64,000 bases of DNA from Betaproteobacteria bacterium (GTDB lineage: Bacteria > Pseudomonadota > Gammaproteobacteria > Burkholderiales > SG8-39). The stretch spans positions 62,001 through 126,000 of the forward strand of contig JACPYS010000026.1 in the NCBI GenBank assembly GCA_016195915.1, given 5' to 3'. The translations under genes were made by a program, and so were the position numbers. The notes under the pieces are model-generated. The model was not told the origin of the DNA. It worked only from the letters and a program-made list of their open reading frames with translations, and made no database searches. Below are positions 1 through 64,000 of the stretch, piece by piece. The first letter of the stretch is position 1; each line of letters begins with the position of its first letter.

Positions 1-122
1 TCCTGGCGAGCGAATAATTCCACGATGTGAACCTGAATCATCAACGGGATCGCCGTCCCCTTGAGGAGATCGGCGGCCATGTCGCGCGCAGCGGGCTGGT
101 TCACGCCCTCCGCTCGTGGCAT
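1..122 (-). CDS. partial CDS (5' end only), unknown product; N-terminus MPRAEGVNQPAARDMAADLLKGTAIPLMIQVHIVELFARQ
   Basis: Open reading frame on the minus strand running off the window edge, ATG at 122 preceded by GGAGG; same orientation as the next gene. Confidence 0.5.
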   Translation of the reverse strand, partial: MPRAEGVNQPAARDMAADLLKGTAIPLMIQVHIVELFARQ

Positions 123-143
123 GGGCAAAATCCTCCAGACCAA

Positions 144-1046
144 TTACGCCGCCCGCTTTGCCGCTTCCCGCTGCTCGATCGCCGCGCTGCGCGCGAGCAG
201 CCGCTCGGCGCGAAGCACCACCGGCACGTCGATCATCTTGCCGTCGATGGCGAACGACGCGCGCCCGAGCGCTTCCGCCTTTGCGTTCTCTTCCACCACG
301 CGCTTCGCGTATGCCACTTCATCCGCCGGGGGCGTGTAGCACTCGTTGACGATCGGCACTTGCCCGGGGTGGATGCAGCTCGCGCCCATGAATCCGTACT
401 GCCGCGAGCGCTTGACCATGGCACGGAACGCGGGCCAGTCGCCGTAGCCCGCCACGCTGGCGATATAGCCCAGCGGCATGATGCCCGCCGAGCGCGCGGC
501 GAAGATCATCTGCTGCTTGGGCAGCAACAGCGTTTCCTCGGCCGGCTCCATGCCTGCCTCGAGCGCGAAATCCTCACCGCCGATGTTCATCGCGGCAGTG
601 CGCTCCACCGCAGCGGCGATCTCCGGCATGCGGAAGTACGCCGCCGGCGTCTCGATCATGGCGATGAAGCGCGTGTGCCCATGCGGCAGGCCGCGCGTCG
701 ATTCGAGTCCGGACACGAGTTCGTCCAGCAGCCGCAGGTGCTCCGCGCCCTCGACCTTGGTCACCGCGATGCCGTTCACGTCCGGGCCGACGCATGCTTC
801 GATGTCCCGCACCGCCAGTGCGAGCGGCCGGTTGATCCTGACGACCACGTCCGCGCCCCCGCGCCGCACGCGCGCCGCAGCCGCCGCGACCAGCGTGCGC
901 GCGCGGTCCTTCTCCGACGCGGGCACGCTGTCCTCCAGATCGAGCTGGATGCAGTCGGCGCCGCGCGTGTGGGCCTTGTCGACGTATTTGTCGACGTTCA
1001 CCGGCACGTACAGCAACGACCGCCAAACGGGCAGTCCGGGCTTCAT
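144..1046 (-). CDS. CoA ester lyase, HpcH/HpaI aldolase / citrate lyase beta-like
   Basis: Translated protein MKPGLPVWRSLLYVPVN...QLDLEDSVP...IETPAAYF...ASCIHPGQV is typical of the CitE-like family; start 1046 overlaps the upstream stop by 4 nt. Confidence 0.9.
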   Translation of the reverse strand: MKPGLPVWRSLLYVPVNVDKYVDKAHTRGADCIQLDLEDSVPASEKDRARTLVAAAAARVRRGGADVVVRINRPLALAVRDIEACVGPDVNGIAVTKVEGAEHLRLLDELVSGLESTRGLPHGHTRFIAMIETPAAYFRMPEIAAAVERTAAMNIGGEDFALEAGMEPAEETLLLPKQQMIFAARSAGIMPLGYIASVAGYGDWPAFRAMVKRSRQYGFMGASCIHPGQVPIVNECYTPPADEVAYAKRVVEENAKAEALGRASFAIDGKMIDVPVVLRAERLLARSAAIEQREAAKRAA

Positions 1047-2299
1047 TCGTCTTCTCCTTTGGTTGCCGCCACGCCTTCGCAAACGATTCCCGCCTCGAGG
1101 AGCGCCGCATACCGCGCGGCGCCGATGCCGATGCCGCCGAGCAGCTCGCGGTTGTGCTCACCGAGCCGCGGCGCGCGCGTGCGCACCGATCCCGGCGTGC
1201 CTTCCAGGCGCGGCACGACATGATGCATCGGAAACGCGCCCATGTCGGGGTCCGGATAGTCGGCGACAAGCTCGCGTGCGAGCACATGCGGGTCCTCCAC
1301 GATTTGCGCGATGTCGTAGATCGGGCCGATGGTCACCTCGGCGGCCTCGAAGTAAGCGACGTTCTCCGCCTGCGTGCGCCCGGCGACGAAGGCGCCGATG
1401 ATCGCGTCGAGTTCCGCGGCGTGCTTCACGCGCTCGGCGTTGGTGCGATACCCCGGGTGCTCGACCAGGTCGGCGCGGCCGATCGAGCGGAACACGCGCT
1501 CGGTCATGTTCTGCGTGGAGGCGGACAGGCCCACGTACTTGCCGTCCCTGCAGCGGTAGGCGTTCCTGGGCGCCACATTCGTGGAGCGGCTGCCGCTGCG
1601 CGGTTTCACTGTCCCGGTCAGGCGATAGTTCGCCGCCTGCGGGCCGAGCACCGCGAACAGCGGGTCGAGCAGCGGCAGGTCGATCACCTGGCCGCGGCCG
1701 CCGTTCGTCTCCACCTCGCGCAGCGCGATCATCGCCCCCGACGCGCCGTACAGCCCCGCGATGGTGTCGGCGAGGTACATCGGCGGCAGCACCGGCTCGC
1801 GGTCGGCGAACCCGTTCATCGAGGCGAACCCGGACATGCCCTCGATGAGCGTGCCGAAGCCGGGTCGCCTGCGATACGGGCCCTCCTGCCCCCAACCGGA
1901 AATGCGCACGATGACGAGCTTCGGGTTGCACTCGAGCAGCACCTCGGGCGCGAGGCCCATCTGCTCCAGCGTACCGGGCCTGAAGCTCTCGACGAACATC
2001 GCCGCCGAGGGCACAAGCTCGAGCAGGATCTTCGTCGCCTCCGGCTTGCGCAGTTCGAGCCCGAGACTTTTCTTGTTGCGCGCGTAGAGTTTCCAGTTGG
2101 TCGCCACGCCGGCCGTGTTCCAGGCGCGCAGGGTATCGCCCCCGGGCGGCTCGACCTTGATCACCTCGGCACCGAAGTCGCCCAGCACCTGCGTGAGCGT
2201 GTTGCCCGCGACGAGGCGCGACAGGTCGAGCACGCGCACGCCCGCCAGCACGCCGCATGCGTCGGGCGTGTAATCGCGGCGCTTCGGTGCCAGTGGCAT
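1043..2299 (-). CDS. CaiB/BaiF family CoA-transferase
   Basis: GVRVLDLSRLVAGNTLTQVLGDFGAEVIKVEPPGGDTLR...RNKKSLGLELRKPE...GWGQEGPY. Confidence 0.93.
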   Translation of the reverse strand: MPLAPKRRDYTPDACGVLAGVRVLDLSRLVAGNTLTQVLGDFGAEVIKVEPPGGDTLRAWNTAGVATNWKLYARNKKSLGLELRKPEATKILLELVPSAAMFVESFRPGTLEQMGLAPEVLLECNPKLVIVRISGWGQEGPYRRRPGFGTLIEGMSGFASMNGFADREPVLPPMYLADTIAGLYGASGAMIALREVETNGGRGQVIDLPLLDPLFAVLGPQAANYRLTGTVKPRSGSRSTNVAPRNAYRCRDGKYVGLSASTQNMTERVFRSIGRADLVEHPGYRTNAERVKHAAELDAIIGAFVAGRTQAENVAYFEAAEVTIGPIYDIAQIVEDPHVLARELVADYPDPDMGAFPMHHVVPRLEGTPGSVRTRAPRLGEHNRELLGGIGIGAARYAALLEAGIVCEGVAATKGEDE

Positions 2300-2302
2300 T
2301 CG

Positions 2303-3283
2303 CTAGTCCGCGCGGATGCCCGCGTCCCTGGCAACTTGCTGCCAGCGCTGGATGTCCGCGCGCAGGAATGCCGCGAACGCGTCCGCCGTCATCGGGGCGG
2401 GCTCGGCGCCCTCGTTCAACAGGAAGTCCCTCATCTCCCTGGCGGCGATCGCCTTGTTGATCTCCGCGTTGATGGCGCCCACCACGGCGTGTGGCGTCGC
2501 GCCAGGCGCGAGCACCCCCCACCAGATCTCCGCGCTGTAACCCGGCACGCCCGAGTGCGCGATGGCGGGCAGCCCCGGCGCCGCCGGCGAGGCTGCGAGG
2601 CTGGTGACGCCGAGTGCACGCACCTTGCCGGAGCGCACGGCCGACAGGATCGAAGGCACACTCGCGATCAGCACCTCGACGTGCCCGCCGATCAGGTCGC
2701 CGACGGCCGCATTCATGCCCTTGTAGGGCACGTGCGTCAGCTGCACCCCCGCCGCGGACTTGAACAGCTCTGTCGCGAACTGGTTGATGCTGCCCGGCCC
2801 CGACGACGCGTAATTGAGCGTGCCCGGCTTCGCCTTCGCAAACGCGATCAGCTCGGCTACCGATTTCGCCGTGACGCCGTTCGCCACCCCGAGTACGAAC
2901 GGCCCCTTGCCGATCATCGCCACCGGCGCAAAATCGCGCACCGAGTCGAACGGCTGGTTCTTCTGCACCGCCGCGTTGGTGGCGAAGGACGACGACACGA
3001 TGAGAATGGTGTGCCCGTCGGGCGCCGCTTTCGCAACGTATGCCGCGCCGACCGTGCTGCTCGCCCCCTGCTTGTTCTCCACCACCACCGGCTGCCCCCA
3101 GGCCTCGGCGAGGCGCCTGCCGAGCGCGCGCGCAAAGATGTCGTTCGAGCCGCCCGGCGGGTTGGGTACGATGAACTGCACCGGCTTACCCGGGAACCTG
3201 ACCTGCGCCAGCGCGGTGCATGGCGCCGCGGCGAACAGCAACGCAGAAACGGCAACGAGAACGATACGCGTGCAGCGGTTCAT
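2303..3283 (-). CDS. Bug/TctC family tripartite tricarboxylate transporter substrate-binding protein
   Basis: Signal peptide then FPGKPVQFIVPNPPGGSNDIFARALG...VVENKQGAS; Bug fold hallmarks. Confidence 0.93.
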   Translation of the reverse strand: MNRCTRIVLVAVSALLFAAAPCTALAQVRFPGKPVQFIVPNPPGGSNDIFARALGRRLAEAWGQPVVVENKQGASSTVGAAYVAKAAPDGHTILIVSSSFATNAAVQKNQPFDSVRDFAPVAMIGKGPFVLGVANGVTAKSVAELIAFAKAKPGTLNYASSGPGSINQFATELFKSAAGVQLTHVPYKGMNAAVGDLIGGHVEVLIASVPSILSAVRSGKVRALGVTSLAASPAAPGLPAIAHSGVPGYSAEIWWGVLAPGATPHAVVGAINAEINKAIAAREMRDFLLNEGAEPAPMTADAFAAFLRADIQRWQQVARDAGIRAD

Positions 3284-3565
3284 CCCGGAACACTCCTGTA
3301 GCGGCGATTATCGGCGATCAGCGGCGTTTTCCCCAAACGCTCTGCGCTCGCGCCGGCCTGCCGCGTGCGCGGCGATGACCTGTACTGGGCCGAAGGTCGC
3401 GTGAGTCCGCGCCTTCAAAAACAGACGTTGGGCTGGAGTTTTCAGCAGGTGGCGAGTGCCAAGGTTGACAACCGGCCGGAAGCGGTCGGCCACGCTTGAT
3501 ATTCCAGGTGAATCGCCGCACGATTCACCGATGATCAGGCTTTTTTCACAGTACGTTTAGAGCCC

Positions 3566-4759
3566 ATGAAGACAACCTCGCCATCCGGCGTCCCGCCAGA
3601 AGCGCGCCTGGCGTCGATCGACATCCTCAGAGGCGTGGCGCTGTTTGGGGTGATGGCCGTAAACCTCGTAACCGAGTTTCGCGTCTCGATTTTCCAGCAA
3701 TTTCTGCCCGTCGAACCCCCGCTTCTGATGTCCGACCGCATCGTCGAGGCCTTCGTGTCGTTCGCTTTGGAATCCAAGGCGTTCGCTCTTTTTTCGATGC
3801 TATTTGGTGTCGGACTCGCCATCCAGTTCGACCGCTTGTCTGGCAGCGGGCGGGCGCTCTACTGGCTCGCGCGCAGGCTCGCCGTGCTTTTACTGCTTGG
3901 ACTGGTGCATCTGCTTCTCCTATGGAACGGCGACATTCTTGTGCAGTACGCTCTCGCAGGCTTTCTCGTACTTGCGTTTCTGTGTGCGCCCACATGGGTA
4001 CTTGCCGTCGGATTCGCGAGCCTGTTGGCACTCTACGTCGCGATGCCGCTGCTGCATTTGCCGATCCCCTGGCTCGACACAGCCGCGTTGCAGCAACACG
4101 TGAGCGAAGCGAACCGCGTATACGCAACCGGCGGCGTTGGCGAAATTTGGCGTTTCAGCCTTCGCGAACTGCCCTTGTTCGCGCCGTTGCACATCTACAT
4201 TTTTCCGCGGACCGTCGCACTGTTTCTGTTCGGCGCATTCGTGTGGCGAAGCGGATTTCTGCGGCATCTCGGCCGATACAAGCTCGAGCTTGCGGTCGTA
4301 GCTTGTACAGGCATCGCTGTTGGCGCCGCATTCACCACAGGAGGAGGCGCCGGAGCGCGCCTTGCGACCGTTATCTTTGCGCTGGGCTATGGTGCCGCAG
4401 TGATGGTGCTCGTCCAGCTTCCCGTGACGAATCGCGCGCTCAGTTTTTTCGCACCGCTCGGACGAATGGCCTTCACCAACTATGTCATGCAGTCGCTTGT
4501 ATTCGGCTTTGTCTTTTTCGGGTACGGCCTCGGCCAATTTGGCCGACTTGGGGCTGCGCACACGCTTGCGCTCGGCGTTGCCGTCTACGCGATGCAAATG
4601 CTGCTCAGCACATGGTGGCTCGGCCGTTTTCGTTTCGGCCCGATTGAATGGCTGTGGCGAACACTGATGTACGGAGAGGTGCAGCCAATGGTGGCGCGAC
4701 CGCGTGTTGGCTCCACTGCACCGGGTGAGCGATGCGACAGAACAGGAACTTCTGAATGA
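3566..4759 (+). CDS. DUF418 domain-containing membrane protein (YeiB-like)
   Basis: RLASIDILRGVALFGVMAVNL..., multiple TM segments, ...FTNYVMQSLV...GPIEWLWRTLMYGE at the C-terminus. Confidence 0.9.
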   Translation: MKTTSPSGVPPEARLASIDILRGVALFGVMAVNLVTEFRVSIFQQFLPVEPPLLMSDRIVEAFVSFALESKAFALFSMLFGVGLAIQFDRLSGSGRALYWLARRLAVLLLLGLVHLLLLWNGDILVQYALAGFLVLAFLCAPTWVLAVGFASLLALYVAMPLLHLPIPWLDTAALQQHVSEANRVYATGGVGEIWRFSLRELPLFAPLHIYIFPRTVALFLFGAFVWRSGFLRHLGRYKLELAVVACTGIAVGAAFTTGGGAGARLATVIFALGYGAAVMVLVQLPVTNRALSFFAPLGRMAFTNYVMQSLVFGFVFFGYGLGQFGRLGAAHTLALGVAVYAMQMLLSTWWLGRFRFGPIEWLWRTLMYGEVQPMVARPRVGSTAPGERCDRTGTSE

Positions 4760-4795
4760 GACACGACCCGAGGATGGGTTGCAGGAAGAGTGGTT

Positions 4796-5758
4796 TCAGC
4801 CCAGCGAATCGAAGAATTCGACCATCTTCCGTCGCATCGCGGCGTCGGGAAGCCGTCCGCGGCCGGCGTTAAGGTTGTCGAGCATGTATTCGGGTTTGTC
4901 GGTGCCGGGGATGACTGCGGTCACCGCATCCTGCGCAAGGATGTACTTGAGGAAGAACTGCGCCCAGCTCGTCGCGTCGAATTCAGCCGCCCACGCCGGC
5001 AGTTGCCGGCCGCGCACCGCGCTGAAGAGCTTGCCGCGGCCGAATGGCAAATTGACGAGGACGGCGGTGCCGGTCTGCGCCGCGCCCGCGAGCAGCCGCT
5101 GCTCCACGCTGCGCTCGGCCATCGAATAATTGATCTGAACGAAGTCGACCTTCTCGCGCTGCATGGTCTCGATCATCCGCTCGTTGGTGTTTGCCACGGA
5201 GTGCGTGATCCCGACGTAGCGAAAAACGCCCTGGTCCTTCCATTCGCGCAGCAGTGCGATCTGTGCCGCGGTGTCGCTTGCGCCGGTGCCCACGTTGTGC
5301 AGCTGGATCAGGTCCACCTTGTCGGTGCGCAACCGGCGCAGCGACTGCTGCATTTCCGCGATCGTGGCGTCGCGTCCGGCTGGGCGCACCTTGGTCGCGA
5401 GAAACACCTTGTCGCGCGTTTTGGTATCGGCGAGCAGATCGCCCACCACCGCTTCCGCCGTGCCGTACGACGGAGCAGTGTCGATCAGCTTCGCGCCGCC
5501 TTCGAGCATCGTCTGGATGACGGCGCGCCGTTCGGCGCGCTTCGCCGCATCGCCGCCGATGTCGAACACGATCGCCGTGCCGACGCCGATCACCGGCAGC
5601 CGCTCGCCGGTGCGTGGAATCGGGCGCGAGAGTACAGGCGTTGCAGCGGCGAAGGCGGGTGAGACTTCAAAGGCTTGAACGGCGCCGAGCGCGGCGCTCA
5701 TCGCGAGCATTTCGCGGCGCGAAAATGATCTGTGATCGGAAAGCAGGGGATGGGTCAT
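4796..5758 (-). CDS. aldo/keto reductase with twin-arginine signal peptide
   Basis: MTHPLLSDHRSFSRREMLAMSAALGAVQAFEVSPAFA then AKR sequence (GGAKLIDTAPSYGTAEAVVGDLL...LFLATKV-like, VDLIQLHN). Start set at 5758 rather than the longer ORF start. Confidence 0.88.
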   Translation of the reverse strand: MTHPLLSDHRSFSRREMLAMSAALGAVQAFEVSPAFAAATPVLSRPIPRTGERLPVIGVGTAIVFDIGGDAAKRAERRAVIQTMLEGGAKLIDTAPSYGTAEAVVGDLLADTKTRDKVFLATKVRPAGRDATIAEMQQSLRRLRTDKVDLIQLHNVGTGASDTAAQIALLREWKDQGVFRYVGITHSVANTNERMIETMQREKVDFVQINYSMAERSVEQRLLAGAAQTGTAVLVNLPFGRGKLFSAVRGRQLPAWAAEFDATSWAQFFLKYILAQDAVTAVIPGTDKPEYMLDNLNAGRGRLPDAAMRRKMVEFFDSLG

Positions 5759-5759
5759 G

Positions 5760-7088
5760 TCATGCTCCTGTTGGAGATTGCGAAGGCGACTGGTCGTGTG
5801 CGCGGCGTTGCTGGGCTCGCCCGAGCGAAAGTGCCAGCACGAGCCAGCCGAGCGCGAGTGGCACGGTCGCGAGCGAGATCGCGGCGAGTTCCATGCCTGC
5901 GCTGCGCAGCGCCGCGAACATCCAGCCGGTGGCCGCATCGGCGCCGCGAAAAACGACGATGTCGATCACGTTCTTCGCCTTGTACTTTTCCTCCCGCTCG
6001 AGCACGGTGAACAGGATTTCACGCGCCGGATTCGACACGGCGAAGTTCGCGGTGCGCTGGATCGCCTGGAATGCGATCACGACGAACAGCGCCGGGGTGA
6101 GGGCGAGCGCAAGGAAGCCGAGCGCGAACACCAGCGGCAGGAACGCGGCTGCACGCCCGACGCCGAAGCGGGTAATCAGCCGCCCGGTGGCAAAGAACTG
6201 GACGGCGATCGTCAGAACACCGATCGTGAGATCGATGGTGGCGAATATGCGCGTGCGTACCGCCGGGTCATCCGACGCAGCGGCGACGATGCTGGCCTGC
6301 TGGAAGTAGAGAAACGTGCCCGCGAGCGAGAGCATGAACACCCACAATGCGATGCCCGCGAGATAAGGCGAGCGCAATAGCATCGCGATTCCGGCGAACC
6401 AGCCCCCGCCCAGCACTGCAGCGGGCGACGCGGTCACCTCGCCAGCGGGCTGTTCGATGTTCCCGGTCTTCAGCATCGGCGCCGCCGCTTCCAGCCTATG
6501 CGCGCAGAGTACCGCGGCCTCCAGAAGCAGCGCGGCAAGGACGAGCAGATTGACCGGACCGAGCGGCCCTGCGAGCAGCACGGTTAGCGCCGGGCCGAGC
6601 AACGCGCCGGCCGAACCGCCCGCTGCGATGAATCCGAATAAACGCTTACCCTGCTCGCTTGCGTACAGGTCGGCCATGAACGACCAGAACACGGAAACCG
6701 CAAACAGATTGAACACGCTGATCCAGACGAAGAAGATCCGCGCGACGTGCAGCCTGCCGATGTCGAGCGCCAGCAGCAGCCAGAAGAGCGCGATGTTGGC
6801 GACGAAGAAATGGTAGACGAGCGGAACGAAACGCCGGCGCGGCAGGCGGGCTACCAGCGCGCCGAACACGGGCACGGCGGCGAGCATCACGAGGAAGGTG
6901 GCGGTGAAAAGCCACTGCAGATTGCGCACGCCTCCCGCGATTCCCATTTCATCGCGCAAAGGCCGCAGCACGTAGTACCCGGCGAGCAGGCAGAAAAAAT
7001 ACGCGAAGGACCAGGCGAGCGCCTGCAGCTCCGCAGGGCGCACCGCAACCACCCGCTCGAGCCATCGGCGCAGGACCGATGCGATCAT
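5760..7088 (-). CDS. MFS / NTP-NDP exchange (ATP/ADP translocase-like) transporter
   Basis: GYYVLRPLRDEMGIAGG...FWSFMADLY...GKRLFGFIAAGGSAGALLGP...LEREEKYKAKNVIDIVVFRGAD; about 12 TM segments. Confidence 0.8.
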   Translation of the reverse strand: MIASVLRRWLERVVAVRPAELQALAWSFAYFFCLLAGYYVLRPLRDEMGIAGGVRNLQWLFTATFLVMLAAVPVFGALVARLPRRRFVPLVYHFFVANIALFWLLLALDIGRLHVARIFFVWISVFNLFAVSVFWSFMADLYASEQGKRLFGFIAAGGSAGALLGPALTVLLAGPLGPVNLLVLAALLLEAAVLCAHRLEAAAPMLKTGNIEQPAGEVTASPAAVLGGGWFAGIAMLLRSPYLAGIALWVFMLSLAGTFLYFQQASIVAAASDDPAVRTRIFATIDLTIGVLTIAVQFFATGRLITRFGVGRAAAFLPLVFALGFLALALTPALFVVIAFQAIQRTANFAVSNPAREILFTVLEREEKYKAKNVIDIVVFRGADAATGWMFAALRSAGMELAAISLATVPLALGWLVLALSLGRAQQRRAHDQSPSQSPTGA

Positions 7089-7109
7089 CGCGGCGCCCGC
7101 CAGTTCGGG

Positions 7110-7847
7110 CTAAGGATTGATGCCGAGGCTTTTGCGCAATTCGGCTGCGGTCAGCCCTTTGCCGAACACTGCGGTGCCGGCGTCGAACTCTTTCGCCCGC
7201 GAGAGCGGCCCGACCATGACCGGCTCGAAGCCCGCATCCTGAACTAGGCGTACCGCGACCTGGAGCGCGGCTGCATCGTCGGCCGCCAGGGGGATGGCAA
7301 CGCGCTCGCCGGCGCGGTGGGCCTCGCTTTGCAGGCGTGTGTAGCCGACGGAGTTGAACGCGCGCACGATGCGCGCGCCCGGCAGGAACTGCGGCGAGGC
7401 GACACCGGTTCCCTTTTCTCTTGCCTCGAGGGCCATATCGCCGTCGCGCCCCGGGATCGGGTTGCAGCTGTCGAGCACCGTCTTGCCTTTGAGCGAATCG
7501 CCGAGATCGCGCCCCAGCTGCGGCAGTGCCGCGTAGGGCACCGCCATGAACAGCACTTCCCCGAACGCGCCAGCCTCCTTGGGAGTGCCGGCGCGGGCAC
7601 CGGCACCGAGGCGCGCAGCCAGTGCCTTGTCGTGTTCGAGGTCGAGCGACGAGAACATCACCTCGTGCCCCGCCTTCACCCAAAGACCGCCGACTGTCCC
7701 GCCGACGCGTCCGGATCCAATCACGCCGATCTTCAGCTTTTCACCTGCCGCACGCGCCGCGAGCGGCAGGCCGCCGAGGGCGATACTCGCCGCGGCGGCC
7801 TGGAGAAATTCGCGGCGGCCCTGCTTGATCCGGTCGTTCGTATCCAT
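7110..7847 (-). CDS. F420-type NADP oxidoreductase-like Rossmann protein with Tat signal
   Basis: MDTNDRIKQGRREFLQAAAASIALGGLPLAARA signal; KIGVIGSGRVGGTVGGLWVKAGHEVMFSS Rossmann motif. Confidence 0.82.
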   Translation of the reverse strand: MDTNDRIKQGRREFLQAAAASIALGGLPLAARAAGEKLKIGVIGSGRVGGTVGGLWVKAGHEVMFSSLDLEHDKALAARLGAGARAGTPKEAGAFGEVLFMAVPYAALPQLGRDLGDSLKGKTVLDSCNPIPGRDGDMALEAREKGTGVASPQFLPGARIVRAFNSVGYTRLQSEAHRAGERVAIPLAADDAAALQVAVRLVQDAGFEPVMVGPLSRAKEFDAGTAVFGKGLTAAELRKSLGINP

Positions 7848-7961
7848 CGCCTGTCTCCTGAAATGTGCTGCGGCGGTCGTGAATGCGCAGGTTACCGCAG
7901 GGCAAGTATTATGGGAACCGGGTCAATCTCGATCCGGACGTCTCCGACACTCCGCTCATCC

Positions 7962-8510
7962 ATGCGCATCGGTCTCAAGGTTCTGGTTACGCCCGTGCTG
8001 ATGACGGTCGCCGCCCTTCTCATGTTCATCGAGGAGGTGCTGTGGGAGGCAATGAAGCGGATCATGGCCGCCATCGGGCGGCTGCCGCTGATTCACGGTC
8101 TCGAGGCCCGCGTCGCCGGATTGCCGCCCTACGGCGCTGCTGCCGTTTTTCTTCTGCCGGGTGCTTTGCTCCTGCCGGTGAAAATTGCCGCGCTGTGGCT
8201 GATGGCGCAGGGCCACGTCGTTCTCGGTATCGAGCTCATCGTCTCCGCCAAGCTCGTCGGCACCGCGCTGGTGGCGCGGATATTCATTCTCACGCGGCCC
8301 AGCCTGACGACGCTCGCCTGGTTCGCCGCGATGTACGAGTGGATCATGCGGTGGCGCGGGGTTTTATACGGGTGGGTGAAGGCGAGCGCGGCGTGGCGAC
8401 GCATCGAAGCAACGCGCGCGGCGTGGCGCGCCTGGTATGCGAAGTGGAAGCCCGGGCGCTTCGGGCGGCGCTTTCGCGCGATTCGCAGGCTGCAGCGGCG
8501 CGCGGCGTAG
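7962..8510 (+). CDS. small hydrophobic membrane protein, hypothetical
   Basis: 182-aa product MRIGLKVLVTPVLMTVAALLMFIEEVLWEAMKRI... with TM segments and an Arg-rich C-terminal tail; the longer ORF start at 7317 is antisense to the preceding gene. Confidence 0.7.
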   Translation: MRIGLKVLVTPVLMTVAALLMFIEEVLWEAMKRIMAAIGRLPLIHGLEARVAGLPPYGAAAVFLLPGALLLPVKIAALWLMAQGHVVLGIELIVSAKLVGTALVARIFILTRPSLTTLAWFAAMYEWIMRWRGVLYGWVKASAAWRRIEATRAAWRAWYAKWKPGRFGRRFRAIRRLQRRAA

Positions 8511-8547
8511 GTTCCCCGGTTCCCATTCGTAGCGACGGACCGAAAGC

Positions 8548-8793
8548 TCAGACGTTTGACAGTTCCAGGCGCTTTTCTATTCGCTCCAAACGCTTGTCCA
8601 CGGCATCGATGCGCGCATGAACAATGGCATTGTCGCCATGCAAATTGCCAATCTGCCTATGAACGTCCGCGATCTGTGTTTCGATGGATGTCAGACGCAA
8701 TTTCATCGTGCCCACGTCGTCCTTGACCGTGGACAGTTCTCCACGGATCGCCCGCAGTTGTTCGAGAATGAGACTTTCGATGTTATCGGTCAT
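8548..8793 (-). CDS. small coiled-coil protein, hypothetical
   Basis: MTDNIESLILEQLRAIRGELSTVKDDVGTMKLRLTSIETQIADVHRQIG...DKRLERIEKRLELSNV; paralog at 60999-61223. Confidence 0.75.
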   Translation of the reverse strand: MTDNIESLILEQLRAIRGELSTVKDDVGTMKLRLTSIETQIADVHRQIGNLHGDNAIVHARIDAVDKRLERIEKRLELSNV

Positions 8794-9041
8794 GGTTTGT
8801 AGCTCCCATCGAAATTATAAACCTTGAACACGGGCCACGGCATTGCGCGGCATTCCATCTTACGAGTGAACTGAAAATCGCGCGTTGATGTCCTCCATAT
8901 ACTGTGACGGTCAGATCTTTTGTTTGGAACGGCCAATCAAGGCGCATTACTTCCGCCGCGCCTCCGAATCCAGCGGCGCGCGGCCTAGTGAAAGTAAACC
9001 GGTTACGCGCCGCCAGCGCAGCTGCTTACTTTTTTCATGGT

Positions 9042-9998
9042 TTAGTAGGTGCTCTTGGTGAGATTGAGAGTCTTCAGTAGTGGCACCCAGCGCTCGTACT
9101 CCTGTTTGATGTAGCGCGCAAGGTCATCCGGCGAGCCGCCACGCGGCTCCATTCCCATGGTGCGGGCGCGAGCGATGAAGTCCTCGCGGACAATTACCTG
9201 ATTAACCGCACGGTTCAGTCGGTCGATGGCGGCGGCAGGTGTGCCGGCGGGCGCCACCAGTGTGTACCAGGCATAAGCTTCAACGTCGTAGCCGGACTCC
9301 TTGAAGGTGGGCGCGTTCGGCACCTGCGGCAAACGCTTGCCGTCCATCACGCCGATTACCCGCAGCTTCCCGCTCTGCACATGCGGCAGCGAGGCGGTGA
9401 TCGATGTTCCGTGGATGTCGATCACTCCGCCGAGCAGCGCTTGCAGAGCCGGTGCGTCGCCGTTGAATGGCACGTGAGTCGTCCGGATTCCCGCGATCCT
9501 CTCGAACATCAGCGGCGCCAGGTTGCTGATGATGCCGGCACCGGGCGAGCCCCGGTTGATCTTGTCCGGATTGGCTTTGGCATAGGCAACCATCTCCTGC
9601 AGCGTGTTGAACGGCAGGCTGGTTCGTCCGACGATGATCATCGGCTGATAGCCGATATGCGTGACGGGAGCGAAATCCTTCAGGGGATGGTACGGCAGCT
9701 TGTCAAACAGCACGGTGTTGTTCGCAAGCGTGCTGTTGGTGCCGACGAACACCGTCAGGCCATCGGGCCGGGAGCGCGCCACGTACTCGGCCGCGATGTT
9801 GCCGGACGCACCGGGCCTGTTCTCGACGATGACCTGAAGGCCGCCCTTGCTGACCTCCGACGCGATGAGCCGTACGTACAGATCCGTTCCGCCTCCCGCC
9901 GCGAAAGGCACGACGATGCGCGTGACCGGCTGTGCGGCAGCCGATCCGCACGCCGCCGCCGCCGCGGCAAGCAGCAATCGCACGATGAGCGTTTTCAT
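9042..9998 (-). CDS. Bug/TctC family substrate-binding protein
   Basis: MKTLIVRLLLAAAAAACGSAAAQPVTRIVVPFAAGGGTDLYVRLIASE...VVENRPGAS-type sequence. Confidence 0.93.
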   Translation of the reverse strand: MKTLIVRLLLAAAAAACGSAAAQPVTRIVVPFAAGGGTDLYVRLIASEVSKGGLQVIVENRPGASGNIAAEYVARSRPDGLTVFVGTNSTLANNTVLFDKLPYHPLKDFAPVTHIGYQPMIIVGRTSLPFNTLQEMVAYAKANPDKINRGSPGAGIISNLAPLMFERIAGIRTTHVPFNGDAPALQALLGGVIDIHGTSITASLPHVQSGKLRVIGVMDGKRLPQVPNAPTFKESGYDVEAYAWYTLVAPAGTPAAAIDRLNRAVNQVIVREDFIARARTMGMEPRGGSPDDLARYIKQEYERWVPLLKTLNLTKSTY

Positions 9999-10212
9999 GA
10001 ATGAATCTCCTCTGGAAAAGATGGCGGATGGAACAGTTTCAATGTCGCGTGTCATGCCGGCCCGATTTCCGGGCCCGCCCGCCTCACCCTTCCCGCTCGC
10101 GGATGAAGCGCTGAAAATGGAACGGGTTGCACGCAGCGGTACCACACATTTTAGGCACGGCCTCGCAGGTCGTCAAGGGCTTTGGGTCCTTGGAATGCGC
10201 TTCGGCTCAAAC

Positions 10213-10253
10213 TTGACGTCACCCCTTCGATGGGTATAATGAAACCAGTTCCG
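10213..10253 (+). promoter_or_regulatory. sigma70-type promoter TTGACG-N16-TATAAT with overlapping palindromic operator TGAAACCAGTTCCG (10240-10253)
   Basis: -35 at 10213-10218, -10 at 10235-10240, operator fits YGRAAYNNRTTYCR; reads toward the SDR at 10407. Confidence 0.7.
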
Positions 10254-10406
10254 AATAATGGAATATCCGGTATGCGGAATGACGTCGCCGTCACGCGGGC
10301 GAAACCGGATGTTTGGCGATGCCGTCGCACAAGCCGGCACTTTTTCCGGGCTCAGCTCAAGGGCGACAACGGCAGTAATGACCCATACAGTCAAGGCGGG
10401 GCGAAT

Positions 10407-11168
10407 ATGTTGAGCGAGTCGCTGCTAGCGGGCAAATTGGCTTTGGTGACCGGCGCTGCCAGCGGTATCGGCCAGGCCATTGCGGTTGCGTATGCCGAGG
10501 CCGGCGCGCGCGTGATTGTCACCGACCTCACCGAGGCCGCCTGCGCGACCACGCTGGCGCGAGTCGGGGTGGCGGGAGGCGAGAGCTGGTCATACGCGCT
10601 GGATGTGACCGATCGCGACGCGTGTTGCGCGCTGGCTGCGACCGTACAGGGCGACATCGGCGATCTCGACATCCTGGTCAATAACGCCGGAGTCATTATC
10701 CGCGAAGGTATCGACAGCCCGCGCGCGCATGTCAATATCCGGCGCGTGATGGACGTCAATCTGTTCGGCACGTTCAATGTGATACACGCCTGGCTGCCGG
10801 CGTTGCGCAAGACGCGCGGCTGCATCATCAATATCGCCTCGGGAGCGGCATTTACCGCGCAGGTCGGAGCGTTGGGCTATTCGGCGTCCAAGGGGGCGGT
10901 GAAAATGCTCACGCAGTCGATGGCGGCCGACCTGGGACCCGATGGTATCCGCGTGAATGCACTTGCGCCCGGCGTGATCGAGACGCCCATGACCGAAGTC
11001 ACGCGGGCCGATCCGGAGCGACTCGGCCGATTCCTGGTGCGCATTCCAGCCGGGCGTCTGGGCAAGCCGGAAGAACTCGCGGGACCCGCAGTGTTCCTCG
11101 CATCCAGGCTCGCGAGTTACGTCAACGGCGTCACCTTGCCGGTCGACGGCGGCAAGCAGGCGATGTAG
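10407..11168 (+). CDS. SDR family oxidoreductase
   Basis: LALVTGAASGIGQAIAVAYAEAGARVIVTDLTE...DILVNNAG...YSASKGAVKMLTQSMA...VDGGKQAM. Confidence 0.93.
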   Translation: MLSESLLAGKLALVTGAASGIGQAIAVAYAEAGARVIVTDLTEAACATTLARVGVAGGESWSYALDVTDRDACCALAATVQGDIGDLDILVNNAGVIIREGIDSPRAHVNIRRVMDVNLFGTFNVIHAWLPALRKTRGCIINIASGAAFTAQVGALGYSASKGAVKMLTQSMAADLGPDGIRVNALAPGVIETPMTEVTRADPERLGRFLVRIPAGRLGKPEELAGPAVFLASRLASYVNGVTLPVDGGKQAM

Positions 11169-11172
11169 AGCG

Positions 11173-11721
11173 TCAAGCCCGGAAAAATGGTGACTCCTTC
11201 AATAGCGCATAGATCGGGTCGGCCGGCATGCGTTGGCCGACGGGCTTGCGCAGGCCGAATATCTCGTCGTCGGTACCGTCCTGCATCGGCGCCTGGCGGA
11301 TCCAGTCGTACGTGACCGTGCGGGCGGCCACACGCCATTCACCGCCGCGCTTTTCGAAGCGGTCGACATAGCGGCCGCAGAGGAAGGTCTCGCGCAGCTG
11401 GCCCGTCTTGTCCCGCTCGGTCTGGAAGGCCTGAAAATAGCTTTCCACCACGGCGCTCGGGCTGTGCAGTTCGATCAGGATGTTGCCCAGCATGTGTACC
11501 CGCCGGCCACCCTGCTTCAACTTGTTGATCACCTGGTCGACGAAGCCGGTGGCACTGCCGGAGTAGGCGCCGTGGCGGTCGGTTGCGTCGGGCCAGTAGA
11601 CCGAGCGTAGCAGTTTTTTGTCGAGGCGGTCGATGCCGCGGCAGTAGCGGTACATGCAGTCGCGGATCGCTTCCCGGTCGAGCAGCATCTGCAATGCGCT
11701 GGGGTCATCCATGGCTTTCAT
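11173..11721 (-). CDS. SnoaL-like / nuclear transport factor 2 family protein
   Basis: LLDREAIRDCMYRYCRGIDRLDKKLLRSVYWPDATDRHGAYSG...CGRYVDRFEKRGGEWRVAARTVTYDW. Confidence 0.85.
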   Translation of the reverse strand: MKAMDDPSALQMLLDREAIRDCMYRYCRGIDRLDKKLLRSVYWPDATDRHGAYSGSATGFVDQVINKLKQGGRRVHMLGNILIELHSPSAVVESYFQAFQTERDKTGQLRETFLCGRYVDRFEKRGGEWRVAARTVTYDWIRQAPMQDGTDDEIFGLRKPVGQRMPADPIYALLKESPFFRA

Positions 11722-11753
11722 GCGTTGCCTCCTGGTGGATTTCCGTTTCGGAG

Positions 11754-13001
11754 TCAGATCGCGCATTGTCCGCGCAGCTCCTCCAGGCGCTTCCCGTCGT
11801 AGCCGAGCATGATAGACAGCACTTCGGCAGTATGCTCGCCCAGGGCGGGCGGACGCAGCCGATACTGGATCGGGGTTTCGGAATACCTGATCGGATTCGC
11901 CAGCAACGGCATGGCAGCGCGCTGCGGATGCGCAATCTCGACAACCATCCGGCGTTCCTCCACCTGAGGGTCGGCGAACACCTCGTTCAGTTCGTTCACC
12001 GGGCCGCAGGGCACGCCGGCCGCCCCGATGGCGTCTATCCAGTGCTGCTTTGGCCGGCTCCTGAAAATCGGCATGAGTATGTCATTCAGCGCGCCTCGGT
12101 TCCGGATGCGCGCCCGGTTGGTCGCAAAGCGCTCGGTCCTGGCGATATCCGGTACGCCCAGCGTGGCGGCCAGGCGCGCGAACTGCGGGTCGTTGCCGAC
12201 CACGAGCATCATGGGCCCGTCCTGGCACTGAAACATCTGCGACGGAGAACCGGTGGGCGACACCGTGCCGCAGCGTTTCGGCATTTCGCCGGATACGAGG
12301 TAGCCCACGCCCACGTGCGAAAGCGACGCAACCTGCGAATCGAGAAGGGCGAGGTCAATGTGCTGCCCCTCGCCGGATACCACGTCGCGGTGCTCCAGCG
12401 CGGCGAGCACGGCGATCGATGCATACATGCCCGCCATGAGGTCCGAAACGATCAGGCCGACCTTCTGGGGTCCGCCGCCGGGGGCTTCATCGGGATGGCC
12501 GGTGATCGCCATCAGGCCCGCCATGCCCTGGAAAATCGAGTCGTAGCCGGGAAGATAGCGGTACGGGCCGGTTTGGCCGAAACCCGTGATGGAGCAATAG
12601 ATCAGGCGCGGGTTGGTGGCGCCGAGCGACGCGTAGTCGAGGCCGTAGCGCTCCAGGTCGCCAACCTTGTAGTTCTCGATCAGAATGTCGCAGGACTTCA
12701 CCAGTTCCCTGATGACCTCCTGTCCGGCGGACTTGGAGATATCGATCGTCACCGATTTCTTGTTGCGATTGGCGCTCAGAAAAAAGCCTGTTTCGCCGGT
12801 CTCGTGGCCATGGTCGTCGCGCAAGAACGGCGGGCCCAGGCGGCGCGCGTCGTCGCCGCTCCCGGGGCGTTCGACCTTGATCACCTCGGCGCCGAGATCG
12901 GCGAGCATCTGCCCGGCCCAGGGGCCCGCGAAGACACGGCTCAGGTCGAGTACGCGGATATGCGACAGGCAGCCTTTCGCGGGCTTGGAAGAAGTAGTCA
13001 C
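11754..13001 (-). CDS. CaiB/BaiF family CoA-transferase
   Basis: IRVLDLSRVFAGPWAGQMLADLGAEVIKVERPGSGDDAR...RNKKSVTIDISKSAGQ. Confidence 0.93.
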   Translation of the reverse strand: MTTSSKPAKGCLSHIRVLDLSRVFAGPWAGQMLADLGAEVIKVERPGSGDDARRLGPPFLRDDHGHETGETGFFLSANRNKKSVTIDISKSAGQEVIRELVKSCDILIENYKVGDLERYGLDYASLGATNPRLIYCSITGFGQTGPYRYLPGYDSIFQGMAGLMAITGHPDEAPGGGPQKVGLIVSDLMAGMYASIAVLAALEHRDVVSGEGQHIDLALLDSQVASLSHVGVGYLVSGEMPKRCGTVSPTGSPSQMFQCQDGPMMLVVGNDPQFARLAATLGVPDIARTERFATNRARIRNRGALNDILMPIFRSRPKQHWIDAIGAAGVPCGPVNELNEVFADPQVEERRMVVEIAHPQRAAMPLLANPIRYSETPIQYRLRPPALGEHTAEVLSIMLGYDGKRLEELRGQCAI

Positions 13002-13018
13002 CGGGGAGTTCCATCAAA

Positions 13019-13064
13019 CGGAATAGGTTCCAAATATGCTAAGCGATCGCGCCCGCACCGTCAA
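13019..13064 (-). promoter_or_regulatory. promoter TTGACG-N17-TAGCAT with downstream palindromic operator (13019-13032, CGGAATAGGTTCCA)
   Basis: Read on minus strand: TTGACG (13064-13059), TAGCAT (13041-13036), TGGAACCTATTCCG fits YGRAAYNNRTTYCR. Confidence 0.55.
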
Positions 13065-13144
13065 GGCTTCGGCACGGTACTGCCCCCCGGAATCAGCCTC
13101 GGAAGGCCCCATCTGCGCGTTGCATCGGCTGGTCATTGCGAGGC

Positions 13145-13927
13145 TCAACGCGCCAGCCAACCCCCATCCATTGACAGCGCAGCGCCCCGAATCTCCGATG
13201 CCGCGGCTGAACACAGGAAGGCGACCAATTCGGCCACTTGCTCCGGCGCGACGGCACGGCCAGACGGCATGTCGCGCGCGGCCACCCGCCGCTGGGCTTC
13301 TTCACGGCTGATGTTGTCGCGCTGTGCCAGGTCCTTCGCGATCTTGTAGAAGATGCGCGTAGACACGTGGCCGGGACAAACCGCATTACAGGTTATTCCC
13401 GACGCGGCGGTCTCGAGCGCAACCGCCTTGCTGAGCCCGACCAGGCCGTGTTTGGAGGCGACATAGCTCGATCGGTCGCTGCCGCCAGCGAGTCCGTAAA
13501 TGGACGCAATGTTGACGATGCGCCCCCAGTTGCGCTCGCGCATCTGCGGCAGCACGCTGCGTATGGTGTGAAACGCGGCACTCAGATTCAGCGCCAGGAC
13601 GGCATCCCACTTCTCCGGCGGGTGTTCCTCGATAGGACTCTTGTGCTGTGTTCCGGCGTTATTGACCAGGATGTCGACGTGCCCGAACTCGCGTGTGGCG
13701 TCCTTGATCAGGCCGGCCGCCTCGGAGCCTATCGACAGATCGGCCGCGCCATAGGCTACCGTGACGCCATGTTCCCGGGCGAGCTCGCGGCGCAGCGCCT
13801 CGATGTGCGCAGCATCGCCAAAACCATTCAGCATGATAGATGCCTTGCGGCTTGCCAGCACGCGTGCGATGGCCAGTCCGATTCCGTCCGTGGAACCGGT
13901 GATCACAGCAACTTTTCCTTCGAGCAT
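13145..13927 (-). CDS. SDR family oxidoreductase, 3-hydroxybutyrate dehydrogenase-like
   Basis: MLEGKVAVITGSTDGIGLAIARVLASRKASIMLNGFG...IVNIASIYGLAGGSDRSSYVASKHGLVGLSKAVALE... Confidence 0.88.
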   Translation of the reverse strand: MLEGKVAVITGSTDGIGLAIARVLASRKASIMLNGFGDAAHIEALRRELAREHGVTVAYGAADLSIGSEAAGLIKDATREFGHVDILVNNAGTQHKSPIEEHPPEKWDAVLALNLSAAFHTIRSVLPQMRERNWGRIVNIASIYGLAGGSDRSSYVASKHGLVGLSKAVALETAASGITCNAVCPGHVSTRIFYKIAKDLAQRDNISREEAQRRVAARDMPSGRAVAPEQVAELVAFLCSAAASEIRGAALSMDGGWLAR

Positions 13928-14006
13928 CGTGATCCTTCGATCGAGGTGCAATCTGCGGCAGGCGGCGGCAAGAGCATCTGTTTGCGAAACAGCGGCTGCC
14001 GCCGTG

Positions 14007-16163
14007 TCAGGCGCTTCGGCGTTTCACGATGAGCGCATCGACCGCCACGATGCGCGAACCGGCGCAGATGAGCGGATTGACATCGAATTCCGCGATCCGC
14101 TCCCGCTGGTCAGCCGCAAACTCTGACAGCCGCGCAATCACCTCGGCCAACTTGGGCTGGTCGACGGGCTCCGACCCGCGGAAACCCTCGAGCACACGGC
14201 GGCCCCTCAGGCGCTGCAACATCGCGAGCGCCTCGCTCGCGCTGACGGGCGCCGGGCTCAGCACGGTGTCCTTCATCAACTCGACGAATATGCCTCCGAG
14301 GCCGACGACGATCATCGGCCCGAACTGCGCATCGATCCGGGCCCCGACCATGATCTCGGTGCCCGCCGGAACCATCGGTTGAACCAGCACGCCGGCAATG
14401 CGCGGTTTGGGTTCGACCTTCATTGCATTGGCAAACACGGCTTCGAATCCCGCCCGGACCTGGGCTGGCGATTCGAGTTGGAGCCTCACCACCCCCGCCT
14501 CTGTCTTGTGCGGGATATCCGGTGATTCGACTTTCAGCGCCACCGGCGCGCCGAAGGCCTGCGCGGCCTCGACCGCGGCTTGCGCCGATTGCACCAGGCG
14601 ATCTTCGACGATCGCTATCCCGTAGGCGGCCAGCACTTGTTTGGAATCGCGCTCGCTCAGTACCGGTTCTGTTGCCGCGTCTATCAGGCTGGCCGCCGCT
14701 GCCGCCGCAGATTGCGGCGCGATCCGATCGTGACGGCGCAGACCGGCCTCCTTGCTGTCTGCGAGCTGATGCCAGTGTTTGATCGCTGCAAGGCAGTGAC
14801 TCATCGACCTGAACATGGCGACGTGCTCGCTCAGTTCGGTCTCCAAGGCGCCAGGGCCTTCGAGGTACTGCGTCAGCCAAACGCTGCAGGCTATCTTGCC
14901 GTGCCGCGCGGCGGCCTGATCCAGCACGCTGACTCGCGATGTGCCCGCCGCGTACGCGAACATGTGCGGCATCACCAGCGCGCCGTAGTTTGGATCCGCG
15001 AGCAGCGCATCGAAGCAGTCGTACAGGTGCTCCGGCGTGGACAAGACCTGTGCCGTGACGTCGCAGGGGTTACCCACCGTTCCGAACTCCGGAATGATGC
15101 GTTCCAGCACCGCCACGGTGGCGGCCGCCGGCTGCGGCAGATCGATCCCATGGGCCTCCGCCTTGTCCGCGAGCATGATGCAGGCACCGCCCGAAACGGC
15201 TGCGATCGCGATTCCCCGGGCCCTCGGTGGCGGCGCCTTGGCGAAAAAAACGGCGGTCTCGATCAGGGCTTCGAACTCATCGACCATCACCGCGCCGGCA
15301 CGCTCGAACGCAGCACGATAGGCAGCTTGCGATCCCGCGACCGATCCCGTGTGGGAGACTGCGGCCTGCGCGCCTCTCTCGCTGTTTGCAATCTTGTGCA
15401 CGACGAGCGGCTTGCCCGCCCTGCGGCACAGCTCGGCAGCCTGCATCATGCGCATCGGATCGGCCATTCCCTCGAACAGGCAGGCAACGGCCCGACAGGC
15501 CGGGTCTTCGGCGAGGTAGGCGACCTGGTCGGCAGCGTCGACGTCGCAGGCGTTCCCGGACGTCAACATGTGGCTGAACGAGACGCCGTGCTCCATCGCC
15601 TGGACGAGAGCGGCTCCGACCGCGCCCGATTGGCTTACGAGCCCGATGGCGCCGGCGCGCGGCGCGCCGTGGAACGACGCACTGCCGAAGGTGCCGAGCA
15701 TGCCCAGGCCGTAATTCATCATGCCGACACAGTTGGGCCCGACGATGCGCAGGTCCGCCGCGTTCGCGAGTTCGACAAGCCGGGCCTGCTGTCGCGCGCG
15801 ATCCGGCTTGCCGGTCTCCGAGTAGCCGGAAGAAAAAATGACGACGCCGCCAACGCCGCGTCTCGCGCATTCGGTTACCAGCGCCTCCACGCCCTCGCGC
15901 GGGACCGCGATGAACACGCAGTCCGGAGTTTCGGGCAAGTCCGAAATCGATGCATAGCAAACCGCGTCGCCTATGCGGTCGTACTTGGCATTGACCGGAT
16001 AGACCGGACCCGCGTAGCCGCCTTTGGAGACGATATTGGCGAAGGTGATCGAGCCGAATGCGGCTGGGTTCTTGGAGACCCCGACGACGGCGATGCTGCG
16101 CGGCGCGAAGGCCCGCACGAGCTGGTCCCGGCGATAAACTTCTCGTGACTTCACGAACCACAA
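14007..16163 (-). CDS. acetate--CoA ligase (ADP-forming) family acyl-CoA synthetase, alpha-beta fusion
   Basis: RAFAPRSIAVVGVSKNPAAFGSITFANIVSKGGYAGPVYPVN (CoA-binding) ... C-terminal ATP-grasp VALKVESPDIPHKTEAGVVRL. Confidence 0.9.
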   Translation of the reverse strand: MWFVKSREVYRRDQLVRAFAPRSIAVVGVSKNPAAFGSITFANIVSKGGYAGPVYPVNAKYDRIGDAVCYASISDLPETPDCVFIAVPREGVEALVTECARRGVGGVVIFSSGYSETGKPDRARQQARLVELANAADLRIVGPNCVGMMNYGLGMLGTFGSASFHGAPRAGAIGLVSQSGAVGAALVQAMEHGVSFSHMLTSGNACDVDAADQVAYLAEDPACRAVACLFEGMADPMRMMQAAELCRRAGKPLVVHKIANSERGAQAAVSHTGSVAGSQAAYRAAFERAGAVMVDEFEALIETAVFFAKAPPPRARGIAIAAVSGGACIMLADKAEAHGIDLPQPAAATVAVLERIIPEFGTVGNPCDVTAQVLSTPEHLYDCFDALLADPNYGALVMPHMFAYAAGTSRVSVLDQAAARHGKIACSVWLTQYLEGPGALETELSEHVAMFRSMSHCLAAIKHWHQLADSKEAGLRRHDRIAPQSAAAAAASLIDAATEPVLSERDSKQVLAAYGIAIVEDRLVQSAQAAVEAAQAFGAPVALKVESPDIPHKTEAGVVRLQLESPAQVRAGFEAVFANAMKVEPKPRIAGVLVQPMVPAGTEIMVGARIDAQFGPMIVVGLGGIFVELMKDTVLSPAPVSASEALAMLQRLRGRRVLEGFRGSEPVDQPKLAEVIARLSEFAADQRERIAEFDVNPLICAGSRIVAVDALIVKRRSA

Positions 16164-16182
16164 CTCCTTGCCGGGCGGGCTG

Positions 16183-17139
16183 TCAGGATGTGCCCTTCAG
16201 ACCGAGCTCCCTGATCAAAGGAGCCCAGCGATCGTATTCTGACTTGATGAAGCGGGTCAGGTCCGCAGGTGATCCCCCGCGCACTTCGATGCCCAATGCC
16301 CGCGCGCGCGCGACGAAACTGTCCTGGTTGAGAATCCGATTCACGTCGCGGTTGAGCCTTTCAACGGTGGCGGCGGGTGTTCCGGCGGGCGCCACGAGGC
16401 AGTACCAGACATAGGCCTCGACGTTGTAGCCCGCTTCCTTGAAGGTCGGCACATCGGGGAGTTGCGCGAGGCGCTTGTTGTCGAAGACGCCGAGCACGCG
16501 CAGCTTGCCGCTTTGCACATTCGGCAGCGTCAGCGTGATCGCGCCGACATAGACATCGACGGTTCCGCTCAATAGACCCTGGATCGCCGCGGTATCGCCG
16601 GTGTAGGGGACGTGCGTGGTCGAGATGCCGGCCGTCTTGTCGAACAGCACGCCGGCGAGATTGGTGATGTTGCCGGCGCCGACCGATGCGCGGTTGATCT
16701 TGCCCGGATTGGCCTTCGCGTAGGCGACCATTTCCGTCAGCGTCTTGTACGGCAGGTCGGCGCGCGCGATCAGAATGCTCGGATAGTAGGCGATATTGGT
16801 AACCGAGGTGAAATCCTTGAACGGATCGTAGGGCAGTTTGTCGAACAGAACCGCATTATTGGCGAGCGTGCTGTTCGAACCCGTGAACAGTGTGGTGCCG
16901 TCCGGCTTGGACTTGACGACATATTCGGCTCCGATGATGCCGGAGGCGCCAGGCTTGTTCTCCACGATCGTCTGTGTGCCGGCTTTGGAGAGTTCCGAGG
17001 CGATCATCCGGACATAGACGTCGGTGGCGCCACCCGCGTTGAATGGCACCACGATGCGCGTCACCTGCTGGGCGGTAGCGAGAGAACCGCAACAGATCGT
17101 TGCCGCGGCGAAAATAGCCAGTAACGGTTTCATATTCAT
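16183..17139 (-). CDS. Bug/TctC family substrate-binding protein
   Basis: MNMKPLLAIFAAATICCGSLATAQQVTRIVVPFNAGGATDVYVRMIASE...IVENKPGAS. Confidence 0.93.
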   Translation of the reverse strand: MNMKPLLAIFAAATICCGSLATAQQVTRIVVPFNAGGATDVYVRMIASELSKAGTQTIVENKPGASGIIGAEYVVKSKPDGTTLFTGSNSTLANNAVLFDKLPYDPFKDFTSVTNIAYYPSILIARADLPYKTLTEMVAYAKANPGKINRASVGAGNITNLAGVLFDKTAGISTTHVPYTGDTAAIQGLLSGTVDVYVGAITLTLPNVQSGKLRVLGVFDNKRLAQLPDVPTFKEAGYNVEAYVWYCLVAPAGTPAATVERLNRDVNRILNQDSFVARARALGIEVRGGSPADLTRFIKSEYDRWAPLIRELGLKGTS

Positions 17140-17266
17140 GATGCTGGTCTCCGGTTCGAAATGCACATGGGTCTTTCTTCAGGGTTGAAATAGCTGTCGC
17201 AGATTTTGAAGCGCAGTTCGTAGGCGGGCGTATCTCGGTGGAGCCACCGCTCCCATCCGATCTGGC

Positions 17267-18250
17267 TTAGTCCAGCTGGATATTGAGCGGCGCGATGATC
17301 TTTCCCCAGGTCCGCGTGTGGCTGGCGATGAGTTCGCCGAATTGCTGCGGGCTCATGATCGGAGCCTGGGCGCCGTCTGCGGCCACTCTCGCGCGCACAT
17401 CGGGCGTTTGCAGCGCCTCGTTTGTCGCCTTGTTCAGCAAATCGATGATCGCCGCCGGAGTCCCCGCGGGTGCCAGCAGCCCGTACCACGAATAGGCCAC
17501 CATGTCGGGGTAGCCCAACTCGGTAAAGGTTGGCAGCGAGGGCGCGGCGGGGGACCGGGTTTCGCCGGTCAACCCGATGCCTTTGAGCTGCCCCGACCGG
17601 ATGTGCGGCGCCCCGGTGGCGATGCCGTCGAAATAGAGCTGCACGTGCCCCGCGACCAGATCATTGAGCGCAGGGCCAGCGCCCTTGTAGGGGACGGCGG
17701 TCAGCTTGACACCGGTAACGGTGGTGAACATCTCCGCGACCAGGTGTGTCGATGCACCGGGCCCCAGCGTCGCAACGTTGAGCGAGCCGGGCTTCGATTT
17801 CTCCAGAGCCACCAGTTCCTTGACGGTGGCGGCGGAGACCGAAGGGTGCGCCAACAGCACGAACGGGGTCAGACCGGTCAGCGCCACCGGCGTGAAATCC
17901 GAGGTCTTGTAGGGAAGTTTCTTGAACAGCAGCGGATTGGTCGAAAGAGTGGTCGTCACTGCCATCAACAGCGTGTAGCCGTCCGCAGGCGCCTTGGTCA
18001 CCATCTCGGCGCCGAGGATGGTCGATGCGCCCGACTTGTTTTCGACCACGACCGCCTGCTTCAGCCTGGCGGTCATTTTCTGCGCGACCAGGCGGGAGAC
18101 GATGTCGGTAAATCCGCCGGGCGCGTACGGCACCACGATGCGGATCGGTTTGTCCGGATAACTGCGCGTCTGCGGATCCTGCGCAAACGCGGGACCGAGC
18201 AGTCCGGCGATGCCGAGCCCGATGCTCAGCAGGGATGGAATCAGTCGCAT
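17267..18250 (-). CDS. Bug/TctC family substrate-binding protein
   Basis: MRLIPSLLSIGLGIAGLLGPAFAQDPQTRSYPDKPIRIVVPYAPGGFTDIVSRLVAQKM...VVENKSGAS. Confidence 0.93.
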   Translation of the reverse strand: MRLIPSLLSIGLGIAGLLGPAFAQDPQTRSYPDKPIRIVVPYAPGGFTDIVSRLVAQKMTARLKQAVVVENKSGASTILGAEMVTKAPADGYTLLMAVTTTLSTNPLLFKKLPYKTSDFTPVALTGLTPFVLLAHPSVSAATVKELVALEKSKPGSLNVATLGPGASTHLVAEMFTTVTGVKLTAVPYKGAGPALNDLVAGHVQLYFDGIATGAPHIRSGQLKGIGLTGETRSPAAPSLPTFTELGYPDMVAYSWYGLLAPAGTPAAIIDLLNKATNEALQTPDVRARVAADGAQAPIMSPQQFGELIASHTRTWGKIIAPLNIQLD

Positions 18251-18371
18251 GGTTCTCTCCTCGATTTGGTTTCCGAATTGCCGCGCTTGCAGAACCTGGC
18301 TTCCACCTTCTCCCCGCGTTCCCAGCTCGGTCATCCCGCTCGGGGGGATAGTCGGCACCGATTCGCGTACA

Positions 18372-18432
18372 CATACATATTCCGCTAGCCGGAACTTAGT
18401 TCATTATACGGTCTAAAAACCCAGCTGGTCAA
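18372..18432 (-). promoter_or_regulatory. promoter TTGACC-N18-TATAAT followed by operator-like dyads (TGAACTAAGTTCCG, TTCCGGCTAGCGGAA)
   Basis: Minus strand: -35 18432-18427, -10 18408-18403, dyads 18403-18380; closely resembles the block at 10235-10272. Confidence 0.6.
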
Positions 18433-18583
18433 GCCCGTCATCACTTGGGTGCGAGCGGCGGCCGCAGCGTTCCATTTTGGTTGATTAATTTAAAAAAACG
18501 GAATTTTGCTTGACACCGCCTTTGCGACTGCTTAACCTTTGAAACAGGCATCTTTCCGACCGCCCATACGACGAGACCCCACG

Positions 18584-19393
18584 ATGACCCAAGACTACGC
18601 TCGCTACCAATACCTGCGCGTTACCTGCGAAAACGGCATCGCCACGCTGATGCTCAACCAGGCCGAAAACCGCAACGCCATCCACGCCGAGATGCATGCG
18701 GAACTCGAGCACGTGTGGCTCGATCTCGCGGCAGACAAGCAGGTCAACATCATCGTGCTCACGGGCGCGGGCAGGATGTTTTCCGCGGGCGGCGACATCA
18801 AGCGCATGGCGAGCCGTTTCGGCACCGAGGAGGGCTGGCGCTTTTCGCTCGACGTGCCGACGGCGACGCGCCGGCTGTTCCAGAACATCCTCGAAGTCAG
18901 CCAGCCGATCATCGCGGCCGTCAACGGCGATGCCGTCGGGCTCGGCGCGACGTTGGCGCTGTTCAGCGATGTTTCCATCATTGCCGACACGGCGAAGTTC
19001 GGCGATTCGCACGTCAAGGTCGGTCTCGTTGCTGGCGACGGCGGGGCCGTCATTTGGCCGCTGCTGGTCGGTCCGTCGCGCGCCAAGGAGTTTCTCATGC
19101 GCGGCAAGCTGGTCAGCGGTACCGAAGCGCACCAGCTGGGTCTCGTCAACCACGTGGTGCCGGTTGACCAGGTCATGGCGCGGGCGCTGGAAATGGCCGA
19201 GGAACTCAACAAACTGCCGCCCCTGGCTGTGCGCTGGACCAAGCTGTCCGTGAATAAGATGTTGAAGCATCAACTCAACCTGATCCTCGATGCGTCGATT
19301 GCCTACGAGATGCTTTCGATCAACTCGAAGGACCACCACGAAGCGGCGCTGGCATTCATCGAAAAGCGCGCGCCGGTCTACAAGGGCATTTGA
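18584..19393 (+). CDS. enoyl-CoA hydratase/isomerase family protein
   Basis: ATLMLNQAENRNAIHAEMHAELEHVW...GAGRMFSAGGDIKRMASRF...AVNGDAVGLGATLALFSDVSI. Confidence 0.93.
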   Translation: MTQDYARYQYLRVTCENGIATLMLNQAENRNAIHAEMHAELEHVWLDLAADKQVNIIVLTGAGRMFSAGGDIKRMASRFGTEEGWRFSLDVPTATRRLFQNILEVSQPIIAAVNGDAVGLGATLALFSDVSIIADTAKFGDSHVKVGLVAGDGGAVIWPLLVGPSRAKEFLMRGKLVSGTEAHQLGLVNHVVPVDQVMARALEMAEELNKLPPLAVRWTKLSVNKMLKHQLNLILDASIAYEMLSINSKDHHEAALAFIEKRAPVYKGI

Positions 19394-19407
19394 ACCAGGG
19401 TTCGACC

Positions 19408-20574
19408 ATGGACTTTCCGACCCCGACGCAGGACTGGAACGCGATGACGGATGAAGAATTCCGCCGTCGCGCCGCCGATTTGTTTGGCACGCACGTGCCG
19501 CGCCATCTGTGTCACCTGAACCGCCGCCCGCGCTGGGCCGAGGTGAAGGACTGGTACATGACCATGTCGTCGCATGGCTGGCTGGTGCCGGGCTGGCCGG
19601 TCGAATACGGCGGCATGGGGCTGTCGCCCGCGAAATTTCTCATCTACGTGGAGGAACTGGAACGCTCCGGTGCGCCGCGCGTGATGGACCAGGGCTTGAT
19701 GAACCTCGGCCCGGTGCTGATCGCGCGCGGCTCCGAGGCGCAGCGGCGCAAGTATCTGCCCAGGATCCTTTCGGGCGAACACCTGTGGTGCCAGGGATAT
19801 TCCGAGCCCAACGCCGGCTCCGATCTCGCGAGCCTGCGCACCGAGGCCCACCTTGAAGGCGACGAGTTCGTCGTCAACGGCCAGAAGATCTGGACCAGCG
19901 TGGCTTTCGATGCCACGCACATGTTCGCGCTGGTGCGTACGGACAAGACGGTGAAGAAGCAGGCCGGGATCAGCTTCTTGATGATCGACATGAACCAGCC
20001 CGGTGTGACGGTTCGGCCGATTCGCAATATTGCCGGCCATGAAGAACTTTGCGAGGTCTTCCTCGACAACGTCCGTACGCCGCGCGACTGCCTGGTTGGC
20101 GGATTGAACGAAGGATGGCAGGTCGCCAAGGCGCTGCTTGGTTTTGAACGCATCTGGTCTGGTTCCCCGCGCCAGTCGATCCTCGCATTGCTGCGCCTGG
20201 AGCGTTTCGCCAAGCTCAGCGGCAAGATGGACGACGCGGGTTTCGTGGACCGTCTGACACAGATCAAGATGGACGTGCTGGACAGTGCCTCCGCCTACGA
20301 CCGCTTCGCCCAGATCATGCGTACCGGCGGCAGCTTCGGCTTCGAGGTGTCGGTACTCAAGATCTGGGCGACGGAAACCTGCCAGCGCGTCACCGAACTG
20401 ATGGTCGAAGCCGCCGGCGAAGCGGGCACGCTGACCGGTGACGTCGATCTGGGCGGCGAGGCGATCGATATTCTGTATCCCTTCCTCGAATGCCGCGCAT
20501 TCACCATCTACGGCGGTTCGAGCCAGGTGCAGAGAAACATCCTCGCCAAGAGCGTGCTGAATCTGCCTGCGTGA
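19408..20574 (+). CDS. acyl-CoA dehydrogenase family protein
   Basis: WCQGYSEPNAGSDLASLRTEA...VVNGQKIWTS...TIYGGSSQVQRNILAKSVLNLP. Confidence 0.93.
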   Translation: MDFPTPTQDWNAMTDEEFRRRAADLFGTHVPRHLCHLNRRPRWAEVKDWYMTMSSHGWLVPGWPVEYGGMGLSPAKFLIYVEELERSGAPRVMDQGLMNLGPVLIARGSEAQRRKYLPRILSGEHLWCQGYSEPNAGSDLASLRTEAHLEGDEFVVNGQKIWTSVAFDATHMFALVRTDKTVKKQAGISFLMIDMNQPGVTVRPIRNIAGHEELCEVFLDNVRTPRDCLVGGLNEGWQVAKALLGFERIWSGSPRQSILALLRLERFAKLSGKMDDAGFVDRLTQIKMDVLDSASAYDRFAQIMRTGGSFGFEVSVLKIWATETCQRVTELMVEAAGEAGTLTGDVDLGGEAIDILYPFLECRAFTIYGGSSQVQRNILAKSVLNLPA

Positions 20575-20606
20575 TTCGGGCGCGCACAAGCAAACAGGGA
20601 AGACAA

Positions 20607-21770
20607 ATGGATACCACAGCGCACGCGGCAAGGACTGCCGAATCGGGCGAGGAAATCAGCATGCTGCGCGACAGCGCGGCCGACTTCGTCCGTGCCTCGA
20701 CCGATCACAAGCGCCTGAGGAAACTCCGGGGCACCTCGCCCGGCTACGATGCCGCGCTCGCGCGCCAGATGGGGGAACTGGGCTGGTTTGGCATTCTCGT
20801 GCCCGAGCAGTATTCCGGCCTGGGGCTGGGCTTCGCCGCGATGGCGGTCGTGGTGCAGGAACTCGGCAAGGGGTTGCTGGCCGATCCGATGGTGCCGATC
20901 GTCGTGCTGGCCGGACAGACATTGCGCCGCGGCGGGAACGAAGCGCTCAAGGAGCGGCAGCTGAGCGGTCTGGCGAGCGGCAGCCTGGCTCCTTGCGTAG
21001 CCTGGCAGGAAGGTTTGGGTGGCCTCGATGCGAGCGCGATCGAAACGCGCGCCGACGCCACGGGCGAAGGCGTGCGGCTCGTGGGGCGCAAGCGTTTCGT
21101 CGCGGGCGCGGGCGGCGCCACCGGCTTTCTGGTCACGGCGAAGTCGGCGCGCGGTTGCGGAATATATTGGGTCGAGAAGGACGCGCCTGGACTCAAGGTC
21201 AGCTTTGAATGGCGCGCGGACGGGACTCCGAGCGGCGTCGTCGAACTCGACGGCGTGCTCGTGCCTCCGGCAAGCGTGCTGACCGCGCCTTCGGCGCAAG
21301 GATTGCTCGGACTGGAGCGCGCGATCGAGGAGGCGGCGGTCATGGCCAGCGCCGAAATGCTGGGCGTGATGGAAGCGGGATTGCAGATGACCCTGGAGTA
21401 CATGCGCAACCGCGTCCAGTTCGGCAAGCCGATCGGCAGCTTCCAGGCGCTGCAGCACAAGGCCGTCGATCTGTATGTGCAGCAGGAACTGGCGCGCGCG
21501 GTCCTGGGCGAGGCGGTGCAGGCGCTCGATGGCGGAGCGTCGGGCGCGGAAAGCAGCATGATCGCCAGCCGCTGCAAGAGTCGCTGCAGCGACGCCGGCA
21601 CGCGCATTACGCGCGAGGCGATCCAGCTGCACGGGGCGATCGGCTTCACTGACGAATATGACGTGGGTCTATACCTCAAGCGTGCCCTGGTGCTGTCGGG
21701 CTGGCTCGGCAACGCCAGCGCCCACCGGCGCCGCTTTGCGGCATTGAGCGCGCAGCACGCCGAGGTATAA
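20607..21770 (+). CDS. acyl-CoA dehydrogenase family protein (second subunit-type)
   Basis: LARQMGELGWFGILVPEQYSGLGLGFAAMAVVVQELGKG...REAIQLHGAIGFTDEYDVGLYLKRALV. Confidence 0.92.
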   Translation: MDTTAHAARTAESGEEISMLRDSAADFVRASTDHKRLRKLRGTSPGYDAALARQMGELGWFGILVPEQYSGLGLGFAAMAVVVQELGKGLLADPMVPIVVLAGQTLRRGGNEALKERQLSGLASGSLAPCVAWQEGLGGLDASAIETRADATGEGVRLVGRKRFVAGAGGATGFLVTAKSARGCGIYWVEKDAPGLKVSFEWRADGTPSGVVELDGVLVPPASVLTAPSAQGLLGLERAIEEAAVMASAEMLGVMEAGLQMTLEYMRNRVQFGKPIGSFQALQHKAVDLYVQQELARAVLGEAVQALDGGASGAESSMIASRCKSRCSDAGTRITREAIQLHGAIGFTDEYDVGLYLKRALVLSGWLGNASAHRRRFAALSAQHAEV

Positions 21771-21794
21771 TTTCGCTTCATGAAACAAGTTTCA
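21744..21794 (+). promoter_or_regulatory. putative iclR-gene promoter TTGAGC-N16-TATAAT with operator TGAAACAAGTTTCA (21781-21794)
   Basis: Perfect 6-bp-arm palindrome 35-50 bp upstream of the IclR start; -10 overlaps the stop codon of the preceding gene. Confidence 0.6.
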
Positions 21795-21828
21795 ATTTGA
21801 TTCCAGAGCTCCTGGCCCGGTTGAGGAA

Positions 21829-22689
21829 TTGCAGATGATCCGTGCTGTTGGACGTGCCCTTGCGATATTCGATGCTTTCGACGACGAGCATCTTGCGCTC
21901 TCGCTGCAGGAGATCGCCGCGCGCATCCGCATGCCAAAGACGACCGCTTTCCGGCTGGTGGCCACGCTGGAGAGTTGCGGCTACCTGGTACGCATGGACA
22001 ACCAGCAGTACTGCCTGTCGCTCAAGGTCGCGCGGCTCGCCAGTCTGGTGCGCGGCACGCTCACCATCCGCGAAATCGCCAGGCCCGTTCTGCTGGAGGT
22101 GAACCGGCAAACGTCCGAAACGGTCACGCTCAATGCACTCGCCGGAGCGCAACGCATCTGCCTGGATGTGGTGGATTCGCCTTCGGCCCTGATGGCCGTT
22201 GTCTCGCCCGGCGCGCACGTGCCGGTTTTCCGTGGCGCCACGGGACGCATCCTGCTTGCCTTCATGGACGAGGGCGAGCGCGAGCGTTTGCTGAAGACGT
22301 CACCCGAAGCCAAAGGCATCGACCACGCCGCGTTCAACCGCGAGATGACACGGTTCCGCCGCCAGGGTTACTCGATCGGTCGCGGCCAGCGCATTGCCGG
22401 AATGACGTCGATCGGGGTTCCCGTATTCAATGCGGATGGCCAGGTGCGCAATTGTCTCGCCCTGGTCGGGCCGAGCGCGCGCTTCGACGGCCGCGAGGCG
22501 GATTTCGCCGAGATCATGATCGCGGCAGGGCAGGACTTGTCCAAGCGTCTTGGCGCGCATCCTCCCGAGGTTACCGACATCACCGCGGCGATGGGACGCG
22601 AATCGTCGGATGCGCCGCCGGAGAAAAGGAAAAAGCGCGTTGCCGCGCATGCATCCAGGAAGAAATCGGTTGCGGCCGACGCGCGTTGA
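21829..22689 (+). CDS. IclR family transcriptional regulator
   Basis: RAVGRALAIFDAFDDEHLALSLQEIAARIRMPKTTAFRLVATLESCGYL (HTH) plus IclR effector domain; TTG start at 21829 or ATG at 21835. Confidence 0.93.
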   Translation: MQMIRAVGRALAIFDAFDDEHLALSLQEIAARIRMPKTTAFRLVATLESCGYLVRMDNQQYCLSLKVARLASLVRGTLTIREIARPVLLEVNRQTSETVTLNALAGAQRICLDVVDSPSALMAVVSPGAHVPVFRGATGRILLAFMDEGERERLLKTSPEAKGIDHAAFNREMTRFRRQGYSIGRGQRIAGMTSIGVPVFNADGQVRNCLALVGPSARFDGREADFAEIMIAAGQDLSKRLGAHPPEVTDITAAMGRESSDAPPEKRKKRVAAHASRKKSVAADAR

Positions 22690-22713
22690 CCCGGTCCGCG
22701 GCGAACGCCCCCG

Positions 22714-24849
22714 TCAAGCGTAGCGATGCACTTCGGCGCGAGGCTGACGCGCCGCCTGCTCGCGTTGCGAGAACGTCTTCCCGGTTTGCGCCAGCCGCTT
22801 TAGCAGCGGGGCGGGTCGCCAGTATTCGCCGTGGCGCTGCTCGAACTCGCACACCCTGGCATAGACCTTGTCCAGACCGACGGTGTCGGCGTGGAACGTC
22901 GGGCCGCCGCGCCACGCCGGAAAGCCGTAGCCATTGACATAGATCAGGTCTATGTCCGACGCGCGCTGAGCGATGCCTTCCTCGAGGATCTTCGCGCTTT
23001 CGTTGACCAGCGCGTAGATTGTGCGTTCGATGATTTCCTCGTTTGTAATTGTTCGGCGTTCGATGCCGGCCTGGGTGGCGCAGTCGATGATGAGCTTCCC
23101 GATTTCCGGATCCGGTATTGGCGTGCGGCTGCCCGGCTCATAGCGGTAGAAGCCCGCTCCGGTCTTCTGACCGAACCGGCCCAGTTCGCAGATGCGGTCC
23201 GCGACCTTCGAGTAGCGCAGCTCGGGACGGCGCGTACTCGCCAGGCGCTTGCGACTGGCCCAGGATATGTCCAGGCCCGCGAGATCGGACATGGCGAAGC
23301 GGCCCATGGCGAGCCCGAAATCGTAGAGCGCTCCGTCGACCTGCTGCGGTGTCGCGCCTTCTTCAAGCAGGAATTCGGCCTCGCGGGCGTATTGCGCGAC
23401 CATGCGATTGCCGACAAAGCCGTCGCATACGCTGACGAGCACGGGCAGTTTCTTGATCTGACGGGCCAGTTTCATCGAGGACGCAATGACCTCCGCCGAG
23501 GTCGCCTTGCCGCGAACGACTTCGACCAGGCGCATCACATTGGCGGGACTGAAGAAATGCAAGCCAATGACGTCCTGGGGGCGGGACGTGAAACCCGCGA
23601 TTTGGTTGATGTCGAGTCGAGACGTATTGGTGGCCAGGATCGCACCGGCCTTGCAGATGGCGTCGAGCCGGGAGAACACTTCCTTCTTGACGCCCATATC
23701 CTCGAACACGGCTTCGACGACCAGGTCGGCGTCGCCCACGCGTGCGTAGTCAAGCGTGCCGCGGATCAAACCCATGCGCCGATCGGCTTCGGCCTGGGCG
23801 ATGCGCCCTTTGGCCACGGTCGACGCGTAGTTCTTGCCGATGGTGCTCAGGCCGCGCTCCAGCGCTTCCGGCTTCGCTTCCAGCAACAGCACGGGGATGC
23901 CTGCGTTGGCGCAGCACATCGCGATGCCGCCGCCCATCGTCCCCGCTCCCAGCACTGCGACTTGCCGGATCGGGCGGGTAGGCGTGTTTTCTGGAACATC
24001 GGCGATCTTCGCCGCGGCGCGCTCGGCGAAAAACAGATGGCGCAGCGCCTTCGACTCGAAGCCCTTCACCAGCACGTCGAAGCGTTCACGCTCGAACTTC
24101 AACCCTTCATCGAACGGCAGCGTCACCGCCGCTTCGATGCAGGCGATGCATTCGCGCGGCGCTTGAAATCCCCGCTTGCGCCTGGCGAACTCCGCTCGCG
24201 CGACGACAACGATTTCGTTCGAGCGCTCGGCCGACACGCTGCGCCGCGAAGCAACAGGATGTTCGCGTCTGGCCGCCGTGCGCCGCGCGAATTCCACGGC
24301 GCCTGCCGCGAGGTCGCCTTCGATGATTTCGTCGACCAGCCCCAGTTGTCGCGCCTTGGTCGCATCGACCGGTTCGCCTTCGGTGATCATCGTGAGGGCC
24401 GCTTCCACCCCCACCAGGCGCGGCAAGCGCTGCGTGCCGCCTCCCCCTGGCAGCAAGCCCAGTTTCACCTCGGGGAGACCCAATTTCGCATCGGACGCGG
24501 CGACGCGGTAATGGCAGGCCATCGCCAATTCCAGTCCGAGACCGAGTGCGTTGCCGTGGATCGCGGCGATTACCGGCTTGGTCGCTGCTTCGATCTGTTT
24601 CATGATGGCACGCGAACTCGGTTCGGCGCGAGACGCGTGCGTGTTGAACGCCTTGATGTCGGCGCCCCCGCAAAACATCTTTCCCGCGCCAGCCACTACA
24701 ATCGTCTTGATCTCAAGGTCGTCGAGTGCCCGCTGCAGATTGTCCGCGAGTTCGGTGCGCGATTCACGACCCAGAGCGTTGACGGGGGGATTGTTGAGAT
24801 AGAGGAGGGCGGTGTCGCCCCGGCGCTCATAGTTCGATGTGGTTTGCAT
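22714..24849 (-). CDS. 3-hydroxyacyl-CoA dehydrogenase / enoyl-CoA hydratase fusion (FadB/FadJ-like)
   Basis: Crotonase part GAGKMFCGGADIKAFN...; HAD part RQVAVLGAGTMGGGIAMCCANAGIPVLLLE...FFSPANVMRLVEVV. Confidence 0.93.
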   Translation of the reverse strand: MQTTSNYERRGDTALLYLNNPPVNALGRESRTELADNLQRALDDLEIKTIVVAGAGKMFCGGADIKAFNTHASRAEPSSRAIMKQIEAATKPVIAAIHGNALGLGLELAMACHYRVAASDAKLGLPEVKLGLLPGGGGTQRLPRLVGVEAALTMITEGEPVDATKARQLGLVDEIIEGDLAAGAVEFARRTAARREHPVASRRSVSAERSNEIVVVARAEFARRKRGFQAPRECIACIEAAVTLPFDEGLKFERERFDVLVKGFESKALRHLFFAERAAAKIADVPENTPTRPIRQVAVLGAGTMGGGIAMCCANAGIPVLLLEAKPEALERGLSTIGKNYASTVAKGRIAQAEADRRMGLIRGTLDYARVGDADLVVEAVFEDMGVKKEVFSRLDAICKAGAILATNTSRLDINQIAGFTSRPQDVIGLHFFSPANVMRLVEVVRGKATSAEVIASSMKLARQIKKLPVLVSVCDGFVGNRMVAQYAREAEFLLEEGATPQQVDGALYDFGLAMGRFAMSDLAGLDISWASRKRLASTRRPELRYSKVADRICELGRFGQKTGAGFYRYEPGSRTPIPDPEIGKLIIDCATQAGIERRTITNEEIIERTIYALVNESAKILEEGIAQRASDIDLIYVNGYGFPAWRGGPTFHADTVGLDKVYARVCEFEQRHGEYWRPAPLLKRLAQTGKTFSQREQAARQPRAEVHRYA

Positions 24850-24917
24850 GCGTTTCGTCTCGGTCTGATTTGAAACCAGGGTTGCAATTCGGGCCCGTAC
24901 GATTTCCAGTGCCGGAC

Positions 24918-26222
24918 TCAGTTGATCGCCTCGACCACCGTGGCGATGCCCATTCCGACTCCGATGCACATCGTGGCAAGCCCGTAGCGCACATTGCCGC
25001 GACGACGCATTTCGTGGCACAGGCTCACCAGCAGCCGCACACCGCTTGCGCCAAGCGGATGGCCGATTGCGAGTGCTCCGCCGTTCACGTTCACGACCTG
25101 CGGATCGAGGCCAAGTTCGCGCACCGTGACAATCGACTGCGAAGCAAAGGCTTCGTTGATCTCCGCCAGGCCGATGTCGCTGGCCGCGAGTCCCGCGCGC
25201 TTGAGCGCCTTGGCGCTGGCCGGAATGGTGCCGATACCCATGAGCTGCGGGGTCACGCCGCTCACTGCCATCGACACGATGCGTGCCAGCGGCTTCGTGC
25301 CTAGCGCTTGCGCGCGGTCATCGGATACCACCAGCGCGGCCGACGCGCCATCGTTGGTAGGGCAGGAATTGCCTGCCGAGATGACGACCTCGCGGCCGCC
25401 ATAGCTGACCACGCCCTTCAGCAGCGGCAGAGAACCGAGCTTTTCCAGCGTCGAGACACGTATGCACTCGTCGCGTTCGAACTGCATTTCCGGCCCCAGT
25501 TGCGCAAAGTCCGGATTGCCTTGCGCGTCGAACACCGGCAGGCGGATCTGCATGGGAATGATCTGGGACCGGTAGTGGCCTGCCTTATAGGCAGCGTCGG
25601 CCCGGTGATGGCTCTCGAGCGCGTAGCGGTCCATCTCCGCACGCGTCAGGTTCCACACCTCGGCGACGTTCTGCGCCGTCTGCGGCATCGGCAGATAGGC
25701 GGGTGAGTCGGAGATATAGCGCGGAAAGTCCACCGAAAACAGTTCGGCATGATTCGGCGCAGGACGCTTTTGTGCCTCGGTGAGCGCGTTCACACGTTCG
25801 TGCAATCGGGTCAACGGCGTATCTGCTCCAGTCTGGCGCACGATCGAGGTGCCCATGCGCTGCACGCCCACCGCGAGCGCCACTTCGCCTGCCCCGGTCA
25901 TGATCGAGTTCGCCGCCATGTGCAGCGCTTGCATGCTCGAACCGCACTGGCGGTTGACGGTGGTCGAGGACACCTCGACCGGAAGCCCGGCGACACGCGA
26001 AATGATGTTCGAGGGGAATCCGCTCAATTCGCCCGAGCCATTCACGTTCCCCAGGATGAGGTCCTCGATTTCGGCTGGGTCGATGCCTGGATTGCGCTCG
26101 AGCAGCGCTTTCACCACCGTAGCCGCGACTTCGTCCAGACGCGTGGATACGAGCTGGCCCTTGGCACCGCGGCCGAACGCCGAGCGCGCTGCGTCCACGA
26201 TGACGGCATTCCTCAGATGCAT
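24918..26222 (-). CDS. thiolase family protein (acetyl-CoA acyltransferase)
   Basis: Nucleophile VNRQCGSSMQALHMA, NGGALAIGHPLGASG and MCIGVGMG motifs all present. Confidence 0.94.
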   Translation of the reverse strand: MHLRNAVIVDAARSAFGRGAKGQLVSTRLDEVAATVVKALLERNPGIDPAEIEDLILGNVNGSGELSGFPSNIISRVAGLPVEVSSTTVNRQCGSSMQALHMAANSIMTGAGEVALAVGVQRMGTSIVRQTGADTPLTRLHERVNALTEAQKRPAPNHAELFSVDFPRYISDSPAYLPMPQTAQNVAEVWNLTRAEMDRYALESHHRADAAYKAGHYRSQIIPMQIRLPVFDAQGNPDFAQLGPEMQFERDECIRVSTLEKLGSLPLLKGVVSYGGREVVISAGNSCPTNDGASAALVVSDDRAQALGTKPLARIVSMAVSGVTPQLMGIGTIPASAKALKRAGLAASDIGLAEINEAFASQSIVTVRELGLDPQVVNVNGGALAIGHPLGASGVRLLVSLCHEMRRRGNVRYGLATMCIGVGMGIATVVEAIN

Positions 26223-26258
26223 GGCTTGTCTCCCCGATGGTCCTGAATCCAGCGCGGA

Positions 26259-26288
26259 GTTTACAATAGTGGAATTCATTCCGTCAAG
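26259..26288 (-). promoter_or_regulatory. promoter/operator toward thiolase: TTGACG (26287-26282) overlapping operator TGGAATTCATTCCG (26270-26283)
   Basis: Operator fits YGRAAYNNRTTYCR; -10 element is weak. Confidence 0.5.
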
Positions 26289-26386
26289 TGAAACTATATT
26301 GTTCGGTGTGCCGGCTGGCCGCGGGGCGCAACGGCCTGTACTCTGTCGCCGGAACGCCTCCGGATCGCTTGCTGGCCGCAGTTCCT

Positions 26387-26417
26387 CTTGACGGAATAGA
26401 TTTCATTTTGTTAGAAT
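26387..26417 (+). promoter_or_regulatory. promoter TTGACG-N18-TAGAAT with embedded operator CGGAATAGATTTCA (26392-26405)
   Basis: -35 26388-26393, -10 26412-26417; operator fits YGRAAYNNRTTYCR. Confidence 0.6.
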
Positions 26418-26494
26418 GAATTTACGCAGCGCACCATCGTTGCGGCAGTCGTATGCGGCGCTTCGCGGCCTCCTTCAACCTGCAAGGCCAGAAC

Positions 26495-27664
26495 ATGAGC
26501 ACAGACAGTTGGGAGTTATCAGAAGAGTTGCGCCTGATCCGCGACGCGGCGCGGCGTTTCATGCAAGCGGAAGTCAAGCCGGTGGAGGACAAGCTGCCGC
26601 ATGACGCGTACGAGTTGCCGGCAGAGACTCTGAAATCGCTTCAGAGCAAGGCCCGCGAAATCGGACTGTGGTGTGTACGTACCCCAGCCGAACATGGCGG
26701 CGCCGGACTCAATCTGCTAGGCCAGGCCGTGTTCGCCGAAGAGGCGGCTCGTTGTCGCATGGGCGCCTATGTGCCCGGTTGCGGTGCATTCGGCGCCGAT
26801 CCGCCGAACGCAATCTTTCTCGGAACGCCGTATCAGATCGAGAAGTACGCGGTGCCGGCCGTGGACGTCGGCAAGAAAGTGTATGTGGCGATCAGCGAAT
26901 CCTCCGGCGGATCCGACCCTGCGCGGTCCATCCGCGCACGCGCCGCCAAGAAGGGCGACCGCTACCTGTTGAACGGCACCAAGCTCTGGATCACGGGCGC
27001 CGACGGCGCCGACTGGGGCATCGTGTTCGCGCGCACCGGCGAGCAAGGCGATCGCGGCGGCATCACCTGCTTCATCGTCAACGGCCAGCCCAAGGGTATG
27101 AGCATCAGCCCCATTCCGGTCATCCGGTCCTATGCGCCCTATGAAATTCATTTCGAGAACGTCGAGATTCCCGAGGAAGACCGGCTGGGCGAGGAGGGCA
27201 AAGGTTTCGCCATCTGCGAAAAATGGCTGATCGAAGGGCGGGTGCCCTACGCCGCGGGTACCATAGGCATTGCGCAAGCGGCGCTGGAACTGGCGATTGA
27301 GTGGGCGCGCGAGCGTGAAACGTTTCGTACCAAGCTGGCGGACAAGCAGGCGATCCAGTGGATGGTGGCCGACAGCGACATGGAATTGCGTGCTGCGCGC
27401 CTGCTGACATACCAGGCGGCGTGGCGGGGCGATCTGGGACACGACATGAAGGTCGATTCGTCGATAGCCAAGGTGGTTGCCACCGAAACTGCTGGGCGGG
27501 TGGTCGACCGCTGCATCCAGATTTTTGGCGCGCTCGGGGTTTCCCGGGAATTGCCGCTGGAGCGGTGGTACCGCGAGCTTCGCATTAAGCGCATCGGGGA
27601 AGGTCCTTCGGAAGTTCACCGCATGGTGCTGGCGCGCCACTTGCTCGGGGCAGGTTCCCGCTAG
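26495..27664 (+). CDS. acyl-CoA dehydrogenase family protein
   Basis: WCVRTPAEHGGAGLNLLGQAVFAEEAAR...AISESSGGSDPARSIRARA...KRIGEGPSEVHRMVLARHLL. Confidence 0.93.
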   Translation: MSTDSWELSEELRLIRDAARRFMQAEVKPVEDKLPHDAYELPAETLKSLQSKAREIGLWCVRTPAEHGGAGLNLLGQAVFAEEAARCRMGAYVPGCGAFGADPPNAIFLGTPYQIEKYAVPAVDVGKKVYVAISESSGGSDPARSIRARAAKKGDRYLLNGTKLWITGADGADWGIVFARTGEQGDRGGITCFIVNGQPKGMSISPIPVIRSYAPYEIHFENVEIPEEDRLGEEGKGFAICEKWLIEGRVPYAAGTIGIAQAALELAIEWARERETFRTKLADKQAIQWMVADSDMELRAARLLTYQAAWRGDLGHDMKVDSSIAKVVATETAGRVVDRCIQIFGALGVSRELPLERWYRELRIKRIGEGPSEVHRMVLARHLLGAGSR

Positions 27665-27685
27665 CCGATTACCAGGGAAGCGCGC

Positions 27686-28462
27686 ATGTCGATCGACTTG
27701 GAGATGAAGGACGGCGGCATCGCTGTCATCACAATCAATCGTCCCGATAAGCGCAACGCACTGGACGCGGAACACTACCTTGCGCTGTCCGCGGCATGGA
27801 CACAGGTGCGTGACGACGCCGCAATCCGCGTCGCCGTCATTGTGGGCGCGGGCGACAAGGCGTTCAGCGCGGGGGCCGACCTGAAATCGTGGATCGGCCG
27901 CAAAGTCGCGATGTCTTCCATGTGGGAAACCCAGAAGGACATGCTGCTCAACCGCGGCCTCGAAGTCTGGAAGCCCGTCGTCGCCGCCGTCAACGGGCAT
28001 TGCGTCGGCGGTGGCATGACGCTGCTGCTGGCGACGGATATTCGCGTCGCCGCCTCGCATGCCACATTCGGCCTGAGCGAAGTGAAGCGCGGTGTCATCG
28101 CGGCAAACGGCGGCACGCAGCGGCTGATCGACCAGCTTCCCCAGGCGATCGCAATGGAGATGCTGCTGACCGGCGACCCGATGGACGCCGAAACCGCAGC
28201 GCGCTGGGGCCTGATCAACAGGGTCGTGCCCGCCGGACAGTTAATGGATACTGCGTTGGCCTATGCGCGCAAGATCGCTGCCAACGCTCCGCTCGCCGTT
28301 CAGGCCGCCAAGGAACTTGCCCTGCGCTCGCGCAGCCAGAACCTGCCTGCCGGCCTGCGCATGGAACAGTTCGTCAATCACATACTGCAGAAGACCGAGG
28401 ACGCGAAGGAGGGCAGAGCGGCCTTCGCCGAGCGCCGGCCTCCCAATTTTTCGGGACAGTGA
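27686..28462 (+). CDS. enoyl-CoA hydratase/isomerase family protein
   Basis: GIAVITINRPDKRNALDAEHYLAL...GAGDKAFSAGADLKSWIG...AVNGHCVGGGMTLLLATDIRVA. Confidence 0.94.
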   Translation: MSIDLEMKDGGIAVITINRPDKRNALDAEHYLALSAAWTQVRDDAAIRVAVIVGAGDKAFSAGADLKSWIGRKVAMSSMWETQKDMLLNRGLEVWKPVVAAVNGHCVGGGMTLLLATDIRVAASHATFGLSEVKRGVIAANGGTQRLIDQLPQAIAMEMLLTGDPMDAETAARWGLINRVVPAGQLMDTALAYARKIAANAPLAVQAAKELALRSRSQNLPAGLRMEQFVNHILQKTEDAKEGRAAFAERRPPNFSGQ

Positions 28463-28467
28463 CTCCG

Positions 28468-29592
28468 ATGCGTGCGCGCTATGTAGTTGCCGGTATCGGC
28501 CACACGGCGTTCGGCAAGCTGCCGGGCCGCGACACCATCTCCCTCAACGTTGAAGCCTGCCGCAACGCGCTGGCCGATGCGGGCATCGACAAGAGCGTGG
28601 TGGATGCCGTGTTGATCAAAGTGCCGACTTCGGCGCATCAGTTCATGTACGGGCAGAAGGTCGCGGAAGCCCTCGGAATCAAACCGCGCATGGGTGGCGC
28701 CTGGGACCAGGGTGGGGCGGCCAACATCACGCTGATCTCGTTCGCGATCATGGCCATCGACGCCGGCCAGTGCGACGTCGCGTTGATCTGCTACGCGGAC
28801 AATCCGCGTTCGGGCAATCGGGCGGTCTATGGCCGGCCCCGCGGGGACGATGCCGCCTACGGCTGGTTTTCCACCGCAGCAGGCTACGCCATGATCCAGC
28901 GCCGGCACATGTACGAGTTTGGTACGCGGCCCGAGCACCTCGGCGCGGTCGCGATTGCGAGCCGCCGCCATGGCGCCGGCAATCCGAACGCGCAGTTGCG
29001 TTCGCCGCTGACCATGGAGCAGTACCTCAATTCTGCGCTGCTGGTCGAGCCGCTGCGGCGCGACGACTGCGCATTGGTGTCCGACGGGGGCGCAGCGGTG
29101 GTAGTCATGAGCGCGAAGCGCGCGCGCGCACTGGGCGTGCCGGCGCCAGTGCCGGTGCTCGGTTTCGGGCACGGTCAGACTTCATACGACGTCCAGTTCC
29201 GCCAAAGCCTCACGTCGACCGAAGCTGTACGCGCGGCGCGCACCGCGTTCAGCATGGCCGGACTCAAACCTTCGGATGTCGACGTGGCGCAGTTGTACGA
29301 TTGCTTCACGATCACCGTGCTGATGACGCTTGAGGATTATGGCTTTTGCTCCAAGGGGCAAGCCGGGGATTTCGTGGCAGATGGCGCCATCGAGATCGGA
29401 GGTGCGCTGCCGATCAACACGAGCGGCGGCCTGTTGTCAGAAACTGGCATGCCAGGCATGCAGCTGATCATGGAAGGCGTCCGCCAGGTTCGCGGCAGTG
29501 CCCGCCTGCAGGTGCCCAACGTCAAGGTCTGCCTGGTGAGCAACCAGGGTGGCACGATGCATACGCACTCCACCCTGTTGCTTGGAGCGTGA
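28468..29592 (+). CDS. thiolase-superfamily protein (lipid-transfer / SCP2-thiolase-like) lacking canonical Cys nucleophile
   Basis: MRARYVVAGIGHTAFGKLPGRDTISLNVEACRNALADAGI...; GGAWDQGGAANI where thiolases carry Cys; adjacent DUF35 gene. Confidence 0.85.
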   Translation: MRARYVVAGIGHTAFGKLPGRDTISLNVEACRNALADAGIDKSVVDAVLIKVPTSAHQFMYGQKVAEALGIKPRMGGAWDQGGAANITLISFAIMAIDAGQCDVALICYADNPRSGNRAVYGRPRGDDAAYGWFSTAAGYAMIQRRHMYEFGTRPEHLGAVAIASRRHGAGNPNAQLRSPLTMEQYLNSALLVEPLRRDDCALVSDGGAAVVVMSAKRARALGVPAPVPVLGFGHGQTSYDVQFRQSLTSTEAVRAARTAFSMAGLKPSDVDVAQLYDCFTITVLMTLEDYGFCSKGQAGDFVADGAIEIGGALPINTSGGLLSETGMPGMQLIMEGVRQVRGSARLQVPNVKVCLVSNQGGTMHTHSTLLLGA

Positions 29593-30042
29593 ATGACCAT
29601 GCCCCTGCCCGCTCCTGAAAATACGGAAATCTCGCGGCCCTATTGGGATGCGCTGAAGCTGGGCAGGCTGGTGTTCCAGCGCTGCGAATGCGGCCACGCA
29701 TGGCTGCCCGCGCGGCGCGGGTGTCCGTCATGTCTTGGCGACAAGGTACAGTGGGAGCAGGCCTGTGGCAAAGGACGCCTGGTAAGCTGGGTTGTGTACC
29801 ACACCGCGTATCACGACGCTTTCAAGCATCGGCTGCCCTACAACGTCGCCATCGTGGAGCTGACGGAAGGTCCGCGGCTGATTACCAATATGGTCGATTC
29901 GCACGAGCGCCTGGCTTGTGACGCCGCGGTTGAACTTCGGGTGGAATCGGACGAGGGCATTGCGCTTGCGCGATTCGCACTATCGCCGCGACGTGATGAC
30001 GAGCAGGGAACCGGCAGTCCCGCGAGGCGAAACCGGGCATGA
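29593..30042 (+). CDS. Zn-ribbon / OB-fold (DUF35) protein
   Basis: RPYWDALKLGRLVFQRCECGHAWLPARRGCPSC...GRLVSWVVYHTAYHDAFKHRLPYNVAIVELTEGPRLITNMV. Confidence 0.9.
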   Translation: MTMPLPAPENTEISRPYWDALKLGRLVFQRCECGHAWLPARRGCPSCLGDKVQWEQACGKGRLVSWVVYHTAYHDAFKHRLPYNVAIVELTEGPRLITNMVDSHERLACDAAVELRVESDEGIALARFALSPRRDDEQGTGSPARRNRA

Positions 30043-30099
30043 AAGCGAACCGCCCGCTGCTGCCGCACGGGTTAAGTGCTACTCTCCGCGGCGCCTGTG

Positions 30100-30810
30100 A
30101 TGTCGCTGATACGGAGACTGCACGTAATCTTTTTCGAGCCGGACAAGCGTGACCGCACGCTGTTCCCGCACGATGTCTTCAAGGGCCTGATCGTTCCGCG
30201 GGCGATCGGCTGGGTCGCGACCATGAGCCGCGCGGGGCATCTGAATCTTGCGCCCAACAGCTTCTTCAACGGTGTCTCGAGCTGGCCGCAGATCCTGGTG
30301 TTCGCAAGCGAGAGCGCGAAGGACTCCCAGACTTTTGCAGAAGAGACCGGGGAATTCACTTCGAGCATGGCGACCTGGCGCCTGCGCGACAAGATGACTC
30401 TCACCTCCGCAGCGCTGCCGCGCGGGCAAAGCGAATTCGAGTACGCGGGCCTCGCCACCGCACCTGCACGCATCGTGCGGCCGCCGCGCGTGGCCGAGTC
30501 GCCGGCCGTGCTCGAATGCCGCGTGACGCAGGTTCTCCGCCTCAAAGACCTCGACGGAAACGAGACGGGAGCGAGCGTGGTGTTCGGGCAGGTGGTCGGC
30601 ATCCACGTGGAGGAGCGTTTTGTCGTCAACGGGCGCATGGATGCGGTGGCGATGCAGGCGGTCGCGCGCTGCGGTTATGACGAGTACACGGTGATCGACC
30701 GGGTTTTCTCGATTACCCGCCCTTCGAGCGGCGGAAGCGCGTACGGCGGACCTCGGGCGCCGGTTCCCGCGCAAGCCCGAGAAGGCCTCTTGGGTGTGGC
30801 GAACAAATGA
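30100..30810 (+). CDS. flavin reductase-like domain protein
   Basis: LFPHDVFKGLIVPRAIGWVATMSRAGHLNLAPNSFFNGVSSWPQILVFAS. Confidence 0.88.
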   Translation: MSLIRRLHVIFFEPDKRDRTLFPHDVFKGLIVPRAIGWVATMSRAGHLNLAPNSFFNGVSSWPQILVFASESAKDSQTFAEETGEFTSSMATWRLRDKMTLTSAALPRGQSEFEYAGLATAPARIVRPPRVAESPAVLECRVTQVLRLKDLDGNETGASVVFGQVVGIHVEERFVVNGRMDAVAMQAVARCGYDEYTVIDRVFSITRPSSGGSAYGGPRAPVPAQAREGLLGVANK

Positions 30811-31787
30811 CGCAGGGGAAAATCTTGTCTAATGCTCGTATCGTGGCACTCGGGCTTGCCTGCGCATTCGCCAGCCTCGCGTCCGCGCAGGCGTTTCCAT
30901 CCAGGCCGGTGAGAATCGTGGTGCCGTTCCCGCCGGGCGGCGCGGCGGACCTCACCACGCGCATCCTGGCCGAACATCTCGCCAAGGGCCTGGGCCAGCC
31001 GGTGGTGGCCGAGAACCGCCCCGGAGGCAGCACCATCATCGGCAGCGAGGCCGTGGCGCGCTCGCCCGCCGACGGCCACACGCTGCTGGTGGTGTTTCCG
31101 AGCTTCATCATCAATCCGTCGGTGCGCACCGGCATGTCGTTCGACCCGCTCAAGGACTTCCGCGCGGTAGGGCAGACGATTTCGGTGCCGATGGCGATTG
31201 CGGTGCACCCTTCGGTGCCCGCGAAGACGCTGCAGGAGCTGATCGCGCTTGCGCGCGCCAAACCGAAGGAACTGTCCTACGGGACGCCCGGCACGGCGAC
31301 GACGCACCACGTGATGGGCGAGATGCTGAAGCTCACGGCGAAGATCGATCTCACGCACGTGCCTTTCCAGGGAGGCGGCCCGGCGCTCACCGCAGTCACC
31401 GGCGGCCACATCACCATGGTCTACGCCAACGCCTCCGAGGTCGCGCCCTCGGCGAAGGGCGGCAAGGTTCGGCCGATCATCGTCACCTCCGCGGAGCGCG
31501 CCGAGGTGCTGCCCGACACGCCGACCATGCGCGAGGCGGGATTCCCGGAGCTCGAGGCGACCAACTGGAGCGGCATGGTCGTGCCGGCGGGTACGCCGTC
31601 CGCCACGCTCGCGCGCCTGAACCAGGAGCTGGTGCGTGCGCTGCGTCTCGCCGAGGTCGGCGAAAAGTTCAGGAGCTACGGCATGGTGCCGGCGCCGACG
31701 ACGCCGGAGCAGTTCGGCGACTTCCTGCAGTCGGAGTCGGCGCGTTACGCGAAGGTGGTGCGCGAAGCCGGTCTCAAGGCCGAGTAG
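30807..31787 (+). CDS. Bug/TctC family substrate-binding protein
   Basis: FPSRPVRIVVPFPPGGAADLTTRILAEHLAKGLGQPVVAENRPGGST. Confidence 0.93.
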   Translation: MTQGKILSNARIVALGLACAFASLASAQAFPSRPVRIVVPFPPGGAADLTTRILAEHLAKGLGQPVVAENRPGGSTIIGSEAVARSPADGHTLLVVFPSFIINPSVRTGMSFDPLKDFRAVGQTISVPMAIAVHPSVPAKTLQELIALARAKPKELSYGTPGTATTHHVMGEMLKLTAKIDLTHVPFQGGGPALTAVTGGHITMVYANASEVAPSAKGGKVRPIIVTSAERAEVLPDTPTMREAGFPELEATNWSGMVVPAGTPSATLARLNQELVRALRLAEVGEKFRSYGMVPAPTTPEQFGDFLQSESARYAKVVREAGLKAE

Positions 31788-31828
31788 CCGCGCCGCGTTT
31801 CAACTCGCCGCCCGGTGTTATCAGCGAT

Positions 31829-32113
31829 TCACCTCGGCAGCCGGCATTCGAGTTCGCACACGCGCCGCTCGAGCTCCAGCACGCGCTCCCGGTAGGCGAG
31901 CACGAGCGCGAGGGTCGAGGGCGCCAGCTCGAAGTCCGCACGCAGGCGCGCCGCGACGCGCGCCAGTTCGAGCATGCTTTCGGGGAATGCCCATTGTTCG
32001 ATCGCGGTTCCCGTTGGCGCGAATACTCCGTATTCCACGAGTTCGACGATCTCGGCGCGCGTCAGGCCGGAAGCGGATTCGAATTCGGCGAAGACGATCA
32101 GTTCGTGGTCCAT
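31829..32113 (-). CDS. cbpM: chaperone modulator CbpM-like
   Basis: 95-codon ORF directly downstream of a CbpA-like gene; MDHELIVFAEFESASGLTRAEIVELVEYGVFAPTG. Confidence 0.75.
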   Translation of the reverse strand: MDHELIVFAEFESASGLTRAEIVELVEYGVFAPTGTAIEQWAFPESMLELARVAARLRADFELAPSTLALVLAYRERVLELERRVCELECRLPR

Positions 32114-32120
32114 GGCAGCC

Positions 32121-33050
32121 TCACTGGGCAAAATGACCGCGCGGATTGAACCTCGACGCGCTGCGCAGTTCCTCGAAGAGCTTGCGCTCGCTCTCCGAAA
32201 GCACGCTGGGCACGGCAATGCTGAGCACGGCGTACAGATCGCCCGCGGCGCCATGCGGCTTCGTCATTCCCTTGCCTGCCAGGCGCAACCGCTGGCCCGC
32301 CTTCGAACCCGCGGGAATTTTCATTGTCACGTGTCCGGTGAGCGTCGGAACTTCGATCTCTGCGCCGAGCGCGGCCTCCCAGGGCGTGACCGGGACCTCG
32401 AGATAAAGATCGTGCCCGCTCACGCGAAACAGCGGGTGCGGATGCAATGCGATATTCAGATAAAGATCGCCCGCCCGGCCGCCGTTGAAGCCCGCTCCGC
32501 CCTTGCCTCGCAGGCGGAGTTTCTGTGCGTCCGTCACGCCGGCCGGAATGCGCACGCGGATGGACTTCGGCGTGCGCATGATCCGGCCGTCCGGCCCCAT
32601 TTCGCGGGTCGCGAGTTCGAGCGCGACCTCGGTTCCGCGCATCGCTTCATCGAGACCGATGTGCACGGTGACCTCGAAGTCCTCGCCGGGGATCGGCAGG
32701 TCGTGGAAGCCGCGTCCGCGCGCTCCGCCGAGCGAGGCGAACAGCTCGGAGAGGTCGATGCCGCCCAAGTCCTCCGCGCCGCCGGCGCTGTAGCGTTCCT
32801 GCCAGTCGGGGGGCGGCCGGAAGTCCTGTCCCGGTCGGAAGCTGCCCAGGCTCTCGTACGCGGCGCGCTTTTCCGCGTCCTTGAGGGTTTCGTAGGCTTC
32901 CGAGACTTCCTGGAACTGTTCCTTCGCCTTCGGCTCTTTCGACAGGTCCGGGTGGTACTTGCGCGCGAGCCGCCGATAGGCCTTCTTGATTTCCTCGTCG
33001 GTCGCGCCGCGCGCGAGGCCGAGCGTGGCGTAATAGTCCTTGTACTTCAT
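32121..33050 (-). CDS. cbpA: DnaJ-class curved DNA-binding chaperone CbpA
   Basis: J domain MKYKDYYATLGLARGATDEEIKKAYRRLARKYHPDLSK; DnaJ C-terminal domain. Confidence 0.92.
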   Translation of the reverse strand: MKYKDYYATLGLARGATDEEIKKAYRRLARKYHPDLSKEPKAKEQFQEVSEAYETLKDAEKRAAYESLGSFRPGQDFRPPPDWQERYSAGGAEDLGGIDLSELFASLGGARGRGFHDLPIPGEDFEVTVHIGLDEAMRGTEVALELATREMGPDGRIMRTPKSIRVRIPAGVTDAQKLRLRGKGGAGFNGGRAGDLYLNIALHPHPLFRVSGHDLYLEVPVTPWEAALGAEIEVPTLTGHVTMKIPAGSKAGQRLRLAGKGMTKPHGAAGDLYAVLSIAVPSVLSESERKLFEELRSASRFNPRGHFAQ

Positions 33051-33185
33051 GTGAGCGTAACCTGCGGTGCGTTGCCTCAGAATACATCAGGCGGGCGCCG
33101 CGCGCGCAGCGGGAGGCGCGCGGAGTTGTTGCGCCAGTTGCCGCATGGCTCTTAAACTGGCCGGAACTGGCATTCGAGACGGAAA

Positions 33186-33521
33186 ATGTTGGTGACCTTC
33201 CACAGCAACGCAGGGGCAAGCATCACCATGTTCGGTGATGTGGCGGTGACCTTTCTAAAGATGATGGGGCACAGCGGAACGGTGCCGAGCGCTCTGCTCG
33301 CCAAGGACGTTCCGGCGGCAATGGCGAATCTGAAACGCGGTCTCGCTGCTGCGGGGCCGGATGCGAGGGCCGAACGGGACGCAAAGCCCGAGGACGATGA
33401 CGCGGACGCTCATCCGCCGGTGTCGCTGCGGCAGCGCGCGTTTCCGCTGATCGAGCTGTTGTCAGCCGCGGCAGAGCAGGAGTGCGACGTGATGTGGGAG
33501 AAGGGCGCCCCTCTGGTGTGA
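33186..33521 (+). CDS. DUF1840 domain-containing protein
   Basis: MLVTFHSNAGASITMFGDVAVTFLKMMGHSGTVPSALLAKDVPAAMANLKR. Confidence 0.9.
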   Translation: MLVTFHSNAGASITMFGDVAVTFLKMMGHSGTVPSALLAKDVPAAMANLKRGLAAAGPDARAERDAKPEDDDADAHPPVSLRQRAFPLIELLSAAAEQECDVMWEKGAPLV

Positions 33522-33597
33522 CGCTTCGGAACGCGGCAGAAACGCTATACTGGGAAATTGCTTTTCCGTCGCCGTGACGGCCATCCCGCGAGAGCGC

Positions 33598-33999
33598 ATG
33601 AGCACAGATACGCTGCAACCCACCGAGATCAAACTGCACCAGAAGTCGCGCGTGCTCGAGATCTCGTTCGCCAACGGCAAGACTTTTCATCTGCCTTGCG
33701 AGTTCTTGCGCGTGTATTCGCCGTCGGCCGAAGTGCGGGGCCACGGCCCGGGCCAGGAAGTGCTGCAGACGGGAAAGAAGAACGTCGAGATCACCGGGAT
33801 CGAGCCGGTAGGCAGCTATGCGCTGCAGCCCACTTTCTCCGACGGCCACGATACCGGCATCTATTCGTGGGACCTGCTCTACGACTACGGCCTGCATCAG
33901 GAGGAGATGTGGCAGCGCTATCTCAAGCGCTTGGGGGAGGCCGGTGCGAGCCGTGAGGCAGTCTCGGCGCCTTTCGAGCAGCGGCCGAAATCGAAGTAG
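33598..33999 (+). CDS. DUF971 (gamma-butyrobetaine hydroxylase-like N-terminal) protein
   Basis: PTEIKLHQKSRVLEISFANGKTFHLPCEFLRVYSPSAEVRGHG...DTGIYSWDLLYDYG. Confidence 0.92.
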   Translation: MSTDTLQPTEIKLHQKSRVLEISFANGKTFHLPCEFLRVYSPSAEVRGHGPGQEVLQTGKKNVEITGIEPVGSYALQPTFSDGHDTGIYSWDLLYDYGLHQEEMWQRYLKRLGEAGASREAVSAPFEQRPKSK

Positions 34000-34007
34000 C
34001 CGCGCCG

Positions 34008-34556
34008 CTACCAGACCACTCTTCTGGAAAGCGTGGCCATGCCGGCAAATAGTCCGACGCACGGCATGATCAAGGCCGACAGAAGCACAAAACCCACAGC
34101 CACCTCAGTCGACGCTCCCATGGCGAACGACGCGACGAGCGCTACATAAAGAATATGGGCAATGAGAAGGAAGAAGATGGTCAGACGATTGTCGGCATCA
34201 AACCTCGACATGAATACCAGGGGCATCATCGCAACGCCGTAGCCCCACAACAGGAGCGGTAACAGGTTCTCCAGACAGGAAACGTCGGTGTAATGAAAGA
34301 AGACGACCGAACACCAACTCATCACCAGCAGGCTGTTGAAGAGCGAGGCGAAGAAGCCGAGGGCGAGCGCCGGAACGTGGATTTCTTTCTCGACCAGGTA
34401 GTCGAATACCGACATCAACCCCGTGCTTGGGAGGTTCGCAATCCGGAACAGGAACGGCATTGCGATGGTCGCTGCAACACCGATCCCGATCTCCGCCCAT
34501 TCGCCAAGAATCGCGAGCCACACAAATGCCACCAGCCAGCCGAGAGTACTCAGCAT
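34008..34556 (-). CDS. multi-spanning membrane protein, hypothetical
   Basis: Hydrophobic segments MLSTLGWLVAFVWLAILGEWAEIGIGVAATIAMPFLF...; a longer start at 34640 is possible. Confidence 0.65.
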   Translation of the reverse strand: MLSTLGWLVAFVWLAILGEWAEIGIGVAATIAMPFLFRIANLPSTGLMSVFDYLVEKEIHVPALALGFFASLFNSLLVMSWCSVVFFHYTDVSCLENLLPLLLWGYGVAMMPLVFMSRFDADNRLTIFFLLIAHILYVALVASFAMGASTEVAVGFVLLSALIMPCVGLFAGMATLSRRVVW

Positions 34557-34677
34557 CGTGAACGGGGAATTGGCACGATGCTCGGTACTTGGTGCGCGGT
34601 ATTCGCGATCTGACACGAACCTGCTCCTCTTCTGCTGCACGCGTTATCGCATCATCCACCCGGCTTTCGGATTGCAA

Positions 34678-34693
34678 TGTGCTCTACGTCACA
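34678..34693. promoter_or_regulatory. CRP/Vfr-like palindrome TGTGCTCTACGTCACA
   Basis: 9 of 10 matches to TGTGA-N6-TCACA in an intergenic region. Confidence 0.4.
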
Positions 34694-34822
34694 AATATTT
34701 ACAAGAATCTCCTTGCCGGAATTCGTGGGTTTGCTTCAACTCAATGATTATTCATTGGTTTCCAGACGCGCGGTGGCTAGAATCGGGTCGGGAATCGACG
34801 CGAACTGAAACCCGGCCTATCG

Positions 34823-36256
<1,434 letters not shown>

Positions 36257-36474
36257 TCAATAACGAATACCGGGACGTGAAGTTTAACCCGCCAGGACCG
36301 GGAAGCCAGATTTGGTGAGCGGCGGACTCTCCGGGATCAATCGGTCGCGAAGCCGCGGCACTGCCCGACCCCCGCGCCCTGCACGCGGGCATCGAGCGCG
36401 GCCGTACGACTGCCGCCGACGCCACGTGCAACAACAGTGCCTGTAGCCGCAAGCTGCCGTACCGGACCGTGGAT

Positions 36475-36488
36475 TTGCTGTAGGTCAA
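36475..36488. promoter_or_regulatory. FNR/Anr-like half-conserved box TTGCTGTAGGTCAA
   Basis: 8 of 10 matches to TTGAT-N4-ATCAA, about 214 bp upstream of nifJ. Confidence 0.3.
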
Positions 36489-36701
36489 TGATATTAAACG
36501 ATGGTTTGATTCTCCCCGCCTTGAATCGCTGCGAAACGGAGGAATGCATTGGCGGAACTTTGATCTTTCGCATCCCGGTCGTGTTCGATGAGCGCTAGCA
36601 TGCTGCGCTGCAGAGTACGGAGTACGAGCGCTCCGCGCGCCCGTAAGGCGACGCTTCCACGACGGCACGGACGCCTGCAACAAGACAATTGAGGGGAAGC
36701 C

Positions 36702-39700
36702 ATGATCAAACGCCTGGCAGTCCTCGAGGGCAACGAGGCCGCTGCACGCATCGCCCACCTCACCAACGAGGTGATCGCGATATACCCCATCACTCCGTCG
36801 TCGGCCATGGGCGAGTTTGCCGATGCGTGGTCGGCGGCCGGACAGAAGAACATCTGGGGTGCGGTGCCGGAGGTCATCGAGATGCAAAGCGAGGCCGGTG
36901 CCGCAGGCGCGGTGCACGGCGCGCTGCAGGCGGGCGCGCTAACCACGACGTTCACCGCGTCGCATGGTCTGCTGCTGATGCTTCCCAACATGTTCAAGAT
37001 CGCGGGCGAACTCACGCCGGCAGTGTTTCATATCGCGGCGCGCACCCTGGCCACGCACGCGCTGTCGATCTTTGGCGACCACAGCGACGTGATGGCTGCG
37101 AGAACGACGGGCTGGGCCATGCTCGCCTCGGCAAGCGTGCAGGAGGCGCAGGACATGGCCATGGTCGCCCAGATGGCGACGTTGCGTTCGCGCATTCCCT
37201 TCATGCATTTCTTCGACGGGTTTCGCACCAGCCACGAGGTCAACAAGCTCGAGCTGCTGTTCGACGAAGAAGTGCGCGAGCTGATCGACGAAGATCTGGT
37301 CACGGCGCATCGCGCGCGCGCGCTCAATCCGGACAAGCCCGTGCTGCGCGGCTCGGCGCAGAATCCGGACGTATTTTTCCAGGCGCGCGAGGCGTGCAAC
37401 CTGTTCTATATGGCGGTGCCGGGCATCGTGCAGCAAGCCATGGACCGGTTCGCCAGGCTCACCGGCCGTCACTACAGACTATTTGATTACCAGGGCGCCC
37501 ACGATGCAGAGCGGGTGCTGGTGCAGATGGGCTCGGGGGTCGGCGCCTCGGGGGAAGCCGTCCGGGCCCTGGCGGCCGGCGGCGAGAAAGTGGGCCTGCT
37601 GACCGTGCGGCTCTACCGGCCGTTCGATACGCTAGCCTTTGTCGCGGCGCTGCCGCGCGGCGTGCGCTCCATCGCTGTGCTTGACCGCACCAAGGAGCCC
37701 GGCGCGGTGGGCGAGCCCCTGTATCAGGACATCGTCACCGCGCTCGCCGAGGCGTGGCCGCCGGAACTCGCGGCGCCGCGCGTGATCGGCGGCCGTTACG
37801 GGTTGTCGTCCAAGGAATACACGCCGGCCATGGCCAAGGCCGCGCTGGATGAGCTGGTGAAACGCGAGCCCAAGCGCCATTTCACCGTCGGCATCGTCGA
37901 CGACGTCACGCGTCTGTCGCTGCCAGTGGACGAGTCCTTCGACACCGAACCTGAAGCGCTCACCTGCGCGGTGTTCTACGGTCTGGGCGCGGACGGCACC
38001 GTCGGCGCAACGAAGAACACGGTGAAGATCATCGGCGAAAACACGCCGCTCCACGCGCAAGGCTACTTCGTCTATGACAGCAAGAAATCGGGTGCGATCA
38101 CCGTCTCGCACCTGCGCTTCGGACCCAAGCCGATCGAATCGAGTTACCTGATCCGCCGCGCCGACTTCGTCGCCTGTCACCAATTCGAATTCATGGAAAA
38201 GCTCGACGTGCTCGCACTCGCGCGCCCCGGCGCCACCTTCCTGCTGAACAGCCCCTACGGGCCGGACGAGGTATGGGACCAGCTGCCGCGCGAGGCGCAG
38301 GAGCAGATCCACGCCAGGAACCTCCAAATGTACGTGGTCGATGCCCAGGCGGTGGCGAAGCAGGCGGGCCTCGCGGGTCGCATCAACACTGTCACCCAGG
38401 CCTGCTTTTTCGCGATTTCCGGCATCTTGCCGCGCGACGAAGCGATCGAGAAGATCAAGTCCTCGATCCGCAAGACCTACGGCAGGCGCGGCGAAACCGT
38501 GTTGAATCGCAATTTTGCGGCCGTGGACCGCTCGCTCGCCGCGCTGCGGGAAGTGCAGGTTCCCGGACGGGCCGACTCGGCGCTGCGCCGCCGGCCGGTG
38601 GTACCGCGCGCGGCACCGGATTTCGTCCAGCGCGTCACCGCGATGATGCTCGACGGCAAGGGCGACCTGCTGCCGGTGTCGGCGCTCCCGGTCGACGGCA
38701 CCTTCCCCACAGCGACCTCGCAGTGGGAGAAGCACAGCGTCGCGCGGGAGATTCCGATCTGGGATGCCACCCTGTGCACCCAGTGCGCGCTGTGTCCGCT
38801 GATGTGCCCTCACGCGGCCATTCGCATGAACGTGTATCCGCCCGAGCAATTGAAGGGGGCGCCGGCGGGCTTCAAGAGCGTGCCCTGGCGGAGCAAGGAG
38901 GCCGGCGCGTTCGATGGCTGGTGTTACACCCTTCAAGTGGCGCCCGATGACTGTACCGGCTGCGGCATTTGCGTGGACATCTGCCCGACGCGCAGCAAGG
39001 AGATGGTCAAACACAAGGCCATCAACATGGAGCCCAAGCTCGCGCACCTCGAAGCAGAGCAGCGCAACTACGAATTCTTCCTCGCCCTGCCCGAGACACG
39101 CCTGCCGCGGGAGGCGATCAATCTGCTCAAGGGCTCGCAGCTGCGCACGCCGCTGTTCGAATATTCGGGCGCCTGCGGCGGATGCGGCGAGACGCCGTAC
39201 CTGAAACTCCTGTCGCAACTGTACGGGGATCACCTGCTGGTGGCCAACGCGACCGGGTGCTCGTCGATCTACGGCGGCAACCTGCCGTCCACGCCGTGGG
39301 CGCAGAACCGCGACGGCCAGGGACCTGCGTGGGCCAACAGCCTGTTTGAGGACAACGCCGAGTTCGGGCTGGGCATGCGTCTCGCGCTCGACGCACAGCG
39401 CGGCCTCGCGCAAGCGCTGGTGCGCGAACTGCGCGCGCAGATCGGCGATGGCTTGTGCGCGGGGCTGCTCGATGCGCCGCAGGAGTCCGACCCGCAGATT
39501 CTCGAGCAGCGCGAGCGCGTGAAGCAGCTCAAGGCCATCCTGCAGCGGTCCGACTCGCTGCAGGCGCGGCAACTGCTGGCGGCAGCCGACAGCCTGATCA
39601 CGCGCAGCGTGTGGATCGTCGGTGGGGACGGCTGGGCATACGACATCGGCTACGGCGGCCTCGACCACGTGCTCGCTTCAGGGCGGAACGTCAACATCCT

Positions 39701-40340
39701 GGTGCTCGACACCGAGGTGTACAGCAACACCGGCGGACAGGCGTCGAAGTCCACCCAGCGAGGCGCGGTCGCGAAGTTCGCCGCAGCCGGCAAGGCCTCG
39801 GGCAAGAAGGACCTGGGCATGATCGCGATGGCCTACGGCAACGTCTATGTCGCCCAGGTGGCGATGGGCGCAAACCCGATGCACACGGTGCGCACGTTCC
39901 AGGAAGCGGCATCGTGGCCGGGGCCGTCGCTGATCATCGCGTACAGCCATTGCATCGCGCACGGCATCGACATGACGACCGGCATGAGCCATCAGCGCGA
40001 CGCGGTCAAGAGCGGCTACCTGACGCTGTACCACTACGACCCGCGCCTCGGCATGGGAGGCGCAGATCATCCGCTGAAGCTCGATTCACACAAGCCGACG
40101 ATGCCGATCGAGCGCTTCACCATGCAGGAAGGCCGCTACGCCATGCTCGCGCAGGCCGATCCGGAACGTGCCCGGCAGCTGATGAAGACAGCGCAGGCCG
40201 ATGCCGATGCGCGCTGGCGGCTCTACGAGCAGGTGGCCGGCGTGCGCCGTACGGTAACCGGGAACGGCGAACAGGAAGATACCGGCGGCCGCGCGGTTCC
40301 CGAACCGGCCGCACCGGTCGCGAAGGAGGAGCAATCATGA
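36702..40340 (+). CDS. nifJ: pyruvate:ferredoxin (flavodoxin) oxidoreductase, single-chain
   Basis: 1212 aa; YPITPSSAMGEFAD, 4Fe-4S motifs CTQCALCPLMCP and CTGCGICVDICP, TPP domain CGGCGETPYLKL, LDTEVYSNTGGQASKST. Confidence 0.95.
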   Translation: MIKRLAVLEGNEAAARIAHLTNEVIAIYPITPSSAMGEFADAWSAAGQKNIWGAVPEVIEMQSEAGAAGAVHGALQAGALTTTFTASHGLLLMLPNMFKIAGELTPAVFHIAARTLATHALSIFGDHSDVMAARTTGWAMLASASVQEAQDMAMVAQMATLRSRIPFMHFFDGFRTSHEVNKLELLFDEEVRELIDEDLVTAHRARALNPDKPVLRGSAQNPDVFFQAREACNLFYMAVPGIVQQAMDRFARLTGRHYRLFDYQGAHDAERVLVQMGSGVGASGEAVRALAAGGEKVGLLTVRLYRPFDTLAFVAALPRGVRSIAVLDRTKEPGAVGEPLYQDIVTALAEAWPPELAAPRVIGGRYGLSSKEYTPAMAKAALDELVKREPKRHFTVGIVDDVTRLSLPVDESFDTEPEALTCAVFYGLGADGTVGATKNTVKIIGENTPLHAQGYFVYDSKKSGAITVSHLRFGPKPIESSYLIRRADFVACHQFEFMEKLDVLALARPGATFLLNSPYGPDEVWDQLPREAQEQIHARNLQMYVVDAQAVAKQAGLAGRINTVTQACFFAISGILPRDEAIEKIKSSIRKTYGRRGETVLNRNFAAVDRSLAALREVQVPGRADSALRRRPVVPRAAPDFVQRVTAMMLDGKGDLLPVSALPVDGTFPTATSQWEKHSVAREIPIWDATLCTQCALCPLMCPHAAIRMNVYPPEQLKGAPAGFKSVPWRSKEAGAFDGWCYTLQVAPDDCTGCGICVDICPTRSKEMVKHKAINMEPKLAHLEAEQRNYEFFLALPETRLPREAINLLKGSQLRTPLFEYSGACGGCGETPYLKLLSQLYGDHLLVANATGCSSIYGGNLPSTPWAQNRDGQGPAWANSLFEDNAEFGLGMRLALDAQRGLAQALVRELRAQIGDGLCAGLLDAPQESDPQILEQRERVKQLKAILQRSDSLQARQLLAAADSLITRSVWIVGGDGWAYDIGYGGLDHVLASGRNVNILVLDTEVYSNTGGQASKSTQRGAVAKFAAAGKASGKKDLGMIAMAYGNVYVAQVAMGANPMHTVRTFQEAASWPGPSLIIAYSHCIAHGIDMTTGMSHQRDAVKSGYLTLYHYDPRLGMGGADHPLKLDSHKPTMPIERFTMQEGRYAMLAQADPERARQLMKTAQADADARWRLYEQVAGVRRTVTGNGEQEDTGGRAVPEPAAPVAKEEQS

Positions 40341-41335
40341 GCGTCGATCTGCGCAGCCGCTACCTCGGCCTCGAACTCAAAAATCCCATAGTTGCGTCGG
40401 CTTCGCCCATGACCAGTTCGATCGACAGCCTCAAGCGGCTGCAGGATGCGGGAGTCGCGGCGGTGGTGCTGCCTTCGCTGTTCGAGGAACAGATCGAGCA
40501 TGAGGAGATGGCCACCCATCACCTGATGCTCTCGGGAGCCGAGCTGTCGCCGGAGGCGCGCGGCTTCTTTCCGGAAATGCAGAACTACAACACCGGGCCC
40601 GACAACTATCTGAAGCTGATCGGCGATGCGAAGAAGGCGCTTTCGGTGCCGGTGATACCGAGCCTGAACGGCTATACGCCGGGCGGCTGGACGCACATCG
40701 CGAAACAGTTCGAGCAAGCCGGTGCCGATGCGATCGAGTTGAACATCTATTTCCTTGCCACCGATCTCCAAGACACCAGCGTCGAGGTGGAGAAGCGCTA
40801 TATCGACTTGGTGGATTCGGTCAGCAGCATGGTTACGATACCGGTGGCGGTAAAGGTGTCTCCCTACTTCAGCGCGATGGCCAACATGGCGGCGCGGCTC
40901 GCAGGTGCCGGCGCGTCAGGCCTGGTGCTGTTCAACCGCTTCGTGCAGCCCGACATCCTCCTCGAAGAACTCGAGGTGGCGCCGCATCTCGTGCTGTCCA
41001 CGTCGGACGAACTGCGCCTTGCGCTGCGCTGGATCGCGATACTGCGAGGCCGCGTCCGGGCGAGCCTGGCTGCCACGGGCGGTGCGCACACGCCCGAGGA
41101 CGTGCTGAAGCTGCTGTTGGCCGGCGCCGACTGCGTCATGATCGCGAGCAGCCTGCTCCGACAGGGGCCCGCCCACATCGCTACTCTGGTGAGCGGCGTG
41201 GAGAAATGGATGACCGAGCGCGAATACGACTCGGTCGAGCAGATGAAGGGCTCGCTCAGCCAGCAGTCCTGCCCGGACGAGGCGGCGTTCGAGCGTACCA
41301 ATTACATGAAGGCGCTGACTTCGTATACCGGATAG
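40337..41335 (+). CDS. dihydroorotate dehydrogenase-like protein
   Basis: MSVDLRSRYLGLELKNPIVASASPMTSSIDSLKRLQDAGVAAVVLPSLFEEQI; ATGA overlap with nifJ. Confidence 0.9.
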   Translation: MSVDLRSRYLGLELKNPIVASASPMTSSIDSLKRLQDAGVAAVVLPSLFEEQIEHEEMATHHLMLSGAELSPEARGFFPEMQNYNTGPDNYLKLIGDAKKALSVPVIPSLNGYTPGGWTHIAKQFEQAGADAIELNIYFLATDLQDTSVEVEKRYIDLVDSVSSMVTIPVAVKVSPYFSAMANMAARLAGAGASGLVLFNRFVQPDILLEELEVAPHLVLSTSDELRLALRWIAILRGRVRASLAATGGAHTPEDVLKLLLAGADCVMIASSLLRQGPAHIATLVSGVEKWMTEREYDSVEQMKGSLSQQSCPDEAAFERTNYMKALTSYTG

Positions 41336-41340
41336 ACGGA

Positions 41341-41712
41341 TCAGCGCAATTCCGGAGTAATCTGCTCCAGCGGCGGCAGCCGCTCTCCGCCGCTTACCAC
41401 AAACGCCCGTTCCGGGAACTCCCGTACCAGTAGGACGAATTGGTTCGCGTCGATATTCATCCCTTTCTTCAAAGCGTCGAGGACCTCTCGATAGAGCGCC
41501 GCGGCGCGCTGCTCCTCCCCGCCGCGGCCCGGGCGGAGATCCACTGTGACTATCGCTTTCCGATCTCCGGGTTCGGCAAGCATCTCGCGAATGGCGACGT
41601 AGATGTGCTCCTTGGCCCAGGTGCGTGCAATCGACTCTTCGACGCGCCGCTTGAGTTGCAGGAGCTCGCTTCGGGGATGGCCTTCCGGAACATCAATGCG
41701 AACGATAGGCAT
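41341..41712 (-). CDS. tautomerase family protein (4-oxalocrotonate tautomerase-like)
   Basis: MPIVRIDVPEGHPRSELLQLKRRVEESIARTW; Pro directly after initiator Met. Confidence 0.8.
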   Translation of the reverse strand: MPIVRIDVPEGHPRSELLQLKRRVEESIARTWAKEHIYVAIREMLAEPGDRKAIVTVDLRPGRGGEEQRAAALYREVLDALKKGMNIDANQFVLLVREFPERAFVVSGGERLPPLEQITPELR

Positions 41713-41754
41713 CATGGTCTCCTTATTGAAACAGCGATTGAACGCACGGCGGAC

Positions 41755-42867
41755 TCATTTCGCCGCCGACTGGGAAAGGTCTGCGATCAGCGCCTCGAGA
41801 ACGCCCTTGTCCATGCCGTACTTTCTCGCGATGGTTTCCAGGCGATCGAAATCGACCGGTTGGGAAGCGGGCAATGTTGACGTGGGCGACCAAGCGTGCT
41901 CGCGCAAATTCAGCGACACCACGTCCCAGCGCGCGTAGTGACCCATGCAGTCGAATACGTTCTTGGCGACAAGGCGATCCTCCAGGTTAAGGTCGGCGTA
42001 AACGATTGCCTCCCTTCCGATCACCGGCTCGGCGAGATACATGCCGAACGGATTGACAATTGCCGAGCCGCCGACCGCGGACGAGAAGTGCGAGCGGCCC
42101 TTATACGGGAAGCTGTCGGGCACGCTATCCGCTGGCTGGATCATGTTGGCTGATATGACGAAGGTCTGGGTCTCGAACGCATATTCGCGGATCGCCGCGT
42201 CCTGGTCGCAGGTATGCCACGGACCCACGGTGCCCGACAGGTCGCGCGTATCCATGCGCTCACCGGTGTAGCGCCAGTAGCCGGGCCAGCAGGCCGCGTG
42301 AATCTCCTCGCCCTTCGCCGCCATTGCGGCCTTGAACAGGGTGACATGATTTTCGAAACACACCAGTCCGCCGAGCTTTCCGAATTCGGTGTCAACTACG
42401 AGCAGATCTGCGGCGTCACCCATACCCCAGAAGAAGCGTTCTTGGTAGGTGGGCATGAGCTTGCGGTGCCGGCCGAGAATCGACCCGTCCTTACCGATGT
42501 AAACCATCGAGTTAAACAGGGTCTGGCTGCCGGGTCGATCGTCCTGCTCCGACACGCCGATGACGCACACGGTACCGGTCGCGCGTGCCGCTTTGCAGAT
42601 CGGACCAAGGTCGCGATCGATGCGCACCGATTCGCGGTAGTAGGCGATGACGGTATCGCGCCAAGTCGCAGCCGACGCGGCATCGGTGAAGCCGAAGCTG
42701 CCACGCCAATACGGATAGCCGGGAACCCCGGTTTCGGGCGTGACGACGAGCTTCGCACCGTTTCGTCCCGTCTCATGGACCAACTCGGCGAGCTTCTCAA
42801 TCGTCGCACGCTTGTCGAGAAACACCGGGATGGACTGGATTGCGGCAACGCGCACCGTGTCAGACAC
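41755..42867 (-). CDS. nitrilase
   Basis: Catalytic triad context VVTPETGVPGYPYW (Glu), RHRKLMPTYQERFFW (Lys), GGLVCFENHVTLFK (Cys). Confidence 0.92.
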   Translation of the reverse strand: MSDTVRVAAIQSIPVFLDKRATIEKLAELVHETGRNGAKLVVTPETGVPGYPYWRGSFGFTDAASAATWRDTVIAYYRESVRIDRDLGPICKAARATGTVCVIGVSEQDDRPGSQTLFNSMVYIGKDGSILGRHRKLMPTYQERFFWGMGDAADLLVVDTEFGKLGGLVCFENHVTLFKAAMAAKGEEIHAACWPGYWRYTGERMDTRDLSGTVGPWHTCDQDAAIREYAFETQTFVISANMIQPADSVPDSFPYKGRSHFSSAVGGSAIVNPFGMYLAEPVIGREAIVYADLNLEDRLVAKNVFDCMGHYARWDVVSLNLREHAWSPTSTLPASQPVDFDRLETIARKYGMDKGVLEALIADLSQSAAK

Positions 42868-42901
42868 CGGGCCTCCGTTTCATGTCTTCTCCTCGGCCAC
42901 G

Positions 42902-44179
42902 CTATTTTGCGAGGAGCACCAGGCTCAGCCACGGCACGCCCGCAATGAGCGCCCACACCAAAAGCAGTGCCGCCAGGTACGGCAGCGCCTTGATGGCGAT
43001 CTGCATGTACGGTAGACCCGTGATGCCCGCGGTGACAAACAGGTTGAGTCCGTACGGAGGCGTAATGAACCCGATTGCATCGCCGACGCAGAAGATCATT
43101 GCAAAGTGAATCGGATCCACACCGGCCTTCGCCGCAAGCGGCGCGAGGATCGGCGCAAAGAGGATGACGTTCGGAACAGACTCGAGCACCGTCCCCGCAA
43201 TCAGAATGACGAGCATGCACACGAGGACTGCCGGCCAGTAACCCGACATGAGCGGTGCGAGGTAGCTTTCCATCAACTGGGGAACACCGACTGCGGAGAA
43301 GGTCTCCTGCAGAATGATCGAGAATGCGACGATCGGGGCGAGCAGGCCGTTGATGGTCGCGCTTTCCAGAAACACCCCGGGAACGTCGCGCCATTTCAGC
43401 TCGCGTGTCAGCAGGAGACCAGCGAACAATCCGTAGAGCACGACGACACCGGCGATCTCCGTCGGGGAGAACACGCCGGCAAAGATCCCTCCGAGCGCGA
43501 TTGCTATTCCGATGAACCCGAACTTCGCTCCCCACGCGGCGCGTGCGGTGTCGCCGGGCGAGAACCTGGCAGGTGGATCCCAACCGTTGCGCCTCGCGAT
43601 CAGCGTGGCGACGAATGTCATGACGGCTACCATCAGGATGCCCGGGATGATGCCCGCGATAAAGAGGTCACCCGGAGACAGTCCCAGCAACACGCCGTAG
43701 ATGATGAAAATCAGGCTCGGCGGGATAATGACGCCGACCACGCCCCCGGCTGCCGCGGTAGCAGCGGCGAAATGCGGCTCGTAGCCGCGCCGCAGCATCT
43801 CCGGAATCATGATGCGGCCCATGGTTGCAGCGGTTGCGGCGTTCGATCCGCTGATCGCGGCAAAGCAACCGCAAGCGACAGTCGTCGCTACTGCGAGCTG
43901 GCCGGGAAGGAAGCGGAATGCGGTGCGTGCGAAGTCCGTCAGGCGCTGGGCAATACCGCCTGCGCGGATCAGATCGCCGGTTAGAATGAACAGCGGCATG
44001 CACAACAGTGCGAAGATCTTCAGCCCGAACTGCGCGCTTTGCCCGACATTCGAGAGCGGCAACACGTCGCCGAAGTAGGAGACCAGCACTACCCACATGC
44101 CCATGCATAGCGCGACGGGCGTGCCGAACGCAAACAGCAGTACTACGATCACGGTCACGGCAGGAATGAGGAGATCCAT
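42902..44179 (-). CDS. TRAP transporter large permease, DctM-type
   Basis: FALLCMPLFILTGDLIRAGGIAQRLTDFAR...SGSNAATAATMGRIMIPEMLRRGY...VGDAIGFITPPYGLNLFV. Confidence 0.95.
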   Translation of the reverse strand: MDLLIPAVTVIVVLLFAFGTPVALCMGMWVVLVSYFGDVLPLSNVGQSAQFGLKIFALLCMPLFILTGDLIRAGGIAQRLTDFARTAFRFLPGQLAVATTVACGCFAAISGSNAATAATMGRIMIPEMLRRGYEPHFAAATAAAGGVVGVIIPPSLIFIIYGVLLGLSPGDLFIAGIIPGILMVAVMTFVATLIARRNGWDPPARFSPGDTARAAWGAKFGFIGIAIALGGIFAGVFSPTEIAGVVVLYGLFAGLLLTRELKWRDVPGVFLESATINGLLAPIVAFSIILQETFSAVGVPQLMESYLAPLMSGYWPAVLVCMLVILIAGTVLESVPNVILFAPILAPLAAKAGVDPIHFAMIFCVGDAIGFITPPYGLNLFVTAGITGLPYMQIAIKALPYLAALLLVWALIAGVPWLSLVLLAK

Positions 44180-44188
44180 CGTCGCGGC

Positions 44189-44764
44189 CTAATGCTTTGG
44201 CTGGTCCTGCCCGACTGTGTCGATATCGGTGAACGCAGAGCCCGAGGCTGGCCAGCGCCCGGTCCGGAATTCATTGGCGAGTCGCACCAAATCCTGGACT
44301 GCGCGAACGGCGATCAGAACCCAGCTTGTTGGCACGGTTGCGATCGCGAGCCACATCGGGATCGAATCGGTCCCTTCCAGCGTGCTGCCGAGCCCGGCGT
44401 GCATGCGTGCGAGCGCCGAAGAGTAAAAGACGATCACGGTCGCGAGGAGCAACCACATCACATCATCGAGCACCTGGAGCGCAAGCTGAAGTTTCGGGGA
44501 CAGACGGTTTCGCAGCGCGTCGAAGCGAATATGTGTGCGGTGGCGAACGTGGTAAGCGCATCCCACCCAGCTGAGGAAGATGAACGCTTGAATCGCGGCT
44601 GCGCCGCCCCACGCGCTCTGCGTATTTGTCAGGTAGCGCAGTATCCCTTCGCCGCCGATAATCAGTGCGATAAAGGCGTAAAGGGGGAGCATCAATGCCC
44701 GCTCGGCGTTCTGGTCGAGCCAGCGTGCAGCGACGACCGCCCGGCCCATCAGCGGCTGCAGCAC
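44189..44764 (-). CDS. TRAP transporter small permease, DctQ-type
   Basis: Four-TM protein directly upstream of DctM; FLSWVGCAYHVRHRTHIRFDALRNRL. Confidence 0.9.
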   Translation of the reverse strand: MLQPLMGRAVVAARWLDQNAERALMLPLYAFIALIIGGEGILRYLTNTQSAWGGAAAIQAFIFLSWVGCAYHVRHRTHIRFDALRNRLSPKLQLALQVLDDVMWLLLATVIVFYSSALARMHAGLGSTLEGTDSIPMWLAIATVPTSWVLIAVRAVQDLVRLANEFRTGRWPASGSAFTDIDTVGQDQPKH

Positions 44765-44770
44765 CAGCGT

Positions 44771-46036
44771 CTAGGCTGACCACCAGCGCCGCGCCGGCAC
44801 GGCGTCGGCTGCCGTCGTCTCGGGGATTTCGCGCGCGATCTTGTGAATCTCGGCGTAGGTGTCCGCCCCGCCGGAGAGCTTGGCGATGCGCTCGCGCCAG
44901 GCCTGGTAGGGCTTAGGGTTCGCCTGCGGCGACGCTCGCTCGACCCATGCTGCTTTCTCCGCTTTCGAAAGCACGTTGACCTTGACGCCGTACTTCGCCC
45001 AGATGGTTCCCGGCTTAGGCGGATCCTGCGACCCGACGATATCCTCCAGAGATTTCTCATTTTCGCGTTGCGTAAACTGCTGCATCTCGAACGCTGCCTC
45101 GTGTATCGCCTGTTGGATCTTGCCATTCAGCTTCGCGAACACCCGTGCGTCCATGGCCGTATGCTCGGTGAATGCGAAGAATTCGACCTGCACGTCTTGG
45201 GATGTGACTGCACCCATGTTGAACGCGGCGGCCGCGGCCGAAGAGGTTTCCTGACCGTCCACGACACCCGATTTGAGCCCTTCGAGGGTTTCCGCCCAGT
45301 CCAGCGGAATTGCGTTAGCGCCAAATAGGCCGACCCCGATGCGTCCCAGATCGGAACCCGTGACGCGAATCTTGCTTCCGCGAATATCGTCAGGCCGGCG
45401 TACGCGCGGTTTGTCCCTCCAGCCGAGACCCATGTACAGGTTTCGCAGCTCGCATGACGTCCACAGGAACTCGACGTTGAACTTCTCGCGCAGCGGTTTG
45501 CGAAGCAACGCCTCGGATTTCGGGTGGTAGAAGAAGTGAAACATGCTGGCGCGCGTGGGGAACAGGTACGGGAAGTCCAGGCAATTGAAGAAGGGCACTG
45601 TCAGCGCGGCGTTCTGCGTCGAGGAGTTGTATCCGTGAATGGTTCCGGCGAGACACTTCTGAACGCACGTAAGTTCGGTGCAAACCGAATTCCCGCCGAG
45701 AAGTTCGATATTCACGGCACCGTTCGTGCGCCGAGCCACATCTTCCTTGAATTCGTAAATGCCCAAGCGCAGCACTTTGGACGTTGCAGGTGTGTGTCCG
45801 GACACGCCGAAACGCAGATTCACCTCGGCCTTTGCGGCTGCTCCCGCTTCCGCCTTAGCCGCTTCCGGTGCGCGTTGCGCGAGCAACTGGTAGTTCACGG
45901 GCTCTGCGGCGCGTACGGCCTTCGTCAGAACTCCCCACGCCACGGTTGCGCCGAATGCTCCCACCAAACGGTTGAAATCACGCCGGGTCAGCCGGCTGTC
46001 GTGCTGCCGTTGATCGTCAGCCGAATCATGAGTCAT
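44771..46036 (-). CDS. TRAP transporter substrate-binding protein, DctP-type, with Tat signal
   Basis: LTRRDFNRLVGAFGATVAWGVLTKAVRA; VTGSDLGRIGVGLFGANAIPLDWAETLEGLKSGVVDGQE. Confidence 0.9.
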   Translation of the reverse strand: MTHDSADDQRQHDSRLTRRDFNRLVGAFGATVAWGVLTKAVRAAEPVNYQLLAQRAPEAAKAEAGAAAKAEVNLRFGVSGHTPATSKVLRLGIYEFKEDVARRTNGAVNIELLGGNSVCTELTCVQKCLAGTIHGYNSSTQNAALTVPFFNCLDFPYLFPTRASMFHFFYHPKSEALLRKPLREKFNVEFLWTSCELRNLYMGLGWRDKPRVRRPDDIRGSKIRVTGSDLGRIGVGLFGANAIPLDWAETLEGLKSGVVDGQETSSAAAAAFNMGAVTSQDVQVEFFAFTEHTAMDARVFAKLNGKIQQAIHEAAFEMQQFTQRENEKSLEDIVGSQDPPKPGTIWAKYGVKVNVLSKAEKAAWVERASPQANPKPYQAWRERIAKLSGGADTYAEIHKIAREIPETTAADAVPARRWWSA

Positions 46037-46277
46037 GGCATCTCCTCTCTGGTGGTAGAGCTGTCCAAACGTCCGGCTGCCCTCTGGGCCGGACAGGCAA
46101 CAAACAGACTACCCCGCGAAGAAGAAATAACTGAAATACTCTCTTAGAATGGTATTAATATCCTTCTCTTATGACTGCGTAAGAATCGCGGCGAGTTGAA
46201 CTTGCTGGCAGCCGGAAACGCCGCGCAGATGTTGACCGATCTCGCCCGATCGAAAGCGAGGGCGCAGCTAGGAGCGG

Positions 46278-47270
46278 TCAGGCTGGCGCGTACGCCGGGG
46301 TCGCCGGGCGCGCACCCAGAGCCTTTCGCTTCCCGTTGCGCGCCACGGCGCGTGCGTCGGTAACCGTACCCGATTGTCCAGCGACTTCACGAACGATCTT
46401 GCTGAACGCGCTCGCCGCTGGAGAACGGCTCTGGTCGGAAGGCCATGCCAAGGCGATGGTTCTACTCGGGACGGGTTTCTTGATTCTCCGCCAGCGAAGG
46501 TTCGGGTAGTCGCGACGCATGGCCATTGCCGGCATGAGACCGATCCCGAGGCCCGCCAAAACCATCTCGTAGACCGCTTCCACCTGGCTCGTCTCGAGCC
46601 TTACTTTAGGTTGAATTCCAGCTTCGGCAAACGCCTTTGCGATGACGCGGCTCATTCCGCAGTTGGGCTTGGTAAGGATAAACGACTCGCCCCTAACCGC
46701 CTTCAGGGAAACCGCCTCGTCGCCGCTGCTCGCCAGCGGGTGCGTCGCTGGAAAGATAAGAACCTGCTCGTCGATGAACAGCCGCTCAACCTGTACCGGA
46801 CGGTTGCTGCGAGCGCCGGAATCCTCGCCGAGCTGAACGATGCCGAGATCTGCAATCGCATTGCCGAAGTCGTGGGGCGTGCACCCCGGATACTCGTGAA
46901 TCTGGATTTCCACGTCCGGAAAGTGCTGCCGGTACCGGGATATCACCATCGGCAACCAGTACGTCGCGACCGTCGGCAAGCACATGAGTCCCAGGACGCC
47001 ATGCCGCACCTTCCGCAGATCGGTGACGCGCTGCTTGCCTTCCGCGACGAGTTGCAGGACCTGCTCCGCGTAGACGAGGAATTCCGTGCCGGCGACCGTA
47101 AGATCGACTCCGCGCCGGCGCCGCTCGAAGACCGGCAAGCCCAACTCTTGTTCGAGCTTCCCGATCTGCTGCGAAAGAGCCGGTTGTGCGACGAAGCAGA
47201 GTTCCGCCGCCCGCGTGAAATTGCGCGCCCGGGCTACCGCAACAAAGTATCCGAGCTGTTGAAGGTTCAC
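46278..47270 (-). CDS. LysR family transcriptional regulator
   Basis: MNLQQLGYFVAVARARNFTRAAELCFVAQPALSQQIGKLEQELGLPVFERRRRGVDLT. Confidence 0.95.
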   Translation of the reverse strand: MNLQQLGYFVAVARARNFTRAAELCFVAQPALSQQIGKLEQELGLPVFERRRRGVDLTVAGTEFLVYAEQVLQLVAEGKQRVTDLRKVRHGVLGLMCLPTVATYWLPMVISRYRQHFPDVEIQIHEYPGCTPHDFGNAIADLGIVQLGEDSGARSNRPVQVERLFIDEQVLIFPATHPLASSGDEAVSLKAVRGESFILTKPNCGMSRVIAKAFAEAGIQPKVRLETSQVEAVYEMVLAGLGIGLMPAMAMRRDYPNLRWRRIKKPVPSRTIALAWPSDQSRSPAASAFSKIVREVAGQSGTVTDARAVARNGKRKALGARPATPAYAPA

Positions 47271-47452
47271 GATAAGATTACGTTATTGCGATACACGCAT
47301 CGTACCAATTCTCTTATGCTATGCGTTGGCGAGGTGCACTGTCAACACTAATTCAAGAACCTAATTCAAGAACAGCTGAAAGCACCTGATTGCAGTGCGC
47401 ATGGCTAGTCCTGGCATGGCGATCCGATCGATTTTCCCGTTTTCGTCGCTCG

Positions 47453-49741
47453 CTAGAACCGATACGCGAGTTCGCCGAAGACGGTGCGCCCGGGCTGCTT
47501 GTTGAAAACGAAGTACTGCCTGTTGCTCAGGTTGTCGACCGCCAGGCTCAGACTGAGATGCCGGTCGTAGCGATAGCCGAGCTTGGCGCTGACGATGCCG
47601 TAACGATCGTAGGATCCATAGACGGCCTCGGTGGTGTTGAGGTTCTGGTCGTCACCCGAGCCGAACACGTGGCCGACGTGGCGGTAGACCGCGAAACCGT
47701 ACCAGGCCTGCCGATCGAGTTGCACTCCGATGGAGAATACGCTTCGAGGCACGTCGGTGAGGAGTTTGCCGACACTCGCGGGCACCGCGTCGTTGCGGGT
47801 GATCTGGTAGCGCAGCTGGTGCGTCAGCGAGCCGAAGGCGGCGAGCCCACGCACGCCGGTCGGCCAGAGCACGCTGGCTTCGATGCCGTCGATGTCCGCC
47901 TCGCCCGAGTTCTCGGTCTGGGTCAGAGTCGCCGACAGCCGTCGCCTGTAAATAAGATCCGTGAGCCGCTGGGTATAGTAAGTCAGTGAAACGCGCGCGC
48001 CACCCGCCGGCGACGCATCCGCGCCGATTTCGAACGAGCGCACGCGTTCCGGCTTGAGCGCCGGTGCAGGTTCGTTTACCAAGTTGACACCCGCAGTCGC
48101 GGTCGGCAAGACGGTGCGCGAATACAGTTCGAGCAACGCCGGCGGACGAAAGCCTTCGCCATAGGATGTGCGCAGCGACAACCCTTGCCGGGCTTCCCAG
48201 ACCAGCGCCAGCTTCGGGCTGAACTGGTCGTAGGAACGGGTGGCATAGGCCTGAGCAAATGCGGGAGCGGTGTTCTGGCTAATCTCGCCGTCGGTGTCGA
48301 AGCGGTCGTAACGCCCGCCGAGATAACCCGTCAAGCCATGGTCGAAGTAGTGCATGCTTTGAAAAAACAATGCCGTATTGCTCGAGCGTCCGCGTCCTGC
48401 ATTGAGCAGATTGCCCAGCGTGTCGGCGTCGCGCCAGTAGCCGAGCGCCACATTGCGCCGGTCGAGTGTGCTGCGGTTGTACGCGCCGCCGGTCACCAGC
48501 ACCCAGTTGGCCGCCATCGGCGTGCGCACCGATACATCGAAGTCTGTGCGGACGTTCGGCTGGTCGGTGAAATCACCCGGGCCGTTCTCGTAAGCCGCGA
48601 GGCCGCTCGTCGCCTGCGAGAATTGAAAACTGTGGCGCAGCGTGGCGAGACTCGCGCGCACCACGCTGCCACCGTCCAAGCGGTGCTCCACAGTTGCAAA
48701 GGCCCGCAGGTCGCGCTCGAATGAAGGGGTTGCCGTCAGGAAATCGGTCTCGGCCAGGGACAGCCGACGCGTCACGCCATCTGCGAAGCTCACGATGCCA
48801 GAGGACACAGGCGCGCCGGAAGGATCGCGCAGAAAACTCTCGGGGCGCACATAGCCGACGGCGTATTGCGCCAACGCCAATCCTGCACTCAGCAGGGTCG
48901 AGGGCGCCGGACTGTAATGCAGCGAGAGCTGCGCGTTGCTCTGGATCCAGGGGCGCGCACCCTTCAGCCCGACCCAGTAGGCGGGCGTCCCGTCGGGCAT
49001 CGTGGTCGCACGGGCGCCGGAAACCGCGGTCCCGCCTGCGCCCGATACCGGTTGCTTGATCACATAGTCGCTGTCCGGATAGCCGTCGCTGTCGTGGTAG
49101 CCCGCCGAAAGCGTGACACCGAGGCCGCTGTCGTAGCGCTTACGATAATCGAGGCCGGCGCTGCGCTGGCCGAGGCTGCCTGCGCCGGCCCGCAATTCGG
49201 TCACAGGTGCGTCGGGGCTCGCCGAGATGAAGTTGACCACGCCGCCCATTGAATTGCCGCCGTAGAGCGCGGAGTACGGGCCGCGCACCACCTCGACGCG
49301 CTCGATCGAGTGGATCGGGATCGCTGCGACGTTGACACCGCCGGAGAGCGCGTTGTTCAGCGGGTGGCCGTCGATCATCACCAGCGTGCGCGGCGTGCGC
49401 GGTATGCCGCGCAACGAGAGCACGGATGTTCCCGACCCGGGAAAGCTTGCGCCCATGGCGGGACCGCGCACATAGAGTCCAGGCACGTCGGCGAGTACGT
49501 CGCCCAGCCTCAGCGCGTTACGCAGGCGGATACCGGTCTCGCCGACGACGGAAACGCTCGCCGGCACGGCCATCGCGGTGGTCGGTGCGCGCGTGGCGGT
49601 GACTACGATCGCGTCGGGTGGATCCGGGTCCATCGCAGCGGTTTGCGCATGTGCGGCGCCCGAGATGGTCATCCCGAACGCCATTACCGGCGACAGCATT
49701 GTTGCGCCCAGGCGCAATCCATTTCTTCCCTGCAACTCCAA
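47453..49741 (-). CDS. TonB-dependent receptor
   Basis: PDAIVVTATRAPTTAMAVPASVSVVGE...SVLSLRGIPRTPRTLVMIDGHPLNNALSGG...RVEVVRGPYSALYGGNSMGGVVNFIS and C-terminal FGELAYRF; TTG start uncertain. Confidence 0.93.
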   Translation of the reverse strand: MELQGRNGLRLGATMLSPVMAFGMTISGAAHAQTAAMDPDPPDAIVVTATRAPTTAMAVPASVSVVGETGIRLRNALRLGDVLADVPGLYVRGPAMGASFPGSGTSVLSLRGIPRTPRTLVMIDGHPLNNALSGGVNVAAIPIHSIERVEVVRGPYSALYGGNSMGGVVNFISASPDAPVTELRAGAGSLGQRSAGLDYRKRYDSGLGVTLSAGYHDSDGYPDSDYVIKQPVSGAGGTAVSGARATTMPDGTPAYWVGLKGARPWIQSNAQLSLHYSPAPSTLLSAGLALAQYAVGYVRPESFLRDPSGAPVSSGIVSFADGVTRRLSLAETDFLTATPSFERDLRAFATVEHRLDGGSVVRASLATLRHSFQFSQATSGLAAYENGPGDFTDQPNVRTDFDVSVRTPMAANWVLVTGGAYNRSTLDRRNVALGYWRDADTLGNLLNAGRGRSSNTALFFQSMHYFDHGLTGYLGGRYDRFDTDGEISQNTAPAFAQAYATRSYDQFSPKLALVWEARQGLSLRTSYGEGFRPPALLELYSRTVLPTATAGVNLVNEPAPALKPERVRSFEIGADASPAGGARVSLTYYTQRLTDLIYRRRLSATLTQTENSGEADIDGIEASVLWPTGVRGLAAFGSLTHQLRYQITRNDAVPASVGKLLTDVPRSVFSIGVQLDRQAWYGFAVYRHVGHVFGSGDDQNLNTTEAVYGSYDRYGIVSAKLGYRYDRHLSLSLAVDNLSNRQYFVFNKQPGRTVFGELAYRF

Positions 49742-49897
49742 GTCCGTTCTCCATCGCGCGGCCCTGCGAATCTAGATGTACCGCGCCTTGCGGCTATTGA
49801 TCCGAATCAATGAGATGCAGGTTGCATGCACGTGCCGGGAGGAGGGGTATGCGTGACGGACCTGCTGTAGGATTGCGCTCCTCCCCAAGGAGGTCAT

Positions 49898-51337
49898 GTG
49901 GCGGCACTGCCTCAAGAGCATGCAAGGACTCTCCCCTTCAAGGTCGTCCTCATCAATCCCTACGAACTGGGGCGCCAGCCGTTTGCATTGGCCGCGCCCG
50001 CCGCGCTGCTAAAGCGGGAGGGCCATGCCGTGAGCTGTATCGATCTTTCACTGCAGACGCTCGACCCGGCCGTGCTGGAGGGCGCGGACGTGGTGGGCAT
50101 CTATGTGGGCATGCACACCGCGACTCGCATCGCGCTGGAGGCGTTGCCGAGGATCAAGGCGCTCGCGCCCAATGCGCATATCTGCGTCTACGGGCTGTAT
50201 GCACCCATGAATGAGGCACTGCTGCGCAGGCTGGGCGTGGGCACCGTGCTTGGTGGGGAAATTGAACCCGCACTGCTCGCCCTGTGTGCGCGGCTGCGGG
50301 AAGGCAGGCCCGCGTGCGCGGGGCAGACAAACCAGATCGAGCCGGTCGTCAGCCTGGGCAAGGTCGAATTCGAAGTGCCCGACCGGAGCGGACTGCCGAA
50401 GCTCTCGTCCTACGCCCATCTGGTGCTGCCGGACGAAACCACGCGCATCGTGGGATTTGCGGAAGGGAGCCGGGGCTGCAAGCACTTGTGCAGGCACTGT
50501 CCCGTGGTTCCCGTGTATCAGGGGAAATTCCGCGTCGTTCCGGTAGACGTGGTGATGGAAGACATCCGACAGCAGGTGAAGGAAGGGGCCACGCATATTT
50601 CATTTGGCGATCCGGATTTCTTCAATGGACCGACGCACGGCCTCAGGCTCGCGCGCGCCCTGCACGAACCCTTTCCCGGCGTCACCTTCGACGCCACCAT
50701 CAAGGTCCAGCACATCATCGACCATGCCGAACTGCTGCCGGAACTCAAGCGCTGCGGCTGCCTGTTCATCACCTCGGCGGTGGAATCGGTGGACGACGAC
50801 ATCCTTCGCATTCTCGACAAGAACCACCAGGGCCTGGATTTCGATCGCGCCGTAGCGCTCACGCGCGACGCTGGGATCGCGCTCGCGCCGACCTTCGTGG
50901 CCTTCACGCCGTGGACCACGCTCGAGGGCTACATCGCATTGCTCCGACGGCTGATGGAACTGCAACTCGTCGGGAGCGTGCCCCCGGTGCAGCTCACGAT
51001 CCGGCTGCTGGTACCGGAAGGCTCTTACCTCCTGCAACTTCCCGGCTTCAGGGAACAGATCAAGGCTTTCGATTCAGCGGTGCTGGGCTATCCCTGGGAC
51101 CATGCCGATGCGCGGGTCGATCGCCTCCAGCAGACGATTACCGCGTGGGTCGCGCGATCGGAATCAGACGGCATTGTGCGCCGCGAGGTGTTCGCCGGTA
51201 TCTGGCGCATGGCTCACGAGGCGGTGGGGCGCGCTGCGCCGGAACTCGCGGAAAACCTTGGCGCCCCTATCCCCCGCTTGTCGGAGCCCTGGTACTGCTG
51301 CGCCGAGCCCACCGAGCAGCAGCTCCGGTCGTTCTGA
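49898..51337 (+). CDS. B12-binding-domain radical SAM protein with C-terminal CCAEP tail
   Basis: N-terminal B12-binding-like domain (FKVVLINPYELGRQPFALAAPAALLKREGHAVSCIDLSL); radical SAM CxxxCxxC in EGSRGCKHLCRHCPVVPVY; C-terminus EPWYCCAEPTEQQLRSF; GTG start with AAGGAGG. Confidence 0.88.
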   Translation: MAALPQEHARTLPFKVVLINPYELGRQPFALAAPAALLKREGHAVSCIDLSLQTLDPAVLEGADVVGIYVGMHTATRIALEALPRIKALAPNAHICVYGLYAPMNEALLRRLGVGTVLGGEIEPALLALCARLREGRPACAGQTNQIEPVVSLGKVEFEVPDRSGLPKLSSYAHLVLPDETTRIVGFAEGSRGCKHLCRHCPVVPVYQGKFRVVPVDVVMEDIRQQVKEGATHISFGDPDFFNGPTHGLRLARALHEPFPGVTFDATIKVQHIIDHAELLPELKRCGCLFITSAVESVDDDILRILDKNHQGLDFDRAVALTRDAGIALAPTFVAFTPWTTLEGYIALLRRLMELQLVGSVPPVQLTIRLLVPEGSYLLQLPGFREQIKAFDSAVLGYPWDHADARVDRLQQTITAWVARSESDGIVRREVFAGIWRMAHEAVGRAAPELAENLGAPIPRLSEPWYCCAEPTEQQLRSF

Positions 51338-51339
51338 AG

Positions 51340-52482
51340 ATGAAGCACAGCAGCGAGCGCATTGTGGTGACCCACGCCGGCAGTCTGCCGCGGCCGCGCG
51401 AGGTGGTCGATTGCCTCATCAGCAAGGAACGCGGCATGGGCACCGGTGCGGACTTCGACGCTGCGATGCGCCGAGGTGTGGCCGACATCGTCCGGCGCCA
51501 GGCCGAAATCGGCATCGACGTCGCGAGCGACGGCGAGACCAGCAAGATCAGTTATTCCACCTACATCAAGGACCGATACCACGGCTTCGGTGGCGAACAT
51601 GTACCGCGCACGCATCTCGACCTGCGCGAGCACCCGGAATTCCGTGCGCGCATGAAGGCCTTTCTCGGGCCGCGGCATGAGAGGCGCATGCAGTGCGTGG
51701 CGCCGGTGGCATTGCGCGACCGGCGTCCCCTCGAACAGGATCTTGCCAATTTCCGCGCCGCACTGGATGCGGTTCGGGTGACCGAGGGCTTTCTGAACGC
51801 CGCGTCCCCGGGCGTGGTCGCGGTGTTCATGCCCAATGCCTGTTACCCGAGCCACGAAGCGTATATCGAGGCCCTGGCCGAGGCGCTGCGCATCGAATAC
51901 GAAGCCATCGTCGCCGCGGGCTTCGTGCTGCAGGTGGACTGCCCGGACCTGGCGATGGGGCGCCATACCGCCTTCCAGGACTTGAGCGAGGACGAGTTCG
52001 TGTCGCGCGCGGCGCTGCACGCCGAGGCGCTCAACCACGCGCTGGCCCGGGTGCCGCAGGACCGCGTGCGCATCCATCTGTGCTGGGGAAATTATGAAGG
52101 GCCGCACGATTACGACATCGCGCTCGAGCGCATCCTGCCCGCGGTGCTGAGCATCCGCGCTCGGGCGATATCCTTCGAAGGCGCCAATCCGCGCCACGAG
52201 CACGAGTGGGTCGTATGGCGAGACGCTCGCCTGCCCGATGACCTGCTGCTGATCCCGGGGGTGCTGGACTCGTGTACCAATTACGTTGAACACCCGGAAC
52301 TGGTGGCGCAGCGCATCGAGCGCTACGCCCGTATCGTGGGACGCGAGCGCGTGCTCGCCGGCACCGACTGCGGCTTTGGCACCTTCGCCGGCTACGGCAA
52401 AGTGGACGGCAGCATCGCGTTCAAGAAACTGCGTGCTCTTGCCGAGGGCGCCGCGCTCGCCACGGCGCGGCTTTGGAAATAG
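51340..52482 (+). CDS. cobalamin-independent methionine synthase II (MetE C-terminal)-like protein
   Basis: IVVTHAGSLPRPREVV...; Zn-ligand-like motifs IHLCWGN (HxC), SFEGANPRHEHEW, GTDCGFGTF. Confidence 0.9.
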   Translation: MKHSSERIVVTHAGSLPRPREVVDCLISKERGMGTGADFDAAMRRGVADIVRRQAEIGIDVASDGETSKISYSTYIKDRYHGFGGEHVPRTHLDLREHPEFRARMKAFLGPRHERRMQCVAPVALRDRRPLEQDLANFRAALDAVRVTEGFLNAASPGVVAVFMPNACYPSHEAYIEALAEALRIEYEAIVAAGFVLQVDCPDLAMGRHTAFQDLSEDEFVSRAALHAEALNHALARVPQDRVRIHLCWGNYEGPHDYDIALERILPAVLSIRARAISFEGANPRHEHEWVVWRDARLPDDLLLIPGVLDSCTNYVEHPELVAQRIERYARIVGRERVLAGTDCGFGTFAGYGKVDGSIAFKKLRALAEGAALATARLWK

Positions 52483-52496
52483 CCGGAGGAGATACC

Positions 52497-53468
52497 ATGG
52501 ATACCATGCTCGCGAAGCTCGCTGTTCTGTTCATGGCACTCACTGCCGCTTCGGCGGCAGCTGCGCAGGGATTTCCCGCGGGTCCCGTGCGTATGGTCAT
52601 CGGCTACCCTCCGGGCGGCTCGGCCGACTTCGTCGCGAGAGTGCTCGCCGACGAGATGACCCGCGGCCTCGGCTCGCCAGTGGTGGTGGAGAACCGGCCC
52701 GGTGCCGGCACTGCGATCGCGTCGGACGCGGTGGCCAAGGCGAGGCCCGACGGCCAGACGCTCCTGCTCAACTGGCACCAGGCGATCGTTCGCGCGCTGA
52801 TCAAGGAAAAGCTGGCTTACGATCCGGACAGTGCTTTCGTGCCGGTGTCGCGCGTGGCCACGGGCACCACTGTGCTGGTGGTGCACAGCTCGGTCCCGGC
52901 AGATTCGCTGCGCGAGCTGGTCGCACTTGCGAAGGCGAACCCGGGCAGGTACAACGCCGCCTCTGGCGGACACGGTTCCGCTCCGCACCTTGCGCTCGCA
53001 CAGTTCGAGGCTGCGGCCGGCGTGAGGTTCACCACCATTCAGTACAAGGGCGGCGGACCGGCGACGCAGTCGATCCTCGCCGGCGACACGCAGCTGTTGT
53101 TCGCTACCTCACCCTCCGTAATGGGGTTCATCAAGTCCGGGAAGCTCAAACCCCTGGTCGTGGCCATGCGCAAGGGCTCGCCGGCGATTCCGGGCATACC
53201 GGGATCCGAAGAGGCCGGCGTGCCCGCCTTCGAGTCCACGTTCTGGTTCGGAGTGTTTGCGCCCGCAGGCACGCCCGCGGCAACGGTGCGCCGCCTGCAC
53301 CAGTCGGTAACGGCCGCGCTCGCCGGTCCGGAAATGCGGGCGAAAATCGCCTCCCAAGGAATGGACGCTACGTCCTCGGCGTCTCCCGAGGTGTTCGCGG
53401 AGGAACTTTTGGCGGAGGGCCCGCGGCTCGAGTTGCTGGTGAAGAACCTGGGCGCGCGCGTCGAATAG
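52497..53468 (+). CDS. Bug/TctC family substrate-binding protein
   Basis: QGFPAGPVRMVIGYPPGGSADFVARVLADEMTRGLGSPVVVENRPGAGT. Confidence 0.93.
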   Translation: MDTMLAKLAVLFMALTAASAAAAQGFPAGPVRMVIGYPPGGSADFVARVLADEMTRGLGSPVVVENRPGAGTAIASDAVAKARPDGQTLLLNWHQAIVRALIKEKLAYDPDSAFVPVSRVATGTTVLVVHSSVPADSLRELVALAKANPGRYNAASGGHGSAPHLALAQFEAAAGVRFTTIQYKGGGPATQSILAGDTQLLFATSPSVMGFIKSGKLKPLVVAMRKGSPAIPGIPGSEEAGVPAFESTFWFGVFAPAGTPAATVRRLHQSVTAALAGPEMRAKIASQGMDATSSASPEVFAEELLAEGPRLELLVKNLGARVE

Positions 53469-53514
53469 CGCGCGGCGCAACGGCGACACGCTGGTATCGT
53501 TACGCAGGTCCGCA

Positions 53515-54540
53515 CTACGCCAGGCAGCGCAATCCCAGGCAGATGTGGTATCGAACCGATGCACCGGGCGATACGGTGTTGAAGGTGATGGGCATGTCTG
53601 CATTCCCGCCGCTCAAGTTGATTGCATTCGGTATCGAGGACAAGGGCTCGAGACATAGCGCCTGCCGGCCGATCGGCGTGTACAACTGCATATGCGGCAT
53701 CGGAACGCTGCGACCGGGTTCAGCGCGTACGCGCGTTCTGATCCAGCGCCGCAGGGTCAGGCGTTCGACGCGTCCGGTCTTGAGAAGGACGCCACGCGCG
53801 GATTCGATCCAGCTCGTGCATGACCCGCTGTCTTCGGCGCTTCGCTCATCCAACGCCAATACATCGTCCCAGAGTTCATCGGGCGGGATCCTGTGCCCGG
53901 CCGCGAACGAAACGCCGTCCGGCAGTGGACACATTCGCCCGGTTGGGGTGGGGTCCCTGTCCGGGAAAAGTTCCCAACGTGCCGACGCGGGAATGACCAC
54001 TGATGGATCTGCGTCCCTCGCGAAATAAGGGTGCCATCCGGCATCCAGCGGCTGATCCGTCTCACCCGTATTCGTCAGCTGCAGCGAAAGATCGAGCGTG
54101 GCTGCAGCGACCGAGATTTCATAGGTTGCATCGAAGCAGAACGGGAAATCCAGCGTCTCCTGATTGCCGCGCGCAGGAGGGCGGATTTTCACCGTGCAAA
54201 CGATCCTGTCCCCGCCGGTCTGTTCGGCGGCCCAGCACGCGTGGCGAAGCAAGCCGTGACGCGCCTGACTCAGCTTGTAGTGCCGCCCCTGAAAATCCAT
54301 CACGCCGCTCTGGTTTCTTCCGGTGCGCCCGGGGTTGGGAGAAAGCACCGGGATTCCGTAGCTGGTCGGCTGCAATGCTATTGCCGACAGATCGGCCGCC
54401 TCGAGTATCGGTACGGGCCATTGCCAGTCATTGGAGCGAAAGCTGAAGCCGAGTACGTTCGCACCCCATTCCGGAGCAATGACTGCCTGGGTGGATCCGG
54501 AGGAAGATTCGAAGCGTATCAGCTTCGGCATGACGTCCAA
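53515..54540 (-). CDS. aldose 1-epimerase family protein
   Basis: IAPEWGANVLGFSFRSNDWQWPVP...GIPVLSPNPGRTGRNQ...DAGWHPYF. Confidence 0.82.
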   Translation of the reverse strand: MDVMPKLIRFESSSGSTQAVIAPEWGANVLGFSFRSNDWQWPVPILEAADLSAIALQPTSYGIPVLSPNPGRTGRNQSGVMDFQGRHYKLSQARHGLLRHACWAAEQTGGDRIVCTVKIRPPARGNQETLDFPFCFDATYEISVAAATLDLSLQLTNTGETDQPLDAGWHPYFARDADPSVVIPASARWELFPDRDPTPTGRMCPLPDGVSFAAGHRIPPDELWDDVLALDERSAEDSGSCTSWIESARGVLLKTGRVERLTLRRWIRTRVRAEPGRSVPMPHMQLYTPIGRQALCLEPLSSIPNAINLSGGNADMPITFNTVSPGASVRYHICLGLRCLA

Positions 54541-54629
54541 GCGCGGCCCATTCCTTGGGATAATGTGCCGTCCTGGCTCGACCGCGACGGTCGCAAACAG
54601 GTGTCAGTGACGGAAATGCGGAGAGCACT

Positions 54630-55424
54630 ATGATCATCAAGGACGACGAAACGGTCGATATTCCGACCGCCACCGGACCCATGCGCAGCTACTTCTTCCG
54701 GCCTGCGGCTGCGGGGCGCTATCCGGGCCTGATTCTGTACTCGGAGATCTTCCAGGTCACGGGACCGATCCGGCGCACTGCGGCGATGCTGGCGAGTCAT
54801 GGCTTCGTGGTGGCGGTTCCGGAGATCTATCACGAGTTGGAACCGGCCGGCGCGGTCCTCGCGTACGACGAGGCCGGCGCGGAACGCGGCAACCGCCACA
54901 AGCTCACCAAGGAACTCTCGGGCTACGACAGCGACGCGCGCGCGGCGCTTGACCATCTCAGGGACTTGCCATACTGCAGCGGCAAGCTGGGCGTGATGGG
55001 GATCTGCGTCGGCGGCCACCTGGCGTTCCGGGCGGCGATGAATCCGGAGGTGCTGGCGGCCACTTGTTTCTACGCGACGGACATTCACAAGCGCGGCCTG
55101 GGCAAGGGCGCGCGCGACAACAGCCTGGAACGGATCGGCGAGATCAGGGGCGAGATGCTGATGATCTGGGGCAGGCAGGACCCGCACGTTCCGCGCGAGG
55201 GGCGCTCGCTGATCTACAACGCGCTGAGCGACGCAGGGGTGCACTTCCAGTGGCATGAGTTCAACGCGGCGCATGCCTTCCTCCGCGACGAGGGCCCTCG
55301 CTACGATCCGGCCGCAGCGCAGATCTGCTACGGCATGGCGCTGGAGCTGTTCAAACGCCGCCTGGGAGAAGGGGACCAGCGCGCCGAGCGTGCGGCCGCA
55401 GGCGCGACCGAAAGCAGGCATTAG
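54630..55424 (+). CDS. dienelactone hydrolase family protein
   Basis: GRYPGLILYSEIFQVTGPIRRTAAMLASHGFVVAVPEIYHE...KLGVMGICVGGHLAFRAA (nucleophile CVGG). Confidence 0.9.
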   Translation: MIIKDDETVDIPTATGPMRSYFFRPAAAGRYPGLILYSEIFQVTGPIRRTAAMLASHGFVVAVPEIYHELEPAGAVLAYDEAGAERGNRHKLTKELSGYDSDARAALDHLRDLPYCSGKLGVMGICVGGHLAFRAAMNPEVLAATCFYATDIHKRGLGKGARDNSLERIGEIRGEMLMIWGRQDPHVPREGRSLIYNALSDAGVHFQWHEFNAAHAFLRDEGPRYDPAAAQICYGMALELFKRRLGEGDQRAERAAAGATESRH

Positions 55425-55430
55425 CACGGA

Positions 55431-57896
<2,466 letters not shown>

Positions 57897-57920
57897 GTGT
57901 CCCCCTCACGCGCTAGCCGG

Positions 57921-57945
57921 TTTCTGGTCAGACGAAAACCAGAAA
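57921..57945. repeat. inverted repeat TTTCTGGT-N9-ACCAGAAA in the glgP/gnd divergent intergenic region
   Basis: Perfect 8-bp arms (57921-57928 and 57938-57945). Confidence 0.7.
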
Positions 57946-58029
57946 TGAGAATCTTAATCATATACCTTGCCGCGCGATCCAGTTTCCGGAAGAATGACCC
58001 GGACATCGACCGAGAAACAGGGGGCGTCC

Positions 58030-58902
58030 ATGAAGATCGGAATGATCGGGCTGGGCCGGATGGGCGGGAACATGGCCGAGCGCCTGCGCCGGCACGGGCA
58101 TGAGGTGGTCGGCTTCGACCATGACGCGTCGGTTTCACAGGTTGCGACGCTCGCCGACCTGGCGTCGGCGCTCACGGCGCCACGCGTCGTGTGGGTGATG
58201 GTCCCGTCGGGCGATCCGACGGAGAAGACCGTTGCGGCCCTGGGCTCGCTGCTCTCGGCGGGAGACCTCGTCATCGAAGGCGGCAACTCGTTCTACCGCG
58301 ATTCGATCCGGCGTGCCGCACAACTCGGCGAACGAAGCATCGGCTTCATCGACGCGGGCACGAGCGGCGGGATCTGGGGACTTGCCGAGGGCTACTGCAT
58401 CATGGTGGGCGGCGACCCCGCCCAGGTCGCGAAAGCGCAGCCGATTTTCGACGCGCTGGTGCAGTCCGAGGGCTTCGCTCACGTCGGCCCGGCGGGCGCC
58501 GGGCACTTCACCAAGATGGTCCACAACGGCGTCGAGTACGGCATGATGCAGGCCTTCGGCGAAGGCTACGAGCTGTTGGGCGCAAGCGAACTCGGCATCG
58601 ACGTCGAGCGTGCGATCGAGGTCTGGCGTCATGGCAGCGTGGTGCGCTCATGGCTGCTCGACCTGCTCGCCAAAGCTCTGGCCGAGGACCCGAAGCTCTC
58701 GAGCATCAAGGGTTGGGCGGAAGACTCGGGCGAGGGGCGGTGGACGGTAAACGAAGCAGTGCGTTTGAGCGTGCCCGCGTACGTGCTCTCTGCCTCGCTC
58801 TATGCACGCTTCGCCTCGCGCCAGCACGACGCGCCTGCGATGAAGGTGATTGCTGCGCTACGCAACCAGTTTGGCGGGCACGCTGTAAAGAAGGACAGGT
58901 GA
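58030..58902 (+). CDS. gnd: 6-phosphogluconate dehydrogenase (decarboxylating), short form
   Basis: MKIGMIGLGRMGGNMAERLRRHGHEVVGFDHD...GNSFYRDSIRRA...GTSGGIWGLAEGYCIMVGGD...HFTKMVHNGVEYGMMQA. Confidence 0.93.
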   Translation: MKIGMIGLGRMGGNMAERLRRHGHEVVGFDHDASVSQVATLADLASALTAPRVVWVMVPSGDPTEKTVAALGSLLSAGDLVIEGGNSFYRDSIRRAAQLGERSIGFIDAGTSGGIWGLAEGYCIMVGGDPAQVAKAQPIFDALVQSEGFAHVGPAGAGHFTKMVHNGVEYGMMQAFGEGYELLGASELGIDVERAIEVWRHGSVVRSWLLDLLAKALAEDPKLSSIKGWAEDSGEGRWTVNEAVRLSVPAYVLSASLYARFASRQHDAPAMKVIAALRNQFGGHAVKKDR

Positions 58903-58942
58903 GCGCAGCGCACGGGTGTCTGCAAGCCTTGGCGGGTTGCCG

Positions 58943-60892
58943 ATGAGCGCGCCCAAGGGAGAACCCTGCATCCTGGTCGTGTTCGGCGCCGCCGGGGATT
59001 TGACACGCCGGCTGCTGATGCCGGCGCTCTACAACCTTGCCTGCGACGGCCTGCTCTCGCCGCACCTGGCGATCGTCGGCGTGGCGATGGAGGCCTTGAG
59101 CACGTCGGAGTTCCGCGAGCGGCTCGGCACCGACGTGCGCCGCTTCACGACGAGGAAGGAATTCAACGAGGAGATCTGGGCCGATTTCGTGGGCCGGCTG
59201 GACTACGTTACAGGGCGCTTCGAGGACACTGCGACCTACGGCCGTATCGCGGGGCAGGCGGAAGAGCTGGGTGAGCGCTACGGGACCGGCGGCAACGTGC
59301 TGTTCTACCTCGCGACACCTCCGGCTGCATTCGGCCTGATTGGCAGGATGCTCGCGGAGACGGGCTTGAGCACGCACCCTTCGGGCTGGAGGCGCCTGAT
59401 CGTCGAGAAACCCTTCGGGCACGACCTCGCCTCTGCGATCGAACTCAACCGCACCCTGCTTGCGCACTGGAAGGAAGAACAGATCTTCCGAATCGATCAT
59501 TACCTTGGAAAGGAGACGGTGCAGAACCTGCTTGCCTTCCGGTTTTCGAACGGGCTGTTCGAGCCGCTGTGGGGCAGGCAGCAGATCGATCACATCCAGT
59601 TCACGGTGGCCGAGTCGGTGGGCGTCGAAGGGCGCGGCCGCTACTACGACGGCGCGGGCGTGCTGCGCGACATGATCCAGAACCACATGTTCCAGATGCT
59701 CGCCTATCTTTGCATGGAGCCGCCATCGTCGTTCCGCGCGGATGCCGTCCGCAACGAGAAGGCCAAGCTGCTCGAAGCGGTGCGCATCATGGCTCCCGCC
59801 GACGTCCTGCGCGACACGGTGCGCGGCCAGTACGGCCCGGGCCGCAAGCCCGACGGCACGCCGGTACCCGGTTACCGTCAGGAACGGGACGTCTCTCCCG
59901 AATCCGCCACCGAGACATTCGCAGCGCTCAAGCTTCATATCGACAACTGGCGCTGGGAGGGTGTGCCGGTGTACCTGCGCTCGGGCAAAAGCCTGTGGAA
60001 GCGCGGGACCGAGATCCTGGTTCACTTCAAGAAGGCGCCCGAGGTGCTGTTCCGCGGGGCGCCGGGGATCGGCCGACTCGAGCACAACCAGCTCATATTC
60101 CATATCCAGCCCGACCAGGGCATCGAGTTGCGCTTCCAGGCGAAGCATCCCGGGCCGCTCCTGTCGCTGCAGAAGGTCGACATGCGATTCGACTACCAGG
60201 AAGCCTTCGAGGCTTCGCGCAGCACCGGCTACGAGGTGCTGCTCTATCACTGCATGCACGGAGATGCGACGCTGTTTACGCGCAACGACCTGGTCGAGGC
60301 GGCGTGGCGCATCGCCCAGCCCGTCCTGGACACCTGGGCCGAGAACCCCCCGCGCGACTTCCCGAACTACGAGGCGTGTACCTGGGGCCCCAAGCCCGCC
60401 TTCCACCTGATCGAGCGCGACGGCCGCAAGTGGCTCGATGTCATCAACCGCGCGGTGCTCGAGAAGGTTCCGCTGTTCTCCGGTTGCAGCGCTGTGTTCC
60501 TGCACGGGCTCGCGCTCGTGTTGAAGCCCGCGGTATTCGCGGCGGGCGATATCATCCTTGAAAAGGGTGCCACCGGCTCCAAAATGTATTTCGTCACCCG
60601 CGGAGAAGTGGAGGTCGCCGACGGCGGGCAGGTGCTCCTCACGCTGGGCGAAGGAAGCTTCTTCGGCGAAAAGAGCCTGCTGCTCTCCGAGCCGCGCTCC
60701 GCCTCCGTGCGCGCCCGGACCCAGTGCGATCTCTACGTTCTCGACAAGTCGGACCTCATGAAGGTCCTGCGCGACCACCCGAACTTCGCGCGCTCCATCC
60801 TCGACGCTTATTGCCGGCGCTACAACCTCGTCGTCGATGCGAAGCAGGCGTTCGACACTCTGCTCGCCAATTACCTCGACCGCGAGGCGTAG
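58943..60892 (+). CDS. zwf: glucose-6-phosphate dehydrogenase fused to a C-terminal cyclic-nucleotide-binding domain
   Basis: G6PDH: CILVVFGAAGDLTRRLLMPALYNL...FRIDHYLGKETVQNLLAFRFSN; CNB: PAVFAAGDIILEKGATGSKMYFVTRGEVEV...GEGSFFGEKSLLLSEPRSASVRA, one continuous reading frame. Confidence 0.94.
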   Translation: MSAPKGEPCILVVFGAAGDLTRRLLMPALYNLACDGLLSPHLAIVGVAMEALSTSEFRERLGTDVRRFTTRKEFNEEIWADFVGRLDYVTGRFEDTATYGRIAGQAEELGERYGTGGNVLFYLATPPAAFGLIGRMLAETGLSTHPSGWRRLIVEKPFGHDLASAIELNRTLLAHWKEEQIFRIDHYLGKETVQNLLAFRFSNGLFEPLWGRQQIDHIQFTVAESVGVEGRGRYYDGAGVLRDMIQNHMFQMLAYLCMEPPSSFRADAVRNEKAKLLEAVRIMAPADVLRDTVRGQYGPGRKPDGTPVPGYRQERDVSPESATETFAALKLHIDNWRWEGVPVYLRSGKSLWKRGTEILVHFKKAPEVLFRGAPGIGRLEHNQLIFHIQPDQGIELRFQAKHPGPLLSLQKVDMRFDYQEAFEASRSTGYEVLLYHCMHGDATLFTRNDLVEAAWRIAQPVLDTWAENPPRDFPNYEACTWGPKPAFHLIERDGRKWLDVINRAVLEKVPLFSGCSAVFLHGLALVLKPAVFAAGDIILEKGATGSKMYFVTRGEVEVADGGQVLLTLGEGSFFGEKSLLLSEPRSASVRARTQCDLYVLDKSDLMKVLRDHPNFARSILDAYCRRYNLVVDAKQAFDTLLANYLDREA

Positions 60893-60998
60893 CCGTCATC
60901 GTGCACGTTTCAACGAACTGCTAAGATTTGGAAACGCGACGAGCGAGGACGGCGGAGGAACCATGACGGGCGAAGTCGGGCGGGAGTCGAGGTAGGGC

Positions 60999-61223
60999 TC
61001 ACGCGTCGGTCAGTTCCGGCCGCTTCTCGATACGATCAAGGCGCTTCTTAATGCTCTCGAGCTGGGCGTTCACGGTGGCGCCGTCCGAGTGCAACCCGGC
61101 GAGTTGATGCTCGATCGAGTTGAGGCGCGCCTTGGTGAACACATTATCCTCCTCAAGCCTGCCCATGCTTGCGCGCAGTGCCCGCAGGTGTTCAAGCACA
61201 AGGTTCGTGGTTTCGTCGGTCAT
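60999..61223 (-). CDS. small coiled-coil protein, hypothetical
   Basis: MTDETTNLVLEHLRALRASMGRLEEDNVFTKARLNSIEHQLAGLHSDG...KKRLDRIEKRPELTDA; paralog of 8548-8793. Confidence 0.75.
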   Translation of the reverse strand: MTDETTNLVLEHLRALRASMGRLEEDNVFTKARLNSIEHQLAGLHSDGATVNAQLESIKKRLDRIEKRPELTDA

Positions 61224-61462
61224 GGTCAGGTTCCAATCGACCCGGATTATAGCGCGGCCCTGCGTCTCAAGGCTTCAGCTCCGCGGGTCAACTCTTGCAA
61301 ATCGCCGAGCGGATTTACGTCGTTTGCTGTTATCGTTGTTGCCTCGCCAGGCGGTATCTGATCCTATTTGCCGCGCTGTTCGTGCAGTATGCTTTGTTGC
61401 GTCGACGATGGTACCGTTTTACACCTGCAATGCGGAATTTTGCGGGAATCGGGAAACTCGGG

Positions 61463-62452
61463 ATGGGACGACTCAGGAGAGTAACCATGGGACTTGCCAG
61501 CGTTGTCGCGGCTATTTTCGCCGCCGTCGTCAGCTTCTGCGCCTGCGCGCAGCCGTACCCCAGCCGCCCCATCACGATGATCGTGCCGTTCCCGCCCGGG
61601 GGCATCGCGGACATCACCGGCCGTCCCTTCGCCGCGACGATGTCGAGAATCCTCGGGCAGAACATCGTGGTGGAGAACAAGGCCGGCGCCGGCGGCGCGG
61701 TGGGGCACGCCCAGGTCGCGCGCGCGAAGCCCGACGGCTACACCATCATGATGGCGCTGTCCTCGATCGCCATCATTCCCGTATCCGACGAGGTGAACGA
61801 CCGCCAGCCGACCTACCAGATGTCCGACTTCACGCCGATCGCGCTGGTGTCGGCGGATCCTACGGTGCTGCTCGTGCCCGCCGACAGTCCGTGGAAAACG
61901 CTGAACGACCTCGTCGCCGACGCGAAGGCGCGTCCCGGCAAGATCAGCTACAGCTCGTCGGGGATCTACGGCACCACCCACACCTGTTTCGAGATGTTCG
62001 CCCAAGCGGCGGGCATCAAGATGCTTCACGTGCCCTACAAGGGTGGCGGGCCCTCGATGGCTGCGCTCCTTGGCAACGAGGTCAACATCACGGCGCAGTC
62101 CCCGGGCGTCGCGAACCCGCACGTGAAATCGGGGAAGGTCCGGGTACTGGGCTCGTGGGGCGGCAAGCGCTTGCCCGCGCTCGCGGACATTCCGACCATG
62201 AAGGAGCTGGGCTACGAAGCCGAGTTCTACATCTGGGCCGCGCTGTTCGCGCCCGCCGGGCTGTCGCAGGAAGTGGCGGCGACACTGCGAGCCGCTGCGC
62301 GCCAGGTGGTGCAGGAGCAGGAGTTCCGCAGGGCCATGGCGGGCATGAACACGCCGATCGACTTCCGCGAAGGCGCCGAGTTCGACGCGTTTCTCGAGGG
62401 CGACGGCAAGCGGCTGGCCGACGTGATTCGCAAGATGGGGAAGACACAATGA
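61463..62452 (+). CDS. Bug/TctC family substrate-binding protein
   Basis: QPYPSRPITMIVPFPPGGIADITGRPFAATMSRILGQNIVVENKAGAGG; start 61463 or 61487. Confidence 0.92.
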   Translation: MGRLRRVTMGLASVVAAIFAAVVSFCACAQPYPSRPITMIVPFPPGGIADITGRPFAATMSRILGQNIVVENKAGAGGAVGHAQVARAKPDGYTIMMALSSIAIIPVSDEVNDRQPTYQMSDFTPIALVSADPTVLLVPADSPWKTLNDLVADAKARPGKISYSSSGIYGTTHTCFEMFAQAAGIKMLHVPYKGGGPSMAALLGNEVNITAQSPGVANPHVKSGKVRVLGSWGGKRLPALADIPTMKELGYEAEFYIWAALFAPAGLSQEVAATLRAAARQVVQEQEFRRAMAGMNTPIDFREGAEFDAFLEGDGKRLADVIRKMGKTQ

Positions 62453-63399
62453 AAGTTTGCACCTATGTCCGTGACGGCAGGGAGCGCCTCGGTTTCATCT
62501 CCGGCAGCGAGCTGATCGACGCGCGCGACGCGGCGGGCGGCAACGCACCGGAGTTCGCCGACATGCTCGCGTTCATCCGCTCGGGCGAGGCGGGGCGCAA
62601 GGCGGTCGAGACGGCCATCGCCAAGGCGCCGGCGAGCGCCCGCGTTCCTCTCGCCTCGGCCAAGCTCGCGCCGCCCATCCGGCCCTCGACGATGCTGTGC
62701 AGCGGCAGCAACTACACCGATCACAACAAGGAGAAGGCGAACACGCCGATCTCCGGCAAGGAACCCGAGTTTTTCGTCAAGACCGCCGACTGCGTGATCG
62801 GTCCGGGCGAGCACATCATCCATGATGAGAAATTCACCAGGAAGCTCGATGCCGAAACCGAGCTCGCCATCGTGATCGGCAAGCCCGGGCGGCACATTCC
62901 GGTCGAGCGCGCGCTGGAGCACGTATTCGGCTATACCATCGTGAACGACGTTACCGCGCGCGACCTGCAGGTGCGCACGAATCCGCAGGGCTTCACCTGG
63001 TACGAAGTCGGCCGCGGCAAATGCTTCGAGACCTCCGCGCCGACCGGTCCCTGGATCGTCACCGCCGACGAGATCGGCGACCCGCAGAATCTGCGCCTGC
63101 GCACGCGCATCAACGGCGAGTTGCGCCAGTCGGCGTCCACCGGAAACATGATTTTCTCCTGCGCGCAGCTGATCCACTTCTTCTCGGCGAGCATGACGCT
63201 CAAGCCCGGAATGATCATCATCACCGGTACGCCCGGCGGAACCGCTTGGTCCACCGACCCCGAACTCGGCGGCAAATGGGTCGGGGGCGACGGCAGCGAG
63301 AAACTCGTTCCGGCCAGGGGCTACTGCAAACCCGGCGACGTGATCGAATGCGAGATGGAGAAGATTGGCGTGCTGCGCAACGTGGTCGCGACTGCGTAG
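62449..63399 (+). CDS. fumarylacetoacetate hydrolase family protein
   Basis: ATG overlaps upstream stop; PSTMLCSGSNYTDHNKEKA...ETELAIVIGKPGRHIPVERALEHVFGYTIVNDVTARDLQ...ITGTPGGTAWSTDPE. Confidence 0.93.
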   Translation: MKVCTYVRDGRERLGFISGSELIDARDAAGGNAPEFADMLAFIRSGEAGRKAVETAIAKAPASARVPLASAKLAPPIRPSTMLCSGSNYTDHNKEKANTPISGKEPEFFVKTADCVIGPGEHIIHDEKFTRKLDAETELAIVIGKPGRHIPVERALEHVFGYTIVNDVTARDLQVRTNPQGFTWYEVGRGKCFETSAPTGPWIVTADEIGDPQNLRLRTRINGELRQSASTGNMIFSCAQLIHFFSASMTLKPGMIIITGTPGGTAWSTDPELGGKWVGGDGSEKLVPARGYCKPGDVIECEMEKIGVLRNVVATA

Positions 63400-63425
63400 T
63401 CCGGCCCGTGACGGACTTGGCTGCT

Positions 63426-64000
63426 TGAAAAAGGTATTTGCAATCGCAGCGTTTTTCGTGGCGGTGAGCGCATTCGCGCAGCCGGCGCCGCGCGTGATCG
63501 ACATCCCCACGCGCGCCGGGGTCACGCAGCGCTTTCTTCTGATCGCGCCGGAGAATCCCAGGGCGGTGGCGATCCTGCTGGCCGGCGGCAGTGGCTGGCT
63601 GAAGCTCGCGCCCGACGGCCGCATCGGCGGACTGGGCGGCAACTTTCTCGTGCGCAGCCGCGGCCTGTTCGTAGAGCAGGGCCTTGCGGTGGCGGTGCTC
63701 GACGCGCCTTCGGACCGGCAGACCGCCCTGGCGCTGCACTGGTTTCGCACCACTGAGGAACATGTTGCGGACCTGAAGGCGGTGATTGCGTGGCTGCGGG
63801 ATGAACTCAAGCTGCCGGTGTGGCTGATCGGCACTAGCCGGGGCACCGAGTCGGCTGCGTTTGTGGCGACGCAACTGCCGCGCGTTGCGGGCGGGCCGGA
63901 CGGCATCGTGCTGAGTTCTTCCGTCCTCAGGGACCGGCGCGGCCGGCCGGTGACCGCGATGGACATGGAGAAGGTCGCGGCCCCGGTGCTGGTGGTACAC
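63426..64000 (+). CDS. alpha/beta hydrolase-like secreted protein, partial (truncated by window end)
   Basis: Not in the supplied ORF track; TTG start then KKVFAIAAFFVAVSAFAQPAPRVIDIPTRAGVTQRFLLIAPENPRAVAILLAGGSGW...LIGTSRGTESAAFVA, open to 64000. Confidence 0.75.

Follow-up and report, generated by a model that had tools for sequence, protein, structure and literature searches.

The CCAEP-tailed radical SAM gene described here appears to have an ATP-grasp L-amino acid ligase gene as its real evolutionary partner, judging from gene order and co-occurrence among homologous loci. The ligase gene begins just beyond the edge of the window (i.e., the whole stretch of 64,000 nucleotides that was analysed), and the MetE-like and Bug genes that directly follow the radical SAM gene look like late, unrelated neighbours. 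That radical SAM and ligase genes form a real module, with the MetE-like and Bug genes as bystanders, is considered highly probable. The nearest characterised relative of the radical SAM protein is ArsL, and a two-enzyme route to an unusual dipeptide can be proposed for the module. The features of the locus are collected in Table 1.

Table 1. Features of the locus, in window coordinates.
Feature	Position	Strand	Remarks
DUF971 (PF06155) gene	33574..33999	+	Only copy in the genome; putative ancestral upstream neighbour; likelier start ATG 33598
Divergent TonB-dependent receptor gene	47453..49741	-	Plug and barrel domains; apparent bystander
CCAEP-tail radical SAM gene (NF040546)	49898..51337	+	479 aa; GTG start after a strong AAGGAGG
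CxxxCxxC motif (C194, C198, C201)	50477..50500	+	Expected holder of the [4Fe-4S] cluster; invariant in 56 homologues
C-terminal CCAEP (C467-P471)	51296..51310	+	Invariant in 56 homologues
MetE-like (PF01717) gene	51340..52482	+	380 aa; interpreted as a lineage-specific neighbour outside the pathway
Bug/TctC solute-binding protein gene	52497..53468	+	323 aa; PF03401, 203 bits; probably a bystander
Hydrolase-like gene (start)	63425..64000	+	Immediately precedes the L-amino acid ligase gene
L-amino acid ligase gene	Window-equivalent 64233-65492 (G000:C42:126233-127492)	+	Begins 233 bases beyond the window

A radical SAM family akin to ArsL

The radical SAM protein scored 605.1 bits against the NCBIfam model NF040546 (CUAEP/CCAEP-tail radical SAM (seleno)protein), for which the curated cut-off is 500, and it is a true member of this catalogued, uncharacterised family. 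The original prediction had guessed at the same family and had proposed an HMM search; the CxxxCxxC motif and the CCAEP tail that it described were likewise borne out, both being conserved throughout the homologues. Specifically, the tail, EPWYCCAEPTEQQLRSF, begins at E463, and E463, W465-T472 (W-Y-C-C-A-E-P-T) and Q475 are identical in all 56 of the aligned homologues. Every one of these proteins carries the CCAEP tail, found here within EPWYCCAEP, and its conservation would seem to be no accident. Relative to NF040546, the window protein shares the invariant EPWYCCAEPT tail but possesses Cys-Cys rather than Cys-Sec, and its gene has moved away from the usual DUF971 and ligase neighbours.

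The Cys-Sec alternative is seen in Thermomicrobium roseum, where the homologue has a TGA codon at the second Cys position (ESWFC-TGA-AEP), apparently encoding selenocysteine; as far as can be read from sequence, the selenocysteine form in the family's name is real. The annotation of NC_011961.1 (locus 9378-9390) reads this TGA as a stop, leaving the deposited protein without the CUAEP tail, and the T. roseum selenoprotein is probably mis-annotated. In a phylum-wide draw, the family occurred in one of 399 genomes, namely the window's own. No relatives were found in a search of viral contigs, and a literature search for CUAEP and CCAEP returned no paper naming the family.

Among the remaining family models, the second-best match to the window protein was ArsL (NF040542) at 262 bits, with all others at or below 38. 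The same pattern holds in both directions. The Thermomicrobium member scored 765 bits with the CCAEP model, 315 with the ArsL model and 58 with the next, and a Priestia plasmid ArsL scored 696 bits with its own model, 361 with the CCAEP model and 74 with the next. Proteins of the two families are only about 29-34% identical over ~400 residues, but their homology spans the whole length, and both carry the RGCxHxCxxC cluster motif, the PWT motif and a Cys-Cys pair in the C-terminal tail. In a tree, the CCAEP and ArsL proteins formed two separate groups, each fully supported. The window protein differs from ArsL (PMC8552651) in falling well below the ArsL cut-off of 450 bits, in ending in CCAEPTEQQLRSF where ArsL proteins terminate in RCCLKC, in having ~50 extra residues, and in lying outside any ars operon. 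Taken as a whole, the CCAEP enzymes are best regarded as a sister family of ArsL.

The original prediction had also assigned the protein an N-terminal B12-binding-like domain and, with it, B12-radical chemistry. The AlphaFold model (pLDDT 92, pTM 0.90) does contain such a domain, and its best match in the PDB was the radical SAM diol-dehydratase AprD4 (6fd2; TM about 0.70), followed by OxsB and TsrM. The likeness to AprD4 extends to the B12-like N-terminal fold but not to the reaction; identity is ~20%, and the window protein scored just 36 bits against the AprD4 family model. The Pfam B12-binding model gave 23.1 bits, under its cut-off of 32.1. The predicted fold is B12-like, yet with ArsL and AprD4 as the nearest relatives, a weak Pfam match and an ArsL paper (PMC8552651) that makes no mention of cobalamin, there appears to be no good reason to expect B12 in this enzyme, and B12-radical chemistry is not supported.

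The ligase gene as partner and an opened gene order

In 58 of 80 homologous loci, an ATP-grasp L-amino acid ligase gene lies within three genes of the radical SAM gene, and in 46 it is immediately downstream, usually with a gap of 16 nt or less; no ligase was found nearby in 16 loci having ample flank. In a set of 100 genomes of the family, the ligase occurred in 27 of the 30 with the radical SAM gene (the exceptions being G024, G054 and G085) versus two of the 70 without it (p = 8e-19, a value that, like the other co-occurrence p-value given below, treats genomes as independent and ignores shared ancestry, although the same association is seen in many taxonomic families). A wider class sample, in which the ArsL model at 1e-60 served as a stand-in for the CCAEP family (all 12 fetched loci were CCAEP-tailed), placed the ligase in 14 of 16 genomes with the radical SAM gene versus 37 of 275 without, often unlinked. 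In two genomes, a gene of ~220 aa sits between the radical SAM and ligase genes (L123:6646-7308 and L121), and the one tested is a DUF169 (PF02596) gene.

The ligase possesses ATP-grasp and LAL_C2 domains, both above their cut-offs (96.0 and 60.9 bits), and its best PDB match was BL00235 (3vot; 1.4e-36), a Met-Gly/Met-Met ligase (PMC6920838). In this genome, the partner lies outside the window. Its presence in 37 genomes of the wider sample that have no radical SAM gene indicates that the ligase has some other use too. Gammaproteobacterial ligase genes located away from the radical SAM gene (L164-L191) follow an IscA/ErpA-type Fe-S carrier gene in 23 of 27 loci and have YggX adjoining in 18 of the 27; in seven loci, the ligase gene has an AmmeMemoRadiSam-type radical SAM gene as its neighbour. 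Other radical enzymes may, therefore, use the same ligase.

In the window's own genome, 12.9 kb separate the radical SAM gene from the ligase gene downstream, and 15.9 kb separate it from the DUF971 gene upstream (placed at C42:95628-95882, window 33628-33882). All three are on one strand, at 33.6, 49.9 and 64.2 kb, and are spread over ~32 kb. Among the loci examined, 43 have a DUF971 gene immediately before the radical SAM gene. The genus has one other genome, in which the DUF971 and radical SAM genes are still adjacent, with the ligase gene 2.6 kb off behind two genes on the opposite strand. In the tree, the window's radical SAM protein falls in a region where most members are linked to the ligase. 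Comparison thus shows that the old order of DUF971, radical SAM and ligase genes has been kept here but opened by large insertions. The simplest reading is that an old operon took up additional genes, with the MetE-like and Bug genes in one insert. Between the radical SAM and ligase genes, window 55431-60892 reads as a glycogen phosphorylase gene, a 6-phosphogluconate dehydrogenase-like gene and a glucose-6-phosphate dehydrogenase gene with an apparent C-terminal cyclic-nucleotide-binding domain. DUF971 and YggX were also considered as functional partners and set aside; both are frequent, but DUF971 is missing from many loci, and the two may reflect shared chromosomal position.

A proposed route to an unusual dipeptide

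ArsL transfers the 3-amino-3-carboxypropyl group of SAM to arsenite. Expressed alone in E. coli, it yields hydroxyarsinothricin from arsenite (PMC8552651); noncanonical SAM cleavage by the enzyme has been reported in a later JACS study, as cited in PMC12159101. From kinship with ArsL, we infer that a CCAEP enzyme would cleave SAM on its methionine side, without need of cobalamin, and pass its 3-amino-3-carboxypropyl group on to a soft acceptor, which could be a thiol or a species of a metalloid or chalcogen. This acceptor might be bound or handed over by the Cys-Cys or Cys-Sec pair of the tail. The product would be a methionine- or glutamate-like amino acid, X-CH2-CH2-CH(NH2)-COOH, which the ligase, by analogy with BL00235 as its nearest solved relative, would join to another amino acid, generating a dipeptide. 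A module of two enzymes, one of ArsL type and cobalamin-free that produces an unusual amino acid and a ligase that builds it into a dipeptide, is the most likely function, with chances judged to be about even. The same balance applies to ArsL-type group transfer by the CCAEP enzyme, and dipeptide formation by the ligase is somewhat favoured; arsenic would be an unlikely acceptor.

Pairing of such a radical enzyme with a ligase-type ATP-grasp protein may be a recurring theme, since ArsL clusters also carry ATP-grasp genes and the two of these that were tested both match LAL_C2, one above its cut-off. The gene was present in all six ArsL plasmid regions read (L154, L155, L156, L196, L197 and L198), in a set of clusters from Bacillus, Priestia, Alicyclobacillus, Pantoea and Klebsiella, and this hints at arsinothricin-containing dipeptides from ArsL clusters. 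The conserved ligase resembles BL00235 more closely than it does the ATP-grasp proteins of ArsL clusters, to which its relationship is only distant. Less probably, the CCAEP/CUAEP enzyme and its ligase may constitute an undescribed two-gene route to a dipeptide containing a new 3-amino-3-carboxypropyl-metalloid or -chalcogen amino acid, an arsinothricin relative based on a different element or acceptor, in beta- and gammaproteobacteria that include sulfur and iron oxidisers.

Alternative readings of the locus

The original prediction had joined the radical SAM, MetE-like and Bug genes and the divergent TonB receptor gene into one pathway, in which a small compound is imported, modified by B12-radical chemistry and subjected to alkyl transfer by a Zn enzyme. 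The reading frames confirmed its coordinates and its gaps of 2 nt (radical SAM to MetE-like) and 14 nt (MetE-like to Bug) between genes on the same strand, and translation of the MetE-like gene may be coupled to that of its neighbour, as its start has no obvious ribosome site. The Zn-site residues that it named in the MetE-like protein (H246-x-C248, E280 and C344) are also present, align with the HxC/E/C of the solved relative 1ypx and are invariant in 19 homologues, and with this motif intact, as in cobalamin-independent methionine synthase (PF01717), the protein could transfer an alkyl group to or from a thiol. However, it falls far below every full MetE equivalog cut-off (best 76.6 bits versus 406), is one of 13 PF01717 matches in this genome, and is not linked to the radical SAM family. 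No close relative of it was found beside the radical SAM gene in any of the 80 homologous loci (in one genome, a paralogue of 25% identity precedes the DUF971 gene), and in the 100 genomes of the family it occurred in eight of 30 with the radical SAM gene versus 29 of 70 without (p = 0.18). Neighbourhood and co-occurrence together rule out the MetE-like gene as a conserved partner, and a lack of conservation of the pair is what the original prediction itself had named as refuting it. Its best relative (60%) adjoins a LigB ring-cleaving dioxygenase gene in a genome lacking the radical SAM gene, and the closest relatives in general (50-60%) lie near LigB-type dioxygenases, glyoxalase-fold dioxygenase-like proteins, alcohol dehydrogenases and transporters, surroundings that suggest a catabolic role of its own. 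The Bug neighbour is uninformative as a clue to a ligand because there are at least 150 Bug/TctC genes in this 6.84-Mb genome, and no relatives of the TonB receptor were found near the 80 radical SAM homologues. With the B12 match weak as well, a single uptake, modification and alkyl-transfer pathway is very improbable.

Two further alternatives retain the pairing with the ligase and differ in the chemistry of the radical enzyme. In one, the CCAEP enzyme is of the plain arsinothricin type, converting arsenite to hydroxyarsinothricin that the ligase then hides in a dipeptide, as in the peptide forms of phosphinothricin. The sister relationship to ArsL, the shared Cys-Cys tail and the ligase-type ATP-grasp genes of ArsL clusters are consistent with this; the gene surroundings are not. 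When 16 ars-cluster seed proteins were compared with 1103 genes near homologues, the only matches were the ATP-grasp protein and one distant ArsM, with no relatives of ArsR, efflux proteins, ArsN or arsenate reductase, and the homologues sit among chromosomal housekeeping genes. An arsenic operon setting was accordingly rejected, the seed proteins from ArsL plasmids having matched essentially nothing else there, and a plain arsinothricin-type enzyme is considered quite unlikely. Given that ars genes are not found near homologues, another acceptor, or another chemistry altogether, is possible. For example, the CCAEP enzyme might perform ordinary 5'-deoxyadenosyl radical chemistry on a small thiol or an amino acid, with the ligase acting on that product and the kinship with ArsL reflecting ancestry only. 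The differing chemistries of its structural neighbours AprD4, OxsB and TsrM, and the lack of arsenic genes nearby, would fit such an enzyme, but no other characterised family comes nearly as close as ArsL, which also has the Cys-Cys tail in common, leaving this alternative a doubtful one. Group transfer of the ArsL type to a soft acceptor is the reading favoured here.

The locus illustrates how a tight intergenic gap can mislead, in that the nearest gene was not the partner and the partner lay just outside the window. More broadly, the CCAEP family has had a curated name with no assigned function, and its links with ArsL and with an L-amino acid ligase provide a two-gene hypothesis that would be testable in E. 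coli.
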